A stretch of 64,000 nucleotides of DNA, from positions 2,058,270-2,122,269 of the forward strand of contig NC_015666.1 of NCBI RefSeq assembly GCF_000217715.1. The letters are read 5' to 3'. Source of the stretch: Halopiger xanaduensis SH-6 (GTDB lineage Archaea > Halobacteriota > Halobacteria > Halobacteriales > Natrialbaceae). A model generated the notes under the pieces. It had not been told where the DNA came from, did no database searches, and was given only the letters and a program-made list of their open reading frames with translations. The position numbers and the translations under genes are program-made. Below, piece after piece: positions 1 through 64,000 of the stretch (the stretch's first letter is position 1; each line of letters begins with the position of its first letter).

Positions 1-724
1 CGGATCCCGCGCCCGTTCCCGTTCCGAAGCGGTCGGGTCCGCCGCCGCTCGAGCGAGAACGGGAGCGAGACTTGGACTGAGGCTCCATAACGAGCGTCGC
101 ACTGATCAGTTCGGCGAGACCGCGCCGCAGCCGCTGGGAGACCGCCGAGTCGGAGATCCCGAGTCGCTCTCCGAGTTCGACGAGCGTCGTCTTTCGGGGG
201 ACGTCGAAGTAGCCCGCCTCGTAGGCGGCGACGACCAGGTCCCGCTGGGCGTTCGTCAGGCCGAACCGCCGGCGCTGATCCGACCCGACCGCCTCGTGAA
301 GCTGGGCGAGTTCGATCGAGACGTCGTCCTCGACACAGGCCGTGTAGAACTCCGAGAGATCCTCGTAGGACGGAAAGCGAAGGCGAAAGGTCCACTGGGA
401 TGCGGTACCCGCGGCGCTCGTCACGATCGCGTCGCTGCTCCGGATCGCCTCGAGGACGCCGTCGAGCCGATCGTCCCACTCGACCCTGACGAGGGCGCTG
501 TCCTCGAGTTCGTCGACGACGGCGGCGTCGGTGACGTTCCCGTTGTCGTCGAGTTCGTCGACGACCGAGTCGGCGACGTCGGCCGGCACCCAGAGGTACG
601 GGAGGCTTCCCTCGTCGGCCGGCACCGTCGTCTCGACGGAAACGGTCGCGTCGCGGTCCGCATCGAGGACCGAGCCGAGCGGGAACTCGCTCGCGGGAAT
701 CGAGACCGTCGCGATGACGCTCAT
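1..724 (-). CDS. HTH-10 (bacterioopsin-activator-type) transcriptional regulator, C-terminus cut by window edge
   Basis: Haloarchaeal regulator of the Bat/HTH-10 class. An N-terminal sensory region of about 150 residues is followed by a helix-turn-helix with the family hallmarks: FGLTNAQRDLVVAAYEAGYF, then TTLVELGERLGISDSAVSQR (about residues 170-215). The start is ATG at 724 (MSVIATVSIPASEF). The frame runs to base 2 without a stop, ending in a Ser/Arg/Gly-rich tail, so the C-terminus lies outside the window. DNA binding is clear from the family; the ligand or target genes cannot be read from the sequence. It is transcribed away from the membrane hydrolase gene at 1011. Confidence 0.85.
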   Translation of the reverse strand, partial: MSVIATVSIPASEFPLGSVLDADRDATVSVETTVPADEGSLPYLWVPADVADSVVDELDDNGNVTDAAVVDELEDSALVRVEWDDRLDGVLEAIRSSDAIVTSAAGTASQWTFRLRFPSYEDLSEFYTACVEDDVSIELAQLHEAVGSDQRRRFGLTNAQRDLVVAAYEAGYFDVPRKTTLVELGERLGISDSAVSQRLRRGLAELISATLVMEPQSKSRSRSRSSGGGPDRFGTGTGAGS

Positions 725-1010
725 CTGTGGCTCCGGCTCCGACTCTCGAGCGCGGTCGAACGGATCGGGGAGCGCTCCAGTTTCGATCCGGTTCCCGTCG
801 CCGTTCGTTCCGATTTTCGCCGCTTTACGTTCCAACACCGAACGGTACGCTCCGAACGTCGAACACGACTGTACATACGGTTCGTTCGGTAATACATTCA
901 CAGGTCGATACAAGAATCGGCCGGTTAGATATCGAAGCCGTTTAAATAGCGCTCGCGGCGAAACGCGGTGATTTTATGCCGCCGTTCCGGCTCTCCCCTG
1001 ACGAGGACGA

Positions 1011-1523
1011 ATGTATCAGGTTGGACACTACGGTGCGGCGCTGTTGCTGTACGCGCCGCTCGGTGCGGCCGTCTCGCTGGCGGGGTACGAACCGGCCGCT
1101 CTCCTCGGCGGTCTCGTCTGCGTCGGCCTCTCGACGCTGCCGGACTGCGATCACCGACTGCCGCTGATCGAGCATCGGGGGCCGACCCACACCCTGCTGT
1201 TCGCGGGGCTGGTCGGCGCGGCGCTGGCCGGGACCGTGACAGTCCTCGCCGACGCCTCGGCCTCGCTACTGACCCCCGTCGGCGGGGTCGACGACGCGCA
1301 CGTCGTCGGCTTCGCGTTCGTCGTCGGCGCGCTCTCGATCGTCTCACATCTCCTCGCGGACGCCCTGACGCCGATGGGGATTCGGCCGTTCTGGCCGGTC
1401 TCGAGGCGCCACTACACGCTCAGGGTGACGCGTGCGGCGAACACGATCGCGAACTACGTGCTGTTCGTGGTCGGGGTCGGCGCCGTCGCGGTCGCCGTCG
1501 CAGCCGTGAGGCTGTTCGGCTGA
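1011..1523 (+). CDS. Membrane-bound metal-dependent hydrolase-like protein (YdjM/DUF457 family)
   Basis: 170-residue integral membrane protein with about four hydrophobic segments (roughly residues 8-25, 28-45, 60-82, 95-120, and a C-terminal span). It carries the family's conserved polar motifs: LPDCDHRLP near residue 45, HRGPTHTLLFA near residue 57, and SHLLADALTPMGIRPFWP near residue 108. The His/Asp residues sit in or next to the membrane and resemble a metal site, but catalysis is unproven for the family. ATG at 1011 is chosen because the GHYGAALL motif follows at once. A GATTTTATG stretch at 970-978 is a possible TATA element. The neighbours give no functional hint. Confidence 0.75.
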   Translation: MYQVGHYGAALLLYAPLGAAVSLAGYEPAALLGGLVCVGLSTLPDCDHRLPLIEHRGPTHTLLFAGLVGAALAGTVTVLADASASLLTPVGGVDDAHVVGFAFVVGALSIVSHLLADALTPMGIRPFWPVSRRHYTLRVTRAANTIANYVLFVVGVGAVAVAVAAVRLFG

Positions 1524-1571
1524 GTCGCGCGGGTCGTCGGAGGAAAGCAGAAGCGACGCGCCTCGAGCGCG

Positions 1572-2441
1572 TTACGGCGAGCGCGTCGCGGCGGTCCGGC
1601 TTCGGTAGATGCCGGCGCCGAACGCGACGGCGAGGACGGCCGCGAGGGCGACGTAGAGTCCGTCGAGAGCGGGACTGTACGTCATGACCGTCCGGCGGCC
1701 GAGGTAGGCGACCGCGAGAACGAGGACGGCCGACCCGGACAGCAGCCACCGCAGGAGCCGATCGTCGAACCGGCGCCGACTGCCCATCGTGGCGACGATG
1801 ATCGCGGCCAGCAGGGCGAGCGTCGCGGCGTACTGGAGCAACTGGACCGTCGGCGAGTAGTCGGTCACCAGCCCCAGGTCGGTCGGGCTGAGCGCGACGT
1901 GTAGCGGCACCGCGACGAGGCCGAACCCGAGCGCGCCGGTGACGGCCCCGGCGGTCAGCGACGACTCCCAAACGAGGACGGTCGCGACGGCGAACATCGA
2001 GAAGATGAGGATGGCCGTCCAGAAGTGCAGCGAGAGGATATCGAGCGTGTACTGGGTGACCGTCTCGCGGCCGAGGGCGACCTGGACCGGCGTCAGGAGC
2101 GTCCCGAGGACGATCAGCGCGGTGACGCGCCGGTCGACGCTCGGGAGCCGCCAGGCGGCGATCGCCGAGCCGATGATCGCGAAGCCGGCGAACATGGCGA
2201 CGAAGCGGTGGATCCACTCGTAGAAGCTCGGCAGCGACGCCGGGAAGAGGTTGAAGGGGCCGCCGTCGCACCGAGGCCAGTTCGCATTGCAGGCCAGCCC
2301 CGATCCGGTCGCCTTCGCGGCGATCCCGAGCAGGATCGTCGCGGAGACGAGGACGAGCGTCGTCGCGAGCAGGTGCCGGAAGCCGAACCGGTCGATCAGC
2401 GAGCGAAATGTCGGACGGGAAGCGTGACTGGTGGACGACAC
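1572..2441 (-). CDS. ctaA: Heme A synthase, COX15/CtaA family
   Basis: 289-residue polytopic membrane protein with about eight hydrophobic helices, the size and layout of CtaA/Cox15. These enzymes oxidise the C8 methyl of heme O to make heme A for terminal oxidases. Family features seen: GIAAKATGSGLACNANWPRC near the N-terminus (the Cys pair region), EWIHRFVAMFAGF (heme-ligand His), LHFWTAILIF and a further His in LHVALSPTDLG. The start is taken as GTG at 2441 because the protein-like sequence begins there and a TATA-like stretch lies 30-37 bp upstream; the open frame continues further but without coding character. No heme O synthase gene lies nearby. Confidence 0.85.
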   Translation of the reverse strand: MSSTSHASRPTFRSLIDRFGFRHLLATTLVLVSATILLGIAAKATGSGLACNANWPRCDGGPFNLFPASLPSFYEWIHRFVAMFAGFAIIGSAIAAWRLPSVDRRVTALIVLGTLLTPVQVALGRETVTQYTLDILSLHFWTAILIFSMFAVATVLVWESSLTAGAVTGALGFGLVAVPLHVALSPTDLGLVTDYSPTVQLLQYAATLALLAAIIVATMGSRRRFDDRLLRWLLSGSAVLVLAVAYLGRRTVMTYSPALDGLYVALAAVLAVAFGAGIYRSRTAATRSP

Positions 2442-2470
2442 GGTCGTTCGTCGGGGGTTAGGACCACCCG

Positions 2471-2478
2471 TATTTAGA
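2471..2478 (-). promoter_or_regulatory. TATA-like element of the ctaA gene
   Basis: On the minus strand the sequence reads AATCTAAATA at 2471-2480, 30-37 bp before the GTG start at 2441. This spacing fits leaderless haloarchaeal initiation. Confidence 0.4.
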
Positions 2479-2585
2479 TTTCCCGTGTCGTCGGTCTCCG
2501 GACGGTTCCGCCGCTCTGATCCCCGAGCGCTCGGCCGGCGCCCGCCGTCCGTCGGATTCAAGACCCGTCCCCGACAGCACCTGAC

Positions 2586-3698
2586 ATGGGCAGCGACGAC
2601 AAGCGCGAGCGACTCGAGGCCGTCCTCGAGTCCCGCGATCTGGATGCGGTGTGGTTCGCACGGCCGAACTCCTTCGCCTGGCTGACGGGCGGCAGCAGCG
2701 TCATCGACCGCGAGAGCGACGCGGGCGTCGCGGCCGTCGGCTACGACGGCGACGTGCGGATCGTGACGAACAACATCGAAGCGGCTCGGATCGAGGCCGA
2801 AGAGTTGCCGGACCTCGAGGCCGACGCGGTCTCCATCGAACAGTATTCGTGGCACGCCTCCTCGCTCGCCGAGGCGATCTCGGCCCGCGTCGGCGACGAC
2901 GAGCGCGCGGCCGCCGACGTCGACGTGCCGGGCCTCGAGCGGATCGATCCGAGCGCGCTCCGGCAGCCGCTGACCGAGCGCGACCGCGAACGGTACCGCG
3001 AACTGGGTCGAGAGACGGCCGCCGCCGTCGAGTCGGTCTGCCGGGAACTGCGCGCCGAGGACACCGAACACGAGGTCGCCTCGGCGCTGCGCGTGGCGCT
3101 CTCGGCGCGGGACATCGAAGCGCCGGTCTGTCTCGTCGGCGGCGGCGAGCGCGCCCAGCGGTACCGCCACTACACGCCGACGCAGGCCGAACTCGGCGAC
3201 TACGCGCTGCTGTCGGTGACCGCCGAGCGCCACGGCCTCCACGCGAGTTGCACCCGGACGGTCGCCTTCGACGCGCCCGACTGGCTCGAGGAGCGCCACG
3301 AGGCCGCGACGCGGGTCGAGGCGACGGCGCTGGCGGCGACGCAGGAAGTCGCGGAGAACGGCGGCACCGCCGGCGACGTCTTCGGCGCGGTGCAGGACGC
3401 CTACGCCGCCGTCGGCTTCGAGGGCGAGTGGGAGTACCACCACCAGGGCGGCGCCGCCGGCTTCGCCGGTCGAGAGTGGATCGCGACGCCGGATCACGAG
3501 GCGTCCGTCGAAGTTCCGATGGCCTACGCCTGGAACCCGACGGTGCAGGGCGCGAAAAGCGAGGGCACCGCGCTCGTCACCGCCGACGAGATCGAGCCGC
3601 TGACGACGACCGACAACTGGCCGACGATCACCGCCGAGGCCGTCGACCGCGACGTCGAACTCGAGCGGCCGGCGATTCTGACGCTCGAGGACGAGTAA
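2586..3698 (+). CDS. M24-fold (Xaa-Pro peptidase/creatinase-like) protein lacking most metal ligands
   Basis: 370 residues with the two-part creatinase/prolidase layout: an N-terminal domain (about 1-125, with VWFARPNSFAWLTGG) and a C-terminal pita-bread domain (about 130-360). Active M24 peptidases use five ligands, Asp-Asp-His-Glu-Glu. Aligned by eye, the first Asp is Ser210 (ALLSVTAERHG), the second is Ser221 (HASCTRTVAF), the usual GHG region reads HHQGGAAGF, the first Glu is Asn317 (AYAWNPTVQG), and only the last Glu (Glu326, KSEGTALVT) remains. It is therefore unlikely to be a dimetal aminopeptidase; creatinase is a known metal-free member of the fold. The substrate is unknown. The gene stands alone between ctaA and a convergent regulator. 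Confidence 0.8.
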   Translation: MGSDDKRERLEAVLESRDLDAVWFARPNSFAWLTGGSSVIDRESDAGVAAVGYDGDVRIVTNNIEAARIEAEELPDLEADAVSIEQYSWHASSLAEAISARVGDDERAAADVDVPGLERIDPSALRQPLTERDRERYRELGRETAAAVESVCRELRAEDTEHEVASALRVALSARDIEAPVCLVGGGERAQRYRHYTPTQAELGDYALLSVTAERHGLHASCTRTVAFDAPDWLEERHEAATRVEATALAATQEVAENGGTAGDVFGAVQDAYAAVGFEGEWEYHHQGGAAGFAGREWIATPDHEASVEVPMAYAWNPTVQGAKSEGTALVTADEIEPLTTTDNWPTITAEAVDRDVELERPAILTLEDE

Positions 3699-3818
3699 CC
3701 TCGAGTCGACGACGAGTACTCGAGAAACGACCGCGAGGGCAGCGCTCGCGGACGCGCGAAAACGTGAGAAGACGCGGGTCGACGTGGACGAGCGGCCGAT
3801 TCGGGCCGGAACTGTGGT

Positions 3819-4451
3819 CTACGAGTCTTCGTCGTCTTCGTCCGGCTCAGAAATCTCGATGTCCGTCTCGTCGTCGTCGAACTCGAGGTCGGTTCCCGAC
3901 TCCGACTCGCCTCCCGTTTCGTCCTCGTCGAACGGCGCCGTCTCGTCGACGGTGATCGTAACCGGTTCGACGTCCTCCTCGAATGCCGGTTCGGGCTCTT
4001 GCTCGTCGCGGTCGAGGACCCGATCCAGCGTGAAGATCGTGTTCAGTTCCTGCTGGACCTGATCGACGACGCCGCCGACGAGTTCGCTCGGCTGGATCGC
4101 CGTGTACTCGTAGGGGTTGTTGCCGGCGCCCTCGCTCGCGCGCTTCTCGCGGGTGACCCGATCCTCCTCGTGGAGTTCCGCGAGGGCCTCCCGAACCGTA
4201 CTCGGGTAGAGGCCGGTCCCCTTCGCGACCTCCTCGGAGGTGCTGCCCGGATTCGCGAGCAGGTGGACGTAGATCTTCGCCCGCGTCTCGGTGTCGAGGA
4301 TCCACGACAGCAGGTCGACGATCCGCTGGTCGACCTCCTCGACCGTCGGGTTTCGCCCTCTCTCGCCCGTGTCGGCGACGATGTCGTCCTCGAGCGACCG
4401 GCGCTCCTCGTTCCCCTCGTCCCGGTGGTCGTCGGTATCGTTCGGTTCCAT
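3819..4451 (-). CDS. Winged helix-turn-helix transcriptional regulator next to topoisomerase VI
   Basis: 210 residues. A winged-helix region (about 50-125) contains DTETRAKIYVHLLANPGSTS, then EEVAKGTGLYPSTVREALAE as the recognition helix, and a basic wing with REKRASEGAGNNPYEYTAI. The N-terminal 40 and C-terminal 65 residues are strongly acidic and low in complexity, a common halophilic decoration. ATG at 4451 is chosen; extending upstream gives no protein-like sequence. It is divergent from top6B with 259 bp between the starts, so regulation of top6BA is possible but not shown. Confidence 0.8.
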   Translation of the reverse strand: MEPNDTDDHRDEGNEERRSLEDDIVADTGERGRNPTVEEVDQRIVDLLSWILDTETRAKIYVHLLANPGSTSEEVAKGTGLYPSTVREALAELHEEDRVTREKRASEGAGNNPYEYTAIQPSELVGGVVDQVQQELNTIFTLDRVLDRDEQEPEPAFEEDVEPVTITVDETAPFDEDETGGESESGTDLEFDDDETDIEISEPDEDDEDS

Positions 4452-4574
4452 GTGTCCTCTTACCCGGGACAAAGTTTCGTGCGGGGTTAAACCTTTGCGG
4501 GGGTCGAACGAGCGGATTTCGCCCGTCTCAGCGACCGTTCGTCGTTCATCGTCGCCCCGTCGGGCGACTCGAGT

Positions 4575-4600
4575 CGGCGCGTCGACCCGGCGCGTCGACC
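4575..4600. repeat. Tandem 13-bp duplication in the regulator-top6B spacer
   Basis: CGGCGCGTCGACC occurs at 4575-4587 and again at 4588-4600, followed by a decayed third copy with CGTCGATCGACGCG. Each copy contains the palindrome GTCGAC. It sits between the divergent promoters of the winged-helix gene and top6B and could be a protein-binding site or simple slippage. Confidence 0.5.
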
Positions 4601-4680
4601 CGGCGTCGATCGACGCGTACAACCCCCTCGCGCGTCGGGCCCGTTACTCCACCTTCACTTTCACCGCGGTAGCGTACACC

Positions 4681-4686
4681 TTTTAG
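4681..4686 (+). promoter_or_regulatory. TATA-like element of top6BA
   Basis: TTTTAG at 4681-4686 lies 25-30 bp before ATG 4711. A GGAGGTG run at 4704-4710 touches the ATG, too close to act as a normal ribosome binding site, so leaderless initiation is favoured. Confidence 0.4.
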
Positions 4687-4710
4687 CCCCCCCGCTAGTA
4701 CAGGGAGGTG

Positions 4711-7179
4711 ATGACGTCGTTCCAGTCGACGCTCGGTGAGGAAGCCGGGATCGCCGAGGAGCTGGCCGAAAGCCAGCAGGCGATCTCGATCGCCGAGTTC
4801 TTCGAGAAGAACAAGCACATGCTCGGCTTCGACAGCGGCGCTCGAGGCCTGGTCACGGCCGTCAAGGAAGCCGTGGACAACGCCTTGGACGCCGCCGAGG
4901 AAGCCGGTATTCTCCCCGATATCTACGTCGAAATTCAGGAGGAGGGCGACTACTACCGGCTGATCGTCGAGGACAACGGCCCCGGGCTGACGAAGGAATC
5001 GCTGCCGAAGGTCTTCGGGAAGCTGCTCTACGGCTCTCGCTTCCACGCCCGCGAACAGTCCCGCGGCCAGCAGGGGATCGGTATCTCCGCGGCGGTCCTC
5101 TACTCGCAGCTGACCAGCGGGAAACCCGCCAAGATCACCAGTCGAACCGAGGGTGCGAGCGAGGCCCAGTACTTCGAACTGATCGTCGACACCGACGAGA
5201 ACGAGCCCGAGATCAGCGTCGAGGAAACCACGACGTGGGACCGCCCCCACGGGACGCGCATCGAACTCGAGATGGAGGCGAACATGCGCGCCCGCCAGCA
5301 GCTCCACGACTACATCAAGCACACGGCGGTCGTCAACCCCCACGCCCGCCTCGAGCTTCGCGAGCCCCAGGCCCACTTCAAGTTCGAGCGCGCGACCGAC
5401 CAGCTCCCCGAGGAGACCGAGGAGATCCGACCCCACCCCCACGGGGTCGAACTCGGCACCGTCATGAAGATGCTGACGGCGACCGACTCCCAGACCGTCT
5501 CCGGCTTTTTGCAGGAGGAGTTTACCCGCGTCGGGAAGAAGACCGCCGACTCGATCATCGACGCCTTCCGCGATCGCCACTACGGCCGCGAGATGCGCTG
5601 GCGGCCCCCCGCCGTCCACGAGGAAATCGACCTCGAGGCCGCGGTCTCCGAGGCCACGGCGAACAAGGGCGCCGACGCGACGGCCGCCTTCGCCGAAGCG
5701 ATCGCCGACGACGCCGACGACCGCGACCGGATCGCCCACCACGAACTGCTCGAGGTCGTCGAGGACGCCGCCGAGCAGGTCGAAGCCGAGCACGGAACGA
5801 CGTTCGGCGACACCGTTCGCGAGAACGCCGTCGATGCGGTCTGGCGCACGCTCGTCGACGAACTGCCTGAGGACGCTGACGAAAACACTGCGGACGCGCA
5901 GGCCGCGGCCGACGAGTCGCGCCTCGTCGCGGACCTCTACGAACTCGCCGACGAGGCCACGAGCACCCGCAAGGACGACGAGATCGTCCAGGCGTTCGCC
6001 CAGCGACTCGCCGGCAAGTTCGCCGACGCCGCCGAGGACGACATTCGCCACCGGCACACCCGCGCGAGCGTCCGGGAGTTCGTCGACCGCGCCGCCGACC
6101 TCACCGAGGAGTACGACGAGGTCTCCTTCGGCGACACCGCCCGCGAGAACGTCGTCGAGGCGATCTGGGACGTCATGGCCACGGTACCGGACGACCCGCC
6201 GCTCGTGCGCGAACTGAACGGCGACCGCGACGCCACGAGCGACCTCGTCGACGCGATGCGCGAGACCGACATCATGGCGCCGCCGACGCGGTGTCTCTCG
6301 CCGATCACGGCCGACCTGATCGAGGCCGGCCTCGAGAAGGAGTTCGACGCCGACTTCTACGCCTCGGCGAGCCGCGACGCCGAAGTGTCGGGCGGCGACC
6401 CGTTCGTCGTCGAGGCCGGCATCGCCTACGGCGGCGAGATCGAGAGCGAGGGCAGCGCTCAGGTGATGCGCTTTGCGAACCGCGTGCCACTCGTCTATCA
6501 GCGCGGCGCGTGTGCGACGACCGATGTGGTCAAGTCGATCGGCTGGCGCAACTACGGGCTCGACCAGCCCGGCGGCTCCGGGCTCCCCAACGGCCCCGCG
6601 GTGATCATGGTCCACGTCGCCTCGACGAACGTGCCCTTCACCAGCGAGTCCAAGGACGCCGTCGCGAACGTCCCCGAGATCGAGGACGAGATCGAACTCG
6701 CGATCCGGGAGGCGGCCCGCGACCTGAAGAGCTACATCAACAAGCGCCAGTCGATGCAGCAGCGCCGGAAGAAGCAGAACGTCCTCGGGAAGATCCTCCC
6801 CGAGATGGCCGAGAAGGTCGCCGAAGTCACCGGCCGCGACGAGCCCGACATCGACGACGCGATCGCCCGGATCATGAACAACGTCCTCGTCGAGCGCCGG
6901 GTCGAGGCAAACGGCGACGGGCAGGAAATCTCCGTCGTCGTCGAGAACAACTCGAGCACCAACGAGAGCCTCGAGATCACGGACATCGTCTCGGCCGAAC
7001 CCGCCAACCTGCCCGACGACGCCACCGTCATCGAGATGGACGGCGAGTGGTTCGTCAAGTGGGAACCCGAGGTGAAAAGCGACGACGAGGCGGCGCTCGA
7101 GTACGAGGTGTCCGACGACGCAACCTACGATCTGGACGTGAAGGGTGTCGAAAGCGAGAAACTCACGGTGAACCAGTAA
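4711..7179 (+). CDS. top6B: DNA topoisomerase VI subunit B
   Basis: ATPase subunit of the type IIB topoisomerase that passes one DNA duplex through another and removes supercoils and catenanes. GHKL ATPase boxes: EAVDNALDA (residues 53-61, Asn57 binding Mg), DNGPGL (88-93) and GQQGIGIS (119-126). An H2TH region follows (about 245-300), then PPTRCLSPI (524-532) and the transducer domain with the switch lysine region [17 protein letters not shown]. The 822 residues far exceed the roughly 530 of Sulfolobus, because of a 300-515 acidic insert holding a duplicated segment (see findings). ATG 4711 is preferred over the adjacent GTG 4708. top6A follows after one base. Confidence 0.97.
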
Positions 7180-7180
7180 C

Positions 7181-8272
7181 ATGAGTGCAGACGACGACCA
7201 GCAAGCACGAGAGCAGTTGATCGACCTCGCCGCGCAGTTCTACGACCAGTTCGAACTGGGCGAGATCCCCCACATGTCCGTGCCGACGCGGACGAAGAAC
7301 AACATCGAGTACGACGAAGACGAGAAGGTCTGGGTCTACGGCGACCGGGAGTCGACCCGCTCGGCTAACTCCGTCCGCGGCGCGCGGAAGCTCCTGAAGG
7401 CCGTCTACACTATCGAGTTCCTCGCCGAACAGCTCGACGAGGATCGCTCGTCGACCCTGCGTGAACTCTACTACCTCTCCGAGAGCTGGGACAACGAGGA
7501 GGCCCAGTTCAGCAGCCAGGACGAGTCGAACAGTCTCGTCGAGGACTTAGAGATCGTCTCGGGCGTCACCCGCGAGGACTTCCACATGCGCCCCGAGGAG
7601 TCGGGCGCGACGATCATGGGGCCGCTGCACCTGCGCGAGCAGACCCGCCGCGGCGAGCGCGAGATCCACTGCCAGAAGGACGTCGGCGAGGGCGGCTACC
7701 AGATTCCGAACAATCCGGACACGATCGACTTCCTGGACTGCGACGCCGACTTCATCCTCGCCGTCGAGACCGGCGGTATGCGCGACCGGCTCGTCGAGAA
7801 CGGCTTCGACGACGAGTACAACGCGCTGATCGTCCACCTCAAGGGCCAGCCGGCCCGCGCGACCCGCCGGATTACCAAGCGGCTCCACGACGAACTCGAC
7901 CTGCCGGTCACCGTCTTTACGGACGGCGACCCGTGGTCGTACCGCATCTACGGCTCCGTCGCCTACGGGTCGATCAAGTCGGCCCACCTCTCCGAATATC
8001 TGGCGACGCCCGAGGCGCAGTTCATCGGCATCCAGCCCGCCGACATCGTCGAGTACGAACTGCCAACCGACCCGCTCTCCGACTCCGACATCAACGCCTT
8101 AGAGAGCGAACTCGAGGACCCGCGCTTCCAGACCGACTACTGGGAGGAACAGATCGAACTGCAACTCGAGATCGAGAAGAAGTCCGAACAGCAGTCGCTG
8201 GCGTCCCACGGGCTTGACTTCGTGACGGAGACGTATCTACCCGAACGCCTCGACGCGATGGGTGTCCTCTAA
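7181..8272 (+). CDS. top6A: DNA topoisomerase VI subunit A
   Basis: Cleavage subunit, homologous to Spo11. The 5Y-CAP (winged-helix) domain carries the motif [12 protein letters not shown] with probable catalytic Tyr98, which forms the 5-prime phosphotyrosyl link. The Toprim domain has ILAVETGG (Glu196) and FTDGDPW (Asp248, Asp250) for Mg binding. At 363 residues it is of typical length. It begins one base after the top6B stop, so the two subunits of the A2B2 enzyme are translationally coupled. Nothing unusual is seen in the active site. Confidence 0.97.
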
Positions 8273-8363
8273 GCTCTACGGGTCGAGACGCCGCTCGAGA
8301 CACTATCTACCGTCTGAAAATTCGATTCAATTCTGAGATTCAGTCCACCCGACGCAACAGCGT

Positions 8364-8480
8364 TTATCTGGTTCTCGCAATGCAGTCCGGATGATAGACG
8401 CCGAGGCCGCCGGTGTCTGTCTCGGCTGCTTTGTATAACCGTTCGCCGTCGATCTCCCCGCCACACGCATCGCACGTCAT
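8364..8480 (-). CDS. Small zinc-finger-like protein (38 aa)
   Basis: Read by hand on the minus strand: ATG 8480 to TAA 8364. The peptide starts MTCDACGGEIDGERLYKAAE and ends with GVYHPDCIARTR, giving C-x2-C near the N-terminus and H-x2-C near the C-terminus, a plausible four-ligand zinc site. A TATA-like GTTTAATACC (8501-8510, minus) sits 21-30 bp upstream. Small zinc-finger proteins below 70 residues are common and often unannotated in haloarchaea. The function is unknown; they are often suspected of regulatory or protein-contact roles. It lies between the convergent end of top6A and the upstream side of a zinc-ribbon membrane protein. Confidence 0.65.
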   Translation of the reverse strand: MTCDACGGEIDGERLYKAAETDTGGLGVYHPDCIARTR

Positions 8481-8500
8481 CGGCGTTCCTATCCGCTCGC

Positions 8501-8510
8501 GGTATTAAAC
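8501..8510 (-). promoter_or_regulatory. TATA-like element of the 38-aa zinc-finger gene
   Basis: Minus-strand GTTTAATACC, 21-30 bp upstream of ATG 8480; the only AT-rich patch in this spacer. Confidence 0.45.
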
Positions 8511-8592
8511 GTGCCCGTAAGCACGGGCGTAGTAACAGCGCCGAGACCACGGCTGTAGTACGCGGATCGGTCCGCTCTGCGGGACGGGACGC

Positions 8593-9714
8593 TCAGTCGA
8601 GGTGCTCCGGTTCTGGTTCCGGGTCCGACTCCGACCCGCTGCTTCTCTTCTCGCCCGACGTCGGCGCCGCTCTCGAGGTGTCGCCGCTCGAGGGCGCACC
8701 GGCGGCCTTCCACTCGGAAGGGGCTGTGTGGGGACCGGTCGACGAGCGTTCGGCGTTCGCACACCGCTGGCAGTAGTAGTTCCGGCCGGTCGATCCCGTC
8801 AGCGGGACGCCGAGCAGGCAAAACTCCGACCGGTAGATCCGCTCGATCCCGCGACCGACCGGTTCGGCGCAGACCGAACAGGGACGGTCGTAGGCGACGA
8901 CGAACCGCTCGTCGACCGATCGGGCCCGGCCGTTCGTCGTGACCGAGTGACGGCGCTCGAGTCGGCTGCGGACCGAGGGGAGAACGCTGGCGCCCATTGC
9001 GGCGAAGCCGAACGCGAGTGCGAGGAGCCCGAGTCCCACGGCGGACGTTGCCGACACCTGGAGCCCGATTAGCGCGAGAATCGCACCGGCGAACCAACAG
9101 ACTGCGGCAGTCGCCCGCTCGAGCAGGTGCGAGCGCTTTGCTTCCGTTTCCGGCTCTTCTGGTGGACCGGCGCGCAGCACCATCCGCTCGGCGTCTTCGA
9201 CGTACCGGTAAGCACCGTAGAGCACGTTGCCGAGCCCCATCGTCCACCAGACGGTCAGCAGGGCGACCACCAGATGTTCGTCCGTATCGCCGAACGTGCG
9301 CCGGACCATCACCGCGTGGTCGCCGAAGTCGTGCTCGAGCTCCCAGCCGTCCCGGGTCGCCCTCGCGATACGGGTCTCGAGCTGCTTGCGGGCCGTCGGG
9401 TCGACGTCTCGATCAGCGCTCGAGGCTGTGGTTGAGGATGTCCGAGCGGTACGGGCATCGCGCTGGCTCGAGGATGAGGACGATCTCGAGCGGTCGCCAG
9501 CGTGCGATCGGGTTTGCGAGAACTCGCCGACGGACGGCTGGCGGCTCTCGGTCCGAGAAGACCGACCGTGCGGCTGCGACCGGACGCCCGACGAGCGATC
9601 GCGTCGCTCGATCGCCGTCCCGCAGTTCGGACAGTAGTTCACCGGCGGCTCGAGGGAGCGCCCGCAGTGCGAGCAGTACCGCGTCTCGGACCGTCCCCGG
9701 CGGTCGTCGGCCAT
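8593..9714 (-). CDS. Zinc-ribbon membrane protein
   Basis: 373 residues. An N-terminal zinc ribbon (CSHCG and CPNCG; Cys14, 17, 28, 31) is followed by a Ser/Arg-rich linker (about 38-105), a soluble segment with DGWELEHDFGDHAVMVRRTFG, then hydrophobic stretches (about 145-170 and 205-250). A second four-Cys zinc site is formed by CSVCAEPVG and YYCQRC, and the tail is acidic. Zinc domains on both sides of a membrane core suggest an adaptor or regulatory protein at the membrane, but no function is recognisable. ATG 9714 directly precedes the ribbon. It is probably monocistronic. Confidence 0.75.
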   Translation of the reverse strand: MADDRRGRSETRYCSHCGRSLEPPVNYCPNCGTAIERRDRSSGVRSQPHGRSSRTESRQPSVGEFSQTRSHAGDRSRSSSSSSQRDARTARTSSTTASSADRDVDPTARKQLETRIARATRDGWELEHDFGDHAVMVRRTFGDTDEHLVVALLTVWWTMGLGNVLYGAYRYVEDAERMVLRAGPPEEPETEAKRSHLLERATAAVCWFAGAILALIGLQVSATSAVGLGLLALAFGFAAMGASVLPSVRSRLERRHSVTTNGRARSVDERFVVAYDRPCSVCAEPVGRGIERIYRSEFCLLGVPLTGSTGRNYYCQRCANAERSSTGPHTAPSEWKAAGAPSSGDTSRAAPTSGEKRSSGSESDPEPEPEHLD

Positions 9715-9801
9715 ACGCGGCTAGACGCGGAGCGCGGCACTAACTCTTGGGACCGGTTATCGAACCTGAAATATCGGCACCGAGTACGGTTCTCGAGGCC
9801 G

Positions 9802-10530
9802 TTACTCGGACTCGCCGTCGTCGGGAACGCCGTCGAGCACGACGGGCACCCCGCGGTTCGCGACGTCGACGACGAACGCATCGGCGTCGGCCTCGATCGC
9901 GTCGAACGTGTCGTAGTGAACCGGGAGCACGAGGCCCGGTCGCATTTCAGCGGCCAGCGCCGCGGCTTCGCGGCGGTCCATCGTGTACGTCCCGCCGATC
10001 GGCGGCAGGAAGAGGTCGACGTCGAGGTCCGCGTGGAACGGGTGGGCGTCGGTGTCGCCGGGCCAGTAGGCGGTGACCCCGTCGATCGTGACGCCGAAGC
10101 CGCAGCCCTCGCCCTCGCGGTGGTACGGGTGGCCGCGTTCGTCGGTGTGCGGCCCGTCGGGATCGTTGTACGCCGGCGTCGTGAACAGGTCGAGCGGTCC
10201 GAGGACGAACGACTCGTCGGCACGGACGCGCTCGACGTCGTAGGGGAGCGCCTCGGGTTGCTCGTCGATCCCGTCGATCGCGTCGGCGTCGATCGACTCG
10301 TGGACGAGGACCAACGCGTCCTCGCGGGCGACCCGTCGGATCGACGCCGGATCGTAGTGGTCGCCGTGGGAGACGAGAACGAGGTCGCCGTCCCGCGGCT
10401 CTTGCCCCTCGAGGACGCCGTACCGTTCCGGGCCGGGATCGACGTAGACGACCGCACCCGTTTCGCCCTCGAGGCGGACGGTTGCGAGGCCGAGCCAGTC
10501 GACGGTTACCGCGCCGAATCGGACGGTCAT
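9802..10530 (-). CDS. MBL-fold metal-dependent hydrolase
   Basis: 242 residues with metallo-beta-lactamase fold signatures: VSHGDHYDP (His-x-Asp-His metal motif), YWPGDTDAHP (Asp ligand), GGTYTMDRREAA and VLPVHYDTF (His ligand). This arrangement matches the UPF0173-like group of archaeal and bacterial hydrolases, whose substrate is unknown. ATG 10530 starts directly at the beta-strand MTVRFGAVTVDWLGLATVRL; longer forms add only unstructured sequence. It is divergent from tfb across about 300 bp. Confidence 0.85.
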   Translation of the reverse strand: MTVRFGAVTVDWLGLATVRLEGETGAVVYVDPGPERYGVLEGQEPRDGDLVLVSHGDHYDPASIRRVAREDALVLVHESIDADAIDGIDEQPEALPYDVERVRADESFVLGPLDLFTTPAYNDPDGPHTDERGHPYHREGEGCGFGVTIDGVTAYWPGDTDAHPFHADLDVDLFLPPIGGTYTMDRREAAALAAEMRPGLVLPVHYDTFDAIEADADAFVVDVANRGVPVVLDGVPDDGESE

Positions 10531-10680
10531 CGCCGTCGATTTCCCGGACCAGTTCGATAAACGTTCGGCTCCATCGCGCCGTCGATCGGTCTCGTAACTT
10601 CGACTGCCCCCCTTGCAGACGAACGGGCAACCTCTACCTGTCCGTGTCCAGTAGCATCCGCCGACGAATCCCAACTACCG

Positions 10681-10770
10681 TATAACCAGAAGATATATAT
10701 TGGGCATAGCCGATTAGTTTATAAGCAAGGCAAAACATTTATATGCGTTACGGTCTTACTATACGTTAGC
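10681..10770 (+). promoter_or_regulatory. AT-rich multi-TATA promoter region of tfb
   Basis: The 304-bp spacer 10531-10834 holds no gene. Its 10681-10770 part is strikingly AT-rich for this genome and contains several TATA-like elements: AGATATATAT (10691-10700), GTTTATAAGC (10718-10725 region), TTTATATG (10738-10745) and ACTATACG (10759-10766). ATG of tfb is at 10835, so transcription probably starts 60 bp or more upstream and the mRNA has a leader, unlike most genes here. Confidence 0.55.
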
Positions 10771-10834
10771 CGAGGCGACCGGGTTTCTTCTGGTTTCCCC
10801 ACCCGGGAGCCCCGAGTAACCAACCCCATACACC

Positions 10835-11812
10835 ATGTCCGATTCAAACATTCGAACCTATACGCGCGAGCGAGAGGACGAGGAGGAAGAGACAGCGACG
10901 CGGTCGGAGGAGCAAGAGCAGTGTCCGGAGTGTGGCGGCCGGCTCGTGTCGGACGCCGAGCACGCCGAGACCGTCTGTGAAGACTGCGGCCTCGTCGTCG
11001 AGGAAGACGAGATCGACCGCGGTCCCGAGTGGCGCGCCTTCGACGCCGCCGAGAAGGACGAAAAGAGCCGCGTCGGTGCCCCCACCACGAACATGATGCA
11101 CGACCAGGGGCTCTCGACCAACATCGGCTGGCAGGACAAGGACGCCTACGGCAAGGCGCTCTCGAGCCGCCAGCGCCAGAAGATGCAGCGCCTGCGCACC
11201 TGGAACGAGCGGTTCCGCACCCGCGACTCCAAAGAGCGCAACCTCAAGCAGGCGCTGGGCGAAATCGACCGCATGGCCTCCGCGCTCGGCCTTCCCGAGA
11301 ACGTCCGCGAAACGGCCAGCGTCATCTACCGCCGCGCCCTCGAGGAGGATCTCCTGCCGGGCCGCTCGATCGAAGGCGTCGCGACGGCCTCGCTGTACGC
11401 CGCCGCCCGACAGGCCGGCACGCCGCGCAGCCTCGACGAGATCTCGGCGGTCAGCCGCGTCGACAAGATGGAACTGACCCGCACGTACCGGTACATCATC
11501 CGGGAACTCGGCCTCGAGGTACAGCCGGCCGACCCCGAAAGCTACGTGCCGCGGTTCGTCAGCGACCTCGATCTCTCGGACGAGACCGAGCGGATGGCTC
11601 GCGAACTGCTCGAGTCCGCCCGCAAGGCGGGCGTCCACAGCGGCAAGTCGCCGGTCGGCCTCGCGGCCGCCGGCGTCTACGCCGCGGCCCTGCTGACCAA
11701 CGAGAAGGTCACCCAGAACGAGGTCAGCGAAGTCGCGAGCATCTCCGAAGTCACCATCCGCAACCGGTACAAGGAACTGCTCGAGGCCTCGGACACGGCG
11801 GCACCGGCCTAA
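10835..11812 (+). CDS. tfb: Transcription initiation factor TFB
   Basis: Archaeal TFIIB homologue, 325 residues, which bridges TBP on the TATA box, the BRE and RNA polymerase. It has an acidic N-terminus, a zinc ribbon (Cys30, Cys33, Cys48, Cys51; CPECGG and CEDCG), a B-reader/linker with GPEWRAF and STNIGWQDKDAYGKALSSRQ, and two cyclin-like repeats (about 118-205 and 212-310), the second ending in SEVTIRNRYKELLE. Haloarchaea carry several TFB paralogues with overlapping promoter preferences; this one has all the canonical domains. A T-run follows the gene. Confidence 0.97.
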   Translation: MSDSNIRTYTREREDEEEETATRSEEQEQCPECGGRLVSDAEHAETVCEDCGLVVEEDEIDRGPEWRAFDAAEKDEKSRVGAPTTNMMHDQGLSTNIGWQDKDAYGKALSSRQRQKMQRLRTWNERFRTRDSKERNLKQALGEIDRMASALGLPENVRETASVIYRRALEEDLLPGRSIEGVATASLYAAARQAGTPRSLDEISAVSRVDKMELTRTYRYIIRELGLEVQPADPESYVPRFVSDLDLSDETERMARELLESARKAGVHSGKSPVGLAAAGVYAAALLTNEKVTQNEVSEVASISEVTIRNRYKELLEASDTAAPA

Positions 11813-11855
11813 ACCGGCTTCAACGGCCGTCATCGGGCGGGTAACGACGGGTTGC

Positions 11856-11861
11856 TTTTTT
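11856..11861 (+). terminator. Oligo-T terminator downstream of tfb
   Basis: Six T residues at 11856-11861 preceded by a GC-rich stretch, 44 bp after the tfb stop. Archaeal RNA polymerases stop at T-runs. Confidence 0.4.
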
Positions 11862-11919
11862 CGACGTGGTGGCGTGTGACGCGACAACACTTTTGATGCT
11901 CGGTGTGCAATTAAGTAAC

Positions 11920-12099
11920 ATGGACGAAACGACGGTGCAACTATTATGTCCGGAATGTACGAAAGACTGGCAGTCCGCGCCCGGCGAACTCCCCGAGTCG
12001 GCAGATATGTTCCACTGTCCGAACTGTCACGCCTCCCGGCGGATGGCCGAGTTCATGCGGACTGACCGCGATCTGCAGACGCTGAAGCAGCTCGGATAG
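11920..12099 (+). CDS. Small conserved haloarchaeal zinc-binding protein (59 aa)
   Basis: 59 residues from ATG 11920. It starts MDETTVQLLCPECTKDWQ and has a second pair in MFHCPNCHASRRMAEF, giving two C-x2-C knuckles of the CPxC type, a classic zinc ribbon. The remaining sequence is polar, with RTDRDLQTLKQLG at the end. The start is chosen over a longer in-frame form because an AT-rich ACTTTTGATG patch lies 24-32 bp upstream and the family begins at MDET. Function unknown. It follows tfb but is separated from it by a T-run, so it is probably transcribed alone. Confidence 0.8.
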   Translation: MDETTVQLLCPECTKDWQSAPGELPESADMFHCPNCHASRRMAEFMRTDRDLQTLKQLG

Positions 12100-12423
12100 G
12101 GCACTCTCCTTGCTACAGGCGACTCGAGCGATCGCTCACCGCCGTCGGATCCGTTGTAAGCCCTGCGTAAGGGTCGGCTACTGATCGTCCGTCGTCAGGC
12201 GGGCGAGGGTAGGCGATCGTTTCTGCAGTCGGGCCACAACATATCGAAACAACAGATAATTGTCCGTACCATTTAGCCGGATCGACCGCCGTCTACGCCG
12301 AATTCCGGTCGGCTAGCGGTTGTCTTCAAACTGTTAGAAACCGTTATGGTCAGGAAAACCGGTATAGGTTGCATGGTAACGCGACTCAAGATAATAATAT
12401 AACCCTGCAGTGGATAGGACAGC
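12100..12423. other. Intergenic region without a recognisable gene
   Basis: I see no protein-like frame on either strand and no tRNA-like T-loop. The right half is AT-rich (from about 12238) and ends with the promoter of the next gene at 12394-12404. Confidence 0.5.
12394..12404 (+). promoter_or_regulatory. TATA box of the UPF0058 gene
   Basis: ATAATATAACC at 12394-12404, 26-36 bp before ATG 12430; a near-consensus haloarchaeal TATA element and leaderless spacing. Confidence 0.55.
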
Positions 12424-12429
12424 ATGGTT

Positions 12430-12666
12430 ATGAAGAAGCAGGAGCTCATCCACCTTCACGGTCTTCTCGCGGAGGTATCGAACCAGTGTGCGGAATGGGA
12501 CAACTGCGAGATCGACCTCGAGGAGTACGAATCGCTCGGTATTCGGCCGACATCGATCCACAAATCGAAGACTGATCACAAAGCTGCTGTTTTTGCGCTC
12601 GCCGGCGGCATCACGGCGAACATGCGTGAAGACGAACAGGAAGCAGTCGCGGCTACTGCCGACTGA
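12430..12666 (+). CDS. UPF0058 family protein
   Basis: 78 residues from ATG 12430: MKKQELIHLHGLLAEVSNQC at the start, then ECD-like acidic sequence and RPTSIHKSKTDHKAAVFALA, which closely match the UPF0058 family of small archaeal proteins. His and Cys residues in the first helix and the HKSKTDH motif suggest metal binding, but no biochemical role is established. A second ATG six bases upstream is in frame; the downstream one matches the usual family N-terminus. It has its own strong TATA box. Confidence 0.85.
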   Translation: MKKQELIHLHGLLAEVSNQCAEWDNCEIDLEEYESLGIRPTSIHKSKTDHKAAVFALAGGITANMREDEQEAVAATAD

Positions 12667-12776
12667 ATCTTCGGGAGCATCCTCCGATCGGTCTCAGCTA
12701 CTACTGACTGGCGAGACTGTTCGGCCAGTAAAATTAGAACCTTGCTACCGGGACGACAGCCGCTCGTAAGCGCCGA

Positions 12777-13292
12777 TTATTCGACGAGGTCTTCGAACTC
12801 GGGCAACACTTCGTCGTCTTCATCATCGTCGTCCGATTCCTCGTCTGACTCCGCGTCCGCCTCGCTCGAATCGTCAGCGTCCGATTCGGACTCGAGGTCG
12901 AGGTCGTCCGGCTCGCCGGCTTCCGCGTCGTCCTCGGCCTCCTCGTCGAGGTCTTCTTCCTCCAGCACTTCGACTTCCGTCACCTCGAGCGGAATGTTCT
13001 CGAGTCGCTGGCCGATCTCCTTGCGCGCGATTCGCGAGGCGTGTTCCTCGCGCTCGACGTTGAAGACGGTCATCTCCAACTCGAGGGCAACGAGCGCCTC
13101 GTCCGCCGCGATGAACGCGGGCGGGAGTTCCTCCCCGGATGGAGAGGTGCGCTCGCCCATGTTTATCTCGACGTAGTTCAAGTCAGGGTTCAACATCTCT
13201 CCCGTCTTCGAGATGGCGATGCGGATCGCCTCGTCTTCCGTCTCAACGTCGAACACCGGCACTGCAGCTTCGACGACAACCCTGCAGTTCAT
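12777..13292 (-). CDS. DUF555 family protein with acidic tail
   Basis: 171 residues. The first 110 are the conserved archaeal DUF555 region: MNCRVVVEAAVPVFDVETED, EAIRIAISKTGEMLNPDLNY, then a segment repeating the same strand-helix pattern with ALELEMTVFNVEREEHASR. From about residue 112 to the end it is almost pure Asp/Glu/Ser, an extension beyond the usual family length. Function unknown. It is divergent from ogg with 193 bp between starts. Confidence 0.8.
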   Translation of the reverse strand: MNCRVVVEAAVPVFDVETEDEAIRIAISKTGEMLNPDLNYVEINMGERTSPSGEELPPAFIAADEALVALELEMTVFNVEREEHASRIARKEIGQRLENIPLEVTEVEVLEEEDLDEEAEDDAEAGEPDDLDLESESDADDSSEADAESDEESDDDDEDDEVLPEFEDLVE

Positions 13293-13485
13293 ACCTAGAC
13301 ATTGTGTCGCCTACAGTATCAAGGTTCGCCTCCGGAACGCGAGAAACCGCTCACTGCCGGACCGACCATCGGCGGTTGAGTCGGTACCACGGGTGATTGA
13401 ACCCGGCCGTCAGGGCCGCAAACGGTTCGTCCGACTTCGGCCCGGTTCGAAAGGCCCAAGCCGTCGCCCTCGAAGCCTCCCACGA

Positions 13486-14367
13486 ATGGAAACGGGAACG
13501 ATCCCGCTCGCGGACCTCGCCGGCGGTATGGACCTGTACCGAACCCTCGAGAGCGGCCAGACCTACCTCTGGCGCCGCGAGGACGGCGAGATGTATCGCA
13601 CGGAACCGGCGCCGGGTACGTGGTACTCCACCGTCGTCGACGGGGAGGTGATCCGCGTCCGCACCGCCGACGGCCGCCTCGAGTGGCAATCGACGACCGA
13701 CGCCGAACCGACCGTGCGCCGACTGCTGCGCCTCGACGACGACCTCGAGGCGATCGTCGACGCTGCGCCGGACGATCCGTTGCTGCGAGAGGCCTACGAG
13801 GCTCACCGCGGGATGCGACTCGTTACGGATCCGGCCTTCGGCTGTCTGATCTCGTTTATCTGCTCGGCGCAGATGCGGGTCAGCCGCATCCACGGGATGG
13901 TCTCGACGCTGGCGCGGGAATACGGCACGCCGCTCGACGTCGACGGCCGAACCTACTACGCGTTCCCGACCCCCGAGCAACTCGCGACGGCGACCGAAGC
14001 CGAACTCCGCGAGTTGGGACTGGGCTACCGGGCGCCCTACGTCGTCCGGACGGCCGAGATGGTCGCCGACGGCGAGGCCCACCCGGCCGAGGCGCGCAAC
14101 CTCGAGTACGAGGCCGCCCGGGACTACCTCTGTCAGTTCGTCGGCGTCGGGGACAAGGTCGCCGACTGTGTGTTGCTGTTCTCGCTGGGATTCGACGAGG
14201 CCGTGCCGCTGGACACCTGGATCAAGTCGGCCATCGAGGACTACTATCCGGACTGTGACCGGGGTTCCTACGCGGCGACCTCGCGGGCCATCCGCGATCG
14301 ACTCGGCGGGGAGTATGCCGGCTACGCCCAGACGTACATTTTCCACCACCTCCGGACCGGCGAGTAG
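13486..14367 (+). CDS. ogg: 8-oxoguanine DNA glycosylase/AP lyase (HhH-GPD)
   Basis: 293 residues, OGG1-like. The N-terminal beta domain includes SGQTYLWRREDGEM. The helix-hairpin-helix GPD region has CQFVGVGDKVADCVLLFSLG with catalytic Lys224, then AVPLDTWIKSAI with catalytic Asp243. It removes 8-oxoguanine opposite C and nicks the abasic site. A helix with CLISFICSAQMRVSRIHGM matches the OGG interdomain helix. ATG 13486 is chosen because the conserved sequence starts immediately; upstream in-frame codons overlap the divergent promoter. Confidence 0.9.
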   Translation: METGTIPLADLAGGMDLYRTLESGQTYLWRREDGEMYRTEPAPGTWYSTVVDGEVIRVRTADGRLEWQSTTDAEPTVRRLLRLDDDLEAIVDAAPDDPLLREAYEAHRGMRLVTDPAFGCLISFICSAQMRVSRIHGMVSTLAREYGTPLDVDGRTYYAFPTPEQLATATEAELRELGLGYRAPYVVRTAEMVADGEAHPAEARNLEYEAARDYLCQFVGVGDKVADCVLLFSLGFDEAVPLDTWIKSAIEDYYPDCDRGSYAATSRAIRDRLGGEYAGYAQTYIFHHLRTGE

Positions 14368-14492
14368 CAGCGCCATCGTCCCGCCGCCGAGTGGCGCCCA
14401 AACGGCACCCTCGAGCCCACGGTGACGCGTTTCGCTACCACTGAATGATGGGAACCGTTTTGTGAACTCGCTGCCATTCTGTCCGTACTCTC

Positions 14493-14816
14493 ATGGGCTC
14501 CGAGACCGCGATCGTTCTCGTCGCGTCCGCCGGCTTCGTCGGCCTGCTCGGCGTGCTGATCAAGTACTTCGGGCGGGTCGAACTGATCGCCGGCTACGAT
14601 CCCGAACGGGTGGCCGACGAGACGGGGCTGGCCGATTTCATCGGGACGAACGCCCTCTACGTCGCCGCACTCCTGTTTCTCGTCGCGGTCGCCGAGTACG
14701 CGGAGCCGTTCGGCGGCGACGGCGCCGATCTCGTCTGGCTCGCGTTCACGGTCGGCGTCCTCGGACTCGCCGTTCGGATGATCCGCGGCGCCCGCCGCTA
14801 CGAGATCGATTCCTGA
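14493..14816 (+). CDS. Small membrane protein, DUF3784-like
   Basis: 107 residues with three predicted helices (about 5-25, 50-68, 76-94). The segment between helices 1 and 2, VELIAGYDPERVADETGLAD, resembles the DUF3784 hallmark around a Gly-Tyr motif. The family has no known role. ATTTTG-type AT-rich sequence (CGTTTTGTG, 14456-14464) lies about 30 bp upstream. It is convergent with the next minus-strand gene, with a 36-bp gap. Confidence 0.7.
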   Translation: MGSETAIVLVASAGFVGLLGVLIKYFGRVELIAGYDPERVADETGLADFIGTNALYVAALLFLVAVAEYAEPFGGDGADLVWLAFTVGVLGLAVRMIRGARRYEIDS

Positions 14817-14852
14817 ACGTTGGACGACTCGAGCGAACGCCGCTCCGGGCGC

Positions 14853-15125
14853 TCAGCGAGCGCCGTTGTCGCGCTCGCCCTCGTCGTAATCGGCTCGCCC
14901 AGTTACCCCCCAGTACGCCTGCGAGACGATCGTGATCGCGAAGACGACGACGAGCGCGACCGCAACCGCGAGCGCGGTAGTTCGGCCCAGCAGGTAGTAG
15001 GTGAAGGCGCTCGCGCCGACGACGAACAGGATCGAGCCGACGACCAACTCGAGCAGGTCGCGCAGGGACGCGCGGCCGCTCGAGACGTCGACGTACTCCT
15101 CCTCGAAGCGATCGATGATGCCCAT
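14853..15125 (-). CDS. Small two-helix membrane protein
   Basis: 90 residues from ATG 15125. The N-terminus is soluble and acidic (MGIIDRFEEEYVDVSSGRAS), then come two hydrophobic helices (about 27-47 and 51-71) and a polar acidic C-terminus. No family function is recognised. The upstream gene on the same strand ends 12 bases before this start, suggesting a two-gene operon. Confidence 0.65.
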   Translation of the reverse strand: MGIIDRFEEEYVDVSSGRASLRDLLELVVGSILFVVGASAFTYYLLGRTTALAVAVALVVVFAITIVSQAYWGVTGRADYDEGERDNGAR

Positions 15126-15136
15126 GGCGATAGCGA

Positions 15137-15394
15137 TTAGCAGAACTCCGCGAGCGTTCGCCGGTCGCGTTTCAGCGGCTGCGCCCGGTCGCCGTATTCG
15201 GTCGCAAGCGCGTCCGCGACGATTCGGCCGCCGTCGCCGCAATCGAAGCGGCTCCCGTTCCGGTGGCGCACGGTCACTGCATCCGCGTCCGGGCCGGAGC
15301 TACCTTTCGCTGTCGCTCGACCGAGTTCGCGGCCGGTCCGCAGGCGTGGGTCGGTGCTAACGAACGGGATTTTTGCCGCTCGCACTCGAGTCAT
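15137..15394 (-). CDS. Hypothetical protein, probable operon partner of the two-helix membrane protein
   Basis: 85 residues from ATG 15394: MTRVRAAKIPFVSTDPRLRT at the start, a central SRFDCGDGGRIVADALATEY segment, and the end RTLAEFC. Third-codon positions are mostly G or C, as in real genes here, and the frame is free of the Arg/Pro-rich bias seen in shadow frames. Its ATG lies only five bases from the divergent acylphosphatase ATG. A GTG at 15385 is an alternative start. No function recognised. Confidence 0.5.
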   Translation of the reverse strand: MTRVRAAKIPFVSTDPRLRTGRELGRATAKGSSGPDADAVTVRHRNGSRFDCGDGGRIVADALATEYGDRAQPLKRDRRTLAEFC

Positions 15395-15399
15395 CACGT

Positions 15400-15678
15400 A
15401 TGGCGGACCGAACCCGCGCACACGTCTTCGTTTCTGGGAACGTACAGGGCGTCTACTACCGCGCGACCACTCGCGATACGGCCCGCGGGGAGGGCGTCGA
15501 CGGCTGGGTGAAGAACCTCGAGGACGGCCGCGTCGAAGCGGTCTTCGAAGGGCCGGAAGACGCCGTCGACGCGATGGTCGAGTTCTGCCGCGAGGGCAGT
15601 CCCGCGGCCGAGGTCGAAACTGTCGAAGTCGAGTACGAGGACCCGCAGGGCGAGGACGGGTTCGAGATTCGATACTGA
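15400..15678 (+). CDS. acyP: Acylphosphatase
   Basis: 92 residues. It hydrolyses the carboxyl-phosphate bond of acyl phosphates. The hallmarks are GNVQGVYYRATTRDTARGEG (phosphate-binding loop with catalytic Arg) and GWVKNLEDGRVEAVFEG (catalytic Asn). The length is standard for the family. ATG 15400 gives the usual N-terminus MADRTRAHVFVSG. A GATTTTTGCC stretch at 15369-15378 could be the promoter; it lies inside the coding sequence of the divergent gene. Confidence 0.95.
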   Translation: MADRTRAHVFVSGNVQGVYYRATTRDTARGEGVDGWVKNLEDGRVEAVFEGPEDAVDAMVEFCREGSPAAEVETVEVEYEDPQGEDGFEIRY

Positions 15679-15815
15679 GCGTCGCTTCGGGGCGTTTCGG
15701 CCCTCGCGAACTGACGCGACGCGTGAAGCAGCGTGAAACGACTCGACAACAGCGGCTTATTCGAATTTTATCGGACGTAAGGTCGTATTACATTACCGGC
15801 TCAGTACAGCCGCGT

Positions 15816-16310
15816 TCAGACCGGTTCCCGGTACTCCTCGAGCCACGGCGGCTCGTCGGTGTAGCGCCACTCGGCCCAGTCGGCCTTTTCGCCGGCGTAG
15901 TAGGCGCGGTAAGCCGCGACGGGGTCGCCGGAGACTTTGTACTCGTCGGGCATCGCCTGTGGGCGCGGCGTCGGCTCCGCGCTCGGGAACGCGATCTCGT
16001 CGGGCTCGATGAGGCGGATCACTCGCCAACTGGCGTGGTCGTCGTCCTTCTCGTATCGCTCGACGAACTCCGCGTTGAGGGCCTCGGCGTGGTCGCGCAG
16101 TCGCAGCCAGTTGGCCCGCGATTCGGTCGCCCACCGCGTGACGGGGTGGTCGACGTGGGTCGACCGGTAGAGGAACTCCCGCTCGTAGCCGTTCTCGCGG
16201 GCCGCCGTACACAGCACCTGCGCGGCTTCGACGAGCAGCTTGTTGACGTGCTGGTCGCAGTGATAGCGAGCGGCGAGCCGCGGATCCTCGTCGAGCCAGA
16301 AGACGTTCAC
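15816..16310 (-). CDS. Conserved protein of unknown function, family also found in phages
   Basis: 164 residues from GTG 16310. The N-terminal region DEDPRLAARYHCDQHVNKLL followed by EAAQVLCTA matches a family defined by a Asp-Pro, His-Cys-Asp-x-His-Val-x-Lys and Glu-x-x-Gln pattern, known from many phages and some cellular genomes. His, Cys and Asp residues look like a metal or catalytic site. A C-terminal aromatic segment (WAEWRYTDEPPWLEEY) is also typical. The biochemical role is not established. It is divergent from nnr. Confidence 0.65.
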   Translation of the reverse strand: MNVFWLDEDPRLAARYHCDQHVNKLLVEAAQVLCTAARENGYEREFLYRSTHVDHPVTRWATESRANWLRLRDHAEALNAEFVERYEKDDDHASWRVIRLIEPDEIAFPSAEPTPRPQAMPDEYKVSGDPVAAYRAYYAGEKADWAEWRYTDEPPWLEEYREPV

Positions 16311-16381
16311 ACAGGCGATAGGGGCTCGAGCGGGATGGGCGTGTGCCCTAACGGTGTTTGGTGTGGTGAGTCGGCAGATCA

Positions 16382-16405
16382 GCGCGTCGGCGCGTCGGCG
16401 CGTCG
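16382..16405. repeat. Three tandem 8-bp repeats between divergent genes
   Basis: GCGCGTCG at 16382-16389, 16390-16397 and 16398-16405, in the spacer between the phage-family gene (start 16310, minus) and nnr (start 16460, plus). Confidence 0.6.
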
Positions 16406-16459
16406 GCGGTATTCGGGCGGTCCGCAACGTTGAACGGCCGGCCCGTCGAAGCCACGCAC

Positions 16460-17905
16460 ATGATTACAGGCGAGCGGATGGCCGCCGTCGACGAGAACGC
16501 CGCGGCGCTGGGCGTGCCGCGAAAGCAGCTGATGGAGTCGAGCGGACACGCCGTCGCCCGCGCGGTCCGCGACGCCGCGGCGCCGGGCTCGAGCGTGGCG
16601 ATCGTCGCCGGCCGCGGCAACAACGGCGGGGACGCGTTCGTTACCGCCCGCTTCCTGGACGCGTACGACGTTACCACCCTCCTGCTCGGCCGCGCCGAGA
16701 ACATCGGGACCGAGATCGCCCGCGAGAACTGGGACGCGCTCCGGCGGGCCGACTACGACACGCGTGAAGTGACGGACTCGAGCGCGTTCGACCTGCCCGA
16801 GTGCGACGTCGTCGTCGACGCCATGCTCGGAACGGGGATCAGCGGCGACCTCCGGGAGCCCGCCGCGACCGCCGCCGCGGCGATCAACGACGCCGACGCG
16901 ACCGTCGTCTCGGTCGACGTCCCCTCCGGGTTCGACGCCGACGGGGGCGACCACGACGACAACGGCGTCGAAGCGGATCGGGTCGTCACCTTCCACGACG
17001 CGAAGCCCGGCCTCGAGGAACTCGAGGCCGAGGACGACGTGGAAGTCACCGTCGCCGATATCGGTATTCCCGCCGCGGCGGAGCGGTTCGTCGGACCCGG
17101 CGACGTGGACCTCGCGCGTCCAGATGGTCGTGAGGGACGACCCAATATTATCGGCGGCGGCCCCTACACCGGCGCGCCGGCGCTGGCCGCCCAGGCCGCG
17201 CTCCGGGCCGGCGCAGAACTCTCCTTCGTCGCCGCGCCCGACACCGTCGCCGGCGAGATCCAGGGCTACAGCGAGGACCTCATCGTCCAGCCCTACGAGG
17301 AAGATGTTCTCACACCGGAGCGGGCGAAGGCTCTCCTCGAGCGCGTCGAGGGCTACGACGCGCCGGTCGTCCTCGGCCCCGGGCTCGGCACCGCCGACGA
17401 GACGCTCGAGGCGGTCCGCCGGTTCCTCGAGTCCTACACGGGGACGGCAGTCGTCGACGCTGACGCGCTACAGGTCGTCCCCGAGGTCGAGACCGAGGCG
17501 ACGCTGGTCTGTACGCCCAACCGCGGCGAACTCGCGGGGATGGGCGGCCCCGACACCGACGACCTCGCCGCGGCCGCGGACGAGATCGAGGCCTTCGCGG
17601 CCGACCTCGGACACGTCGTCCTCGCGAAGGGAGCCAACGACGTGATCACGGACGGCGAGCGAACACGGATCAGCCGCTCGGGAACGGTCGGCATGAAAGT
17701 CGGCGGCACCGGCGATACCCTCGCCGGCATCGTCGCGGCGCTGCTCGAGCGCACCGAGCCGCTCGACGCCGCTGCTGCAGCGGCCCACGTCAACGGGCTG
17801 GCCGGCGAGCGACTCGCCGACCGGTCTGAGCACGGGTTCCTCGCCTCGGAGATGCTCGCGGAAATTCCCACGGTCCTGTGGGACGGAGGTGACGGCGATG
17901 TCTGA
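16460..17905 (+). CDS. nnr: Bifunctional NAD(P)H-hydrate epimerase / ADP-dependent NAD(P)H-hydrate dehydratase
   Basis: 481 residues repairing damaged NAD(P)H hydrates. The N-terminal YjeF epimerase domain (about 1-205) has VAGRGNNGGDAFVTARFL, the catalytic-region Asp in VVDAMLGTGISG, and VSVDVPSGFDADGG. The C-terminal ribokinase-like dehydratase domain (about 225-475) has APALAAQAALRAGAELSFVA, VLGPGLGT, CTPNRGELAGM and the nucleotide-site motif VGGTGDTLAGIVAALLER. ATG 16460 is chosen over an upstream in-frame ATG at 16430 because the conserved MITGERMAAVDEN begins there. The stop overlaps the moaC start by eight bases. Confidence 0.93.
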   Translation: MITGERMAAVDENAAALGVPRKQLMESSGHAVARAVRDAAAPGSSVAIVAGRGNNGGDAFVTARFLDAYDVTTLLLGRAENIGTEIARENWDALRRADYDTREVTDSSAFDLPECDVVVDAMLGTGISGDLREPAATAAAAINDADATVVSVDVPSGFDADGGDHDDNGVEADRVVTFHDAKPGLEELEAEDDVEVTVADIGIPAAAERFVGPGDVDLARPDGREGRPNIIGGGPYTGAPALAAQAALRAGAELSFVAAPDTVAGEIQGYSEDLIVQPYEEDVLTPERAKALLERVEGYDAPVVLGPGLGTADETLEAVRRFLESYTGTAVVDADALQVVPEVETEATLVCTPNRGELAGMGGPDTDDLAAAADEIEAFAADLGHVVLAKGANDVITDGERTRISRSGTVGMKVGGTGDTLAGIVAALLERTEPLDAAAAAAHVNGLAGERLADRSEHGFLASEMLAEIPTVLWDGGDGDV

Positions 17906-18440
17906 TGACCCGACGCCCGCCGAGGGATCGAACCCCGATCCGCGAGCCGACGCCGGCGATACCGACTCGAAGGACCTCACCCACACTACCGACGAGGGCG
18001 ACGTCCAGATGGTCGACGTCGGTGACAAGCCCGACAGCGAGCGCCGGGCCGTCGCCGCCGGCGAAATCCGCCTGCAGGCCTCGACCGTCGAGGCCATCAG
18101 GGACGACCAGATCGGCAAGGGCGACGTCCTCGCGACCGCTCGCGTCGGCGCCGTCCAGGCGGTCAAACACACCTGGGAGACGATCCCGATGTGTCACCAG
18201 ATTCCGATCACGAACGTCGACACCGACTTCGAACTCGGCGAGGACCGCGTCGAACTCGAGGTCGCCGTCGAAACCACCGGCAAGACGGGCTGCGAGATGG
18301 AGGCCCTTGAAGGGGTCACAACCGGATTAAACGTCGTCTGGGATATGGTCAAAGCCGTCGAGAAAGACGATAACGGGCAGTATCCCGAGACGGGAATCGA
18401 GAACGTGCGGGTGCTCGAGAAGGAGAAACGCAGGAAGTGA
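17898..18440 (+). CDS. moaC: Cyclic pyranopterin monophosphate synthase MoaC
   Basis: 180 residues, second step of molybdopterin cofactor synthesis. Signatures: VQMVDVGDKPDSERRAVAAG, KGDVLATARVGAVQAVKHTW, PMCHQIPITNVD and TGKTGCEMEALEGVTTGLNV with the catalytic Lys/Asp region MVKAVEKD. A 40-residue acidic N-terminal extension precedes the core. GGAGGTGA at 17885-17892 is a good ribosome binding site five bases before ATG 17898 and lies inside nnr, so the two genes are translationally coupled. Confidence 0.95.
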   Translation: MSDDPTPAEGSNPDPRADAGDTDSKDLTHTTDEGDVQMVDVGDKPDSERRAVAAGEIRLQASTVEAIRDDQIGKGDVLATARVGAVQAVKHTWETIPMCHQIPITNVDTDFELGEDRVELEVAVETTGKTGCEMEALEGVTTGLNVVWDMVKAVEKDDNGQYPETGIENVRVLEKEKRRK

Positions 18441-18467
18441 AATACCGGTAACACGAAGTTCGGGGCG

Positions 18468-19487
18468 ATGGCGCTCCGAACGCCCCTCTGTGACGCCCTC
18501 GAGATCGAGCACCCGATCGTGCAGGCGCCGATCGGCAGCGCGACGAACCCCGACCTCGCGGCGGCCGTCTCGAACGCCGGCGGATTGGGCCACCTCGCGG
18601 TGACCTGGCGCGGCCTCGAGGAAACGCGCGACGTGATCCACGACACCCGCGACCGGACCGACGCCCCGTTCGCGGTCAACCTCGCGCTCGACGACGCGAC
18701 CACGATCGTCGACACCGACGACCACCTCGAGACCGCGCTCGAGGCGGGCGCGCCGATCGTCTCTTTTTCCTTCGGCGACGCTGCACCGTACGTCGACCGG
18801 GTTCACGACGCGGGCGCGGTTGCAATGCAAACCGTCGGCAGCGCGGCCGCCGCGCGTGAGGCCGTCGACGCCGGAATCGACGTCGTCGTGACCCAGGGCC
18901 TCGAGGCGGGGGGCCACGTTCAGAGTGAAGTCGCGACGACGGCGCTCGTCCCGCGGGTCGCGGACGCCGTCGGCGACGCGGTGCCGATCGTCGCAGCCGG
19001 CGGTATCGCAGACGGCCGCGGAGTCGCGGCGGCGCTCGCGCTGGGCGCCGACGGCGCGTGGCTCGGCACCCGGTTCGTCGCGACCGAGGAAGCGATCGTC
19101 CACGACGAGTACCGGCGCCGACTGCGGGAGAGCGACGAGACCGACACCGAGTACACGACGCTGTTCGACAAGGGCTGGCCCGGAACGGCCCACCGCGTGC
19201 TCGCAAACGAGACGCTCGAGCGCTGGGACGACGACGGCCGCCCACCTGTTGGAGAACGGCCCGGCGAAAACGACGTGATTGCGCGGACCGGCGACGGCGA
19301 GCCGATCGAACGCTACGACGAGGCGCTCGCGACGCCCGACGTCGAGGGCGATATCGAGTCGATGGCGCTGTACGCCGGCCAAAGCGTCGGCGGGGTCGAC
19401 GACGTTCGTCCGGCGGCGACTGTCGTCGAGAACCTCGTCGGGGAGACGACCGAAGCGATCTCGAGTCTTCCGGGTCGTACCGGGTGA
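18468..19487 (+). CDS. Nitronate monooxygenase / 2-nitropropane dioxygenase family FMN enzyme
   Basis: 339 residues, TIM-barrel FMN protein. Seen: HPIVQAPIGSATNPDLAAAV, SNAGGLGHLA, VVVTQGLEAGGHV (the conserved Gln-Gly-x-Glu-Ala-Gly-Gly-His flavin/substrate motif), VPIVAAGGIADGRGVAAALA and LGADGAWLGTRFVATEEA (phosphate-binding). Members oxidise alkyl nitronates; some have other substrates. ATG 18468 is near the moaC stop (27 bp), so read-through from moaC is possible. Confidence 0.88.
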   Translation: MALRTPLCDALEIEHPIVQAPIGSATNPDLAAAVSNAGGLGHLAVTWRGLEETRDVIHDTRDRTDAPFAVNLALDDATTIVDTDDHLETALEAGAPIVSFSFGDAAPYVDRVHDAGAVAMQTVGSAAAAREAVDAGIDVVVTQGLEAGGHVQSEVATTALVPRVADAVGDAVPIVAAGGIADGRGVAAALALGADGAWLGTRFVATEEAIVHDEYRRRLRESDETDTEYTTLFDKGWPGTAHRVLANETLERWDDDGRPPVGERPGENDVIARTGDGEPIERYDEALATPDVEGDIESMALYAGQSVGGVDDVRPAATVVENLVGETTEAISSLPGRTG

Positions 19488-19572
19488 CCGGATCCGTACT
19501 CGAGCGCACGGAGCGAACGTCGGGCTTGCCGCTCGCGGAACCTACTTTTTCGTCCGGCCCCTAAACCGTGTT

Positions 19573-20730
19573 ATGTCTTCGCAGGACGAGGCCGAGTCCC
19601 CGATCGACGGTCGCGACGGCGACAACGGGTCGGCTCCGACGGCGGCCGGCGAGATCGAGCAGGTGTCGCTCCCCGGCGACGCGTTCCAGGCGCTGGGCAA
19701 CGACGTCCGGACGGGAATCCTCGAGACCCTCTACGAGCGAACGTCGGGGAACGGGACTGCGAGCGCGTCGTTCTCCGAACTGTTCGAGGCGTCCGACGTC
19801 GACACCACCGCGGGGTTCGCCTATCACCTCCGACAACTCGACGGCTCGTACGTGCGGAAGGTCGACGCCGGCGAGGGTGACGAGGCGAGCGAGTCCGAAA
19901 CCGAAGGCGACGGCTACGAACTCACCTACGCCGGCCGTCGCATCGCTCGAGAAATCGCGGCCGGAACGTACACCCGTCGCGTCGACCACCCGTCGGTCGC
20001 CCTCGAGGACCCGTGCCCGTTCTGCGACCGCGAGACGCTCGAGGCGCGCTCGCGGGACAACGTCGTGACGGTGTCCTGCGCCGGCTGCGACCGGACCGTC
20101 CTCGATCTGGGATTCCCGCCGTCGGGGCTCGAGAGCCACGGCGACGAGTTCCCGGACGCGCTCGACCGGTACCACCGCCACCGGCTCGGACGCATGCGAG
20201 ACGGAATCTGTCCGGACTGCGGCGGCAGCGTCGTCGGCCGACTCGTCGAACCGTCGCCCGACGTTGCGGACGAACTCCCGTCCGAACACGCAGACCACGT
20301 GCAGGCCGAACTCGAGTGCGAGTCCTGCGGGACGACGACGCGCTGTCCCGTTTCCCTCACGCTGTTGGACCACTCCGCGGTCGTCTCCTTCTACCGCGAC
20401 CGCGGCCGCGAGGTCGACGACCGGCCGATCTGGAACGTCGGTTCCGAGTGGGCCGAGGCGGTCCTCTCCGAAGACCCGTTCGCTGTCCGCGTCGTCGTCG
20501 AACTCGAGGGCGACGTCCTCGCGCTGTACGTCGACGAGACGCTCTCCGTGGTCGACGTTCAGCGCTCGACGAACGATCCAACCGAAGACGCGGACGCGGC
20601 CTCGGATACGGTTTCCGAGACCGAGTCCGACGCTCGAGCCGATACGTCCGCCGAAGCGGCATCGCCGCAGCCGGAACCCGACGTCGCCGCCGGGCAGCCG
20701 GCCGACTCGACAGCGAGTAGCGGTTCCTAG
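19573..20730 (+). CDS. ArsR-like winged-helix regulator with zinc-binding C-terminal domain
   Basis: 385 residues. A winged helix (about 33-125) starts with ALGNDVRTGILETLYER and continues with GFAYHLRQLDGSYVRKVDAG. The C-terminal region has two Cys clusters: CPFCDRETLEA with SCAGCDRTVLD, and ICPDCGGSVVGRL with CESCGTTTRCP. It ends in an acidic Ser/Thr/Asp tail of about 60 residues. This two-domain layout is common in haloarchaeal regulators whose C-terminal part was classified only as a domain of unknown function. The effector is unknown. Its stop overlaps, tail to tail, the psmA stop within the tetranucleotide CTAG. Confidence 0.8.
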   Translation: MSSQDEAESPIDGRDGDNGSAPTAAGEIEQVSLPGDAFQALGNDVRTGILETLYERTSGNGTASASFSELFEASDVDTTAGFAYHLRQLDGSYVRKVDAGEGDEASESETEGDGYELTYAGRRIAREIAAGTYTRRVDHPSVALEDPCPFCDRETLEARSRDNVVTVSCAGCDRTVLDLGFPPSGLESHGDEFPDALDRYHRHRLGRMRDGICPDCGGSVVGRLVEPSPDVADELPSEHADHVQAELECESCGTTTRCPVSLTLLDHSAVVSFYRDRGREVDDRPIWNVGSEWAEAVLSEDPFAVRVVVELEGDVLALYVDETLSVVDVQRSTNDPTEDADAASDTVSETESDARADTSAEAASPQPEPDVAAGQPADSTASSGS

Positions 20731-21497
20731 TCGAGTTCGAGTTCCGCGAGCAGCGACGCGAGTTCGTCGTCGGTCCGCTGCGTAATCGGGCTCGACGCCG
20801 CTGTCTCCGACCCTTCGGTCTCGAGCGTCCAGACGTCGACCGTTTCCGGCGTGAGTTCGGGTTCGTCGCTTGTCGCCGCCAGCGCCTCGAGCGCGGTCGC
20901 GGTTCCCCACTCTAGGTCGCCGCGAGTCGATTCACCGGCAGCGATCCCATCCTCGAGGAACTGTCGCACGTCACGGCCGCCGTTGCCGACGGCGACGGCC
21001 CGCCAGCCGTACGGCGTGCCGCTGGGATCGACCTCGTAGAGCTGCGGCCCGTCCGCGCCGTCGAGATCGACGCCGGCGACCAACAGCGCGACCCCGTACG
21101 GCCGCGAGCCGCCGGTCTGGGTGTGCTCCTGGACGTGATCGGCGAGGCGCTTCGCGAGCAACTCGGCGTCGATCGGCTCGCCGTAGCGCAGCCGGTGTCG
21201 CTGCGCCTCGCGGCGGGCGACGTCGACCAGTTGGCGGGCGTCGGCGGCGTGGCCCGCCGAGGCGATCGCCAGGTGGTCGTCGACCCGGTGGATCTTCTCG
21301 ACCGTGTCCGCCTCGAGCAGCGGCGACCGGACCCGCTTTCGAGCCGCCAGAACGACGCCGTCGTCGGTGACGACGCCGACGCTCGGCGAGCCCCGTTCGA
21401 CGGCTTCCCGCGCGTACTCGACCTGGTAGAGCCGGCCGTCGGGCGAGAAGATGGTGTGACCGCGGTCGTAGGCCTGCTGGTTGGCGTTCGAGTCCAT
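20727..21497 (-). CDS. psmA: Proteasome subunit alpha (divergent paralogue)
   Basis: 256 residues. Alpha rings gate the 20S proteasome. The signature QQAYDRGHTIFSPDGRLYQV (YDR gate motif) and YAREAVERGSPSVGV are intact, as are KIHRVDDHLAIASAGHAADA and RPYGVALLVAGVD. The C-terminal 60 residues are acidic. Substitutions at many otherwise constant positions (for example ARKRVRSPL in the pore-facing loop) suggest an accessory rather than the main alpha subunit. It starts one base after the psmB stop, so alpha and beta are made together. Confidence 0.9.
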   Translation of the reverse strand: MDSNANQQAYDRGHTIFSPDGRLYQVEYAREAVERGSPSVGVVTDDGVVLAARKRVRSPLLEADTVEKIHRVDDHLAIASAGHAADARQLVDVARREAQRHRLRYGEPIDAELLAKRLADHVQEHTQTGGSRPYGVALLVAGVDLDGADGPQLYEVDPSGTPYGWRAVAVGNGGRDVRQFLEDGIAAGESTRGDLEWGTATALEALAATSDEPELTPETVDVWTLETEGSETAASSPITQRTDDELASLLAELELD

Positions 21498-21498
21498 C

Positions 21499-22275
21499 TT
21501 AGATCGCCTCCTCGTTTTCGGCAGTCGCCGCGGCGCCGCCTTCGGCCGCCGCGACGGCGCCCTCAAGATCGTCGTAGCGCTCGATCGCGAGGTCGTCGTC
21601 GGTGATCGTCGCGATCGTCATCCCGTCGCCGCTGGCGGTGTCCCGCTCGGCCGCACTTCGGACCGCGCGGGCCGCGATCGGTCGCAGTTCCGCGACCGAA
21701 CGGCCGGGTTCGTAGGCGGCCTCGAGCGCGCCGTAGGCGAGTTGCATGCCGCTGCCGCTGGCCGCGTAGGGCGCCCGCATGACGCCGCCTCCGCCGCCGA
21801 TCTGGTAGACCGCCGGCTCGTCGTCGACGCCGGCCAGCACCAGATCGAGGATGCGGTAGGGCCCGCGGCGGACGAGGTCGCCCGCGACGGTCGCCGCCGT
21901 CTCGACGGACGCGCGACCGTCTCGCTCGAGGTCGTACTGGCTGAGCTCGGCCCGCAAGTGGCGCACGAACGACTGCGCGTCGCTGACGCTGCCGGAGAAC
22001 GCGACGGCCGTCCGATCGTCGACGGGATCGATCTTCCGGGCCGTTTTGTTGGTCACGAACTGGCCGCCGAGGCTCGCCCGCGCGTCGGCCGCGAGGACGG
22101 CGCCGTCGGTTCCGGCGAGGCCGACCGTCGTCGTGCCGGTCTTGATGATCGCGTCGCTCGGCGTCGAATCGATTCCGCCGTCGTTTGTGTACGGACGTGC
22201 CTCGCGAGGCGTCGGCGAACCGACCGCGTCGGCGCGGTCGTCCGGTTCGAATCGGGTTGGTGGTCTCGAGTTCAT
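21499..22275 (-). CDS. psmB: Proteasome subunit beta, with propeptide
   Basis: 258 residues. The propeptide (1-47) ends in KTG, and autocatalysis would expose Thr48 (TTTVGLAGTDGAVLAADARA), the catalytic nucleophile. The catalytic Asp17 equivalent is Asp64, and the Lys33 equivalent is most likely Lys81 in KTARKID, one residue late because of a one-residue insertion. IASAG-equivalent VAFSGSVSDAQSFVRHLRAE and SGDGMTIATITDDD are typical of beta. ATG 22275 is chosen over GTG 22278. The promoter carries an 18-bp perfect palindrome just upstream of its TATA box. Confidence 0.92.
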   Translation of the reverse strand: MNSRPPTRFEPDDRADAVGSPTPREARPYTNDGGIDSTPSDAIIKTGTTTVGLAGTDGAVLAADARASLGGQFVTNKTARKIDPVDDRTAVAFSGSVSDAQSFVRHLRAELSQYDLERDGRASVETAATVAGDLVRRGPYRILDLVLAGVDDEPAVYQIGGGGGVMRAPYAASGSGMQLAYGALEAAYEPGRSVAELRPIAARAVRSAAERDTASGDGMTIATITDDDLAIERYDDLEGAVAAAEGGAAATAENEEAI

Positions 22276-22300
22276 CACCGAAACCGAGGCGCCTCGAGCG

Positions 22301-22310
22301 AATATATGTT
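22301..22310 (-). promoter_or_regulatory. TATA box of psmBA
   Basis: Minus-strand AACATATATT, 26-35 bp before ATG 22275; leaderless spacing. Confidence 0.6.
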
Positions 22311-22311
22311 A

Positions 22312-22329
22312 GCTAAAATATATTTTAGC
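22312..22329. promoter_or_regulatory. Perfect 18-bp AT-rich palindrome at the psmBA BRE position, candidate operator
   Basis: GCTAAAATATATTTTAGC is self-complementary over all 18 bases. It begins one base beyond the psmB TATA box, where TFB contacts the BRE, and lies about 105 bp before the plus-strand gene at 22434. A dimeric regulator bound here would block TFB. Confidence 0.6.
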
Positions 22330-22433
22330 GACGGGGGCGTACGAACCCCTCTTAAGTATCTATCCGCATTACCCGTTACCGAACCGTACAGTCGGGAGAA
22401 TTCATACTATCGCACACCAAAACTGCGTAATCA

Positions 22434-22835
22434 ATGGCGATCAATCCGGTAGCGATCCTCGCGACGGCAGTCCTCGGGACGTTTCTCCTCGCCGGACTCT
22501 GTCTCTGCTACGCGATCGCGGCGGACGCGAACGCACGCGGCGCAAACGGCAGCGTCTGGGGGCTCGTCGCCTTCGCCGTCCCGCCGATCGCCGTTCCCGT
22601 GTACCTGCTCCACCGGCGGGAGCTGCCACGGCGAACCGACTCGCCGGGTCGCTTCGAGCGGATCGCCGGCTCGATCGGTATCGGCGTCGTCGCCGCGGTC
22701 GTCGTCGTCGGCGGAATCGTCTCGCCGCCGGATCCGTTCAGCGTGGTTCTCTACGCCGGGCCGTTGATCGTCGTCTGCGTTCCTCTGGCGTTCGTCTGCT
22801 GTTACGAGCCGGGGTGGCGCGCGCTGGTCGACTGA
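22434..22835 (+). CDS. Membrane protein of unknown function
   Basis: 133 residues with four predicted helices (about 6-28, 41-58, 75-95, 102-122). The first loop, CYAIAADANARGANGSVWGL, and VPVYLLHRREL resemble small haloarchaeal membrane proteins of unknown role. ATG 22434; TTCATACTAT at 22401-22410 is a possible TATA element. It is divergent from psmBA. Confidence 0.65.
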   Translation: MAINPVAILATAVLGTFLLAGLCLCYAIAADANARGANGSVWGLVAFAVPPIAVPVYLLHRRELPRRTDSPGRFERIAGSIGIGVVAAVVVVGGIVSPPDPFSVVLYAGPLIVVCVPLAFVCCYEPGWRALVD

Positions 22836-22853
22836 CTCTTCGGGCGGTCCCGC

Positions 22854-23597
22854 TCAGAGGTCCATGCCGCCGTTGATGTCGATCACTTCGCCCGTGATGT
22901 AGGACGATTCCTCGCCCGCGAGGAACCGAACGAGGGCCGCGACGTCCTCGACCTCCGCGAGGCGCTCGAGCGGGATGCCCGCGATGATCCGATCGAGCAC
23001 CTTCTCCGGAACGCTCTCGACCATATCGGTGCGCGTAAAGCCGGGGGCGACGCAGTTGGCCGTCGACCCGCCCTGGGCGAGTTCGAGGGCGATCGTCCGC
23101 GTGAAGCCGAACATCCCGCTCTTGGCGGCGGCGTAGTTCGCCTGCCCGAAGTTCCCCTGCTTGCCGACGACGCTCGAGATGTTGATCAGCCGCCCCTCCT
23201 CGGCCTCCCAGATGTCGTCGTAGAACTCCTGCGTGCAGTTGAACATCCCGCCGAGGTTGACGTCCATCACGCGGTCCCAGTCCTCGCGGCTCATCTCCGT
23301 GAACTGCTTGTCGGCGGTGATGCCGGCGTTGTTGACCAGGACGTCGGCCGGGCCGAACGCCTCGTGGCAGACCTCGCGCATGTGTTCGACCTGCTCGCGG
23401 TGGGTGACGTCCGCCTGGGCCGCGACGGCGGACCCGCCGGCGGTCTCGATCGCGTCGACGGCCTCCTTGGCCGCCCCCTCCGAAGAACGGTAGTTGATGA
23501 CGACGTTCGCTCCCTCCTCTCCGAGGTACTCGGCGATCCCCCGGCCGATGCCGCGCGCCGACCCGGTGATGACGCAGGTTCGTCCGTCCATGGACAT
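22854..23597 (-). CDS. phaB: Acetoacetyl-CoA / 3-oxoacyl reductase PhaB (SDR)
   Basis: 247-residue short-chain dehydrogenase. The Rossmann motif ITGSARGIGRGIA, NNAG motif VLVNNAGITAD, catalytic Ser in INISSVVGKQG, Tyr-x-x-x-Lys in NYAAAKSGMFGFT and the C-terminal GEVIDINGGMDL are all present. In the PHA pathway it reduces acetoacetyl-CoA to (R)-3-hydroxybutyryl-CoA; the position directly downstream of phaC supports this over a fatty-acid role. The start MSMDGRTCVITG (ATG 23597) is preferred to ATG 23591. It has its own promoter, so it may be expressed separately from phaEC. Confidence 0.9.
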   Translation of the reverse strand: MSMDGRTCVITGSARGIGRGIAEYLGEEGANVVINYRSSEGAAKEAVDAIETAGGSAVAAQADVTHREQVEHMREVCHEAFGPADVLVNNAGITADKQFTEMSREDWDRVMDVNLGGMFNCTQEFYDDIWEAEEGRLINISSVVGKQGNFGQANYAAAKSGMFGFTRTIALELAQGGSTANCVAPGFTRTDMVESVPEKVLDRIIAGIPLERLAEVEDVAALVRFLAGEESSYITGEVIDINGGMDL

Positions 23598-23623
23598 GGC
23601 TGATCGCACGTTCTACCTCCGGT

Positions 23624-23636
23624 GGTAAATAATACC
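23624..23636 (-). promoter_or_regulatory. TATA region of phaB inside a symmetric GGTA-N5-TACC element
   Basis: Minus-strand GGTATTATTTACC at 23624-23636 combines a TATA-like core with inverted arms GGTA/TACC, 27-39 bp before ATG 23597. Confidence 0.45.
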
Positions 23637-23778
23637 ATGCAAGGTGATACGTTCCGCGCGGCGCGACTGTTCGCGGAGCGATCGAAAACGAATGCGGCGG
23701 TTCGACGCCGGCACCGGACGGTATAAGGGCGGTACCGACTCGAGCGCGGTTGCCTCGAGAGCCGACGGGGGGACGCCG

Positions 23779-25422
23779 TTACCGCTCCGCGGCCTGTTCG
23801 ATCCAGTCCTCGACGCGGTTCGGCGAGAGGCCGGTCTCCGCGGCGAGTTCGGCGGCGTCCGCGTCGGCGAGCTGGTCGAACGTCTCGATGCCGGCCGCGG
23901 CGAGTTGGTCGGCGTAGGCCCGCCCGACGCCGCTGAGTTCGGTCAGGTCGTCGGTTTCGTCTTCGATGGCGGACTCGGACGCGTCGTCGTCGTCGGTGAG
24001 TCCCTCGGCGACGTCCTCGTCGACGGTCATCTCGCCCGGCTCCGCGGGTTCGTCCTGCACGTCGTCTTCGCCGCGTGCGGTGATCTCCTCGTCGGACCGG
24101 TTCTCGCCGTGGAACTCGCTGGTCTCGTCGTCGATGTCGATCCTGGTAGCGTCCGCGTCGGCACTCGACTCGACGTCCACGCCGCCGTCCGAGAGGTCGT
24201 CGGGACCGCTCTCGTCGCCTTCGACGTCCTCGGCGAGCGCGGCGTCTTCCTCTTCGAGTTCGGGGGTCTCGGGTTCCGCGTCGACGTCTCGCGGCTCCGC
24301 CGCTCGACTATCCGAGGCGCGTTGCGCCTCGCTTTCCCCGTTCGAGCGCTCCTCGAACCACTCGCAGACCTCCGGCCAGAGTTCGTCGTGGCTCCGCGAG
24401 GAGACCGACATCCCGATGTGGCCCGTCGCGAACTCGAGGATCTCGGTGTCCTCGGCCGGGATCGCCTCGTTGAACGGCTTCGAGGCCCCCGGCGGGATGA
24501 GGTGGTCGTACTCCGCGACGATCTGCAGTACCGGCATCTCGATGTTCGCGAGGTCGACGCGCTCGCCGCCGAGCTCGAGTTCGTTCGCGTGGAGTTTGTT
24601 CTCCTGGTAGATGTCGCGGATGAACTCCTCGTAGGCCCGGCCGGCGACGTCGATACCCTCGTCGAGCCACCGCTCCATCCGGGCGAAGTTTTCGACGAAG
24701 TCCTCGTCTTCGAGGTTGTCGTAGAACCGGACGTACTTCGTGACGTTGTTCGCGACGGGGTCCATCAGGGCGAATCCGGTATCGAGGAAGTCCGCGGGGA
24801 CGTTGTCGAACGTCTCGGTGACCGTCTCGGGATCGTAGTAGTCCTCGGCGCCCCACAGCTCGAGGACGCCGCCCTCGCCGGCGAAACAGAGGCCGGCGGC
24901 CATCAGCCCGAGGTTGCGGACCTTCTCGGGGTAGAGCGCGGCGTACATGGCCGACATCGTCCCGCCCATGCAGTAGCCGAGCACGTTGATCGCGTCCTGG
25001 CTGGAGCGGTCGCGGACGACGTCGACGCAGTTGTCGATGTAGCGGTTGACGTAGTCGTCCAGCCCCAGCGAACGGTCGAGCTTGGAGGGTTCGCCCCAGT
25101 CGATCAGGTAGACGTCGAAGCCGGCCTCGAGCAGCGTTCGGACCACCGAGCGGTCCGGCTGGAGGTCGAGGATGTAGGGCTTGTTGATCAGCGCGTAGAC
25201 GATGAGGATCGGGACGTCGTGTTGCTCCTCCGTCTGCGATTCGTAGTGGAGCAACTCGAGCTTGTTCTCCTCGTAGACGACCTCGCTGGGCGTCTGGCCG
25301 ACCTCGACGTTCTCGATGGTTTCGGTTCGGTCGGGCGCCACTCGCGTCTTCTCGGCCAGTTCGGCCGTCGCCTCCCAGGCCTGTCGCTGGATGTCCAGTG
25401 CGGTTGCGTAGGGGTTTTTCAT
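23779..25422 (-). CDS. phaC: Class III poly(R)-hydroxyalkanoate synthase subunit PhaC with HhH tail
   Basis: 547 residues. The alpha/beta-hydrolase catalytic domain (about 60-360) has the lipase-like box GYCMGGT with Cys151, Asp306 in AEYDHLIP and His335 in ATGHIGM. Polymerises (R)-3-hydroxyacyl-CoA on the granule surface together with PhaE. Residues 362-492 are an acidic Ser/Asp/Glu linker. Residues 493-547 ([20 protein letters not shown], then [20 protein letters not shown]) form a helix-hairpin-helix domain not needed for the class III core. phaE ends four bases upstream, so phaE and phaC are coupled. Confidence 0.95.
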
Positions 25423-25426
25423 GGGC

Positions 25427-25987
25427 TTACTCCTCGTCCTCGTCCTCGAGGCGCTCGAGGATCCGGTCGAGCTTCCGCTCGACGTCGTGCTGGCGGCGCT
25501 CGAGTTCGACGAGGCGGTCGCCGACCTCGACGACGTCCTCCTCGGTCGCGAACCCGAGCATGCGGAGCGTCTCCTGGGCGGCTTCGTCGGCCTGCTGTTG
25601 CAGTTCGAGGACGTCGCCGACGGTCTCGCCGGTCATCCGCGCGAAGGCGGTCGTCGACATGACGTCCTTAAAGGCCTCGTTGGCCGTGTTGAGCCAGATG
25701 TCGCGAAAGTCCTCGATGTCGACGTCCTCGCCCTCGAGCTGGTCGTTTACTCGCTCGACCATCTGCTGGGAGGCGTTCATCCAGGTTTCGTAGGCCTTCG
25801 CGTAGCCTTCGACGCCTTCGGAGAGTTCGTTGTCCTCGGTGGCCTGGCCGACGGTTTCGGACCAGCTTTCGACAAACTGCGCCTGCGCTTCGACGTTCTC
25901 CTCGAGCGCGTCGAGGAACTGCTCGTTCCACTGTTCGACGAACGCGTTCCAGTCCTGAGCTTGCGGGGATTGTTGTGAGTCTGCCAT
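25427..25987 (-). CDS. phaE: PHA synthase subunit PhaE
   Basis: 186 residues, acidic and helical. It contains [40 protein letters not shown] and the conserved [20 protein letters not shown] core, then a C-terminal coiled coil of [20 protein letters not shown] type. Haloarchaeal PhaE is shorter than bacterial PhaE but shares the core and is essential with PhaC for polymerisation. Located immediately before phaC. Confidence 0.92.
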
Positions 25988-26059
25988 AGTGTGGTGTGTG
26001 GGAAGGTAACGTGGTGGTTGGTTCGGGACCGTGCGTGAAAAAATCGGGGCCGGACGGCG

Positions 26060-26545
26060 TTACGCCGAGGCGTCGAACTCGTCGGCGGTCTGCTCGACGT
26101 TCTCGGCGACGGCTGAGACGTTCTCCTCGACCTGCTCGTGGGCCTCAAGGGCGGCGTCGAAGGAGGTGTCGACGACCTCGGAGTAGTTCGCAATGAACTC
26201 GTCGTAGGCTTCTTCGGACTCCTCGAGGGCCTCGACGGCGGCCTCGAGCGACTCGGTCTGGGCCTCGGTCGTGGAGTCGACGCCGTCGTCGACGAGGTCG
26301 CGCAGTTCGTCGAAGTCGGCGCTGTCCTCGGGCAGCGAGCCCTCGAGCGCGTCGAAGTAGGCGTGCACGGCGCCTTTCGTCAGTTCGGCGTTGGACTCGA
26401 CGAGGTCGCTCGAGCCTTCGAGGGCGTCGGCGAAGGCGCCGATCGAGGCCTGCTGGGCCTCGAGGGCGTCGTGGGTGAGGGTCTGGGACTGTTTGACGGC
26501 GGTGCGCTGGGCGTCGAAGAATGCGGTGATGGGGTTCTGAGTCAT
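26060..26545 (-). CDS. phaP: PHA granule-associated phasin-like protein PhaP
   Basis: 161 residues, very acidic and almost entirely helical: QNPITAFFDAQRTAVKQSQT, EAQQASIGAFADALEGSSDL and repeated Glu-Ala-Leu-Glu heptad-like sequence. This fits the haloarchaeal PhaP, which coats PHA granules. It lies between phaR and phaE in the same direction, the order known from Haloferax mediterranei (phaRP-phaEC). Confidence 0.85.
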   Translation of the reverse strand: MTQNPITAFFDAQRTAVKQSQTLTHDALEAQQASIGAFADALEGSSDLVESNAELTKGAVHAYFDALEGSLPEDSADFDELRDLVDDGVDSTTEAQTESLEAAVEALEESEEAYDEFIANYSEVVDTSFDAALEAHEQVEENVSAVAENVEQTADEFDASA

Positions 26546-26604
26546 GGGTGGATTCGGTGTGGGTGTGGTTTAGGTTCGGTTTCGAGTCTGGTCTGCGACT
26601 CCGA

Positions 26605-26916
26605 CTACTCGTCGCGATCGCGCTTGACGGGGACGACGATGGTCTGGACGATGTCGCCCTCTTCGATGTCGAGGGCCTCCCGTTCGGGTTCGGGAATGCT
26701 GATCCGACCGCCGCTCTGGACCCGGGCCTTGAACGTCGCCGTGCCCATGTTCATCGGCCCGAAGGCCGACACGTCCTCGAGCGGGTTGGCCGAATTCGCC
26801 TGGAGCAACTGTGTCATCATCTCCTGCTGGGATTGCGCGACTTGCTCGCCCGCTTCCTGCATCTCTTCGAACATCGCCGGGGGAAACCAGGGCGATCGGT
26901 CGGAGTCGTCCGTCAT
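26605..26916 (-). CDS. phaR: AbrB-type regulator of PHA synthesis PhaR
   Basis: 103 residues. The C-terminal 45 residues form a SpoVT/AbrB swapped-hairpin fold: FKARVQSGGRISIPEPEREA followed by LDIEEGDIVQTIVVPVK. The N-terminal half is helical (MFEEMQEAGEQVAQSQQEMM) and could contact granules. In Haloferax mediterranei a protein of this type binds its own promoter and represses phaRP. ATG 26916 is chosen over an upstream TTG. It is first in the phaR-P-E-C block. Confidence 0.87.
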   Translation of the reverse strand: MTDDSDRSPWFPPAMFEEMQEAGEQVAQSQQEMMTQLLQANSANPLEDVSAFGPMNMGTATFKARVQSGGRISIPEPEREALDIEEGDIVQTIVVPVKRDRDE

Positions 26917-26940
26917 CAACTGAACCAACGAGCGCCGCGC

Positions 26941-26948
26941 TAATAAGC
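26941..26948 (-). promoter_or_regulatory. TATA-like element of the phaR-phaP transcript
   Basis: Minus-strand GCTTATTA, 25-32 bp upstream of ATG 26916. The nearby GTTACCACTAGATACC (26949-26964) is rich in GGTA/TACC half-sites like the phaB promoter. Confidence 0.45.
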
Positions 26949-27158
26949 GTTACCACTAGATACCATTCAATGGCAGCAGATGTATCGGTTGGGCTCGGAA
27001 GGGATCGGGTCGCTCGAGTCTCGGGTCGCCGGGAGAAGGGCGGGGTGCCGACCGCGCCGCGGCCGAACCCGTCCCTCGCGGCCCGTGGCGGACGATACTG
27101 GCCTACTTGTCCAGCCAAAGAATCATTACGACGCCACGCTAAACAACGATAGATATAG

Positions 27159-27788
27159 ATGTCACAGAATTCCGGGCGGAACAACTTTGCTGCCATGACG
27201 AATGCGTGGACGGCGATGACCCAAAGTTTCCTCCGCAGTGCGACCGCTGCCAACCGCGCAGCCCTCTCCGCGATGGTTCCCGACGGCCACGATCCGAGCG
27301 ACGACGGGATCGTTCCCGCGTCGATCCCCTCCGTCGACCACTCGAATCTCGACTGGACGTTCGAGCGCACCGTCGACGACCGCAACGCGATCGGCGTCGG
27401 CGACAACGTCACCTTCGAGAAGACCCTCTCCGACGACGACGTTCGGGCGTTCGCACAGATCAGCGGCGACACGAACCGCCTCCACCTCGACGACGAGTTC
27501 GCCGCGCAGACGCGCTTCGGCGAGCGGATCGTCCACGGCACGCTCGTCTCCGGGCTCATCAGCGCCGCGCTGGCCCGCCTGCCCGGCCTGACGATCTACC
27601 TCTCGCAGGACCTCGAGTTCCGCGGCCCCGTCAAAATCGGCGACCGCGTCTCGGCCCGCGTCGAAGTCGTCGAGGACCTGGGCAACGACCAGTTCCGGCT
27701 CGAGACCCGGATTCGCGACGAGTCCGACGACGAGACGGTTATCGACGGCGAAGCCGTCGTGTTGGTCGACGAACTGCCCGACGAGTAG
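27159..27788 (+). CDS. phaJ: (R)-specific enoyl-CoA hydratase (MaoC family), PhaJ-like
   Basis: 209 residues. The C-terminal MaoC hot-dog domain (about 72-205) has FAQISGDTNRLHLDDEFAAQ with the catalytic Asp/His pair and FGERIVHGTLVSGLISAALA, then LEFRGPVKIGDRVSARVEV. It would supply (R)-3-hydroxyacyl-CoA from beta-oxidation to PhaEC. The first 65 residues are an extra helical region, NNFAAMTNAWTAMTQSFLRS and on, absent in small bacterial PhaJ. It is divergent from phaR across 242 bp, so one regulator could control both. Confidence 0.85.
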   Translation: MSQNSGRNNFAAMTNAWTAMTQSFLRSATAANRAALSAMVPDGHDPSDDGIVPASIPSVDHSNLDWTFERTVDDRNAIGVGDNVTFEKTLSDDDVRAFAQISGDTNRLHLDDEFAAQTRFGERIVHGTLVSGLISAALARLPGLTIYLSQDLEFRGPVKIGDRVSARVEVVEDLGNDQFRLETRIRDESDDETVIDGEAVVLVDELPDE

Positions 27789-27853
27789 ACTGCGTGGCGC
27801 CGCCGCGACGCCGCCGCAGCATCGCCCTCGCCTCCTCGCAATGCTTCTCCACA

Positions 27854-27860
27854 GTATAAG
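27854..27860 (+). promoter_or_regulatory. TATA box of the phosphohexomutase gene
   Basis: GTATAAG, 25-31 bp before ATG 27885. Confidence 0.55.
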
Positions 27861-27884
27861 TAGTTCCTCGCGGAACGACCGTAC

Positions 27885-29303
27885 ATGACACTGTTCGGGA
27901 CCGCCGGGATTCGCGGTCCGGTAACCGACGTGACGCCGGCGCTGGCCCTCGACGTCGGTCGGGCCGCCGGCGAACCGGGTGCAACGTTCGTCGTCGGGCG
28001 CGACGGCCGGGAAACGGGACCGGCGCTCGCGGCCGCGATGGAAGCCGGCCTCGAGAGCGCCGGCGCGGACGTCTACCGACTCGGGCAGGTACCGACGCCG
28101 GCGCTGGCGTACGCGTCGCAGGGCCGCCGAGGCGTGATGATCACCGCGAGTCACAACCCGCCGACGGACAACGGCATCAAACTCTTCGCCGACGGCGTCG
28201 AGTACGACCGCGACGCCGAACGCGCGATCGAGGACGCCGTCGCGGCCGACGACGACGGCCTCGCGACGTGGGAACTCTGGGGCGAGTCGGGTCGTCTCGA
28301 GATCCTCGAAGAATACCGAGATTCCGTCGCCGACTACGTCCGCTACCAATTCGCCGCCAGTAGCGGGGCCGAAGCCGACACCGGCCGCCCCCTCGCCGGC
28401 CTCTCGATTGCCGTCGACTGCGGGAACGGCATGGGATCGGTCGCGACGCCCCACGTCCTCGAGCGCCTCGGCGCCGAGGTCGTCGCCCTGAACGCGAACG
28501 TCGACGGTCACTTCACCGCGCGCGAGAGCAAGCCGACGCCGGAGACGCTGACTGACTTCATCGAGTTCATGGCGACCGACTCGAGCGGCGCCGCCTCGAG
28601 AAACGCTGAGTTCGACCTCGGACTCGCCCACGACGGCGACGCAGACCGGCTCGTCGTCCTCGGCCCGGACGGCGAGGTGATCCACGAGGACACCGTGCTC
28701 GCAGTGGTCGCCGAACACTACGTCTCCGAGAGCGACGCCGGCGATCCGGTCGTCGTGACGACGCCGAACGCCTCCGCCCGGATCGACGAGCGGGTCCGCG
28801 AGGCCGGCGGCCGCGTCGAACGCGTCCGCCTCGGCGCGCTGCACGAGGGGATCGCGCGCGAACGAGCCCAGGGGGACGAGGACACCGCGGTCGTCTTCGC
28901 CGCCGAACCCTGGAAGCACATCCACGCCGCCTTCGGCGGCTGGATCGACGGCGTCGCGAGCGCCGCCGTCGTCGCCGCGCTCGTCGCCGACGCCGGCAGC
29001 ACCGACGCCCTTCGCGCGCCGGTCACCGAGCGCCCCTACCGGAAGGTCAGCGTCGACTGTCCCGACGACGCCAAACCCGACGTGATGTCGGCTCTCGAGA
29101 CCGAACTCCCCGAGGCCTTCCCTGACACGGCCGTGGATACGGACTACGGCGTTCGCCTCGAGTTCGACGACGCCTCGTGGGTGCTCGTGCGGCCGAGCGG
29201 GACCGAGCCGTACGTTCGGATCTACGCCGAGAGCGAGACGGTCGACGACCTGATCGCGGACGCGCGGACGGTCGTCGAGTCGGCGGTCGACGACGCGAAC
29301 TGA
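27885..29303 (+). CDS. Phosphohexomutase family enzyme (phosphomannomutase/phosphoglucosamine mutase or phosphopentomutase)
   Basis: 472 residues, alpha-D-phosphohexomutase superfamily with four domains. Seen: LFGTAGIRGPV, the active-site phosphoserine loop VMITASHNPPTDNGIKLF, the metal loop LAHDGDADRLVV and the phosphate-binding RPSGTEPYVRIYAES. Sequence alone does not tell whether the substrate is mannose-, glucose-, glucosamine- or ribose-phosphate. The next genes import and phosphorolyse nucleosides, and an archaeal member (Thermococcus) acts as phosphopentomutase, so that role is plausible here. It has its own TATA box. Confidence 0.88.
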   Translation: MTLFGTAGIRGPVTDVTPALALDVGRAAGEPGATFVVGRDGRETGPALAAAMEAGLESAGADVYRLGQVPTPALAYASQGRRGVMITASHNPPTDNGIKLFADGVEYDRDAERAIEDAVAADDDGLATWELWGESGRLEILEEYRDSVADYVRYQFAASSGAEADTGRPLAGLSIAVDCGNGMGSVATPHVLERLGAEVVALNANVDGHFTARESKPTPETLTDFIEFMATDSSGAASRNAEFDLGLAHDGDADRLVVLGPDGEVIHEDTVLAVVAEHYVSESDAGDPVVVTTPNASARIDERVREAGGRVERVRLGALHEGIARERAQGDEDTAVVFAAEPWKHIHAAFGGWIDGVASAAVVAALVADAGSTDALRAPVTERPYRKVSVDCPDDAKPDVMSALETELPEAFPDTAVDTDYGVRLEFDDASWVLVRPSGTEPYVRIYAESETVDDLIADARTVVESAVDDAN

Positions 29304-29431
29304 CCGACTGCGTCGACTTTTCCGGTCGATGATCGAATGAAACGCAAGTGAACTGTTCGGGTTGGTGGTGGTTCTCACCCGCGTACGAGTGATTCCCATG
29401 CACTCGTTAATTCCGCGCCGCAGATTCCGAC

Positions 29432-29442
29432 GAGTATAAACC
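29432..29442 (+). promoter_or_regulatory. TATA box of the nucleoside ABC importer operon
   Basis: GAGTATAAACC at 29432-29442, 24-34 bp before ATG 29466; close to the haloarchaeal consensus. Confidence 0.6.
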
Positions 29443-29465
29443 GATTGTTTGCGCTAGTCGCTCCT

Positions 29466-30521
29466 ATGCCACGTAACAGACGAGCTGTTCTGAAGGGGAT
29501 GGGTGTCGCTGGACTCGCGTCGATGGCGGGCTGCGTCGGCGGGTTCGGCGAGGAATCGGGCGACGCGAGCGCACAGGTCGGCATGGTCTACGCGACCGGC
29601 GGCCTCGGCGACGACTCGTTCAACGACATGGCAAAGCAGGGCGTCGAAGACGCACAAGAGGAGTTCAACATCTCGTACGACGAGACGGAGCCCGAGTCGG
29701 CGAGCGAGTTCGGCGGCGCGCAGCGCGACTTCGCCGAAAGCGGCGACTACGACCTGGTCAACTGTATCGGCTACGCGCAGAAGGACGCGCTCTCGGAGAA
29801 CGCGCCGGAGTACCCGGACCAGAACTTCATCATCGTCGACGACGAGGTGAAGGAGGACAACGTCCGGAGCTACCAGTTCGGCGAACCGGAGGGCTCGTTC
29901 CAGGTCGGCCACCTGGCCGGACTCCTGACCCAGGAGGAGTTTTCCGCCGGTGCCGGCGAGACGAACCCGGACGCGAACGTCGTCGGTTTCGTCGGCGGCA
30001 CCGAGACGCAGCTGATTCAGTCGTTCCACGCCGGCTTCCAGGCCGGCGTCGAGCACGCCAACGAGGACGCCGAGGTTGTCTCGACGTACGTCGGCGGGTT
30101 CAACGACACCGCCGGCGGCCAGCAGGCCGCCCGGACGATGTACCAGGACCAAGACGCGGACATCGTCTTCCACGCGGCCGGCCGCACCGGCATCGGCGTC
30201 TTCCAGGCGGCCCAGGACGAGGGCCGGTTCGCCATCGGCGTCGACAGCGACCAGTCGGTCTCCAACGAGGACTTCGCCGACGTCATCCTCGCGAGCATGG
30301 TCAAGCGCGTCGACACCGCTGTCTACAACGCGATCGAGTCCGTCGTCAACGACGAGTTCCAGGGCGGCGAGACCGAAACCCTCGGCCTCGAGGAGGAGGG
30401 TGTCGGCGCCGTCTACGGCGACGAGATCGGCGGCGAGATCCCGCAGGAGATCACGGATCAGGTCGACGAGTCCAGACAGCAGATCATCGACGGCGAGATC
30501 GACGTCCCGAGCGAACTGTAA
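29466..30521 (+). CDS. BMP/PnrA-type substrate-binding lipoprotein of a nucleoside ABC importer
   Basis: 351 residues. A Tat lipoprotein signal is clear: twin Arg at 5-6 (NRRAVLKGMGVAGLASMAGC) with lipobox Cys23, as usual for haloarchaeal binding proteins. The mature part has VGMVYATGGLGDDSFNDMAK, then IGYAQKDALSENA, GSFQVGHLAGLL and FHAAGRTGIGVFQAAQDEG, typical of the BMP/PnrA family that binds purine or pyrimidine nucleosides outside the membrane. It is the first gene of a four-gene importer operon; the ATPase gene starts three bases after its stop. Confidence 0.93.
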   Translation: MPRNRRAVLKGMGVAGLASMAGCVGGFGEESGDASAQVGMVYATGGLGDDSFNDMAKQGVEDAQEEFNISYDETEPESASEFGGAQRDFAESGDYDLVNCIGYAQKDALSENAPEYPDQNFIIVDDEVKEDNVRSYQFGEPEGSFQVGHLAGLLTQEEFSAGAGETNPDANVVGFVGGTETQLIQSFHAGFQAGVEHANEDAEVVSTYVGGFNDTAGGQQAARTMYQDQDADIVFHAAGRTGIGVFQAAQDEGRFAIGVDSDQSVSNEDFADVILASMVKRVDTAVYNAIESVVNDEFQGGETETLGLEEEGVGAVYGDEIGGEIPQEITDQVDESRQQIIDGEIDVPSEL

Positions 30522-30524
30522 CCG

Positions 30525-32222
30525 ATGACCGAGTCGGGAACGGGAACGACTGACGGGGCAGCACCGACCGACGCGGGGTCGGACGCGAGGAGCGGCCGCC
30601 GCTCCGCTGACCAGGATCGAGACCGGGAGAGCACCGGCAGCGACCTCGCCGTCCACTTAGACGGCATCACCAAGCGGTTCCCCGGCGTCGTCGCCAACGA
30701 CGACGTCGACCTGCGGGTCGAGCGCGGGACGGTCCACGCCTTGCTCGGCGAGAACGGGGCCGGCAAGACGACGCTGATGAACGTCCTCTACGGGCTCTAC
30801 GAGCCCGAGGAGGGCCGCGTCGTCGTTGACGGACGGGAACGCTCGTTCGACTCCCCGCGGGACGCCATCGACGCCGGCGTCGGGATGATCCACCAGCACT
30901 TCATGCTGGTCGACACGATGACCGTCGCCGAGAACATCGCGCTGGGCAACGAGCCGACGAAGTGGTTCGGGATGGCCGTCGACCGCGAGCAGGTCGAACG
31001 CGACGTGCGGGACCTCTGCGATCGCTACGGCTTCGACGTCGATCCGCAGGCGAGGGTCGAAGACCTGAGCGTCGGCGTCCAGCAGCGCGTCGAAATCCTC
31101 AAGGCCCTGTTCCGCGGCGCCGACGTGCTCATCCTCGACGAGCCGACCGCCGTCCTCACGCCCCAGGAGGTCGAGGACCTCTACGACGTCCTCGAGGAAC
31201 TCACCGCACAGGGGAAGACGATCATTTTCATCACGCACAAACTCGAGGAGGCGACCCACGCCGCGGACGCGATCACCGTCCTCCGGGACGGCGAGTCCGT
31301 CGGCACCGTCGACCCCGAGCGCACGACCCGGGAGGACCTGGCCGAGCGTATGGTCGGCCGCGAGGTGCTGCTCGAGGCCGAATCCGAGCCGGTCGAGACG
31401 GGCGACGTCGTCCTCTCGACCGCGGACGTCGCGGTCGAGGACGAGCGCGGCGTCGACGTCGTCTCTGGAATCGATCTGGACGTCCGCGCCGGCGAGATCG
31501 TCGGCATCGCGGGCGTCGACGGCAACGGACAGGCCGAACTGATCGAGGCGATCACCGGGCTGCGGACGCCCGACGAGGGGACGATCACCTACGAGGGAAC
31601 GGACGTCACAGACTGGTCCCGCCGCGAGCGGATCGAGGCCGGAATGGCCTACATTCCGGAGGACCGCCACGAGCGCGGGCTCGTCATGCCCTTCAACCTC
31701 GTGGAGAACGGCGTGCTGGGCAGCCAGCGGTCGCCGGAGTTCGCCAGCGGCGGCCGCATCGACTGGGCCGGCGTCCGCGACCACGCCGAGGAGATCATCG
31801 AGACCTACGACGTTCGCCCGCCGAACGCCGACGCGGACGCCCGCTCGTTCTCCGGCGGGAACCAACAGAAGTTCATCGTCGGCCGCGAGTTCGAGCGCGA
31901 TCCGTCGCTGGTCGTCGCGACGCATCCGACCCGCGGGGTCGACATCGGGTCGACGGAGTTCATCCACGACCGCCTGCTCGAGCTTCGCCGCGAAGGGGTC
32001 GCGATCTTGCTCGTCTCCTCGAAACTCGACGAGGTCCGCTCGCTCTCGGATCGGCTGGCGGTCATCTACGAGGGCGAGTTCATCGACGTCACCGATCCGG
32101 ACGCGGTGACCGAGGAGGAACTCGGCCTGCTGATGGCCGGACAGGAACCCGAGGCCGACGGCGGTTTCACCGACGCCAACGGCGCCGACGGCGCCGACGG
32201 CACCGGGGGTGACTCCCGATGA
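30525..32222 (+). CDS. Nucleoside ABC transporter, double ATP-binding protein
   Basis: 565 residues with two ABC cassettes. Cassette 1: Walker A LLGENGAGKTTLMNVLYGLY, signature LSVGVQQRVEILKALFRGAD, Walker B VLILDEPTAVL. Cassette 2 has a non-canonical Walker A, GVDGNGQAELIEA, and signature FSGGNQQKFIVGREFERDPS; such degeneracy in the second half is usual in the RbsA/BMP importer class. The N-terminal 40 and C-terminal 25 residues are halophilic acidic decorations. Its stop overlaps the first permease start (ATGA). Confidence 0.94.
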   Translation: MTESGTGTTDGAAPTDAGSDARSGRRSADQDRDRESTGSDLAVHLDGITKRFPGVVANDDVDLRVERGTVHALLGENGAGKTTLMNVLYGLYEPEEGRVVVDGRERSFDSPRDAIDAGVGMIHQHFMLVDTMTVAENIALGNEPTKWFGMAVDREQVERDVRDLCDRYGFDVDPQARVEDLSVGVQQRVEILKALFRGADVLILDEPTAVLTPQEVEDLYDVLEELTAQGKTIIFITHKLEEATHAADAITVLRDGESVGTVDPERTTREDLAERMVGREVLLEAESEPVETGDVVLSTADVAVEDERGVDVVSGIDLDVRAGEIVGIAGVDGNGQAELIEAITGLRTPDEGTITYEGTDVTDWSRRERIEAGMAYIPEDRHERGLVMPFNLVENGVLGSQRSPEFASGGRIDWAGVRDHAEEIIETYDVRPPNADADARSFSGGNQQKFIVGREFERDPSLVVATHPTRGVDIGSTEFIHDRLLELRREGVAILLVSSKLDEVRSLSDRLAVIYEGEFIDVTDPDAVTEEELGLLMAGQEPEADGGFTDANGADGADGTGGDSR

Positions 32223-33481
32223 GCACCTCGAAGGAGCGCCTCGAGCGACTCCTCGAACGGCTGATCCACGCCTCGGTGCTCGAGCGGGTCGTCATCAGCG
32301 TCGCGGCGTTGCTGGCCGCCGTCCTCGTCGGTGGCGTACTGGTGTTCGTATCCGGGGGCATCGCCTCCTGTCGCACCGGCCTCGAACTGGCCGGCACGAC
32401 GTTCTGTTACAACCCGATGCAGGTCTACTACGAGCTGTTCCTCGGGGCCGTCGGCCACCCGCTCGAGGGCGGCTGGAGCCCCACGAACTACAGCCTCGCG
32501 CGGACGCTCCAGCAGACGACGCTGCTGGTCTTCGCGGGACTGTCCGTCGCGGTCGCGTTCCGCGCCGGCCTGCTCAACATCGGGACGCAGGGGCAGCTCG
32601 TCTTCGGCGGCCTCGCGACGGCCGTGACGGTCGTCTACGCGGCGGCGATCGTCCCCGGCGGCTTCGTCGGCACGATCGTCCTGATCCCGCTGGGCGTGCT
32701 CGCCGGCGCGGTCGTCGGCGGCCTCTACGGCGCGCTCCCCGGGGTCCTGAAGGCCTACGCGGACGCCAACGAGGTCATCACGACGATCATGCTCAACATC
32801 GTCGCGGCCGGGGTCACGTCGGCGATGCTCTCGCGGTGGTTCCAGGACCCCGACAGCTCCAACCCGCGGACCGAACCGGTCCCCGAGTACGCCGAGATTC
32901 CGAACATTCCGTACGTCGGGTTCAGCGGTTCGGCGGACTTCTCGCTGCTCGCGTTCGCGTTCGCGGTCGCGCTCATGGTCGCGATCGCCTGGGTGTTCGC
33001 CCGCACCTCGTTCGGCTACGAGCTGCGGACGAGCGGCACCCAGCCCGCGGCGGCCGCCTACGGCGGCGTCGACGAGAAGCGCATGACCGTCGCCAGCATG
33101 ACTCTCTCGGGCGCGCTGGGCGGCGTCGCCGGCGCGTTCTGGGTCCTGATGGTCCACGGCGCCTGGCTCGAGAACGTGCCCTCGATCGGCTTCGACGGGA
33201 TCGCGGTCTCGGTGCTCGCCGGCAACAACCCGATCGGCGTCGGCGCCGCGGCGTTCCTGTTCGGGATACTCGACAGCGGCGGCAACTCGATCGGGACGGC
33301 GACGGACGTCCCGCCGGAACTGGTCGGCGTCCTCTCCGGCCTGATCATCCTGTTCGTCGCGATGCCGGAGTTCTTCCGGATGTTCGGTCGGCGGTTCGTC
33401 GACCTCGAGACGGCGCGGCCGGCGCGTACGGACGGCGGCCCCGACGCTGACGCCGAGACCGGAGGTGACACCGATGAGTAA
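32219..33481 (+). CDS. Nucleoside ABC transporter permease 1
   Basis: 420 residues, about nine or ten helices, BPD_transp_2 family as in BMP-dependent importers. Conserved segments: VAFRAGLLNIGTQGQLVFGG and GVLKAYADANEVITTIMLNI (cytoplasmic coupling region), then SGALGGVAGAFWVLMVHGAW and GFDGIAVSVLAGNNPIGVGA. The start overlaps the ATPase stop by four bases, and the stop overlaps the second permease start by eight. Confidence 0.92.
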   Translation: MSTSKERLERLLERLIHASVLERVVISVAALLAAVLVGGVLVFVSGGIASCRTGLELAGTTFCYNPMQVYYELFLGAVGHPLEGGWSPTNYSLARTLQQTTLLVFAGLSVAVAFRAGLLNIGTQGQLVFGGLATAVTVVYAAAIVPGGFVGTIVLIPLGVLAGAVVGGLYGALPGVLKAYADANEVITTIMLNIVAAGVTSAMLSRWFQDPDSSNPRTEPVPEYAEIPNIPYVGFSGSADFSLLAFAFAVALMVAIAWVFARTSFGYELRTSGTQPAAAAYGGVDEKRMTVASMTLSGALGGVAGAFWVLMVHGAWLENVPSIGFDGIAVSVLAGNNPIGVGAAAFLFGILDSGGNSIGTATDVPPELVGVLSGLIILFVAMPEFFRMFGRRFVDLETARPARTDGGPDADAETGGDTDE

Positions 33482-34601
33482 GCCAACTGGAACCCCGACC
33501 GACGCGAACGACGCGGACGCGGACGAACCGACACTGCCGTTCTCGCGGCGAACTACCGTCGGACTGATCGGCGCCGGCGCCGTGCTGGCCGTCTGGATCG
33601 TCGTCGGCCTGCTCGCCCCCGACTCGTGGGCCGGCGTCTTGCTCTCGATCGCGGCGAGTCCGAGTACGCACACGGCGATGCTCCGGCTGGCCGTCCCGAT
33701 CGCGCTGGCGGCGATCGGCGGTATCTTCGCCGAGAAGAGCGGCGTCATCAACATCGGGATCGAGGGGCTGCTCATCGTCTCGGCGTTCAGCTCGATCGTC
33801 GCCGTCCACTGGCTCGGCGTCGGCGAGGCGACGGCCGGCCTGTCGAACCACTGGTGGGGTCTGCTCGTCGGAACGATCATCAGCGTGCTGTTCGCGCTGA
33901 TCTTCGCGATCGTCTGCATCGAGTTCAAGGCCGACCAGATCATCGCCGGGCTCGCGGTCTGGCTCATCTCGCTCGGGCTAGCGCCGTTCGCCTCCCAGAT
34001 CGTCTTCGGGAGCCCGAACACCGCCAGCGTCGGCCGGTTCTCGAGCGTGACGATCCCGGTTCTCTCGGACGTGCCGTTCCTCGGCTACCTGCTGTTCGAC
34101 ACCGAACCGCAGGTCTACATCATGCTCGCGGGCGCGGCCGTCGGCTGGTACCTGCTCGCCCGGACGAACTTCGGGCGCTGGGTCGTCGCCAGCGGCGAGA
34201 ACCCCAAGGCGCTGGACACGGCCGGCGTCGACGTCCGTAAGGTCCGGTACGCCGCCGTGTTGCTCTCGGGCGTGTTCGCCGGGCTGGGCGGCGCCGGCTT
34301 CGCGCTGGGCGACCTCGGGACGTTCGCCGGCGGCGGCGACACGGCGATCAACGGCCGCGGGTTCATCGCGATCGCGACCTACCTGCTCGCGAACTACCAC
34401 CCGATCGGCGCCCTGCTTGGCTCGTTCCTCTTCGCGGGGCTCGACTCGATACAAACCGGGATGCAGGCGGCGGGCTACGCGATTCCGACGGAGCTCATCC
34501 GCGTCATCCCGCACATGACGGTCATCGTCGTCCTCGTGCTCGTCGGTCGCACGCGGCTGCCCGACGCCGCCGGCGATCACTACGAGTCCGGCGAGGACTG
34601 A
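33474..34601 (+). CDS. Nucleoside ABC transporter permease 2
   Basis: 375 residues, about eight to ten helices, same superfamily as permease 1: IGGIFAEKSGVINIGIEGLL, CIEFKADQIIAGLAVWLISL, VRYAAVLLSGVFAGLGGAGF and GRGFIAIATYLLANYHPIGA. ATG 33474 is supported by a GGAGGTGA ribosome binding site at 33461-33468 inside permease 1. The two permeases presumably form the heterodimeric channel. Downstream genes cdd and the phosphorylase act on imported nucleosides. Confidence 0.92.
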   Translation: MSKPTGTPTDANDADADEPTLPFSRRTTVGLIGAGAVLAVWIVVGLLAPDSWAGVLLSIAASPSTHTAMLRLAVPIALAAIGGIFAEKSGVINIGIEGLLIVSAFSSIVAVHWLGVGEATAGLSNHWWGLLVGTIISVLFALIFAIVCIEFKADQIIAGLAVWLISLGLAPFASQIVFGSPNTASVGRFSSVTIPVLSDVPFLGYLLFDTEPQVYIMLAGAAVGWYLLARTNFGRWVVASGENPKALDTAGVDVRKVRYAAVLLSGVFAGLGGAGFALGDLGTFAGGGDTAINGRGFIAIATYLLANYHPIGALLGSFLFAGLDSIQTGMQAAGYAIPTELIRVIPHMTVIVVLVLVGRTRLPDAAGDHYESGED

Positions 34602-34694
34602 GCCGCCGTCTTCCGATTCCGTTCCTTCTCCGCGCAGCGTCGTCCGGAGGCGATGCCTTCTTGCGGTCGGTCCGCACAGTACCCAGTAGCCACC

Positions 34695-35117
34695 ATGTCC
34701 GATTCCGACGCCGAAGCCGCGGCCGACCTGCTCGAGCGCGCTCGCGAAATCCAGTCGCAGGCCCACGTCCCCTACTCCGAGTACCCCGTCGGCGCCGCCC
34801 TCGAGACGGCCGACGGCGAGATCTTCGTCGGTTGCAACCTCGAGAACGCAAACTACAGCAACAGCCTCCACGCCGAGGAGGTCGCGGTCGCCGAGGCGGT
34901 CAAGCAGGGCTACTACGACTTCGCCCGGATCGCGGTCAGTTCCGGGCGGCGCGACGGCGTCACCCCCTGCGGAATGTGCCGGCAGACGCTCGCGGAGTTC
35001 TGCGACGACGACCTCGTCGTCATCTGCGACGATGGCGACGACGCGGAGCCCGCGACGTACACGCTGGGCGAACTACTTCCGAACACGATTTCCGAGGAGA
35101 CGCTCGCGGACTCTTAA
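34695..35117 (+). CDS. cdd: Cytidine deaminase
   Basis: 140 residues. It deaminates cytidine to uridine. Zinc site: SLHAEEVAVAEAV (His and catalytic Glu) and TPCGMCRQTLAEF (two Cys). YSEYPVGAALETADGEIFVG and NLENANYSNS are the substrate-binding signatures. ATG 34695 gives the standard length. The position between a nucleoside importer and a uridine phosphorylase-like gene fits pyrimidine nucleoside salvage. The stop is shared tail to tail with the next gene in the sequence TTAA. Confidence 0.95.
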   Translation: MSDSDAEAAADLLERAREIQSQAHVPYSEYPVGAALETADGEIFVGCNLENANYSNSLHAEEVAVAEAVKQGYYDFARIAVSSGRRDGVTPCGMCRQTLAEFCDDDLVVICDDGDDAEPATYTLGELLPNTISEETLADS

Positions 35118-35593
35118 CCCTCGGCCTCGAGTCGCTCCGCGAGCCGTTCTCGAAGAATCGTCCGGTGACACCGCTTCTTTTCCGTGTTCTCGAAACAGAC
35201 GAGCGCGATCGACTCGCCGGACTCGAGTCGCTCCGCGAGGTCCTCGATTGCCGCCTGCGCGTCCGCCGACGTCTCGAGGTGGTCGCGATACGCCTCGTCG
35301 AACCCGACCTGATCCCAGGCCGCGTTGTGGGCGCCCTTCTCGCACAGCCCCTGCATCTTCATGTCATCCTCTATCTCGCGCATCGACTCGAGCAGGTCGG
35401 CGGGCGGGCCGAGTTCGGGGTAGTTCTCGTCGACCGCGGCGTGGAACCACGGCGCCGGTCTCCTGACGACGCCGACGAGCGCGGCGCCGTCCGGAAGGTC
35501 GGCGAGGTCGTGCTGGACGGCGGCGACGTAGGTGTCCGCGAGTTCGCCCTCGCTCTCACTGTGGGCATCGCTACCGCGAGACTCGGATGCCAT
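35114..35593 (-). CDS. DUF488 family protein
   Basis: 159 residues. The N-terminal strand ALVGVVRRPAPWFHAAVDEN corresponds to the DUF488 (Asp-Val-Arg)-x-x-Pro region, and the C-terminal SIALVCFENTEKKRCHRTIL to the hallmark Leu-Leu-Cys-x-Glu...Cys-His-Arg motif, which suggests a redox or metal-linked active site. The family has no firm function. It is convergent with cdd (four-base overlap) and divergent from the phosphorylase gene, with a TTTATATAC element between (35615-35625). Confidence 0.78.
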   Translation of the reverse strand: MASESRGSDAHSESEGELADTYVAAVQHDLADLPDGAALVGVVRRPAPWFHAAVDENYPELGPPADLLESMREIEDDMKMQGLCEKGAHNAAWDQVGFDEAYRDHLETSADAQAAIEDLAERLESGESIALVCFENTEKKRCHRTILRERLAERLEAEG

Positions 35594-35659
35594 ACCCTCC
35601 CTACGCGGGCCCCGCATTTATATACGGCGCCGGCCCGAATCGCCCTCCGTTCAACAGCG

Positions 35660-36490
35660 ATGCCAGGGGACAGCGAAGACCCGAACGCGGACGTACAGTA
35701 CCACCTCGAGGTCGGACCCGAAGACGTTGCCGACACCGTGCTCCTGCCGGGCAACCCCGAGCGCCTCGAGAAGATCGTCGACTTCTGGGACGACCACGAG
35801 ATGCGCGCCCACCACCGCGAGTACCGGACGGCGACGGGAAGCTACGAGGGGACGCCGATCTCGGTGACGTCGACGGGGATCGGCAGTCCGTCGGCTGCGA
35901 TCGCGGTCGAGGAACTCGCCCGGGTCGGCGTCGAGACGTTCATCCGCGTCGGCTCCTGCGGCGCGCTCCAGCCCGAGATGGACGTCGGCGATCTGGTGAT
36001 CACGACCGGCGGCGTCCGCCAGGAGGGGACCAGCGACGAGTACGTCCGGGAGGATTACCCCGCGGCCGCGGATTACGAGGTCGTCAGCGCGCTCGTCGCC
36101 GCCGCCGAGCGGCTGGGCTACGACTACCACACCGGGATCACGATGAGCGCGGACTCCTTCTACGCGGGCCAGGGCCGGCCCGGCTACGAGGGGTTCGAGG
36201 CGGCCGGCGCCGACGAACTCGTCGACCAACTGCAGGAAGCGAACGTGAAGAACATCGAGATGGAGGCCAGCGCGATCATGACGCTGGCGAACGTCTACGG
36301 ACTGCGCGCCGGCGCCGTCTGCACCGTCTACGCCAACCGCGAGACCGGCGAGTTCCGAACCGAAGGCGAGTCGCGCGCGGCCGAAACCGCCAGCCTCGCA
36401 ACGCACCTGCTCGCGAAGATGGACGAAGCCAAGCGCGAGGCCGGCGCGGATCGGTGGCATCCGGGGCTCTCGCTCGATCTCGAGGAGTGA
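35660..36490 (+). CDS. udp: Nucleoside (uridine) phosphorylase
   Basis: 276 residues, NP-I fold. Motifs: ADTVLLPGNPERLEKIVDFW (phosphate-binding Gly/Arg), VTSTGIGSPSAAIAVEELAR, FIRVGSCGALQPEMDVGDLV (phosphate/ribose site) and KNIEMEASAIMTLANVYGLR (ribose-binding Glu-Met-Glu). It cleaves uridine, or another nucleoside, with phosphate to base plus ribose-1-phosphate. ATG 35660 follows a TATA-like element about 35-45 bp upstream. It completes the importer-cdd-phosphorylase block. Confidence 0.9.
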   Translation: MPGDSEDPNADVQYHLEVGPEDVADTVLLPGNPERLEKIVDFWDDHEMRAHHREYRTATGSYEGTPISVTSTGIGSPSAAIAVEELARVGVETFIRVGSCGALQPEMDVGDLVITTGGVRQEGTSDEYVREDYPAAADYEVVSALVAAAERLGYDYHTGITMSADSFYAGQGRPGYEGFEAAGADELVDQLQEANVKNIEMEASAIMTLANVYGLRAGAVCTVYANRETGEFRTEGESRAAETASLATHLLAKMDEAKREAGADRWHPGLSLDLEE

Positions 36491-36546
36491 GGACTGAGAA
36501 CAGAGGGCGTAGGGCTAAGGACTGAGGACGGCGTGCTGTCGAATCG

Positions 36547-37311
36547 TCAGTCCCGAACGCGGACGATCTCTTCCTCGAACACCCGGCGATTCGGGATGAT
36601 GTACTCCTCCGAGTCGTCCTCGATTTTCGTCACGAACAGATCGACCTCCTGAACGATTCCGGCCTGGTCGCCGATCTGGATCTCGTCGCCGATGCCGTAG
36701 GGCTGGTTCAACAGCAGGTAGATCCCCGCTGCGCTCGAGACGAGGAAGTCCTTGAACGTGACCGCGCCGACGACGACGATCCCGGCCGCGTAGACGGCGA
36801 GCAGGATCAACAGCGGGTAGATGTAGACGCCGATCTGGCCCAGCGCGATGAGAAAGGCCACGTAGAGGACGGAGTATTTGACCAGCCGCGGGATGATCGA
36901 GACCTCCGGCAGTTTGACGCTCCGGAGGTACTCGCTGACGACGAGTTCGGCCTTGTCCGCGACGATGAAGCCGAGGATCAGGACCAGCACCGCGATGAAG
37001 ACCTGCGGGATGTACTGCGTGACCTGAAACCAGAACGCCTCCGTGTCCAGCAGCTGGGCGATGTGGATCGCCGTCAGGACCGCGATCCCGTAGATGAACC
37101 ACGAACTCAGGCGGGCGACGATCTCGACCGTCGACGTGCCCAGCGACTGGGCCGTCCGCTCGAAGGGCGTCCCCTCGACGGCATCGGGAACGCCCGACGC
37201 CGCCAGCAACTCCTTGTTGAGTCGCCCGACGAGGTAGCCGACGACGAATCCGAGCGCCAGCACCGCGGCTGCGATCACCGCCGGCTCGTCGAGAAACGTC
37301 TGCCAGTTCAT
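36547..37311 (-). CDS. mscS: Mechanosensitive ion channel, MscS family
   Basis: 254 residues. The first helix (8-29) is followed by helices at about 64-85, 95-115, 133-155 and the pore helix with YAAGIVVVGAVTFKDFLVSS. The beta domain follows with YLLLNQPYGIGDEIQIGDQA and VDLFVTKIEDDSEEYIIPNR. Such channels release solutes under low osmotic pressure. It starts one base after the dacZ stop, so it is co-expressed with the c-di-AMP synthase. Confidence 0.9.
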   Translation of the reverse strand: MNWQTFLDEPAVIAAAVLALGFVVGYLVGRLNKELLAASGVPDAVEGTPFERTAQSLGTSTVEIVARLSSWFIYGIAVLTAIHIAQLLDTEAFWFQVTQYIPQVFIAVLVLILGFIVADKAELVVSEYLRSVKLPEVSIIPRLVKYSVLYVAFLIALGQIGVYIYPLLILLAVYAAGIVVVGAVTFKDFLVSSAAGIYLLLNQPYGIGDEIQIGDQAGIVQEVDLFVTKIEDDSEEYIIPNRRVFEEEIVRVRD

Positions 37312-37312
37312 A

Positions 37313-38125
37313 TCAGTACGCCTCCGGATCGACCTCCAGAATAAGCTCGCCGGCCTTGAACGCCCGGACGAGCCCGTCGCTCTCGGAGAGCACGATCGAG
37401 ACCGCGTTCGTATCCCGTGTGATCGCCGCGCCGGACATGTGCCGCGCGCCCAGGCCCTTCGGAATGTCGATCCCCTCGGCGGACGGCTCGAGGTAGCGGT
37501 ACGCCGAGACGATCTTGCCCGCGTCGGAGATGACGAACGCGCCGTCGAGCCGCGAGAACTCCTTCAACATCACGTTCACGATCGGGTCGCCGACGTGGAC
37601 GTGGGACTTCTCGAAGGGGTTGTACGAGAGCGGCCGGGACTTGTTCATCACCTTGCCGGCGTCGCCGACGACGAACAGCGCGCCGACCGGCTTCCCCTTC
37701 TGGCCCTTCTGTCCGAGTTCGATCGCCACCTCCAGCACCGACTTGATGACCTCGGGTTCGGCCCGGGACTGGGCGAACAGGTCGTAGATGCCGGTGTGGG
37801 AGTCGGCGTCCGCGCGCACGCGGGAGACGGTGTCGATCTCGTCGTCGAAGACCCCCGTCGCGCAGATGAGTTCGTCGCCGTCGTCGACGACGTCCTCCTC
37901 GAGGGCGCCCTCGAGGGCGAACCGGATCCGTTCGGAGACGTTCTCGAACTCGAGCGGGAGTTCGACGAACGTCTCGGCGTCGACGTCGTTCTCCGTCCCG
38001 ACAACGACGACGTCGAGGTCGTCGATCTCCCGAAACCGTTCGTAGAACGATCCGCTCGGTGCGAACAGCAAAATTGCGTCGGCACCGGAGAAGAGCTCCC
38101 CGAACACGTCGTCTAACCCGGCCAT
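37313..38125 (-). CDS. dacZ: Diadenylate cyclase DacZ (DisA_N domain)
   Basis: 270 residues. It makes cyclic di-AMP from ATP. The C-terminal DAC domain (about 120-250) has LDGAFVISDAGKIVSAYRYL with the DGA motif at 194-196 and GLGARHMSGAAITRDTNAVS with the RHxxGA loop at 228-233. The N-terminal region (about 1-118) is the archaeal PK_C-like part. In Haloferax volcanii DacZ is essential and tied to osmotic balance. The mscS gene follows after one base. Confidence 0.93.
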   Translation of the reverse strand: MAGLDDVFGELFSGADAILLFAPSGSFYERFREIDDLDVVVVGTENDVDAETFVELPLEFENVSERIRFALEGALEEDVVDDGDELICATGVFDDEIDTVSRVRADADSHTGIYDLFAQSRAEPEVIKSVLEVAIELGQKGQKGKPVGALFVVGDAGKVMNKSRPLSYNPFEKSHVHVGDPIVNVMLKEFSRLDGAFVISDAGKIVSAYRYLEPSAEGIDIPKGLGARHMSGAAITRDTNAVSIVLSESDGLVRAFKAGELILEVDPEAY

Positions 38126-38214
38126 TGCTCATACAAGTCGTTTCCGCGCGAATAAGCGTTGTGGAGGTGTCCGACGCGTGTCTGTCGATTTGCCCCCGAT
38201 TCAGTCGAATTCAA

Positions 38215-38328
38215 TTAGTTCACCCGATCGTGTGATTTAATCGTCACGACCTGCGGTTGTTTCTCGGCGACCTGGAGGAGACCGAACCCGAACGGGATGG
38301 CCGTTGCTGTGTCCTCGAGTTCGGAGCC
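38215..38328 (-). pseudogene. Possible coding remnant, C-terminal fragment of an unidentified gene
   Basis: On the minus strand, reading from 38328 to the TAA at 38215-38217, the frame encodes 37 residues beginning GSELEDTATAIPFGFGLLQV and ending KSHDRVN. Codon third positions are G/C-rich as in genes here, and the residue mix is protein-like. There is no ATG, GTG or TTG before the middle of the stretch, and a TAG stop lies directly upstream (38329-38331). It may be a decayed gene end. No family recognised. Confidence 0.3.
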
Positions 38329-38399
38329 CTATGAGGCGCGAAGAACAAATCTCGGTTGACCGGAACTAACCGTCGAACGACCGCGTCGCTCGAACGACC

Positions 38400-38573
38400 C
38401 TATTCGACGTCGGCGGTCCCCGAAATCCGGCGGAAATCGCCGTCGCCGCAGGTGCAGTCCGCGGAAACGCCGATCGGTCGGATCGTCCCGTCGGGTTTGA
38501 CTTCGGAGACGAAGACCGATTCGCAGGACTGACACACCACGACGGTCTTCGTACTCGATTTTGATTGACTCAC
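38400..38573 (-). CDS. Small zinc-binding protein (57 aa)
   Basis: 57 residues from GTG 38573: MSQSKSSTKTVVVCQSCESV, then FVSEVKPDGTIRPIG and ADCTCGDGDF. Cys pairs C-x2-C and C-x-C suggest a zinc ribbon with four thiols. A GTG 15 bases upstream is an alternative start. This resembles haloarchaeal small zinc proteins of unknown role. Confidence 0.65.
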   Translation of the reverse strand: MSQSKSSTKTVVVCQSCESVFVSEVKPDGTIRPIGVSADCTCGDGDFRRISGTADVE

Positions 38574-38704
38574 AAGCACAGAATACACGTCACTCCCGTA
38601 TCACCATTCCTCCAATTCACTTTGGGAAAATCCGGCCAGACGATCGAAATACGTGTACACGGCCCTGTCAAGCCTACTGAGCGGCAACGCGTACAACCCT
38701 CGAG

Positions 38705-39610
38705 TCAGCGGGCGACCGGTTCGGCGGCGAGCCCGTTCAGGAACCCCTCGCTCACCGCGTTGAACGCGGTCGGCCGGTCCTGATTCACGAGGTGGCCGGC
38801 GTTCTCGAGCGTGACCCGCCGGCCGTCGGCGACGGCCGACGCGATCTGTTCGCCCTGGCGTTTGACCTGCGGGGCTTCCTGTTCGCCGTGGACGACGAGC
38901 GTCGGGACGTCGACGCCGGACAGGTCTGGCGGGTCGTACCGCACGAGCGCGTCGAAGACCTTCCGGAACTCCTCTCGGGAAACTTCGCCGACGGCGTCCA
39001 TCGCCGCCGCGCGGACGTCCGGGTCGACCGAGAGCCACTCCCGGCCGGTCGTCGCGCGGATCGACTGGAGCAGCGAACGGAACGTCGTCTTCGGACCCGT
39101 CAGCGATAGCGCGGTTCCGAGCGCCGGCCCCGGCGAGACGAACGGTTCGACTCCCGAGGGGAGGTCGACCGGCGGCATCGAGCGAACCGCGCCGCCGAGA
39201 ATTGCACCCGCCGGGACAGTGCCGTTTGCCGCAGCGTCCGCGCTCGAGTTCGAATCTGGATCCATCCCCGCGCCTGCGTGGCGAGAGAGGTACTCCTGTA
39301 CGATCATCGACCCCAGCGAGAGACCGCAGAGTATGGGCCGCTCGATCTCGAGGTGGGCGAGCAGCGCCTCGAGGTCGTCCGTGAACAACTCGATCGAGTA
39401 CCGATCGGCGTCGGTCGCGCCCGTTCGGCCGTGGCCGCGGACGTCCGGCGTCACGATCCGATAGTCGTCCGCGAAGTGCTCGACCTGCGGTTGCCAGGCG
39501 GTGCCGTTCAGCCAGCCGCCGTGTACGAAGACGAGGGAGCGTCCGCGGGTCCGGCCCGGATCGTGCGTTTCGTACCAGAGCCGTCCGTCCTCGAGCGCGA
39601 GTTCCGCCAT
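38705..39610 (-). CDS. Alpha/beta-fold hydrolase
   Basis: 301 residues. Oxyanion-hole HGG in SLVFVHGGWLNGTAW, the Ser nucleophile Ser98 in LCGLSLGSMIVQEYL, the catalytic His in LENAGHLVNQDRP. The acid position is Glu in VVHGEQEAPQVKRQG, where Asp is more usual. The lid region (about 112-200) is larger than in minimal family members. ATG 39610. Substrate unknown. It lies downstream of an uracil/xanthine permease in the same direction with a 60-bp gap. Confidence 0.85.
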   Translation of the reverse strand: MAELALEDGRLWYETHDPGRTRGRSLVFVHGGWLNGTAWQPQVEHFADDYRIVTPDVRGHGRTGATDADRYSIELFTDDLEALLAHLEIERPILCGLSLGSMIVQEYLSRHAGAGMDPDSNSSADAAANGTVPAGAILGGAVRSMPPVDLPSGVEPFVSPGPALGTALSLTGPKTTFRSLLQSIRATTGREWLSVDPDVRAAAMDAVGEVSREEFRKVFDALVRYDPPDLSGVDVPTLVVHGEQEAPQVKRQGEQIASAVADGRRVTLENAGHLVNQDRPTAFNAVSEGFLNGLAAEPVAR

Positions 39611-39670
39611 TGGTCCGGTATCTGCGTCGCGGACGTATATACTATCGGCCGGTGCAAGAGGAGGGGGCGT

Positions 39671-41242
39671 TCAGTCGCTCCGACCGGAATCGGCGCTCGA
39701 GGCGCCGCCGGCGCCGAGCCAGCGGTCCCAGAAGGAGTCGAACTCGGACTCGTCTTCGGTGATCCGATCCCAGTGGGCGAGGCCGCGCTCCTCGCGCGAG
39801 CCGGCGATCGTGTTGTCGAGAATCAGCGCGGCGAGCCCGCCGACGGCCATGCCGGTCGAGCCGATGATGTAGACGGTATCGACGACGACCTGCACCGCCG
39901 CCTCGGCCCAGACTGGCAGCGAGGCGAGCGTCGCCTCGAGGCCGAGGGTCTCGCGAAACGCGATCGTGCTATCGAAGTTGCCCATGTAGGCGGGGATCGC
40001 CAGCCCGACGAACAGCGCGAAGCCGACGATGAACGTGTTTCGCGAGGACTCGAGGTCGACGTGGCGCAGGTTGGAGACGCCGACGGCGACGATCTGGCCG
40101 AACATGGCGATGAACAGGCCGCCGACGATTGGGTCGGGAATCGTCGCGATCAGCTGGCCGAAGTAGCCGACGAAGCCGACGAACAGCATGACGAGCGCGC
40201 CCAACTGGACGACGTAGCGGGAGGCGACGCCGGTCAGCCCGATCGCGCCGATGTTCTCGGAGTAGGAGGTCGAGCCGGCGGTGCCCATGATGCCGGCGAA
40301 GACGTTCATCAGGCCCTCCATGCCGATGCCGTGGTTGATTCGCCGTTCGCTCGGCGCGCCGGAGCCGGTCAGGTTCGCGACCGCGTAGTAGTCGCCGATA
40401 CTCTCGACGATCGATGCCAGGACGCCGGCGAACATCCCGACGATGAACGCGGTCGTAAACTGCGGCGCACCCCACTGAAACGGATAGATCGGCAGGAACG
40501 GCTGCGTGTCGGTGACGTCCTCGAGCGGGACGTATCCCGGATGCCCGTCGACGATCACGCCGGTCGCCGACAGCGCCGCGGCGACGACCCACGCGATCAC
40601 GAGCGCCAGGATGACCGGATACAGTTTGAACGCCCGGTGTTTGACGTCGAGGTACTGCGAGAACAGCAGGATGAGCCCGAGCGTCAGTCCCAGCAGCCAC
40701 CAACTCTGCTCCCGTGCGGTGATCTGGCCCGCGCTGAACAGCGAGAGGCCGATGAGCATGATCGTCGGCGCGATGACGACCGGCGAGAGGAATCGTCGGA
40801 GTTTGCCGACGAGCCCGAGGTACCCCATCAGTACCTCGACCGTCGCAGCGACGATGATAGCCCCCTGTAATTGGACGAGAGCAGCCTGCCAGTCCCCGCC
40901 GCCGACGCCGCCCACGGTCACGACGGTGATGATCGCCAGCGCCGGCGCGAGCATCGAGAACGGCGCGCCCTGCACGATCGGGTAGCGGTTTCCGAACGTC
41001 GTCTGGGCCAGCGTCGCGATCCCCGAGACGACGAAGAAGGTGCCGATGAACTGCGCGGTGATATCGTCCGGCATCCCCATCGCCTCCGCCAGAATCAGCG
41101 GCACGGCGATGTTCGCCCCCACCATCGTCAGGTAGTGTTGCACGCCGAGGACGAACGATTCGCCCAGCGGCGGCCGGTCGTCGATCCCGTACTCGATATC
41201 GTCCCTGGCAGCCCCGTCAGCGGCCGCATCGTCCCCCGTCAT
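39671..41242 (-). CDS. Uracil-xanthine (NCS2) permease
   Basis: 523 residues with about 12-14 helices. Family motifs: LGVQHYLTMVGANIAVPLIL near the N-terminus, VQGAPFSMLAPALAIIT and FAGIMGTAGSTSYSENIGAI, the nucleobase site loop of the UraA/UapA group with the conserved Ser-x-x-Glu-Asn. NCS2 proteins take up uracil, xanthine or uric acid with protons or sodium. The acidic N-terminus and the Ser/Gly tail are halophile-like. It follows the nucleoside importer block only at a distance. Confidence 0.92.
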   Translation of the reverse strand: MTGDDAAADGAARDDIEYGIDDRPPLGESFVLGVQHYLTMVGANIAVPLILAEAMGMPDDITAQFIGTFFVVSGIATLAQTTFGNRYPIVQGAPFSMLAPALAIITVVTVGGVGGGDWQAALVQLQGAIIVAATVEVLMGYLGLVGKLRRFLSPVVIAPTIMLIGLSLFSAGQITAREQSWWLLGLTLGLILLFSQYLDVKHRAFKLYPVILALVIAWVVAAALSATGVIVDGHPGYVPLEDVTDTQPFLPIYPFQWGAPQFTTAFIVGMFAGVLASIVESIGDYYAVANLTGSGAPSERRINHGIGMEGLMNVFAGIMGTAGSTSYSENIGAIGLTGVASRYVVQLGALVMLFVGFVGYFGQLIATIPDPIVGGLFIAMFGQIVAVGVSNLRHVDLESSRNTFIVGFALFVGLAIPAYMGNFDSTIAFRETLGLEATLASLPVWAEAAVQVVVDTVYIIGSTGMAVGGLAALILDNTIAGSREERGLAHWDRITEDESEFDSFWDRWLGAGGASSADSGRSD

Positions 41243-41440
41243 GGATAGTCGTTCGTCGGATGACGGAGCGGCAAGTCAAAAGGCGTATTGATCCGCGACG
41301 GCCGCCGAGATCGGATTGTTCAAGGGGCGGACACTCCTGTAGACGGTACTTACTGCTTTCGACACCTGCGCCAAACGCTGCCGCTGGTCGTTTCGAGCCG
41401 CTCGAGGCCGCCGTTTGACACGCCTACGATTCGCCGCACT

Positions 41441-41572
41441 TCAGAAGACAACGTTCCAGACGTATCCGCAGCGGTCGCACTCGAACGTCTTCTCGAGGCC
41501 GTACTCGAGTGCGGTTCGATCCGTTTCGGTTCCCGAGTCAGTGAGGCAACTCGGACAGTCGATCGTACTCAC
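41441..41572 (-). CDS. Small zinc-ribbon protein (43 aa)
   Basis: Read by hand on the minus strand from GTG 41572 to TGA 41441. The peptide begins MSTIDCPSCLTDSGTETDRT and ends EKTFECDRCGYVWNVVF, with two C-x2-C pairs typical of a rubredoxin-like zinc ribbon. An in-frame TAA lies 18-20 bases upstream, so the GTG is the only sensible start. A TATA-like GGTTTACCG (minus) is centred near 41602, 30 bp upstream. Function unknown. Confidence 0.65.
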   Translation of the reverse strand: MSTIDCPSCLTDSGTETDRTALEYGLEKTFECDRCGYVWNVVF

Positions 41573-41640
41573 TGTCCTCGCAATCGGGACGCGTTACGGT
41601 AAACCAAACCCCAACACAATTTGGGACGGCGCCGTCGCCG

Positions 41641-43836
41641 CTACTCGGATGCAGCGCGGTCGGCCGCCGTTCGCACCGCTTCCGGCGACAGCGCCTCGAG
41701 GTCGATCAGATCGCCGTCGGTTTCGTCGGCGACCAGCGCCGAGAGGCCGGCCCGCGAGTCGTCGCCGGCGTCGACCACGACGACGTGTGCGCCGCGCCGT
41801 GCGAGTCGGCGTGCAGCCCGCCGGGTCGACTCGGTCGGACTTCCCTCGGCGACGTTCGCTCGGCCGTCGGTCACGAGCACGACCACGGACGCGTCGGTTT
41901 CGGCGCGCTCGAGGACGTCCGCGGTCGTCTCAAGGCCCGCGGGCAGCGGCGTTCGGTCGCCGGACGGGAGGTCCTTGAGGTGGCGCGCGGCCAGCGAGAC
42001 GCTGTCGGTCGGCGGCAGCAGGACGTCGGCGTCCTGGCCAGCGAAGGCGACGAACGCGACCTCGTCGCGGTGCTCGTAGCTGTCGCGCAGCAACTCAAGG
42101 ACGACGCCTTTGGCGGTTCGCATCGCCGGCCGCATCGAGGCGCTGGCGTCGACGGCGAAGACGATCGTCACCGACGCGTCCCCGGTGCGGACGGACTGCC
42201 GGAGGTCCCGTTTTTCGACCTGCGACTCGCCGCGCGCTGCCGCTGACCGAACGGATGCGGCGGCGTCGATCGGTCCGTCCCAGTCCGCGGGTTCGGTCCG
42301 AACGCGAGAGCCGCGGTTATCGACGCTCGGCGCGGTGGTCGCGCGCGAGCCGCCGGTCGCGGTTCCGCTATCGCGCTCGGCTTCGGGCGTCTCGAGGTCC
42401 GGCGCCGAGGCGTCGCCGATCTCGGCCCGTCGCTGGCCGGGCACGAGCGGCTGGGCGGTTTCGTCCGCGTCGCCGTCGTCCGGACTCGAGTTCGAATCGT
42501 CCGCGTTCGAATCGGACTCGTCGTTCTCGCTCGAGTCGTCGTCCGCACTCGCGCTGCCGGCATCCGCGGCTGCCTGCTCTGGGGCGGATTCATCGTCGCT
42601 TTCCGGCCGATTTTCGCTGTCAGGACCGGAACTCGAGTCGTCATCGCCCGACTCGTCGTCGGTGGCGTCGTTCTCGTCCCCATCGGGGTCGGATTCGCCG
42701 GGTTCGTCCCCGCTTTCGGCGTTCGGCTCGTCGTCGCTGTGCTCGTCACCCTTGGCCTCGCCCTCGTCGGGTTCGCTGTCTTCGCCGTCTCCCTCATTAG
42801 CCCCGCCGTCGAACCGATCCTCGAGCAGGTCGTCGAGCTCCGGTTCGTCCTCGAAGGGCGTGCTTCGAAGGCGGTGGGGCAGCGCGTAGCTCGCAGCCTC
42901 GTGCACGTCCGGCCCGATCACCGTCGTTCGCCCCTCGAGCGCGGCGATCGTCATCGCGGTGCGGGCGATCGCCACGTCGCCGCGGTGGCCGTCGACGCCG
43001 GCCTCGAGACAGAGGTCGGCAATCTCTTCTTTGAACTCGCGCGGGAGGTCGACGGTCGGAAGTCGTTTTCGGGCCTCGAGGAGGGTTTCGCGGAGGGCTG
43101 TAATGTCGTCGTTGTATCGCGTTTGCGGCTCCGAATCGCCGTCGCCGCCCTCGAGCACGCGGTCCATAATCTCGACGCGTTCGTCGATATCCTGCGAACC
43201 CTCGACGCTCGCCTGCAGAGCGAACCGATCCCGAAGTTGCGGGCGTAGATCGCCCTCCTCGGGATTCATCGTCCCGATTAGCGTGAACTCCGCGGGGTGG
43301 GAGACGCTGATCCCGTCGCGCTCGACGCGATTCACGCCGCTGGCGGCCGCGTCGAGGAGGACGTCCACGAGGTGGTCGTCCAGCAGGTTCACCTCGTCCA
43401 CGTAGAGGATGCCGCGGTGGGCGCGGGCCAGCAGGCCGGGATCGAAGTCGGCCTCGCCCGCCAGCGCGTCCTCGACCGAGAGGGTGCCGACGACGCGGTC
43501 TCGAGTCGCGCCCAGCGGCAGCGTCACGAGTGGAACCGGTCGCGTTTCGATTGGCATGTCGTCCGGATCGCGGTCCCGGCAGTCGTCGCACTGCAGCGCG
43601 GAGTCGTCGGGCGCGCAGCCGTACGGACAGTCCGCGACGGCTCGCTGTTCGGGAAGCAGGTCGACCAGCCCGCGCACCGCCGTCGACTTCGCGGTCCCCT
43701 TCTCGCCGGCGATCAGCGCGCCGTCTAAGTCGTCGTTGGCCGCGACGCACAACAGGACGCGCTTCAAGTCCTCCTGTCCCACGATCGCCGGAAAGGGAAG
43801 CGACGAAGATTTTTTACCCCCGGCGTTTACAACCAT
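41641..43836 (-). CDS. ChlI/ChlD-like chelatase ATPase with VWA domain (cobalt chelatase partner)
   Basis: 731 residues. The AAA+ half (about 1-350) has Walker A GEKGTAKSTAVRG, Walker B GILYVDEVNLLDDHL, sensor GTMNPEEGDLRPQLRDRFAL and a four-Cys cluster (CPYGC and CDDC, about 70-85) that could hold zinc. An acidic Ser/Asp/Glu linker (about 355-470) leads to a C-terminal VWA domain with MIDAS FAVDASASMRPAM and DVLLPPTDS. Such I/D fusions drive metal insertion by CobN. ATG 43836 overlaps, on the other strand, an ATG in the cobN promoter. A T/A-rich TATA element lies at 43858-43867. Confidence 0.9.
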   Translation of the reverse strand: MVVNAGGKKSSSLPFPAIVGQEDLKRVLLCVAANDDLDGALIAGEKGTAKSTAVRGLVDLLPEQRAVADCPYGCAPDDSALQCDDCRDRDPDDMPIETRPVPLVTLPLGATRDRVVGTLSVEDALAGEADFDPGLLARAHRGILYVDEVNLLDDHLVDVLLDAAASGVNRVERDGISVSHPAEFTLIGTMNPEEGDLRPQLRDRFALQASVEGSQDIDERVEIMDRVLEGGDGDSEPQTRYNDDITALRETLLEARKRLPTVDLPREFKEEIADLCLEAGVDGHRGDVAIARTAMTIAALEGRTTVIGPDVHEAASYALPHRLRSTPFEDEPELDDLLEDRFDGGANEGDGEDSEPDEGEAKGDEHSDDEPNAESGDEPGESDPDGDENDATDDESGDDDSSSGPDSENRPESDDESAPEQAAADAGSASADDDSSENDESDSNADDSNSSPDDGDADETAQPLVPGQRRAEIGDASAPDLETPEAERDSGTATGGSRATTAPSVDNRGSRVRTEPADWDGPIDAAASVRSAAARGESQVEKRDLRQSVRTGDASVTIVFAVDASASMRPAMRTAKGVVLELLRDSYEHRDEVAFVAFAGQDADVLLPPTDSVSLAARHLKDLPSGDRTPLPAGLETTADVLERAETDASVVVLVTDGRANVAEGSPTESTRRAARRLARRGAHVVVVDAGDDSRAGLSALVADETDGDLIDLEALSPEAVRTAADRAASE

Positions 43837-43868
43837 GCTTGAGCTAATACAACAGAGGTTTAAAAAAT
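43808..43868. promoter_or_regulatory. Back-to-back promoters of the chelatase ATPase and cobN
   Basis: GATTTTTTACC at 43809-43818 is a TATA-like element for plus-strand starts, and TTTAAAAAA at 43860-43867 serves the minus-strand ATG 43836 at 22-31 bp. The latter overlaps the possible first codons of cobN. Confidence 0.4.
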
Positions 43869-43870
43869 CG

Positions 43871-46800
43871 ATGACACGGATCGGGATCTACACCGCGACG
43901 GAGAACGAACTCGGCTCGATCGGCCAGGCCGCGCGGCGCCTCGAGGACGTCGAACTGGTCGTTCGCTCGGAGAGCGACCTCGAGGATGAGGCCGCCGTCG
44001 AGTCGTTCGTCGAGGAACTGCGCGACGCCGCGGCGGCGATCTTCTGGCTGCACGGCGCCGAGGACAGCATGCCCGGCTACGAGTACGCGACGGGCGCGCT
44101 CGAGGACGCGGGCGTCCCGCTGATCGTCAAGGCGACCGGCGACGCCTTCGCCTTCGAGGACACGACGATCTGCGACGAGCACCGCGACCGCGTTTACGAG
44201 TATCTCGAGAAGGGCGGGACGATCAACGTCGAAAACCTGTGTCGGTTCTTAGCGTCCGAGTACGAGGGTCGAGACCTCGAGTACGACGACCCCGCCGAAC
44301 TCCCCACGGAGGGCGTCTACCACCCCGACTACCCCGGGATCGGGTACGAGGAACTGCTCGAGACCCACGATTCCGACAAACCCACGATTGCCGTCTGGTT
44401 CTACGAATCCCACTGGACCCACGAGAACACCCGCTACGTCGACGCGCAGGTCCGCGTGCTCGAGGAGCAGGGCGCCAACGCCCTGCCGATTTTCTGCAAC
44501 CCGGCGACCGATACGGACGAACAGGAAGATGCTGAATGGGTCACGGATAACTGGCTTATCGACGACGACGGCGAGCCGATCGTCGACGCCGTGCTCTCCT
44601 CGTTCATGTTCTCGCTCTCGATGGACGAGCGCGGCCGGTCGGCCAGCGACGAAGGCGAGTCGGCCGAGGACGTCTTCCTCGACCGGCTCGGCGTCCCGGT
44701 CCTTCAGACGATCACGACGATGCGCTCGCGGTCGCGCTACGAGTCCAGCGACACGGGCGTGATGGGGTTCGAACTCGCGCTCTCCGTGGCGCTGCCGGAG
44801 TTCGACGGCAACGTCATCACCCACCCCATCTCGGGGAAGGAACGCACCGACGACGAGGCCGGCATCGGCTCCGCGCCGAAACACCACTTCTCGATCGAGG
44901 ACCGCATCGACCACGCGACGCGGCTGGCGGTCAACTGGGCCGAACTGCGACACACCCCGAACAAGGAGAAGAACGTCGCCGTCGTCCTCCACAACTACCC
45001 ACCGAGCGACGACGGCATCGGCACCGCGTTCGGCCTCGACAGTCCGGAGTCGACCGTGAACCTGCTCGAGGAACTCGAGGCCCGCGGCTACAATCTGGGC
45101 GGCGAGATGCCAGACGACGGGCAGACGCTCGTGGAGACGCTGACGTCGCAGCTAACGCTTGAGGACCGCTGGGTCGCGCCCGAGGACGTCCGTGACCTGT
45201 CGGTCGACGTGGTTTCTCCTGATACCTACGAAGCGTGGTTCAGCGAAGCCGACGAGCGATTCCAGGAAAACGTCATCGAGGAGTGGGGTGAAGCCCCAGA
45301 CCGACCGTTCGCGATTCCGGGGGTCGAGTTCGGCAACGTGCTCGTCACCGTCCAGCCACCGCGCGGGTTCGGCATGGATCCCTCGAAGGTCTACCACGAC
45401 TCCGATCTCCAGCCGCCCCACGACTACTACGCCTTCTACGGCTGGCTGCGCAACACGTTCGAGGCCGACGCGGTCGTCCACCTGGGCACGCACGGCAGCC
45501 TCGAGTGGCTCCCCGGCAAGACGGTCGGCTTGAACGGCGAGAGCGCGCCCGACCAGCTGGTCGACGACATCCCGAACGTCTACCCCTACATCGTGAACAA
45601 CCCCGGCGAGGGGACCCAGGCCAAGCGCCGGTCCTACGCCGCCATCGTCGACTACCTCACGCCCGTGATGCGATCGGCGGGCACCTACGACGAGCTCTCG
45701 GAACTCGAGGAACTCGCGAACCAGTACCGCGAGGCCGGGATGGAGGACGCCCGCGCCGACGACGGCGAACACCTCGAGACGCTCATCCGCGAGAAGGTCG
45801 AGGAACTGGACCTCGCGGTCGAACTCGGTATCGCGGGCACGATCGACGAGAAGGCCGACGTTCGCGGTCCCGACGAAGCCGGCTCGAGCCTGGCCGAAGG
45901 CGAGGTCGACGGCGACGACGTCGACATCGACGAACTCGTCGAGCGCGTCCACGAGTACCTCACCGACGTCAAGACCACCCAGATCCGGCTCGGGCTGCAC
46001 ACCATGTCCGAGCCGCCGGCCGACGAGCGCCTCGTGGAGTACCTCGTCGCGCTGACACGGCTCGAGAACCCCGGCGCGCCGAGCCTGCGCGAGAGCGTCG
46101 CCGGCGCGCTCGGCGTCGACTACGACAAGATGCTGAACGCGCCCGGCGAGTACGACGAGGCGCTGGGCATGACCTACGCCGAGGCCGCCGACGTCGTCCA
46201 CGAGACGAGCCTCGAGTTGGTCGCAACGCTGGCCGAGCACGACTTCGACATTCCCGAGTCGGAGCGCGAAGCCGGTCCCGACGATGAAGTCAATATGAAC
46301 CTGCTCGTCGTCGACCTCGAGACGATCGGCGACGCGCGGGCGAAGTCGGGCGCTCACGACGACCTCCGCGAAGTACTCGCGTTCATCTGCGAGGAGACCC
46401 AGCCCCGCGTGCAGGGTGCGGAGGACGAAATCCCGAGAACAGCGGACGCGCTCTCCGGCGAGTACGTCCCGCCGGGCGGCTCCGGCGCGCCGACCCGCGG
46501 CGGCGTCGATCTGCTCCCGACGGCCCGGAATTTCTACACGCTCGATCCGCGGAAGGTACCCGCCAAGCCCGCCTGGCAGGTCGGGAAGGAGGTCGCTGAA
46601 GGTGTCCTCGAGCGCCACTACTCGGAGAACGACGAGTACCCGGAAGAAATCGGCGTCGTCGCGTGGGGAACTCCCACGGTCCGAACCCGCGGCGAGACCA
46701 TCGCGCAGGTGCTGGCCATGATGGGCGTCGAACCGCAGTGGACCGACGCCGGCCGCATTGACGACGTCGAGCCGATCCCGCTCGAGGAACTCGACCGACC

Positions 46801-47773
46801 CCGAATCGACGTAACGACGCGCGTCTCGGGCTTGTTCCGCGACGCGTTCCCGGCCGCAGCGGGGGTCATCCACGACGCCGTCGATGCGGTCGTCGACCTC
46901 GACGAGCCCCACGAGATGAACTACGTGAAGAAGCACGTCGAGGAGGAGGCCGAAAAATTACAGGACGAAGAAGGGCTCGACGAATCCGACGCCCGCAAGG
47001 CCGCCAAACACCGCGTCTTCACGACCAAACCCGGCGGCTACGGCGCCGGGACGAACAAGGCCGTCGACGAGGGCAACTGGGACGACCGCTCCGATCTCGC
47101 CTCCGTCTACGTCCAGTGGGGCGGCTACGCGATGGGCTCGAGGGGGCGCGTTTCCGACGCCCACGACGCCTTCGAGCGGCGCCTCTCGAGCGTCGACGCC
47201 ACCGTGAAGCTCGAGGACACGATGGAGCAAGACGAGTTCGACTCCTCGGACTGGTACGCGTTCCACGGCGGCTTCATTTCGGCGGTATCGGAGATCTCGA
47301 GCGAGGAACCCGCCTCCTACGTCGGCGATTCTTCCGATCCGGACAACGTCTCAGTCTACACGAACGAGGAGAAGGTCCGCAAGGCGATGCGCTCCCGGGT
47401 CCTGAACCCCGACTGGCTCGAGTCCATGGAGGAGCACGGCTACAAGGGCGCGGGCGACCTCTCGACGACGGTCGACGTGACGCTCGGCTGGGACGCCACG
47501 ACCGGCGTCGTCTCCGATACCCTCTGGGAGGAGGTCGCGGAGAAGTACGCCTTCGACGACGCTCGTCAAGAATGGCTGCGCGACGTGAACCCGTGGGCGC
47601 TCGAGTCCATCACGGACACGCTGCTCGAGGCGATCGAGCGCGATCTCTGGGACGCCGACGACGAGACGGCCGACCGACTGCGCGACCTGAACCTCGAGGT
47701 CGAGGGCGACCTCGAGGCGCGGACGACCAACGAAGCCGTCGGCGCCGACGCGGAGGTGTCGACTGATGACTGA
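43871..47773 (+). CDS. cobN: Cobaltochelatase subunit CobN
   Basis: 1300 residues, the large metal-inserting subunit that puts cobalt into the corrin ring. Family segments include TRIGIYTATENELGSIGQAA at the start, VAVWFYESHWTHENTRYVDA-like sequence, NYPPSDDGIGTAFGLDSPES, VVHLGTHGSLEWLPGKTVGL, NEKADVRGPDEAGSSL-type linker and KHRVFTTKPGGYGAGTNKAV plus YVQWGGYAMGSRGRVSDAHD near the C-terminus. ATG 43871 is preferred; an in-frame ATG at 43835 would add 12 residues. The stop overlaps cbiC by eight bases. Confidence 0.95.
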   Translation: MTRIGIYTATENELGSIGQAARRLEDVELVVRSESDLEDEAAVESFVEELRDAAAAIFWLHGAEDSMPGYEYATGALEDAGVPLIVKATGDAFAFEDTTICDEHRDRVYEYLEKGGTINVENLCRFLASEYEGRDLEYDDPAELPTEGVYHPDYPGIGYEELLETHDSDKPTIAVWFYESHWTHENTRYVDAQVRVLEEQGANALPIFCNPATDTDEQEDAEWVTDNWLIDDDGEPIVDAVLSSFMFSLSMDERGRSASDEGESAEDVFLDRLGVPVLQTITTMRSRSRYESSDTGVMGFELALSVALPEFDGNVITHPISGKERTDDEAGIGSAPKHHFSIEDRIDHATRLAVNWAELRHTPNKEKNVAVVLHNYPPSDDGIGTAFGLDSPESTVNLLEELEARGYNLGGEMPDDGQTLVETLTSQLTLEDRWVAPEDVRDLSVDVVSPDTYEAWFSEADERFQENVIEEWGEAPDRPFAIPGVEFGNVLVTVQPPRGFGMDPSKVYHDSDLQPPHDYYAFYGWLRNTFEADAVVHLGTHGSLEWLPGKTVGLNGESAPDQLVDDIPNVYPYIVNNPGEGTQAKRRSYAAIVDYLTPVMRSAGTYDELSELEELANQYREAGMEDARADDGEHLETLIREKVEELDLAVELGIAGTIDEKADVRGPDEAGSSLAEGEVDGDDVDIDELVERVHEYLTDVKTTQIRLGLHTMSEPPADERLVEYLVALTRLENPGAPSLRESVAGALGVDYDKMLNAPGEYDEALGMTYAEAADVVHETSLELVATLAEHDFDIPESEREAGPDDEVNMNLLVVDLETIGDARAKSGAHDDLREVLAFICEETQPRVQGAEDEIPRTADALSGEYVPPGGSGAPTRGGVDLLPTARNFYTLDPRKVPAKPAWQVGKEVAEGVLERHYSENDEYPEEIGVVAWGTPTVRTRGETIAQVLAMMGVEPQWTDAGRIDDVEPIPLEELDRPRIDVTTRVSGLFRDAFPAAAGVIHDAVDAVVDLDEPHEMNYVKKHVEEEAEKLQDEEGLDESDARKAAKHRVFTTKPGGYGAGTNKAVDEGNWDDRSDLASVYVQWGGYAMGSRGRVSDAHDAFERRLSSVDATVKLEDTMEQDEFDSSDWYAFHGGFISAVSEISSEEPASYVGDSSDPDNVSVYTNEEKVRKAMRSRVLNPDWLESMEEHGYKGAGDLSTTVDVTLGWDATTGVVSDTLWEEVAEKYAFDDARQEWLRDVNPWALESITDTLLEAIERDLWDADDETADRLRDLNLEVEGDLEARTTNEAVGADAEVSTDD

Positions 47774-48545
47774 CAGCGGGCAGAAACAGGAGTTCGAGGA
47801 GGAGTACGCCGACCTCGGCGCGACCACGCAGAACGCGATGGACATCGCCGAGACGAGCATGGACATCGTCCGGCAGTTCGTTCCGGACGAGACGCTGGCG
47901 GACCGGGTTCGTCAGAAATCGGTCCACTCGATGGGCGACATCGAGTTCCAGCACCTGATCGAATTTACGGGCGCGGACGGCCTCGGCGACGACGAAGACG
48001 CGCCCGTCCGCGCCGGCGCTCGAGCCGTCCTCGAGGAGGCCGACATCGTGACCGACATCACGATGCCCAAAGCGGGGATCACCTCTCGGGGCCACAACTG
48101 CGAGAAGCGCAAGGCCATCGGCCACGGCGCCGAACTCGCGAAGGAGACCGGGATGACCCGCACTGCGGCGTCGGTGCTCGAACTCGACAAGCAAGGCGCC
48201 TACGACGGTGCGATAGCGACGATCGGCAACGCGCCGACGGCCGCCTTCGCGCTGGCGGACTGCATCGAGAACGGCACGCGACCCGCCGCTATCGTGGCGA
48301 CGCCGGTCGGCTTCGTCAAGGCCGAGGAGAGCCGCCAGCGCATCCGCGAGGTCAGCGAGGAGTACGGCGTGCCCGCGATCACCAACGTCGGCCGCCGCGG
48401 CGGCAGCGGACTGGCCGCCGCGCTGACGAACGAACTGATCCACGTCGCGAAAGACGTTCGGACCGACGAACTCGAGTTGGAACTGACGGCCGACGAACGA
48501 GCGGCAGGGGCCGCTGAAGCGAGCGAGGACGAACCCGGCGAATGA
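47766..48545 (+). CDS. cbiC: Precorrin-8X / cobalt-precorrin-8 methylmutase
   Basis: 259 residues. It moves the C11 methyl to C12, giving (hydrogeno)cobyrinate. Motifs: AMDIAETSMDIVRQFVPDET, SVHSMGDIEFQHLIEFT, IVTDITMPKAGITSRGHN, and the catalytic region AAIVATPVGFVKAEESRQRI with the GNAPTAAFALAD loop. The acidic C-terminus is halophilic. Overlaps cobN (eight bases) and cbiE (four bases). Confidence 0.94.
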   Translation: MTDSGQKQEFEEEYADLGATTQNAMDIAETSMDIVRQFVPDETLADRVRQKSVHSMGDIEFQHLIEFTGADGLGDDEDAPVRAGARAVLEEADIVTDITMPKAGITSRGHNCEKRKAIGHGAELAKETGMTRTAASVLELDKQGAYDGAIATIGNAPTAAFALADCIENGTRPAAIVATPVGFVKAEESRQRIREVSEEYGVPAITNVGRRGGSGLAAALTNELIHVAKDVRTDELELELTADERAAGAAEASEDEPGE

Positions 48546-49339
48546 GCGACTACGACCTCGACGCCGGCCCGGATCCGGCGACATTCGCGGCCGCGGAGCC
48601 AGAGTCCGATATCGATGAAGCGGGTGACGAGCCCGTCTACGCAGTCGGCATCGGTCCCGGCAACCTCGAGTATCTCACGCCCCGCGGCGAGCGAGCGATC
48701 CGCGAGGCGGACGTGATCGTCGGCTTCACGACGGTCGTGGAGTTCGTCGAAGAATTGACGGACGAGGATACTGACCTGCTGACCTGCGGCTACAAGGACG
48801 AAGCCGCGGCGCTCGAGGAGTTCGGCGAACGCGTCGCGGCCGGCGAGTCGGGAACCGCCGTCGCGATGGGCGACCCCAACCACTCGGGGTACCAGTTCGT
48901 CGGCAAAGTTCAGGACGCGGTCCAGCGCGAGGATCCGCAGATTCCGGTCCGGATCGTGCCCGGTATCTCGTCGCTCCAGGTGGCCGCCAGTCGCGCTCGC
49001 ACGCCGATGGAGGACACCGAGTTCGTCACGCTGCACAAGAGCGGCGACCTCGAGGCCGACATGGAGCGCCTCGCCGCGGCGGTCACGGACGACGAGCGAC
49101 ACCTGCTCGCGCTCCCTCGACCCTACGACCGGATGCCCGGCGACATCGCCGAGTTCCTGCTCGAGCGAGGCGCCGATCCCGATCTCGAGGCGCTGGTGCT
49201 CGAGAAGTTGACCCACGACGAGGAGCGGATTCACCGGTTCACACTCGCCGACCTGTCCGAGCACGCCGGCGGAACCGGGCGGGAGGACACGCCGTTCTCG
49301 GATCTGGTAGTGCTTGCGGTCCGGCAATCGGTATCGTAA
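48542..49339 (+). CDS. cbiE: Cobalt-precorrin-7 (C5)-methyltransferase CbiE
   Basis: 265 residues, tetrapyrrole methylase fold using S-adenosylmethionine. VYAVGIGPGNLEYLTPRGER is the N-terminal glycine loop; GFTTVVEFVEELTDEDTDLL, AMGDPNHSGYQFVGKVQDAV (Gly-Asp-Pro motif) and RIVPGISSLQVAASR complete the SAM site. It lacks the fused CbiT part; a separate cbiT is at 52663. It is the last gene of the cobN-cbiC-cbiE operon. Confidence 0.9.
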   Translation: MSDYDLDAGPDPATFAAAEPESDIDEAGDEPVYAVGIGPGNLEYLTPRGERAIREADVIVGFTTVVEFVEELTDEDTDLLTCGYKDEAAALEEFGERVAAGESGTAVAMGDPNHSGYQFVGKVQDAVQREDPQIPVRIVPGISSLQVAASRARTPMEDTEFVTLHKSGDLEADMERLAAAVTDDERHLLALPRPYDRMPGDIAEFLLERGADPDLEALVLEKLTHDEERIHRFTLADLSEHAGGTGREDTPFSDLVVLAVRQSVS

Positions 49340-49413
49340 TCGGACGATCGGTACGAACGCCACGGCGGCGTCCTGATCGCTCCGGTCTTCGCCGCAGATT
49401 CATTCGGTCCGTC

Positions 49414-50100
49414 TCACTTCGGAACGTCGCCGGCGACGACGTACTGCTCGTAGTCCGGTTCGTCGCCCCAGAGCACCGCATCCATCAGCGGCTCGTGCTC
49501 GACCCGCTCGAGCCCGTGTTCCTCGAGTACGTCCACCAACTCTTCGGGCGGGCGGCCGTCGTACAGCGGCAACTCGTCGTGGATTTCCTGATAGCCGTCG
49601 AACGCTTCGTCGAAGTCCCAGTGACCCTCGATCAGGACGACTCGGCCACCCGGACGCACGACCCGTTGCCACTCCCGAAGCGCCGCCGACGGGTTCGGCA
49701 GCGTCCAGACGAGGTGGCGGGCCGTCATCAGGTCGTACGTGTCATCGGGATCCGGGATCGATTCCGCGTCCCCGTTTCGGAACTCGACCGACAGGTCCCG
49801 GTCGCCGGCTTTCGCTCGAGCGCGCTCGAGCATTTCTTCGGAGAGATCCACGCCGGTGACGTCGTGGCCGATGTCGGCCAGCAGCAGCGAGATGACGCCG
49901 GTTCCGCAGCCGACGTCGAGAATCCGTTGCGGCGACTCCCCGCCTCCGCCGCCGGTCCACTCGCGGAGGACCGAGAGCCACGCGTCGCGTTGTGCCTCGT
50001 CCTGGAGGGCGTGGTGGCTGTCGCCGTCGTACGATTCCGCGCGGCTGTCCCAGTACTGCTGGACGCGCTCTTTGACGGTCTCGTCGTCGTGCTCGCTCAC
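49414..50100 (-). CDS. Class I SAM-dependent methyltransferase
   Basis: 228 residues from GTG 50100. SAM-binding motif I ILDVGCGTGVISLLLADIGH, motif II GVDLSEEMLERARAKA, GDAESIPDPDDTYDLMTARH, and the post-II VVRPGGRVVLIEGHWDFD. These are UbiE/Coq5-like features. It interrupts the cobalamin cluster on the opposite strand; there is no evidence that it is a corrin methylase. Confidence 0.85.
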   Translation of the reverse strand: MSEHDDETVKERVQQYWDSRAESYDGDSHHALQDEAQRDAWLSVLREWTGGGGGESPQRILDVGCGTGVISLLLADIGHDVTGVDLSEEMLERARAKAGDRDLSVEFRNGDAESIPDPDDTYDLMTARHLVWTLPNPSAALREWQRVVRPGGRVVLIEGHWDFDEAFDGYQEIHDELPLYDGRPPEELVDVLEEHGLERVEHEPLMDAVLWGDEPDYEQYVVAGDVPK

Positions 50101-50245
50101 GACTGTTCACCTCTCGTTCGGTCCGCGAACCGATTCAAATCGAGCGGAATGCTGGGAGACATCGCTAACAAATATGTCGTTCGAGTGAATAAAATAAGCC
50201 GCTTCGCGAATCGGTAATATACGCACACTGTCGAGCGATGATGGA

Positions 50246-50291
50246 AGCCCGTTCGGCGGGCTACGGACGAAGCGTGACGGTCGACGACCGT
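50246..50291 (-). terminator. Two consecutive hairpins after the 60-aa gene
   Basis: AGCCCG-TTCGG-CGGGCT (50246-50262, six-bp stem) and ACGGTC-GAC-GACCGT (50277-50291, six-bp stem) lie just beyond the stop of the minus-strand gene that ends at 50300. They could terminate or stabilise that transcript. Confidence 0.35.
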
Positions 50292-50299
50292 AGACCGAC

Positions 50300-50482
50300 C
50301 TACTCGTCCTGCTCGTACTCCCGCAGCACCGTCGAGACGGTGTTTTCGACCTCCTCGAGCGCGACGGCGTTGGTCTTCCTGAGGTCGTCACCGTCCCGGG
50401 CCTCGCTCAGGTGCCGCAGCGCTCGCCGGAGGTGCTGGTCGGTCTCGAGCCCGTCGTCCCCGCGTTCGTGGTCCCCACTCAT
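50300..50482 (-). CDS. Small hypothetical protein (60 aa)
   Basis: 60 residues, highly charged and helical: HERGDDGLETDQHLRRALRH, LSEARDGDDLRKTNAVALEE and a Glu-rich end with STVLREYEQDE. Third codon positions are G/C-biased. Resembles small uncharacterised haloarchaeal proteins. ATG 50482. It lies downstream of the DUF1802 gene on the same strand. Confidence 0.6.
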   Translation of the reverse strand: MSGDHERGDDGLETDQHLRRALRHLSEARDGDDLRKTNAVALEEVENTVSTVLREYEQDE

Positions 50483-50571
50483 AGTTCGATCCGACGGTCG
50501 TAGCCGACTCGAGCGGTTAAGTTCGTCGGTGGTCCGGACGGCGCAACGTCGGCGTGTTTACTCTTTGCTCT

Positions 50572-51135
50572 TTACTCGAGCGCGTCTCGAACCGCCGCCC
50601 GGCGCTCGGCGAACGTCGCGTCGTCGAGTACCGGCGTCGCCGCCTCGGGATCGATCCCCGCGTCCGACTCGAGGTCGATCCAGGCGCGACAGCCCCGGTA
50701 GCTGCCCCGCTCCTCGATCAGCCGGGGCGATTCGAGTTCGCGAACCCGCAGCAGGAGGACGCGCAGGTCGTCGTCCGGATCGTACTTGTCGCGCAGGCCG
50801 TCGGGCGTGTAGACGTACTGGGTGGCCAGCGCCTCGACCTCGTCGCTCGAGACCGTGTACTCCGCGCGGACGTCGGCGACGCCGCGGATCGGGATACCGG
50901 CGTCGGGCTTGGTGCTCGCCCGGTGGTAGTAGCCCTCGTACCGATCCTGGTATCGGTCGGGATTTTGGTGGCTGTAGGCCGGGTAGAGGACGAACCGCTC
51001 GTCGATCGTTCCCGGATCGAGCGTGGGATGGCGGACGAGCACCGTCTGTGCGCCCTCGAGCAGGGCGCTGACGACGCCGGCGCGCTCCTTCAGCGCGGGG
51101 GTCGGTTCCGATTCGGCGGTCGCTGCGTCGCTCAT
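50572..51135 (-). CDS. DUF1802 family protein
   Basis: 187 residues. ALKERAGVVSALLEGAQTVL followed by RFVLYPAYSHQNPDRYQDRY matches the DUF1802 signature (a Leu-Arg-Lys like strand, then Phe-x-Leu-x-Pro-x-Tyr-x-His-Gln). Family function is unknown. ATG 51135 is chosen; upstream frame lacks family similarity. It is divergent from cbiA, 104 bp apart. Confidence 0.75.
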   Translation of the reverse strand: MSDAATAESEPTPALKERAGVVSALLEGAQTVLVRHPTLDPGTIDERFVLYPAYSHQNPDRYQDRYEGYYHRASTKPDAGIPIRGVADVRAEYTVSSDEVEALATQYVYTPDGLRDKYDPDDDLRVLLLRVRELESPRLIEERGSYRGCRAWIDLESDAGIDPEAATPVLDDATFAERRAAVRDALE

Positions 51136-51238
51136 CGGTCGATTCGAGAAACGACGACCGGTCCCAACTCGGTTTCGGTCCCGCGGCGACGTCGCCCGCA
51201 CCGACGGATTCAAGGTCGGTTGTGGAAACGCAACCACA

Positions 51239-52552
51239 ATGATGAACGGATTCGTCCTCGGCGGCGTCAGTTCCGGCGTCGGGAAGACGGTCGCGACGCT
51301 GTCGATCGTGCAGGCGCTCGAGGACGCCGGCTACGCGGTCCAGCCCGCCAAGGCGGGCCCGGACTTCATCGATCCGAGCCACCACGAAGCGATCGCGGGA
51401 CGGCCCTCCCGCACGCTGGACCTGTGGCTCGAGGGTGAGGACGGTCTCCGCCGGAACTACCGCCGCGGCGAAGGCGATATCTGCGTCGTCGAGGGCGTCA
51501 TGGGGCTGTATGACGGCGACGGCTCGAGCACGGCGATGGTCGCCGAGGCGCTCGATCTCCCAGTGGTTCTCGTGGTCGACGCCAAGGCGGGAATGGAAAG
51601 CGTCGCGGCGACGGCGCTGGGATTCGAGAAGTACGCCGCGACGATCGGGCGGGACATCGACGTCGCCGGCGTCGTCGCCCAGCGAGCCCACGGCGGCCGC
51701 CACGAGCAGGGCATCCGGGACGCCCTGCCCGACGACCTCGAGTACTTCGGCCGGATCCCGCCGAACGACGACCTCGAGATTCCGGATCGACACTTGGGCC
51801 TCGAGATGGGCGACGAGGCGGCGCTGCCGAGAGAGGCGCTTCGGGAGGCCGCTGAGTCGCTCGAGGCCGAGCGGCTGGCCGCGGTTGCGAGGGAACCACC
51901 CGCCCCGGAGCGGTCGGCTGAAGGGAAAGCAAAACCGGTCGACGCCACCGTCGCCGTCGCCAGCGACGCCGCCTTCTGCTTCCGGTATCCGGCCACGATC
52001 GAGCGGTTTCGCGAGCGCGCCGAGGTGGCGACGTTCTCGCCACTGGCGGGCGACCCCGTCCCCGACTGCGACGGCGTCTACCTCCCCGGCGGCTACCCCG
52101 AACTCCACGCCGACGCCCTTGAGTCGACCGACACGCTCTCGGAACTCGGGGAGCTGGCGAGCGAGGGACTGCCCGTCTTGGGGGAGTGCGGCGGGCTGAT
52201 GGCGATGAGCCGGTCGCTGACGACCGCTGAGGGAGAGCGCCACGAGATGGGCGGTATCCTGCCCGCCGACGTCGAGATGCACGACCGCTACCAAGCGCTC
52301 GATCACGTCGAACTCGAGGCCCTCGACGGGACGCTCACCGCAGCGGCCGGCGAGACGATTCGGGGCCACGAGTTCCACTACTCGAGCGCCGACGTCGACG
52401 GCGACGCGCGCTTCGCCTTCGAGACCGTCCGCGGGGACGGTATCGACGGCGAGCACGATGGCCTTACGGAGTACGAGTCGCTCGGGACGTACGTCCACGT
52501 CCACCCCGAGAGCGGCGCGTTCGATCGGTTCCTCGAGCGCCTCGACGGCTGA
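51239..52552 (+). CDS. cbiA: Cobyrinate a,c-diamide synthase
   Basis: 437 residues. N-terminal ATP-dependent synthetase half: GVSSGVGKTVATLSIVQALE (P-loop), AGPDFIDPSHHEAIAGRPSR, EGVMGLYDGDGSSTAMVAEA. C-terminal class I glutamine amidotransferase half with the nucleophile Cys in VLGECGGLMAMSRSL and His in RGHEFHYSSADVDGDA. It amidates the a and c side chains of cobyrinate with glutamine. The start may be ATG 51239 or 51242 (MMNG/MNG). Separate transcription unit inside the cobalamin region. Confidence 0.93.
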   Translation: MMNGFVLGGVSSGVGKTVATLSIVQALEDAGYAVQPAKAGPDFIDPSHHEAIAGRPSRTLDLWLEGEDGLRRNYRRGEGDICVVEGVMGLYDGDGSSTAMVAEALDLPVVLVVDAKAGMESVAATALGFEKYAATIGRDIDVAGVVAQRAHGGRHEQGIRDALPDDLEYFGRIPPNDDLEIPDRHLGLEMGDEAALPREALREAAESLEAERLAAVAREPPAPERSAEGKAKPVDATVAVASDAAFCFRYPATIERFRERAEVATFSPLAGDPVPDCDGVYLPGGYPELHADALESTDTLSELGELASEGLPVLGECGGLMAMSRSLTTAEGERHEMGGILPADVEMHDRYQALDHVELEALDGTLTAAAGETIRGHEFHYSSADVDGDARFAFETVRGDGIDGEHDGLTEYESLGTYVHVHPESGAFDRFLERLDG

Positions 52553-52632
52553 TCGGTGACGAACGGCGCGACGGCGCGCAACGATTCGTCGCCGAATAAG
52601 CAACCGTAGTTGCGCTACACCAAACAAAATTG

Positions 52633-52638
52633 TTTTAG
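52633..52638 (+). promoter_or_regulatory. TATA-like element of the cbiT-cbiL-cbiF operon
   Basis: TTTTAG in the context TGTTTTAGGCCC, 25-30 bp before ATG 52663; the same TTTTAG(G)CCC context occurs before top6B. Confidence 0.4.
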
Positions 52639-52662
52639 GCCCGGCCGCTGATTCCACGCGTG

Positions 52663-53244
52663 ATGCCACCCATCGCGCTGCCCTACGACGCGAAGGCCGG
52701 CCCGACCAAATCGGAGGTCCGGGCCGTCGTCCGCTCGAAGCTCGCTCTCGAGCCGGACGACCACTTCGCGGAGGTCGGCTCCTGTACCGGAGCCGTCACG
52801 ATCGAAGCCGCACAGCGGGCCGGGCGGGTGACCGCCCTCGAGCGAAAGGCCGAACGCCTCGAGACGACCGAGAAGAACCTCGCCGCGAACGAGGAGTCGA
52901 TCCGGGCCGATGTCGAGTTACGCAACGCCGAAGCGCCGGAGGGGCTACCCGCCGACGCCGACGCGCTCTTTCTGGGCGGCAGCCGCAACTTCGAGGCCGT
53001 CCTCGACCACGCCGTCGAGACCGGCGTCGACCGCATCGTGATGAACGTCTCGCGGCTCGAGGTCGCCGGGAAGGCGACGGAAGCGTTCCGCGAGCGCGAT
53101 ATTCTCGAGGAGGTCGTCCAGTTCCAGGTGAGCCACGGCTACGAGCTCGCGGGCGCGACAAGCTTCAACTCGGACAACCCGGTCTACATGCTGGTCGGGA
53201 GCGCGACGCCCGATTCGGATTCGGACGGCGAGGTGAGCCGATGA
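52663..53244 (+). CDS. cbiT: Cobalt-precorrin-6B C15-methyltransferase (decarboxylating)
   Basis: 193 residues. Rossmann methyltransferase: EVGSCTGAVTIEAAQRAGRV is the SAM loop, followed by ALERKAERLETTEKNLAANE and ADALFLGGSRNFEAVLDHAV. CbiT methylates C15 and decarboxylates the acetate. ATG 52663 is chosen over the adjacent GTG 52660, giving MPPIALPYDAKAGPTKSEVR. The stop overlaps cbiL by four bases. Confidence 0.92.
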   Translation: MPPIALPYDAKAGPTKSEVRAVVRSKLALEPDDHFAEVGSCTGAVTIEAAQRAGRVTALERKAERLETTEKNLAANEESIRADVELRNAEAPEGLPADADALFLGGSRNFEAVLDHAVETGVDRIVMNVSRLEVAGKATEAFRERDILEEVVQFQVSHGYELAGATSFNSDNPVYMLVGSATPDSDSDGEVSR

Positions 53245-54104
53245 CCCTCTACGGCGTCGGCCTCGGTCCCGGCGAAGCCGACCTCGTCACCGTCCGCGGG
53301 AAGACGGTCCTCGAGACCGCCGACGTGGTCTACTCGCCGGGTCGCCTGTCGCGCTCGGTCGCCCTCGAGCACGTCGACGAGGACAAGATCGGCGACCTCG
53401 ATTTCCCGATGACGAAAGACGAGGACAAACTGCGGCGGGCCTGGAAGGCAGCCGCCGCGGAGGTCGCCCCCGAAGCGAAAGACGGCGACGTCGCCTTCGT
53501 CACGCTCGGCGATCCGAACGTCTACTCGACGTTCGGCCACCTGCGCCGGACGATCGACGCCTTCCACCCCGACGTGGACCTCGAGATCGTCCCCGGCGTC
53601 AGCGCCGTCACGGCCTTCGCGACCGCGATGGGAATCGAGATCGAGGCCGGTGCGGGCCTCGCGCTGCGGGAGGCCGCCTCCGGTGCGAGTCCGACGGGCC
53701 CCGATCGGATGATCCTGTTCAAGGTCACCGACGCGCCCGCGACCCACGAGGGGCTCGTCGACGCCGGCTACGACGTGACCTACGGCCGCCGGCTGTTCAT
53801 GGAGCAGGGCGAGACGATCGTCACCGACGACCCCGCCGAGATCGACGAGCGAGACTACTACACGCTCGCCTACGCCGAGAAGGGCGACCTCGAGGTCGAG
53901 CCGGCGACGGCGGCCTTCGGGACAGACGACGAGTCCGGGTCGGACGACGCGACGACCGATAGCGAGCCGATCGCGGACGGTGGGCGCGAATTAACTACCG
54001 AGGAACTCGCCGCCCTCGAGCGGGCCGAGGGGTACGAGAACGGCGATTACGGGCTCGAACTCGAGGACCGCCGCGAGCGGCGCCGGCGCGGAGGGGACCG
54101 ATGA
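53241..54104 (+). CDS. cbiL: Precorrin-2 / cobalt-factor-II C20-methyltransferase
   Basis: 287 residues, tetrapyrrole methylase. GVGLGPGEADLVTVRGKTVL, VFVTLGDPNVYSTFGHLRR, VPGVSAVTAFATAMGIEIEA and RMILFKVTDAPATHEGLVDA are the CobI/CbiL segments. The C-terminal 60 residues are acidic and low in complexity. First committed methylation at C20. Overlaps cbiT and cbiF (ATGA junctions). Confidence 0.92.
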   Translation: MTLYGVGLGPGEADLVTVRGKTVLETADVVYSPGRLSRSVALEHVDEDKIGDLDFPMTKDEDKLRRAWKAAAAEVAPEAKDGDVAFVTLGDPNVYSTFGHLRRTIDAFHPDVDLEIVPGVSAVTAFATAMGIEIEAGAGLALREAASGASPTGPDRMILFKVTDAPATHEGLVDAGYDVTYGRRLFMEQGETIVTDDPAEIDERDYYTLAYAEKGDLEVEPATAAFGTDDESGSDDATTDSEPIADGGRELTTEELAALERAEGYENGDYGLELEDRRERRRRGGDR

Positions 54105-55096
54105 GCGACGATGCGTCGGATCCGGGCACGGACCCGACTTCGAACTCGGACGCGAACGATCCGCAGACGGCGATCGACTCCCAGTCTGACCGTCGTCGCG
54201 AGCAACTCGACGACCGCGTCTTCGAGCACAGCGCCGGCGACGAGCAGGAAGGCATCCCCTTCGTCGGCGCCGGCCCCGGCAACCCGCGCCTGCTGACCGT
54301 CGCCGGGAAGGAACTGCTCGAGGAGGCCGACCTCGTGGTCCACGCGGGCTCGCTGGTCAACAGCGAACTCCTAGACGAGTACTGCAGCCACGCCGACCTC
54401 GTGAACTCGGTGGGCAAGGATCTCGAGGAACTGATCCCGCTGATGCGGGACGCCTACGAGGAGGGCCGGAACGTCGTCCGCCTGCACAGCGGCGATCCGG
54501 CGATCTACGGGGCCGCCTTGGAGCAGATGGACGCGCTGGAACACGAGGGCGTCCCCACGTACTTCGTCCCCGGCGTCACCTCGGCGTTCGCCGCCAGCGC
54601 AACGTTGCGGACGCAACTGACGCTCAACGAGGTCTCGAACCACGTCGCCTTCACGCGGCCGCAGGGGAAGACCTTAGAGCCCGAGGAAGACCACATCTCC
54701 GAGTTCGTCGAGATGGGCGACGTGACGACCTGCATCTACCTCGGGACCCACGCCGTCCGGGACACGATGGACCGGCTACTCGAGGACGGCGCGGACCCGG
54801 AGACGCCGGTCGCCGTGATCTACCACGCCTCCTGGCCGGACGAGGACGTGCTCGTCGGCTCGATCGCCGACATCGCGGAGAAGGTCGAGGAGGCCGGCTA
54901 CCGCGCCTCCGCGCTGGTCGTCATCGGCGACGCCGTGACGGGCGCGGGCTACGAGCGCTCGTACCTCTACGGCGACTGGGCGAATCGCGGGTCGAGTTCG
55001 GGTTCGGGCGCGGACTCGAGCGAGTCCGAGTCCGGATCCGGATCCGGATCCGGGCCCGACGAGTCGACGGACGACAGCGAAGCGTCGTCGGACTGA
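54101..55096 (+). CDS. cbiF: Precorrin-4 / cobalt-precorrin-4 C11-methyltransferase
   Basis: 331 residues. FVGAGPGNPRLLTVAGKELL, VVHAGSLVNSELLDEYCSHA, VRLHSGDPAIYGAALEQMDA, VPGVTSAFAASATLRTQLTL and PVAVIYHASWPDEDVLVGSI define CobM/CbiF. The last 35 residues are a Gly/Ser/Asp tail encoded partly by a GGATCC repeat. It is the last gene of cbiTLF; no cbiG or cbiH follows. Confidence 0.93.
   Translation: MSDDASDPGTDPTSNSDANDPQTAIDSQSDRRREQLDDRVFEHSAGDEQEGIPFVGAGPGNPRLLTVAGKELLEEADLVVHAGSLVNSELLDEYCSHADLVNSVGKDLEELIPLMRDAYEEGRNVVRLHSGDPAIYGAALEQMDALEHEGVPTYFVPGVTSAFAASATLRTQLTLNEVSNHVAFTRPQGKTLEPEEDHISEFVEMGDVTTCIYLGTHAVRDTMDRLLEDGADPETPVAVIYHASWPDEDVLVGSIADIAEKVEEAGYRASALVVIGDAVTGAGYERSYLYGDWANRGSSSGSGADSSESESGSGSGSGPDESTDDSEASSD
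55034..55051. repeat. GGATCC tandem repeat in the cbiF tail
   Basis: Three contiguous copies of the six-base unit GGATCC encode a Ser/Gly run near the C-terminus of CbiF. Confidence 0.5.
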
Positions 55097-55171
55097 GCGG
55101 CTGGCCGATCTCTTCTTGCGGCTCGTGCGTCGAAGCGGGAGTTCATAAGGGATGGCGCGGCCAGAGCGGGT

Positions 55172-56473
55172 ATGATCGCCATCGCTGGCTCGAAAGGCGG
55201 CTGTGGCAAGTCCACGGTCACGCTGGGCCTCTCGACCGCGTTCGCCAGGGGAGAGCCTCTGACCCCGGCGATCGCGATCGACGCCGACCGGCAGCTACCG
55301 AACCTGCACGTCATGACCGATCGGGACCGGGAGCCGACGCTCGCCGCCCTCGAGCGGGGAGTGACGCTGAAAGAGATCGCACAGGAGCATCCGTGCGAAT
55401 CGACGGTCGGGATCGTTTCCGCACCGAAACCGTCGGATGCCTTCGAGTTCGACTCCCTCGCCGATCACGCCGATCTCGAGGGGACGCAGGTGTTGCTCGA
55501 CTGCCCCGCCGGCGCCGGCCCGGACCTCGTCGAGCCGCTCCGGAGCGCCGACGGCGTGATCGTCGTCGCCGGCGATTCCGAACGAAGCCTCGAGGCCGCG
55601 GAGACGACGATCGACGTGGCGCGGCGACTCGGCGTGCCGGTCTACGGCGCCGTCCTGAACCGGCGATCAGCGGTGCCGGACCGCGCGGCCGAGTGGCGCG
55701 GCGTGCCGATACTGGGTTGCGTTCCCGACCGCCCGTCGCCGCTGGCGAACGACGAGGTCGCGGCGGCGTTCGACGACATCGTCGAGCGGCTGCGCGCACA
55801 GTCCCCGCGCGAGCGGGCGCCGCCGACGACCGGCGGCGATCGGATTCCCGTCGGCGCAGACGCCCTCGACCGGCACCTCGAGGGCGGTCTCCCCGCGGGC
55901 TCGGTCGTCGCGCTCGTCGCCGATCCCGCGAGTCAGGCCGAGCGGCTGCTCTACCGGGCGACCGAACTCCGCGGCACGCTGTACCTCTCGACGGCGCAGT
56001 CGCGGGAAACGGTGCGGCGCGCGATCGAGACGACCGCGGCCGACGCCGGCGAACCGACGATTCGACGCGTCGCGGGCGACGACGCCCTCGAGGAGGCGAC
56101 CGCGCTGGTCGAGAACCTCCCGGACGCGGCCACGCTGATCGTGGATCCGGTCAACGAACTCGAGCGACGGGAACGATCGGCGTACGTCTCGTTTCTCGAT
56201 ACGCTGTCCGAGCGGCTGGCCGAAACGGGCGGCCTCGCGATCCTCCACTGTCTGGACCTCGACGACCCCGCCAATCGGGCGGCGACGCTGCGGGCCGCCG
56301 ACGCCGTGTTCGAACTCGAGACGGTCGGCTCCGGCCTCGAGAGCGACGTCGGCCACGCCGTCTCGGTGACCAAGTATCGCCCGGACGCCGACGCGATCGG
56401 TACGGTTCCGATCGATTTCGGCGCCGTGAACGCGGGCGCGGGGCCGATCGAGTCCCCGTCGAATGCCGACTGA
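55172..56473 (+). CDS. MinD/ParA-type ATPase fused to a P-loop-less RecA/KaiC-like domain
   Basis: 433 residues. Domain 1 (1-210): deviant Walker A SKGGCGKSTVTLG with signature Lys8 and Lys13, VLLDCPAGAGPDLVEPLRSA (Walker B/switch) and VYGAVLNRRS. Domain 2 (about 221-420) resembles a RAD55/KaiC core: LDRHLEGGLPAGSVVALVAD, TLIVDPVNELERRE (Walker B-like), AILHCLDLDDPANRA. At the P-loop place it has ADPASQAE (250-257), without the GKT/S, so domain 2 probably cannot hydrolyse ATP. MIAIAGSKGG at the start makes ATG 55172 certain. First gene of a five-gene operon with TrkA-C membrane proteins and a second MinD. Confidence 0.88.
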   Translation: MIAIAGSKGGCGKSTVTLGLSTAFARGEPLTPAIAIDADRQLPNLHVMTDRDREPTLAALERGVTLKEIAQEHPCESTVGIVSAPKPSDAFEFDSLADHADLEGTQVLLDCPAGAGPDLVEPLRSADGVIVVAGDSERSLEAAETTIDVARRLGVPVYGAVLNRRSAVPDRAAEWRGVPILGCVPDRPSPLANDEVAAAFDDIVERLRAQSPRERAPPTTGGDRIPVGADALDRHLEGGLPAGSVVALVADPASQAERLLYRATELRGTLYLSTAQSRETVRRAIETTAADAGEPTIRRVAGDDALEEATALVENLPDAATLIVDPVNELERRERSAYVSFLDTLSERLAETGGLAILHCLDLDDPANRAATLRAADAVFELETVGSGLESDVGHAVSVTKYRPDADAIGTVPIDFGAVNAGAGPIESPSNAD

Positions 56474-56492
56474 GGTGAGACGAGGTGAGCCA

Positions 56493-57764
56493 ATGATCGA
56501 TCTGCCGTACGAGTCGCTGCTCGGCATCGCGTACGGGTTGCTGTTCGGCTTCGGTCCGGCGCTGCTCGCCGGGTTCACAGCGATCGCCGTCGGAATCGGA
56601 ACCGATCGTTCCCTCCCCCTCGCTGCCGGGCTCGCCACGGTTCCGATCGCGGTCGGAACGGGCGTCGTCGTCAGACTCTTCGACCCGAGCGCCGGCCTCG
56701 AGCACGGCCCTCGTGTCGCGATGGCGGCGACCATCGCAGGTGCCCTCGGCATCGTCGTGGTCGCCCAGGGGGATCGGATCGCGACCGAACTCCCGCGAGA
56801 CCGGGCGGTGCCGATCGTGCGCGGGACCGCGCTGTCGGCGGACGCGATCGACGCCGTCGACGCGGTGGGACAGGTAACGATCCGATCCGCGGGCGCAATC
56901 CGCGAGTTCGACGGCTATCCGGAACTGTCCCCGGCACTGCGGACGGCCCTCGAAGAGGGCGCCTGGCGCTTCCCCGCGGATCTGCAACTGTCGGAACTCG
57001 AGCGACGGCTCGAACAACGGCTCCGAGCGACGCACGAACTGTCGAAGATCGACGTCGCGATCGACGGGCGCGGCCGCGCGACGATCGCCGCCGCGCCGCC
57101 GACGAAGAGCGTCGCGACGTCGCTCTCGGATGGCGCGCGGGCCGTCACCGTCTCCGGATTGCTTCCGACCGGCATCGAATCAGGTGATCGTGTTGCGATC
57201 GGTGTCGTCTCTGGCGGCAGTGACGGTGACGGGTCCGCCGTCACCGCGACTCTCGAGGGCGACGTCCTCGCGGTTTGTCGTTCGGAGTCGGCCGAGGACG
57301 GTGCGTCGAACGCCCGTTCCTCGTCTCGGTCGACCGCCTCCCGCGCTGCGGACGCCGGGTTCGAGGGCGGTCCGGGACGGCTCACGGTGCGTGTCGCGGC
57401 GAGCGACGCCGGCCGATTACTCGGCGCCGACCGCTATCGGATCGCCGTCCTCCCGAGCGGCGACGCGCCCGCGTTCGAGGCCGCGGCGCTTCTCGAGGAC
57501 GCCGGGCGGCCGATCACCACACTCGAGGGACGCGAGGTGCTCGAGGGCGAGGACCGCGCTGTCGATGCTGGCGAGGTACTCGGCGTTCACAGCGGGGACG
57601 AGTGGGAGTTCGTCGATGAGTACGGAGACGAGAACCGGGACGTTACCGTCGACACTGCCGATGACAACGGAGCGAGTGACGCCGATACCGATAAGATGAC
57701 TGCAGCTACGCCGACCCGCGCATTCGTCGCTACGTCTCGAGAACGCGAGGTGACCGACGGATGA
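56493..57764 (+). CDS. Membrane protein with TrkA-C-like C-terminal domains, paralogue 1
   Basis: 423 residues from ATG 56493 with a GAGGTGAG ribosome binding site at 56483-56490. Three helices (about 7-30, 35-56, 66-84) are followed by a cytoplasmic region: a segment with DGYPELSPALRTALEEGAWR and SELERRLEQRLRATHELSKI (about 145-190), and a C-terminal part with GIESGDRVAIGVV and LLGADRYRIAVLPSGD, reminiscent of RCK_C/TrkA-C ligand-binding folds. An acidic tail ends it. Same layout as the next gene, so they are paralogues. The role is unknown; TrkA-C domains bind nucleotides or ions in transport regulation. Confidence 0.7.
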   Translation: MIDLPYESLLGIAYGLLFGFGPALLAGFTAIAVGIGTDRSLPLAAGLATVPIAVGTGVVVRLFDPSAGLEHGPRVAMAATIAGALGIVVVAQGDRIATELPRDRAVPIVRGTALSADAIDAVDAVGQVTIRSAGAIREFDGYPELSPALRTALEEGAWRFPADLQLSELERRLEQRLRATHELSKIDVAIDGRGRATIAAAPPTKSVATSLSDGARAVTVSGLLPTGIESGDRVAIGVVSGGSDGDGSAVTATLEGDVLAVCRSESAEDGASNARSSSRSTASRAADAGFEGGPGRLTVRVAASDAGRLLGADRYRIAVLPSGDAPAFEAAALLEDAGRPITTLEGREVLEGEDRAVDAGEVLGVHSGDEWEFVDEYGDENRDVTVDTADDNGASDADTDKMTAATPTRAFVATSREREVTDG

Positions 57765-58999
57765 TCGACGCCGCGGTCTACGCCGAGTTGCTGCGGCAGG
57801 CGTCGGTCGGCAGTACGGGACTGGGGCTGCTGTCGGCCGTCGTCGCCGGCCTCGTCGCGGCGGGTTACCGGCGGGTGACGACTCGAGCGCCGCCCGCCGG
57901 CGTCGCGGTCGGCATCGGGCTGTCTGCGGCGGCCGGCTACCTCTCGTACACCGTCTTCGCTTCGGGCGCACTGTTCGAGGGGATTCCCCTCGAGCATCGT
58001 GCGAGCGCGGGCTATCTGCTCGCGACGTTCGCGGTCGCCGGCGTGGCCGGCACGGCCGGCGGGCGATTCGGCGATCGAATCGCTCGACAGGTGTTGGATA
58101 TCGACCGAATCGACGCGAACGGCGAACCCGCGTCGATCGTTCGCGCCGCTCGGCTCGCCGTCGCCCTCGAGTTGCCCGGGACGATCGACGATGCGGACGG
58201 CTACCGGCCGGTCGATTCCTCGGTACGCCGGGCACTCGCCGGGACGGTAATCGAAGTCCCACACGACTCGTCGATCTCCGAGCGACGCGACCGGATCGAG
58301 CGCCACCTCGAGCGCGACTACGATCTCGATTATGCGACCGTGACCATGGCTGCTGACGGGAGCGTCGAACGGGTTCGCGTCGGCCGGCGGGAGCCTGGGC
58401 TTGGATCGTTGCTGCCGCCATCGACCGTCGCCGTCGCGATCCGGACGGATCCACTGCCGGACGCGAGCGTCGGCGATCCGGTCGAAATCTGGACGTCGGA
58501 GTCGCGAGAACGAGGACGAACGACGGACGACGAACGCGAGCGAGAACGGCGACGTGATCAGGATCAGGCGCAAGAACGACTCGTCGCGACGGGAACGCTT
58601 CGGGCCTCGACCGGGTCCGTCGCCACCGTTCTCGTCGACGCCGGTCGCGCTCGCGACCTCGCGGCCGACGAACGGTACCGGCTCGTCGCACATCCCGACG
58701 AGACGACCGACGGCTACGAGTTCGCCGCGGCGGTTCGCCGGGCCGACGAGACGGTCACGACGCTGACCGTCGAACCCGGCGGCTCGCTCGTCGGCGAGTT
58801 CGTCGGCTGGCTCCCCGGCCGCGTGCTCGTGCTCGAGCGCGACGGCGACCGGCAGCCGCTGCCTCCGGATCGGCGGACGCTCGAGGCGGGGGACGAATGC
58901 TGGCTGCTAGCGTCGCCGGCCGAGTTGGCTGCGCTCGAGGCCGAGACGGGCGATACTGCGACGAGTGTGGAATCGGAAACGGGTGAGAGAGCGTGGTAA
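57761..58999 (+). CDS. Membrane protein with TrkA-C-like C-terminal domains, paralogue 2
   Basis: 412 residues, starting inside the stop of paralogue 1 (ATGA overlap). Helices at about 18-38, 43-64 and 80-98 precede a cytoplasmic region that aligns by eye with paralogue 1: ADGYRPVDSSVRRALAGTVI and SERRDRIERHLERDYDLDYA, then GDPVEIWTSE and a C-terminal TVEPGGSLVGEFVGWLPGRV. The latter resembles TrkA-C folds. The last 10 codons overlap the next gene by seven bases. Confidence 0.7.
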   Translation: MIDAAVYAELLRQASVGSTGLGLLSAVVAGLVAAGYRRVTTRAPPAGVAVGIGLSAAAGYLSYTVFASGALFEGIPLEHRASAGYLLATFAVAGVAGTAGGRFGDRIARQVLDIDRIDANGEPASIVRAARLAVALELPGTIDDADGYRPVDSSVRRALAGTVIEVPHDSSISERRDRIERHLERDYDLDYATVTMAADGSVERVRVGRREPGLGSLLPPSTVAVAIRTDPLPDASVGDPVEIWTSESRERGRTTDDERERERRRDQDQAQERLVATGTLRASTGSVATVLVDAGRARDLAADERYRLVAHPDETTDGYEFAAAVRRADETVTTLTVEPGGSLVGEFVGWLPGRVLVLERDGDRQPLPPDRRTLEAGDECWLLASPAELAALEAETGDTATSVESETGERAW

Positions 59000-59406
59000 C
59001 GATCGACGCGACCTGCGAGCGGACGAACGGCGTCACGCGCGTCCGAATCGTCGTCGCGAACACGCGCGCGACGCCCCAGCGCGTTCGCCTCCGCTGCCGT
59101 CTCGAGGGCCCACTCTGGATCCCGCGGCGCGACGGCATCGCCGATCCTCGGTGGGACGGCGATTGCTGGACCGAGACGATCCGACCGGACCGTCGCCGCG
59201 GGATCGGTGTTGCGAGTCCGGCACCGCCGACGGAGCCGCTCGTCGAGGTCGTCTCGAGCGAACGCTGTGAATCCGACACGATCGGCCGCTCGGACGACGT
59301 CGCGCTCGCCGAACTCGACGACTGGCAGCCGACGCGCGAGGTGCTCGGTCTCGAGCGCGAGCGCGAGCGGGCGTACGACGGGGACGAGCCTGACCCCGAG
59401 CCATGA
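58993..59406 (+). CDS. Small protein of unknown function in the MinD/TrkA-C operon
   Basis: 137 residues from GTG 58993, overlapping the previous gene by seven bases. An immunoglobulin-like beta pattern, ANTRATPQRVRLRCRLEGPL followed by WIPRRDGIADPRWDGDCWTE, precedes an acidic helical end with REVLGLERERERAYDGDE. Alternating hydrophobic strands suggest a beta-sandwich adaptor. No known family was recognised, and the stop overlaps the second MinD by four bases. Confidence 0.65.
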   Translation: MVTIDATCERTNGVTRVRIVVANTRATPQRVRLRCRLEGPLWIPRRDGIADPRWDGDCWTETIRPDRRRGIGVASPAPPTEPLVEVVSSERCESDTIGRSDDVALAELDDWQPTREVLGLERERERAYDGDEPDPEP

Positions 59407-60086
59407 TCGTCGCCGTCGCCGGCGGAAAGGGCGGCGTCGGCAAGTCGACGACCGCGTGGAACCTCGGCCGCGAACTCGACGCCGTCGTCGTCGACGGCGA
59501 TCTTGCGGTACCGGATCTTCCGTCCGGACCCGACGCGGGCCCGGATCTCCACGACGTGCTCGCCGGCCGCGCGGATCCGCTTGAGGCGGTCGCAGACGCC
59601 GGTCCGGTATCGGTTCTGCCTTCCGGCCGAACCCTTTCGGGTGCCCGCGCATCGTCGCTCGAGGCGCTTCCATCGGTGCTCGACCGGCTCGAGCGACGGT
59701 GGGATCACGTCGTCGTCGACTGTCCGGCGGGGCTCGCGCGCGACGTCGGCGTCGAACTGGGGTGTGCCGATCTCGCGGTACTCGTGACGACGCCCTCGCG
59801 GGCGGCGCTGGTCGACGCGATTCGGACCAGCGACCTCGTGGCTTCGCTCGAGACGCCGCTCGGGGCGGCGGTTCTCAACAAAGCGGACCGCGACACCCAC
59901 AGCGACCTCGCCGATCGGCTTGGCCGGCGGCTCGGCGTCGACGTGACGCTCGTCGCGGAGCAGGCCGCGGTCGCCGACGCACAGGCGCGGTGGCAACCCG
60001 TTCGCGACCATCGACCGGACGCGCAGGCGGTCGACGCCTACCGGGCAGTTGCCGATCGACTCGAGCGCGCGAGCGAACCGTCGTGA
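59403..60086 (+). CDS. MinD/ParA-type ATPase
   Basis: 227 residues. Deviant Walker A at the start: VAGGKGGVGKSTTAWNLGRE. VVVDGDLAVPDLPSG is the switch region and HVVVDCPAGLARDVGVELGC Walker B. The C-terminus lacks the clear amphipathic membrane-targeting helix of bacterial MinD, ending in AVADRLERASEPS, so membrane contact may come from the operon's membrane proteins. Last gene of the operon. A second MinD in the same unit suggests a heteromeric pair. Confidence 0.87.
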   Translation: MIVAVAGGKGGVGKSTTAWNLGRELDAVVVDGDLAVPDLPSGPDAGPDLHDVLAGRADPLEAVADAGPVSVLPSGRTLSGARASSLEALPSVLDRLERRWDHVVVDCPAGLARDVGVELGCADLAVLVTTPSRAALVDAIRTSDLVASLETPLGAAVLNKADRDTHSDLADRLGRRLGVDVTLVAEQAAVADAQARWQPVRDHRPDAQAVDAYRAVADRLERASEPS

Positions 60087-60183
60087 TCGGGTTCCCGTCC
60101 GGAGGGAAGCGCGGTCGTGAGCCGGGTTGGCTCGTCGTTGCGGACCGCCCCCTCTTTTTTCGTCGGCCGGCGTACACCCGTGC

Positions 60184-61158
60184 ATGGAGTACACGACCCT
60201 CGGCGACACCGGCATGGAAGTCAGCAGGATCTGTCTCGGCTGCATGAGCTTCGGCGATCCCGACTGGCGCGAGTGGGTCTTAGGCGAGGAGGAGAGCACG
60301 GAGATCATCGAGCGGGCGATCGACCTCGGGATCAACTTCTTCGACACCGCCAACATGTACTCGAAGGGCGAGTCCGAGCGAATCTTCGGGAACGCGCTCG
60401 AGGGCTACCGCGAGGAGTCGGTCGTCGCGACGAAAGGCTACTTCCAGATGCGCGAGGACGACCCGAACTCGGGCGGCCTCTCGCGGAAGGCCGTCGAGCA
60501 GGAACTCGAGGCGAGCCTCGATCGGTTGGGCATGGACGCCGTCGACCTCTACCAGATCCACCGCTGGGACGACGACACGCCGATCGAGACGACGCTGCAG
60601 GCGTTAGACGACGCCGTCCGCCGCGGGCAGGTGCGCTACGTCGGCGCGTCGTCGATGTGGGCCCACCAGTTCGCCGAGTCGCTCTATACCAGCGACCGGC
60701 TCGGTCTCGAGCGGTTCGCGACGATGCAGAACCACTACAACCTCGTCTACCGCGAGGAGGAACGCGAGATGCTCCCGCTCTGCGAGAAGGAAGGCGTCGG
60801 CGTGATGCCGTGGTCGCCGCTGGCCCGGGGCTACCTCGCGCGGCCCCACGAGGAAATCGACGCGACGACGCGCGGCGAGACTGAAGAGCACCTGTACGAA
60901 CACCCCTACCGCGAGGGCGGCGGCCAGGAGATCAACGAGCGCGTGGCCGAACTGGCCGCCGAGAAGGGCGTGACGATGGCCCAGATCGCCCTCTCGTGGC
61001 TGCTCCACAAGGACTGGGTCGACGCGCCCATCGTCGGCACGACGAGCGTCGAGCACTTAGAGCAGGCCGTCGAGGCGCTCGAGATCTCGCTGTCGGCCTC
61101 GGACATCGCCTACCTCGAGGAGCCCTACGAGCCGGTGCCGGTGTCGGGTCACGACTGA
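60184..61158 (+). CDS. Aldo/keto reductase
   Basis: 324 residues. TIM-barrel NADPH reductase: the GxxDTAxxY signature region reads GINFFDTANMYSKGESERIF, with catalytic Asp and Tyr, VVATKGYFQM holds the catalytic Lys, and QIHRWDDDTP contains the catalytic His region. VTMAQIALSWLLHKDWVDAP and PIVGTTSVEHLEQAVEALE contact NADP. ATG 60184; a T-run 24-29 bp upstream (60155-60160) may be a terminator of the MinD operon or part of this promoter. Confidence 0.9.
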   Translation: MEYTTLGDTGMEVSRICLGCMSFGDPDWREWVLGEEESTEIIERAIDLGINFFDTANMYSKGESERIFGNALEGYREESVVATKGYFQMREDDPNSGGLSRKAVEQELEASLDRLGMDAVDLYQIHRWDDDTPIETTLQALDDAVRRGQVRYVGASSMWAHQFAESLYTSDRLGLERFATMQNHYNLVYREEEREMLPLCEKEGVGVMPWSPLARGYLARPHEEIDATTRGETEEHLYEHPYREGGGQEINERVAELAAEKGVTMAQIALSWLLHKDWVDAPIVGTTSVEHLEQAVEALEISLSASDIAYLEEPYEPVPVSGHD

Positions 61159-61166
61159 CAATCCAG

Positions 61167-61847
61167 TCAGACATCGATTGCCGTCGTCGTCTCCCACCCT
61201 TCCTGCGTGTAGGCCATCTCCCAGAACTGGTGCTCGAGTTTGGCGCTCGTCAGGAACGCCTCGCGCATGGCGTCGTGCTCGCCGGGGTAGCGCTCGCCGC
61301 AGCGGTCGACGAACGCCCGCATCCAGTCGACGGCCTCGCGGAACTCGTCGCTGGTGTACTTGTTGATGAACGGCTGGTACGGATTTTCGTCGTCCGTTGC
61401 GATCTCGGCCATGTGCTCGGCGACGTCGAGGTAACCCTGCCCGCAGGGGTAGATCGCTGCCGCGATCTCGGCGAGGGAGCCCTCGTGGGCCGTCCGCACG
61501 AGGTAGTTCGTGTACGCGACGCAGGTCGGCGCCTTCTCGACGGCCTCGAGGTCGGCCGGATCGACGCCGTAGTCGGCGGCGAACTCGCGGTGGAGATCCA
61601 TCTCGAAGTCGAGGATCTCGTGGGCGACGCCGAGCAGGTGGGTCATCGTCTCCTCGTCGCGGGCCTTCGTCCCCGCGATCGCGAACACGCGGGCGTAGTC
61701 CAGCAGGTACCGGTAGTCCTGGCGCACCCAGTGGAGGAACGCCTCCTCCGCGAGCGTGCCAGCCGCCAGTTCCCGCACGAACGGGTGGTCCTTCTGCGCT
61801 TCCCAGAGCTGTTCGCCCTCCTCGAGCAGTCGGTCGCTGAACGCCAT
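61167..61847 (-). CDS. tenA: Thiaminase II / TenA family protein
   Basis: 226 residues, all-alpha TenA fold. HWVRQDYRYLLDYARVFA near the N-terminus, YTNYLVRTAHEGSLAEIAAA, and the catalytic Cys in AAIYPCGQGYLDVAEHMAEI. WMRAFVDRCGERYPGEHDAM and FWEMAYTQEGW complete the active site. TenA recycles thiamine breakdown products by hydrolysing aminopyrimidines. AT-rich TTTATATTA (61868-61880, minus) is a possible TATA box. No thiamine riboswitch-like sequence is seen upstream. Confidence 0.92.
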   Translation of the reverse strand: MAFSDRLLEEGEQLWEAQKDHPFVRELAAGTLAEEAFLHWVRQDYRYLLDYARVFAIAGTKARDEETMTHLLGVAHEILDFEMDLHREFAADYGVDPADLEAVEKAPTCVAYTNYLVRTAHEGSLAEIAAAIYPCGQGYLDVAEHMAEIATDDENPYQPFINKYTSDEFREAVDWMRAFVDRCGERYPGEHDAMREAFLTSAKLEHQFWEMAYTQEGWETTTAIDV

Positions 61848-61972
61848 CGGCGTTGGCTACTACTTAGTAATATAAATTAGTTATCTCACGGAACGACCGC
61901 CGGTCTCGACACTGGGTTATCAAATCAAAATCGACTATTCAGGGCGCCTGTACGGCAATACCACGGAAACTC

Positions 61973-61979
61973 ATTATAC
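61973..61979 (+). promoter_or_regulatory. TATA-like element of the 66-aa Cys protein gene
   Basis: ATTATAC, 24-30 bp before ATG 62003. Confidence 0.5.
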
Positions 61980-62002
61980 TACCGTCGAGCGGTGGATCAC
62001 AC

Positions 62003-62203
62003 ATGCGAATCGTTCTCAATGAATCGACGAAGACGGCTCACAAGCCTGCGCGCAGCGCGCGAAACCAACTGGCGGACTGCGGCGCGCTGCGGCACGTGCC
62101 GACGGACCGCGTTCGGGAGACCTCGGAAGAAGAAATCGAGCCGCCGATCGAAGTCGAACTCGAGCGATGTGGCCGGTGTTTCGAGGATTCGGGCGGCTAC
62201 TGA
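62003..62203 (+). CDS. Small cysteine-containing haloarchaeal protein (66 aa)
   Basis: 66 residues: MRIVLNESTKTAHKPARSAR at the start, a single Cys in LADCGALRHVP and a C-x2-C pair in ERCGRCFEDSGGY at the end. One Cys plus a Cys pair, with His in the middle, could hold zinc. A TATA-like element lies 24-30 bp upstream. Typical length and style of conserved haloarchaeal small proteins; function unknown. Confidence 0.65.
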   Translation: MRIVLNESTKTAHKPARSARNQLADCGALRHVPTDRVRETSEEEIEPPIEVELERCGRCFEDSGGY

Positions 62204-62251
62204 TACCGAGACTGTGACTGTCCGTCTGGAACCGCGCGAGCGGGCGGCCGA

Positions 62252-62647
62252 TCAGGGACTGTACGCCGGCGACTGGGCTTCGATCGTGTCGGCGACGTTG
62301 TCGAGTTGCTCGCCGAGCGTCGCCACGAGGTCGTCGAACGTCGCGATTCCCTCGGGTTTGCCGTCCTCGTCGACGACGGGGAACCGGCGAACGTTGTGCT
62401 CCTCGATCGCGCGCGAGATCTCGATCGGCTCCTCGTCGGACCGCAGCGTCGCCGGATCTTCGGTCATCACCCCCTCGACCGAGGTAGACGCCGGGTCGTC
62501 GTAGTCGGTGAGCGCGAGCGCGATATCGCGGTCGGTGACGATACCGACGGGCTTCTCGTCGTCCGTGATGACGATCGCACCCACCTGCTCGGACTCGAGT
62601 CGCTCCGCGATCGTCTCGAGGTCGGTGTCCGGACTGGCCGTTACCAC
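62252..62647 (-). CDS. CBS-domain protein, apparently frameshifted at its 5-prime end
   Basis: Two CBS motifs. The first: ETIAERLESEQVGAIVITDD with GIVTDRDIALALTDYD. The second: EISRAIEEHNVRRFPVVDED with GIATFDDLVATLGEQL. CBS pairs bind adenine nucleotides to regulate other proteins. The frame begins abruptly at GTG 62647 with VVTASPDTD. Just upstream, ATG 62676 starts MSVGELGP, exactly the usual CBS N-terminus, but in another frame that hits a TAG. Restoring one base would join both parts into a full-length gene (62252-62676). It could be a real frameshift, an error, or a downstream restart. Confidence 0.8.
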   Translation of the reverse strand: MVTASPDTDLETIAERLESEQVGAIVITDDEKPVGIVTDRDIALALTDYDDPASTSVEGVMTEDPATLRSDEEPIEISRAIEEHNVRRFPVVDEDGKPEGIATFDDLVATLGEQLDNVADTIEAQSPAYSP

Positions 62648-62741
62648 ACCTAGGGACCGAGTTCGCCGACGGACATAGCGGTGAAGACGAGCACGAAGCG
62701 GCTCTTCAAGGTGGAGCTTTCGCCTGAAGTCGACTCGAGGA

Positions 62742-64000
62742 TTACCACTCGGTGAGCGCGTCAGTCCCGTGCAGCCACACCAGAATGACGAAGAAGGTCG
62801 CGACGCCGGTCAGCGCGAACGCGCCGCCGACGTAGAACACCGACGCCATTCCGATCTCGTACATGAGCCAACCGCCGAGCAGCGGCGCGACGACGCTGCC
62901 CGGTCGCCAGATGAGTTCGCGGATGCCGAAACTCGAGGCGACGCCGCCGTCCTCGGTCCCCTCGTCGGCGAACAGCGCCATGCTCGCGGGTTCGCGGAAG
63001 CTGTCCGCGATTCCCAGCAGGCCGGACAGCGCGACGAGCGGGAGGAACGCCGGAGACACCTCGCCGAACAGCGTCAGTTGTGCCGGTATCGCCTCGAGGG
63101 AGAGGGGGAGCCAGCCGGGCAACACCAGACCGGCGAGAACGTCCGGAACGCCGAGAACGATTGCCGACGGAGCACCGACGGCCGCGCCGATCCCGGGTGC
63201 GAACGGCACGAGCAAGGCGACGAGCCCGTACGCGCCGCCGCCGGCGAAGACGAACAGCGCGCGGCCGTAGCCGTCCGAGAGCCGGCCGGTGAAGGGCTGA
63301 CAGCACATGTTCGTGAACTTCTCCATCGCGACGGTCAGCGAGACCGCGAGCCCGCCGTAGGCCAGCCCGCCGCTGGCGGCGGAAACGCCTGCGAAGATTG
63401 GCACCCAGGTTCGCACGAGCGTCACCGCGAAGGCGTACTGGAACCGGAACGAGGAGAGCGTGAGGATGCGCCGGTTGAGCGCCAGATCCGAGAACGGGAA
63501 CCCGTAGACGCGCGTCTCGTCCGGCTCCAGATACCGCATCGTGCCGATCCAGCCGACGACCATGAGCGCGGCGATGATCGTGAAGATCGGCCCGAATCCG
63601 AAGGCCTCGTACAGGGAACCGGCACTGAGACTGCCGACGATCGACGCCGCGAAGTTGGCCGCGTTCGCCTTCCCGATGTAGTTCGCTCGCGTCCCGACGT
63701 CGGCGATCTGGCCGACCAGCGAGAGCCCCATCAGGCCGGAGCCGGTGACGACGATCCCCTGCAGCGCACGCATGGCGATGAAGGTGGCGCTCGAGTCGAC
63801 GATCGGAAACAGCGCGTAGACGGCTGCGCCGAGTCCGAGGACGACGAGCAGGACGGTTCGCTTGTCGAACCGGTCGCCGGCCCAGGCCAGCGGGACGACG
63901 GCGACCGTCTGTGCGATGGTAAAGCCCGACGTGTAGAGGCCGACGATGAGCCCGGCGCTGATCGTCAGCCCGAGCACCGGCAGCGTCGTGTCAGTCGGCT
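62742..64000 (-). CDS. MFS transporter, N-terminus cut by window edge
   Basis: At least 418 residues visible with 11 or more hydrophobic helices. The frame is open through base 63998 (residues PTDTTLPVLGL before the first helix), so the true start lies outside. The loop 2-3 motif PLAWAGDRFDKRTVLLVVLG is the major facilitator signature. LQGIVVTGSGLMGLSLVGQI and GIADSFREPASMALFADEGT are further helices/loops. Substrate unknown; drug or solute efflux is common in this group. Confidence 0.85.
   Translation of the reverse strand, partial: PTDTTLPVLGLTISAGLIVGLYTSGFTIAQTVAVVPLAWAGDRFDKRTVLLVVLGLGAAVYALFPIVDSSATFIAMRALQGIVVTGSGLMGLSLVGQIADVGTRANYIGKANAANFAASIVGSLSAGSLYEAFGFGPIFTIIAALMVVGWIGTMRYLEPDETRVYGFPFSDLALNRRILTLSSFRFQYAFAVTLVRTWVPIFAGVSAASGGLAYGGLAVSLTVAMEKFTNMCCQPFTGRLSDGYGRALFVFAGGGAYGLVALLVPFAPGIGAAVGAPSAIVLGVPDVLAGLVLPGWLPLSLEAIPAQLTLFGEVSPAFLPLVALSGLLGIADSFREPASMALFADEGTEDGGVASSFGIRELIWRPGSVVAPLLGGWLMYEIGMASVFYVGGAFALTGVATFFVILVWLHGTDALTEW

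Follow-up and report, generated by a model that had tools for sequence, protein, structure and literature searches.

A five-gene haloarchaeal block that joins two MinD-type ATPases to an RCK-type membrane pair

Positions 55172 to 60086 of the window (the whole stretch of 64,000 nucleotides analysed here) hold a five-gene block in which three once-separate modules (A; B-C; D-E) have been joined in one transcription unit and are inherited together. The most likely account of this block, by a mechanism that we infer, has a pair of MinD-type switches working on a membrane sensor of the RCK type. To its specific form, in which the five genes make up one functional unit whose MinD switches dock via adaptors and control the RCK_C-bearing membrane pair B-C, we assign a probability of roughly 45%.

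The five genes and their products

The block is located in a haloarchaeal genome of 4.36 Mb, with cobalamin genes on its 5' side (by reading of the ORFs) and an aldo-keto-reductase-like ORF on its 3' side. It is composed of the following genes:

Gene A: 55172..56473, + strand; 433 aa; MinD-type ATPase (approximately residues 1-210) fused to DUF7125 (residues 224-404)
Gene B: 56493..57764, + strand; 423 aa; membrane paralogue 1, with a large cytosolic part
Gene C: 57761..58999, + strand; 412 aa; membrane paralogue 2, with a C-terminal RCK_C (TrkA-C) domain
Gene D: 58993..59406, + strand; 137 aa; GTG start; DUF7857
Gene E: 59403..60086, + strand; 227 aa; MinD-type ATPase

The initial annotation had described a five-gene operon with three overlaps of 4-7 bases and a first gap of 19 bp. 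The five genes are real, tightly packed and arranged as described, with overlaps of 4 bp (B/C), 7 bp (C/D) and 4 bp (D/E) and a 19 bp A/B spacer that carries GAGGTGAG immediately 5' of the B start. An identical gene order was found in 11 other loci (46-74% identity; gaps ≤45 bp; D/E overlap of 4 bp), including those of Natronoglomus mannanivorans, Halopiger goleimassiliensis, Salinadaptatus halalkaliphilus and a Natrialbaceae MAG. Because all five frames are open and are conserved to this degree in the same order, the block is not a product of chance. A scan for promoters and terminators of the bacterial type gave nothing useful, its models being bacterial and the host an archaeon. A defence system was also considered and was rejected, as PADLOC returned no match.

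The gene composition claimed for the block, including a degenerate RecA-like domain in A, was borne out by domain searches, structural models and the motifs of homologues. The MinD domain of A carries a deviant Walker A motif (KGGCGKS) and the Walker B motif VLLDCPAG; among 55 homologues of A, KGGxGK[ST] with the signature lysine was present in 51, and the narrow Walker B pattern D-x-P-A-G was matched in just 20. Pfam scored A at 138.7 bits for DUF7125 (cut-off: 29.1) and at 38.9 bits for CbiA. DUF7125 is a relative of RecA/KaiC, and its standalone members also match KaiC. Within the DUF7125 of A, a conserved PASQxE-type loop replaces the P-loop: a PASQ-type loop was found in 46 of the 55 homologues, and a canonical P-loop (GxxxxGK[ST]) following LDRxLxGG in none of them, in agreement with the dead RecA-like domain proposed at the outset.

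E likewise has a MinD fold, with the motifs KGGVGKS (Walker A) and VVVDCPAG (Walker B); KGGxGK[ST] was conserved in 54/57 of its homologues and the D-x-P-A-G form of Walker B in 51/57. Its closest solved structures are the archaeal MinDs 1g3q and 1hyq, and its best family is TIGR01969 (minD_arch), at 118.4 bits. Since this score and that of A for the same model (54.6 bits) are both under the curated cut-off of 201.75, we refer to the two proteins as MinD-type and do not file them under TIGR01969. By inspection and hydropathy, no amphipathic membrane-targeting helix was seen at the C-terminus of A or at that of E, which ends in DAYRAVADRLERASEPS. D, encoded immediately upstream of E, was assigned to DUF7857 by Pfam (77.2 bits; cut-off: 27) and was modelled by AlphaFold2 as an Ig-like beta sandwich (residues 2-91) followed by two C-terminal helices. 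Neither a signal peptide nor a TM segment was seen in D, and a fold search of its model against the PDB gave only weak Ig-like matches, none of them confident.

SIMIBI ATPases of the Get3/Mrp/CooC kind often act in membrane insertion or metal loading, and A and E could accordingly be assembly or maturation ATPases (as Get3, Mrp/NubP and CooC) that build or load B-C without any spatial positioning. The scores of both proteins under the archaeal MinD cut-off, additional Pfam scores for the NUBPL/ParA family and the absence of a MinE or MinC partner nearby would fit such a role. Archaeal MinDs are, however, the solved structures closest to E, in which no CxxC metal-site motif can be seen, and a single maturation job would hardly need two ATPases and two adaptors; we regard an assembly role as rather unlikely. 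The bacterial MinCDE and ParA/MipZ systems, like the block, combine deviant Walker A ATPases with partner proteins, but the block has no homologue of MinC, MinE or ParB, and its two MinDs are accompanied instead by two unrelated adaptors and by a membrane pair of the RCK type.

For the membrane pair, the initial annotation had proposed two paralogous, TrkA-C-like proteins. Paralogy was confirmed by cross-matches between B and C down to ~1e-16, and B is homologous to the channel-linked protein B2 as well. By hydropathy, B has three TM-like segments (8-38, 41-65 and 72-94); it gave no significant Pfam match. The AlphaFold2 model of C (mean pLDDT: 84.8; pTM: 0.39, at which the relative placement of domains is unreliable) contains three N-terminal helices (4-40, 48-68 and 80-111) followed by several cytosolic domains of alpha/beta type, with RCK_C at the C-terminus. 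Foldseek matched this model to KhtT (8e-5; the best match, to a structure with c-di-AMP), MthK (4e-4) and the RCK_C domain of BusR. The TrkA-C assignment thus held for C at the level of the modelled fold, but the Pfam TrkA-C family (PF02080) scored 18.2 bits in C, below its cut-off of 27, and was not detected in B. A near homologue of C, C2, reached 28.1 bits and passed the cut-off. KhtT, MthK and BusR share the RCK_C fold with the C-terminus of C, and KhtT and BusR bind c-di-AMP; their RCK_C domains belong to soluble subunits or are attached to a channel, whereas C has TM helices of its own.

B2 and C2 form a conserved haloarchaeal pair that is divergent to a Kch-type K+ channel gene in most loci examined. 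This pair matches B-C in full-length homology, gene order and layout (TM segments plus RCK_C), whereas B-C of the cassette make up a clade of their own and lack an adjoining channel gene. The position of the sister pair raises the alternative of a K+-channel regulatory module, in which a Kch-type channel would be gated or tuned by B-C and informed of the energy state by the MinDs. Such a module would also suit the presence of an above-threshold TrkA_C in C2 and the domain content of haloarchaeal Kch, which has TrkA_N and lacks TrkA_C. No channel gene was found within the block or adjoining it, however, and Kch was present in all 59 genomes of family f1, in 13 of which no B-C homologue was found. 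B-C as an obligate Kch subunit was rejected because Kch persists in these genomes, and a regulatory module of this kind is, in our judgement, unlikely.

Arrangement and shared inheritance

Outside the cassette group, the genes occur as three separate modules: MinD3-DUF7125, B-C type and DUF7857-MinD1 (Haloferax numbering of the MinDs, see below). The 20 split loci examined in other genomes all have a MinD gene with DUF7125 as a distinct gene directly after it. Of 234 genomes, 174 contain DUF7857, as does the H. volcanii control; outside the cassette group, MinD is the next gene after DUF7857, and a TFB gene usually lies convergent to the two. Trees of A, C and E were built as quick trees with SH-aLRT as the sole measure of support. 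The MinD-DUF7125 fusion arose once in the tree of A, and cassette C and cassette E each formed one clade (SH-aLRT of 96 in both cases; the tree of E contains one bad row, L145, with a branch of 7.88).

Among Natrialbaceae and in certain other families, clusters of the cassette versions come in at least three arrangements. All five genes make up a single transcription unit in the type found in the window, the order is A> <E<D<C<B in G058 and G161, and it is B>C>A> <E<D in G050, G079 and G089; in other genomes, A is convergent with E-D, and B-C is 10-19 kb away or unlinked. Partial sets were also found: G137, G057 and G087 combine fused A with a D-E that still adjoins TFB and lack cassette B-C, and G144 has B-C with A and D-E absent. 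Most block loci have cobalamin genes upstream, but L042 and L047 are without them; cobalamin context is therefore not what keeps the block together. With respect to whether the genes occur mostly apart in other genomes, a check named in the initial annotation, the survey gave a divided answer: the parent families are three separate modules across Halobacteria, and the cassette-type copies cluster or co-occur.

Co-occurrence of fused A, cassette-type B-C and D-E was scored across the 59 f1 genomes, with f1 taken as Natrialbaceae and the B-C of G085 assigned by score instead of by tree. A and B-C were both present in 26 genomes and both absent from 28, with A alone in 3 and B-C alone in 2 (Fisher 3e-11). 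When phylogenetically independent pairs were counted along a DNA tree of rpoA1, all pointed in the same direction: ~8:0 for A with B-C (p 0.008), 10:0 for A with D-E (p 0.002) and 9:0 for B-C with D-E (p 0.004). After removal of linked B-C, the Fisher value was 6e-6, and the independent pairs left numbered only 4 and were not significant.

A remnant of the block was found in G064, where the MinD domain of A runs into the second half of E and B, C and D are gone, consistent with loss of the block as a unit. G141 belongs to family f7, but its block copies of A, C and E all fall, in their respective trees, inside the block clade of Natrialbaceae, and the genome additionally has a native DUF7857-MinD pair; an intact block has moved between families, into a genome with a DUF7857-MinD copy of its own. 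Together with G058 and G161, which have a TFB-linked D-E in addition to the cassette copy, this indicates that the block behaves as a portable cassette. Were the five genes chance neighbours, or merely under shared regulation after hitchhiking together, the wide separation of the three modules in most Halobacteria and the cobalamin genes that usually adjoin the block would be expected. The occurrence of several arrangements, the co-occurrence of unlinked copies (Fisher 6e-6), repeated joint loss, the fusion in A and the overlapping gene junctions argue against this explanation, which we consider improbable. The functional tie of both MinDs to the membrane pair that had been suggested from the sequence gained support from the conserved operon, repeated clustering, co-occurrence and block transfer.

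Proposed mechanism

Under the preferred reading, in which the MinD-type proteins act as switches on the membrane pair, B and C would assemble into a hetero-oligomer anchored in the membrane and serve as sensor or effector; its cytosolic RCK_C domains may sense ion or nucleotide state, with K+ and c-di-AMP as the foremost candidates. A and E would contribute their MinD domains as ATP-dependent switches, which have no visible membrane-targeting helix of their own. In the ATP-bound state, A and E are predicted to dock on B-C with DUF7125 and DUF7857 as adaptors, and ATP hydrolysis would release them. The ATP cycle may thereby set the membrane position or the state of the B-C complex, whose role would most likely be in ionic or osmotic homeostasis. 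For H. volcanii, c-di-AMP is an essential molecule under standard conditions and has an effect on osmoregulation (PMC6741144); an RCK/TrkA receptor is not mentioned in that paper or in PMC8646023.

In weighing the block as one unit, we counted in its favour the conserved order and spacing, the varied arrangements, co-occurrence, single origins, the G141 transfer, the RCK_C fold and the channel-linked sister pair. Counted against it were Kch without B-C, the partial sets of G137/G057/G087 and G144, the count of only four unlinked independent pairs, and the deletion result of PMC11621097 (see below). The initial annotation knew of no described system with this composition, and our full-text literature search likewise found no description: looking for haloarchaeal MinD in combination with TrkA-C, for DUF7125 and for archaeal RCK with MinD turned up no such system, within a coverage that leaves out many subscription journals.

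Counterparts of the two ATPases in Haloferax

Genomes of the genus g40 have four chromosomal MinD classes. The class with a long C-terminal extension is MinD4. A 286-aa class has K16 and D117, the residues mutated in H. volcanii MinD2 (PMC11588486), and its own gene directly downstream, and is MinD2-type. The E-type MinD of g40 adjoins a TFB gene; HVO_0225 (MinD1) adjoins HVO_0226 (TFB) (PMC7714728, PMC13286277). On the G078 chromosome, E-type, MinD4, MinD2-type and A-type genes are located at 0, 72, 334 and 1402 kb, respectively, an order and spacing collinear with the locus numbers HVO_0225, 0322, 0595 and 1634. Among the Haloferax paralogues MinD1-MinD4 (HVO_0225, HVO_0595, HVO_1634 and HVO_0322, respectively), E thus corresponds to MinD1 by synteny and the MinD domain of A corresponds to MinD3 by elimination and collinearity, both assignments being drawn from synteny in g40 and from locus numbers and not from H. 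volcanii sequences. MinD1 and MinD3 are unlinked in g40 and MinD3 is unfused, whereas in the window the two are linked and A is fused.

MinD1 and MinD3 are the two Haloferax paralogues without a reported phenotype, and in H. volcanii motility a quadruple minD deletion was indistinguishable from deletion of minD2 and minD4 (PMC11621097). The block gives these orphans, which are conserved in haloarchaea, their first testable partners: each other, DUF7857, DUF7125 and the RCK-type pair. It would also connect MinD biology with the sensing of ions or c-di-AMP. H. volcanii is a test ground for the role of MinD1 and MinD3, as the native modules should be present there, apart from one another. A wider proposal, that the block represents a new archaeal membrane system in which two MinD-type proteins and two adaptors control an RCK_C receptor (possibly a c-di-AMP/K+ sensor), and that this reveals the function of MinD1 and MinD3 in all haloarchaea, is at present doubtful.

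That A might be MinD2 fused to HVO_0596 was considered and rejected, as the K16/D117 type with its own downstream gene is another MinD class. The g40 partner gene of the MinD2 type has no Pfam match and is neither DUF7125 nor DUF7857. MinD2 and HVO_0596 resemble the block in that a MinD gene shares its operon with a conserved downstream partner (PMC11588486).

Remnant, acquired copy and second DUF7125 gene

A remnant of the five-gene block was found in genome G064 (L268:5411-6393), where the MinD domain of gene A (58% identity) is joined directly to the second half of the MinD1-like gene E (50% identity) and genes B, C and D are absent. Genome G141, which lies outside the window's family, holds an acquired five-gene block (L047; G141:C2) and retains its native DUF7857-MinD pair alongside it. 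The window's genome also carries a standalone DUF7125 gene (L181:6258-6881), with ~52% identity to the DUF7125 half of A.

Kch and its divergent membrane-protein pair

Haloarchaeal Kch was composed of an ion channel and TrkA_N, without TrkA_C, and is divergent to a membrane-protein pair in which one of the two members carries TrkA_C (both from L041:8640-12544 and L182-L200). Genomes without this pair still keep Kch.

Neighbors of the MinD genes

The window's block is adjoined by cbi genes, and the MinD2-type gene (L170:5691-11206) of g40, a haloarchaeal genus, by ORFs that resembled cobalamin-salvage genes when judged by eye; cobalamin-type neighbors at both may be a coincidence. A TFB gene is a conserved neighbor of the DUF7857-MinD1 pair in several haloarchaeal families:

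L172:3799-5389, TFB gene convergent with DUF7857-MinD1
L135, L138, L139, L149 and L270, likewise
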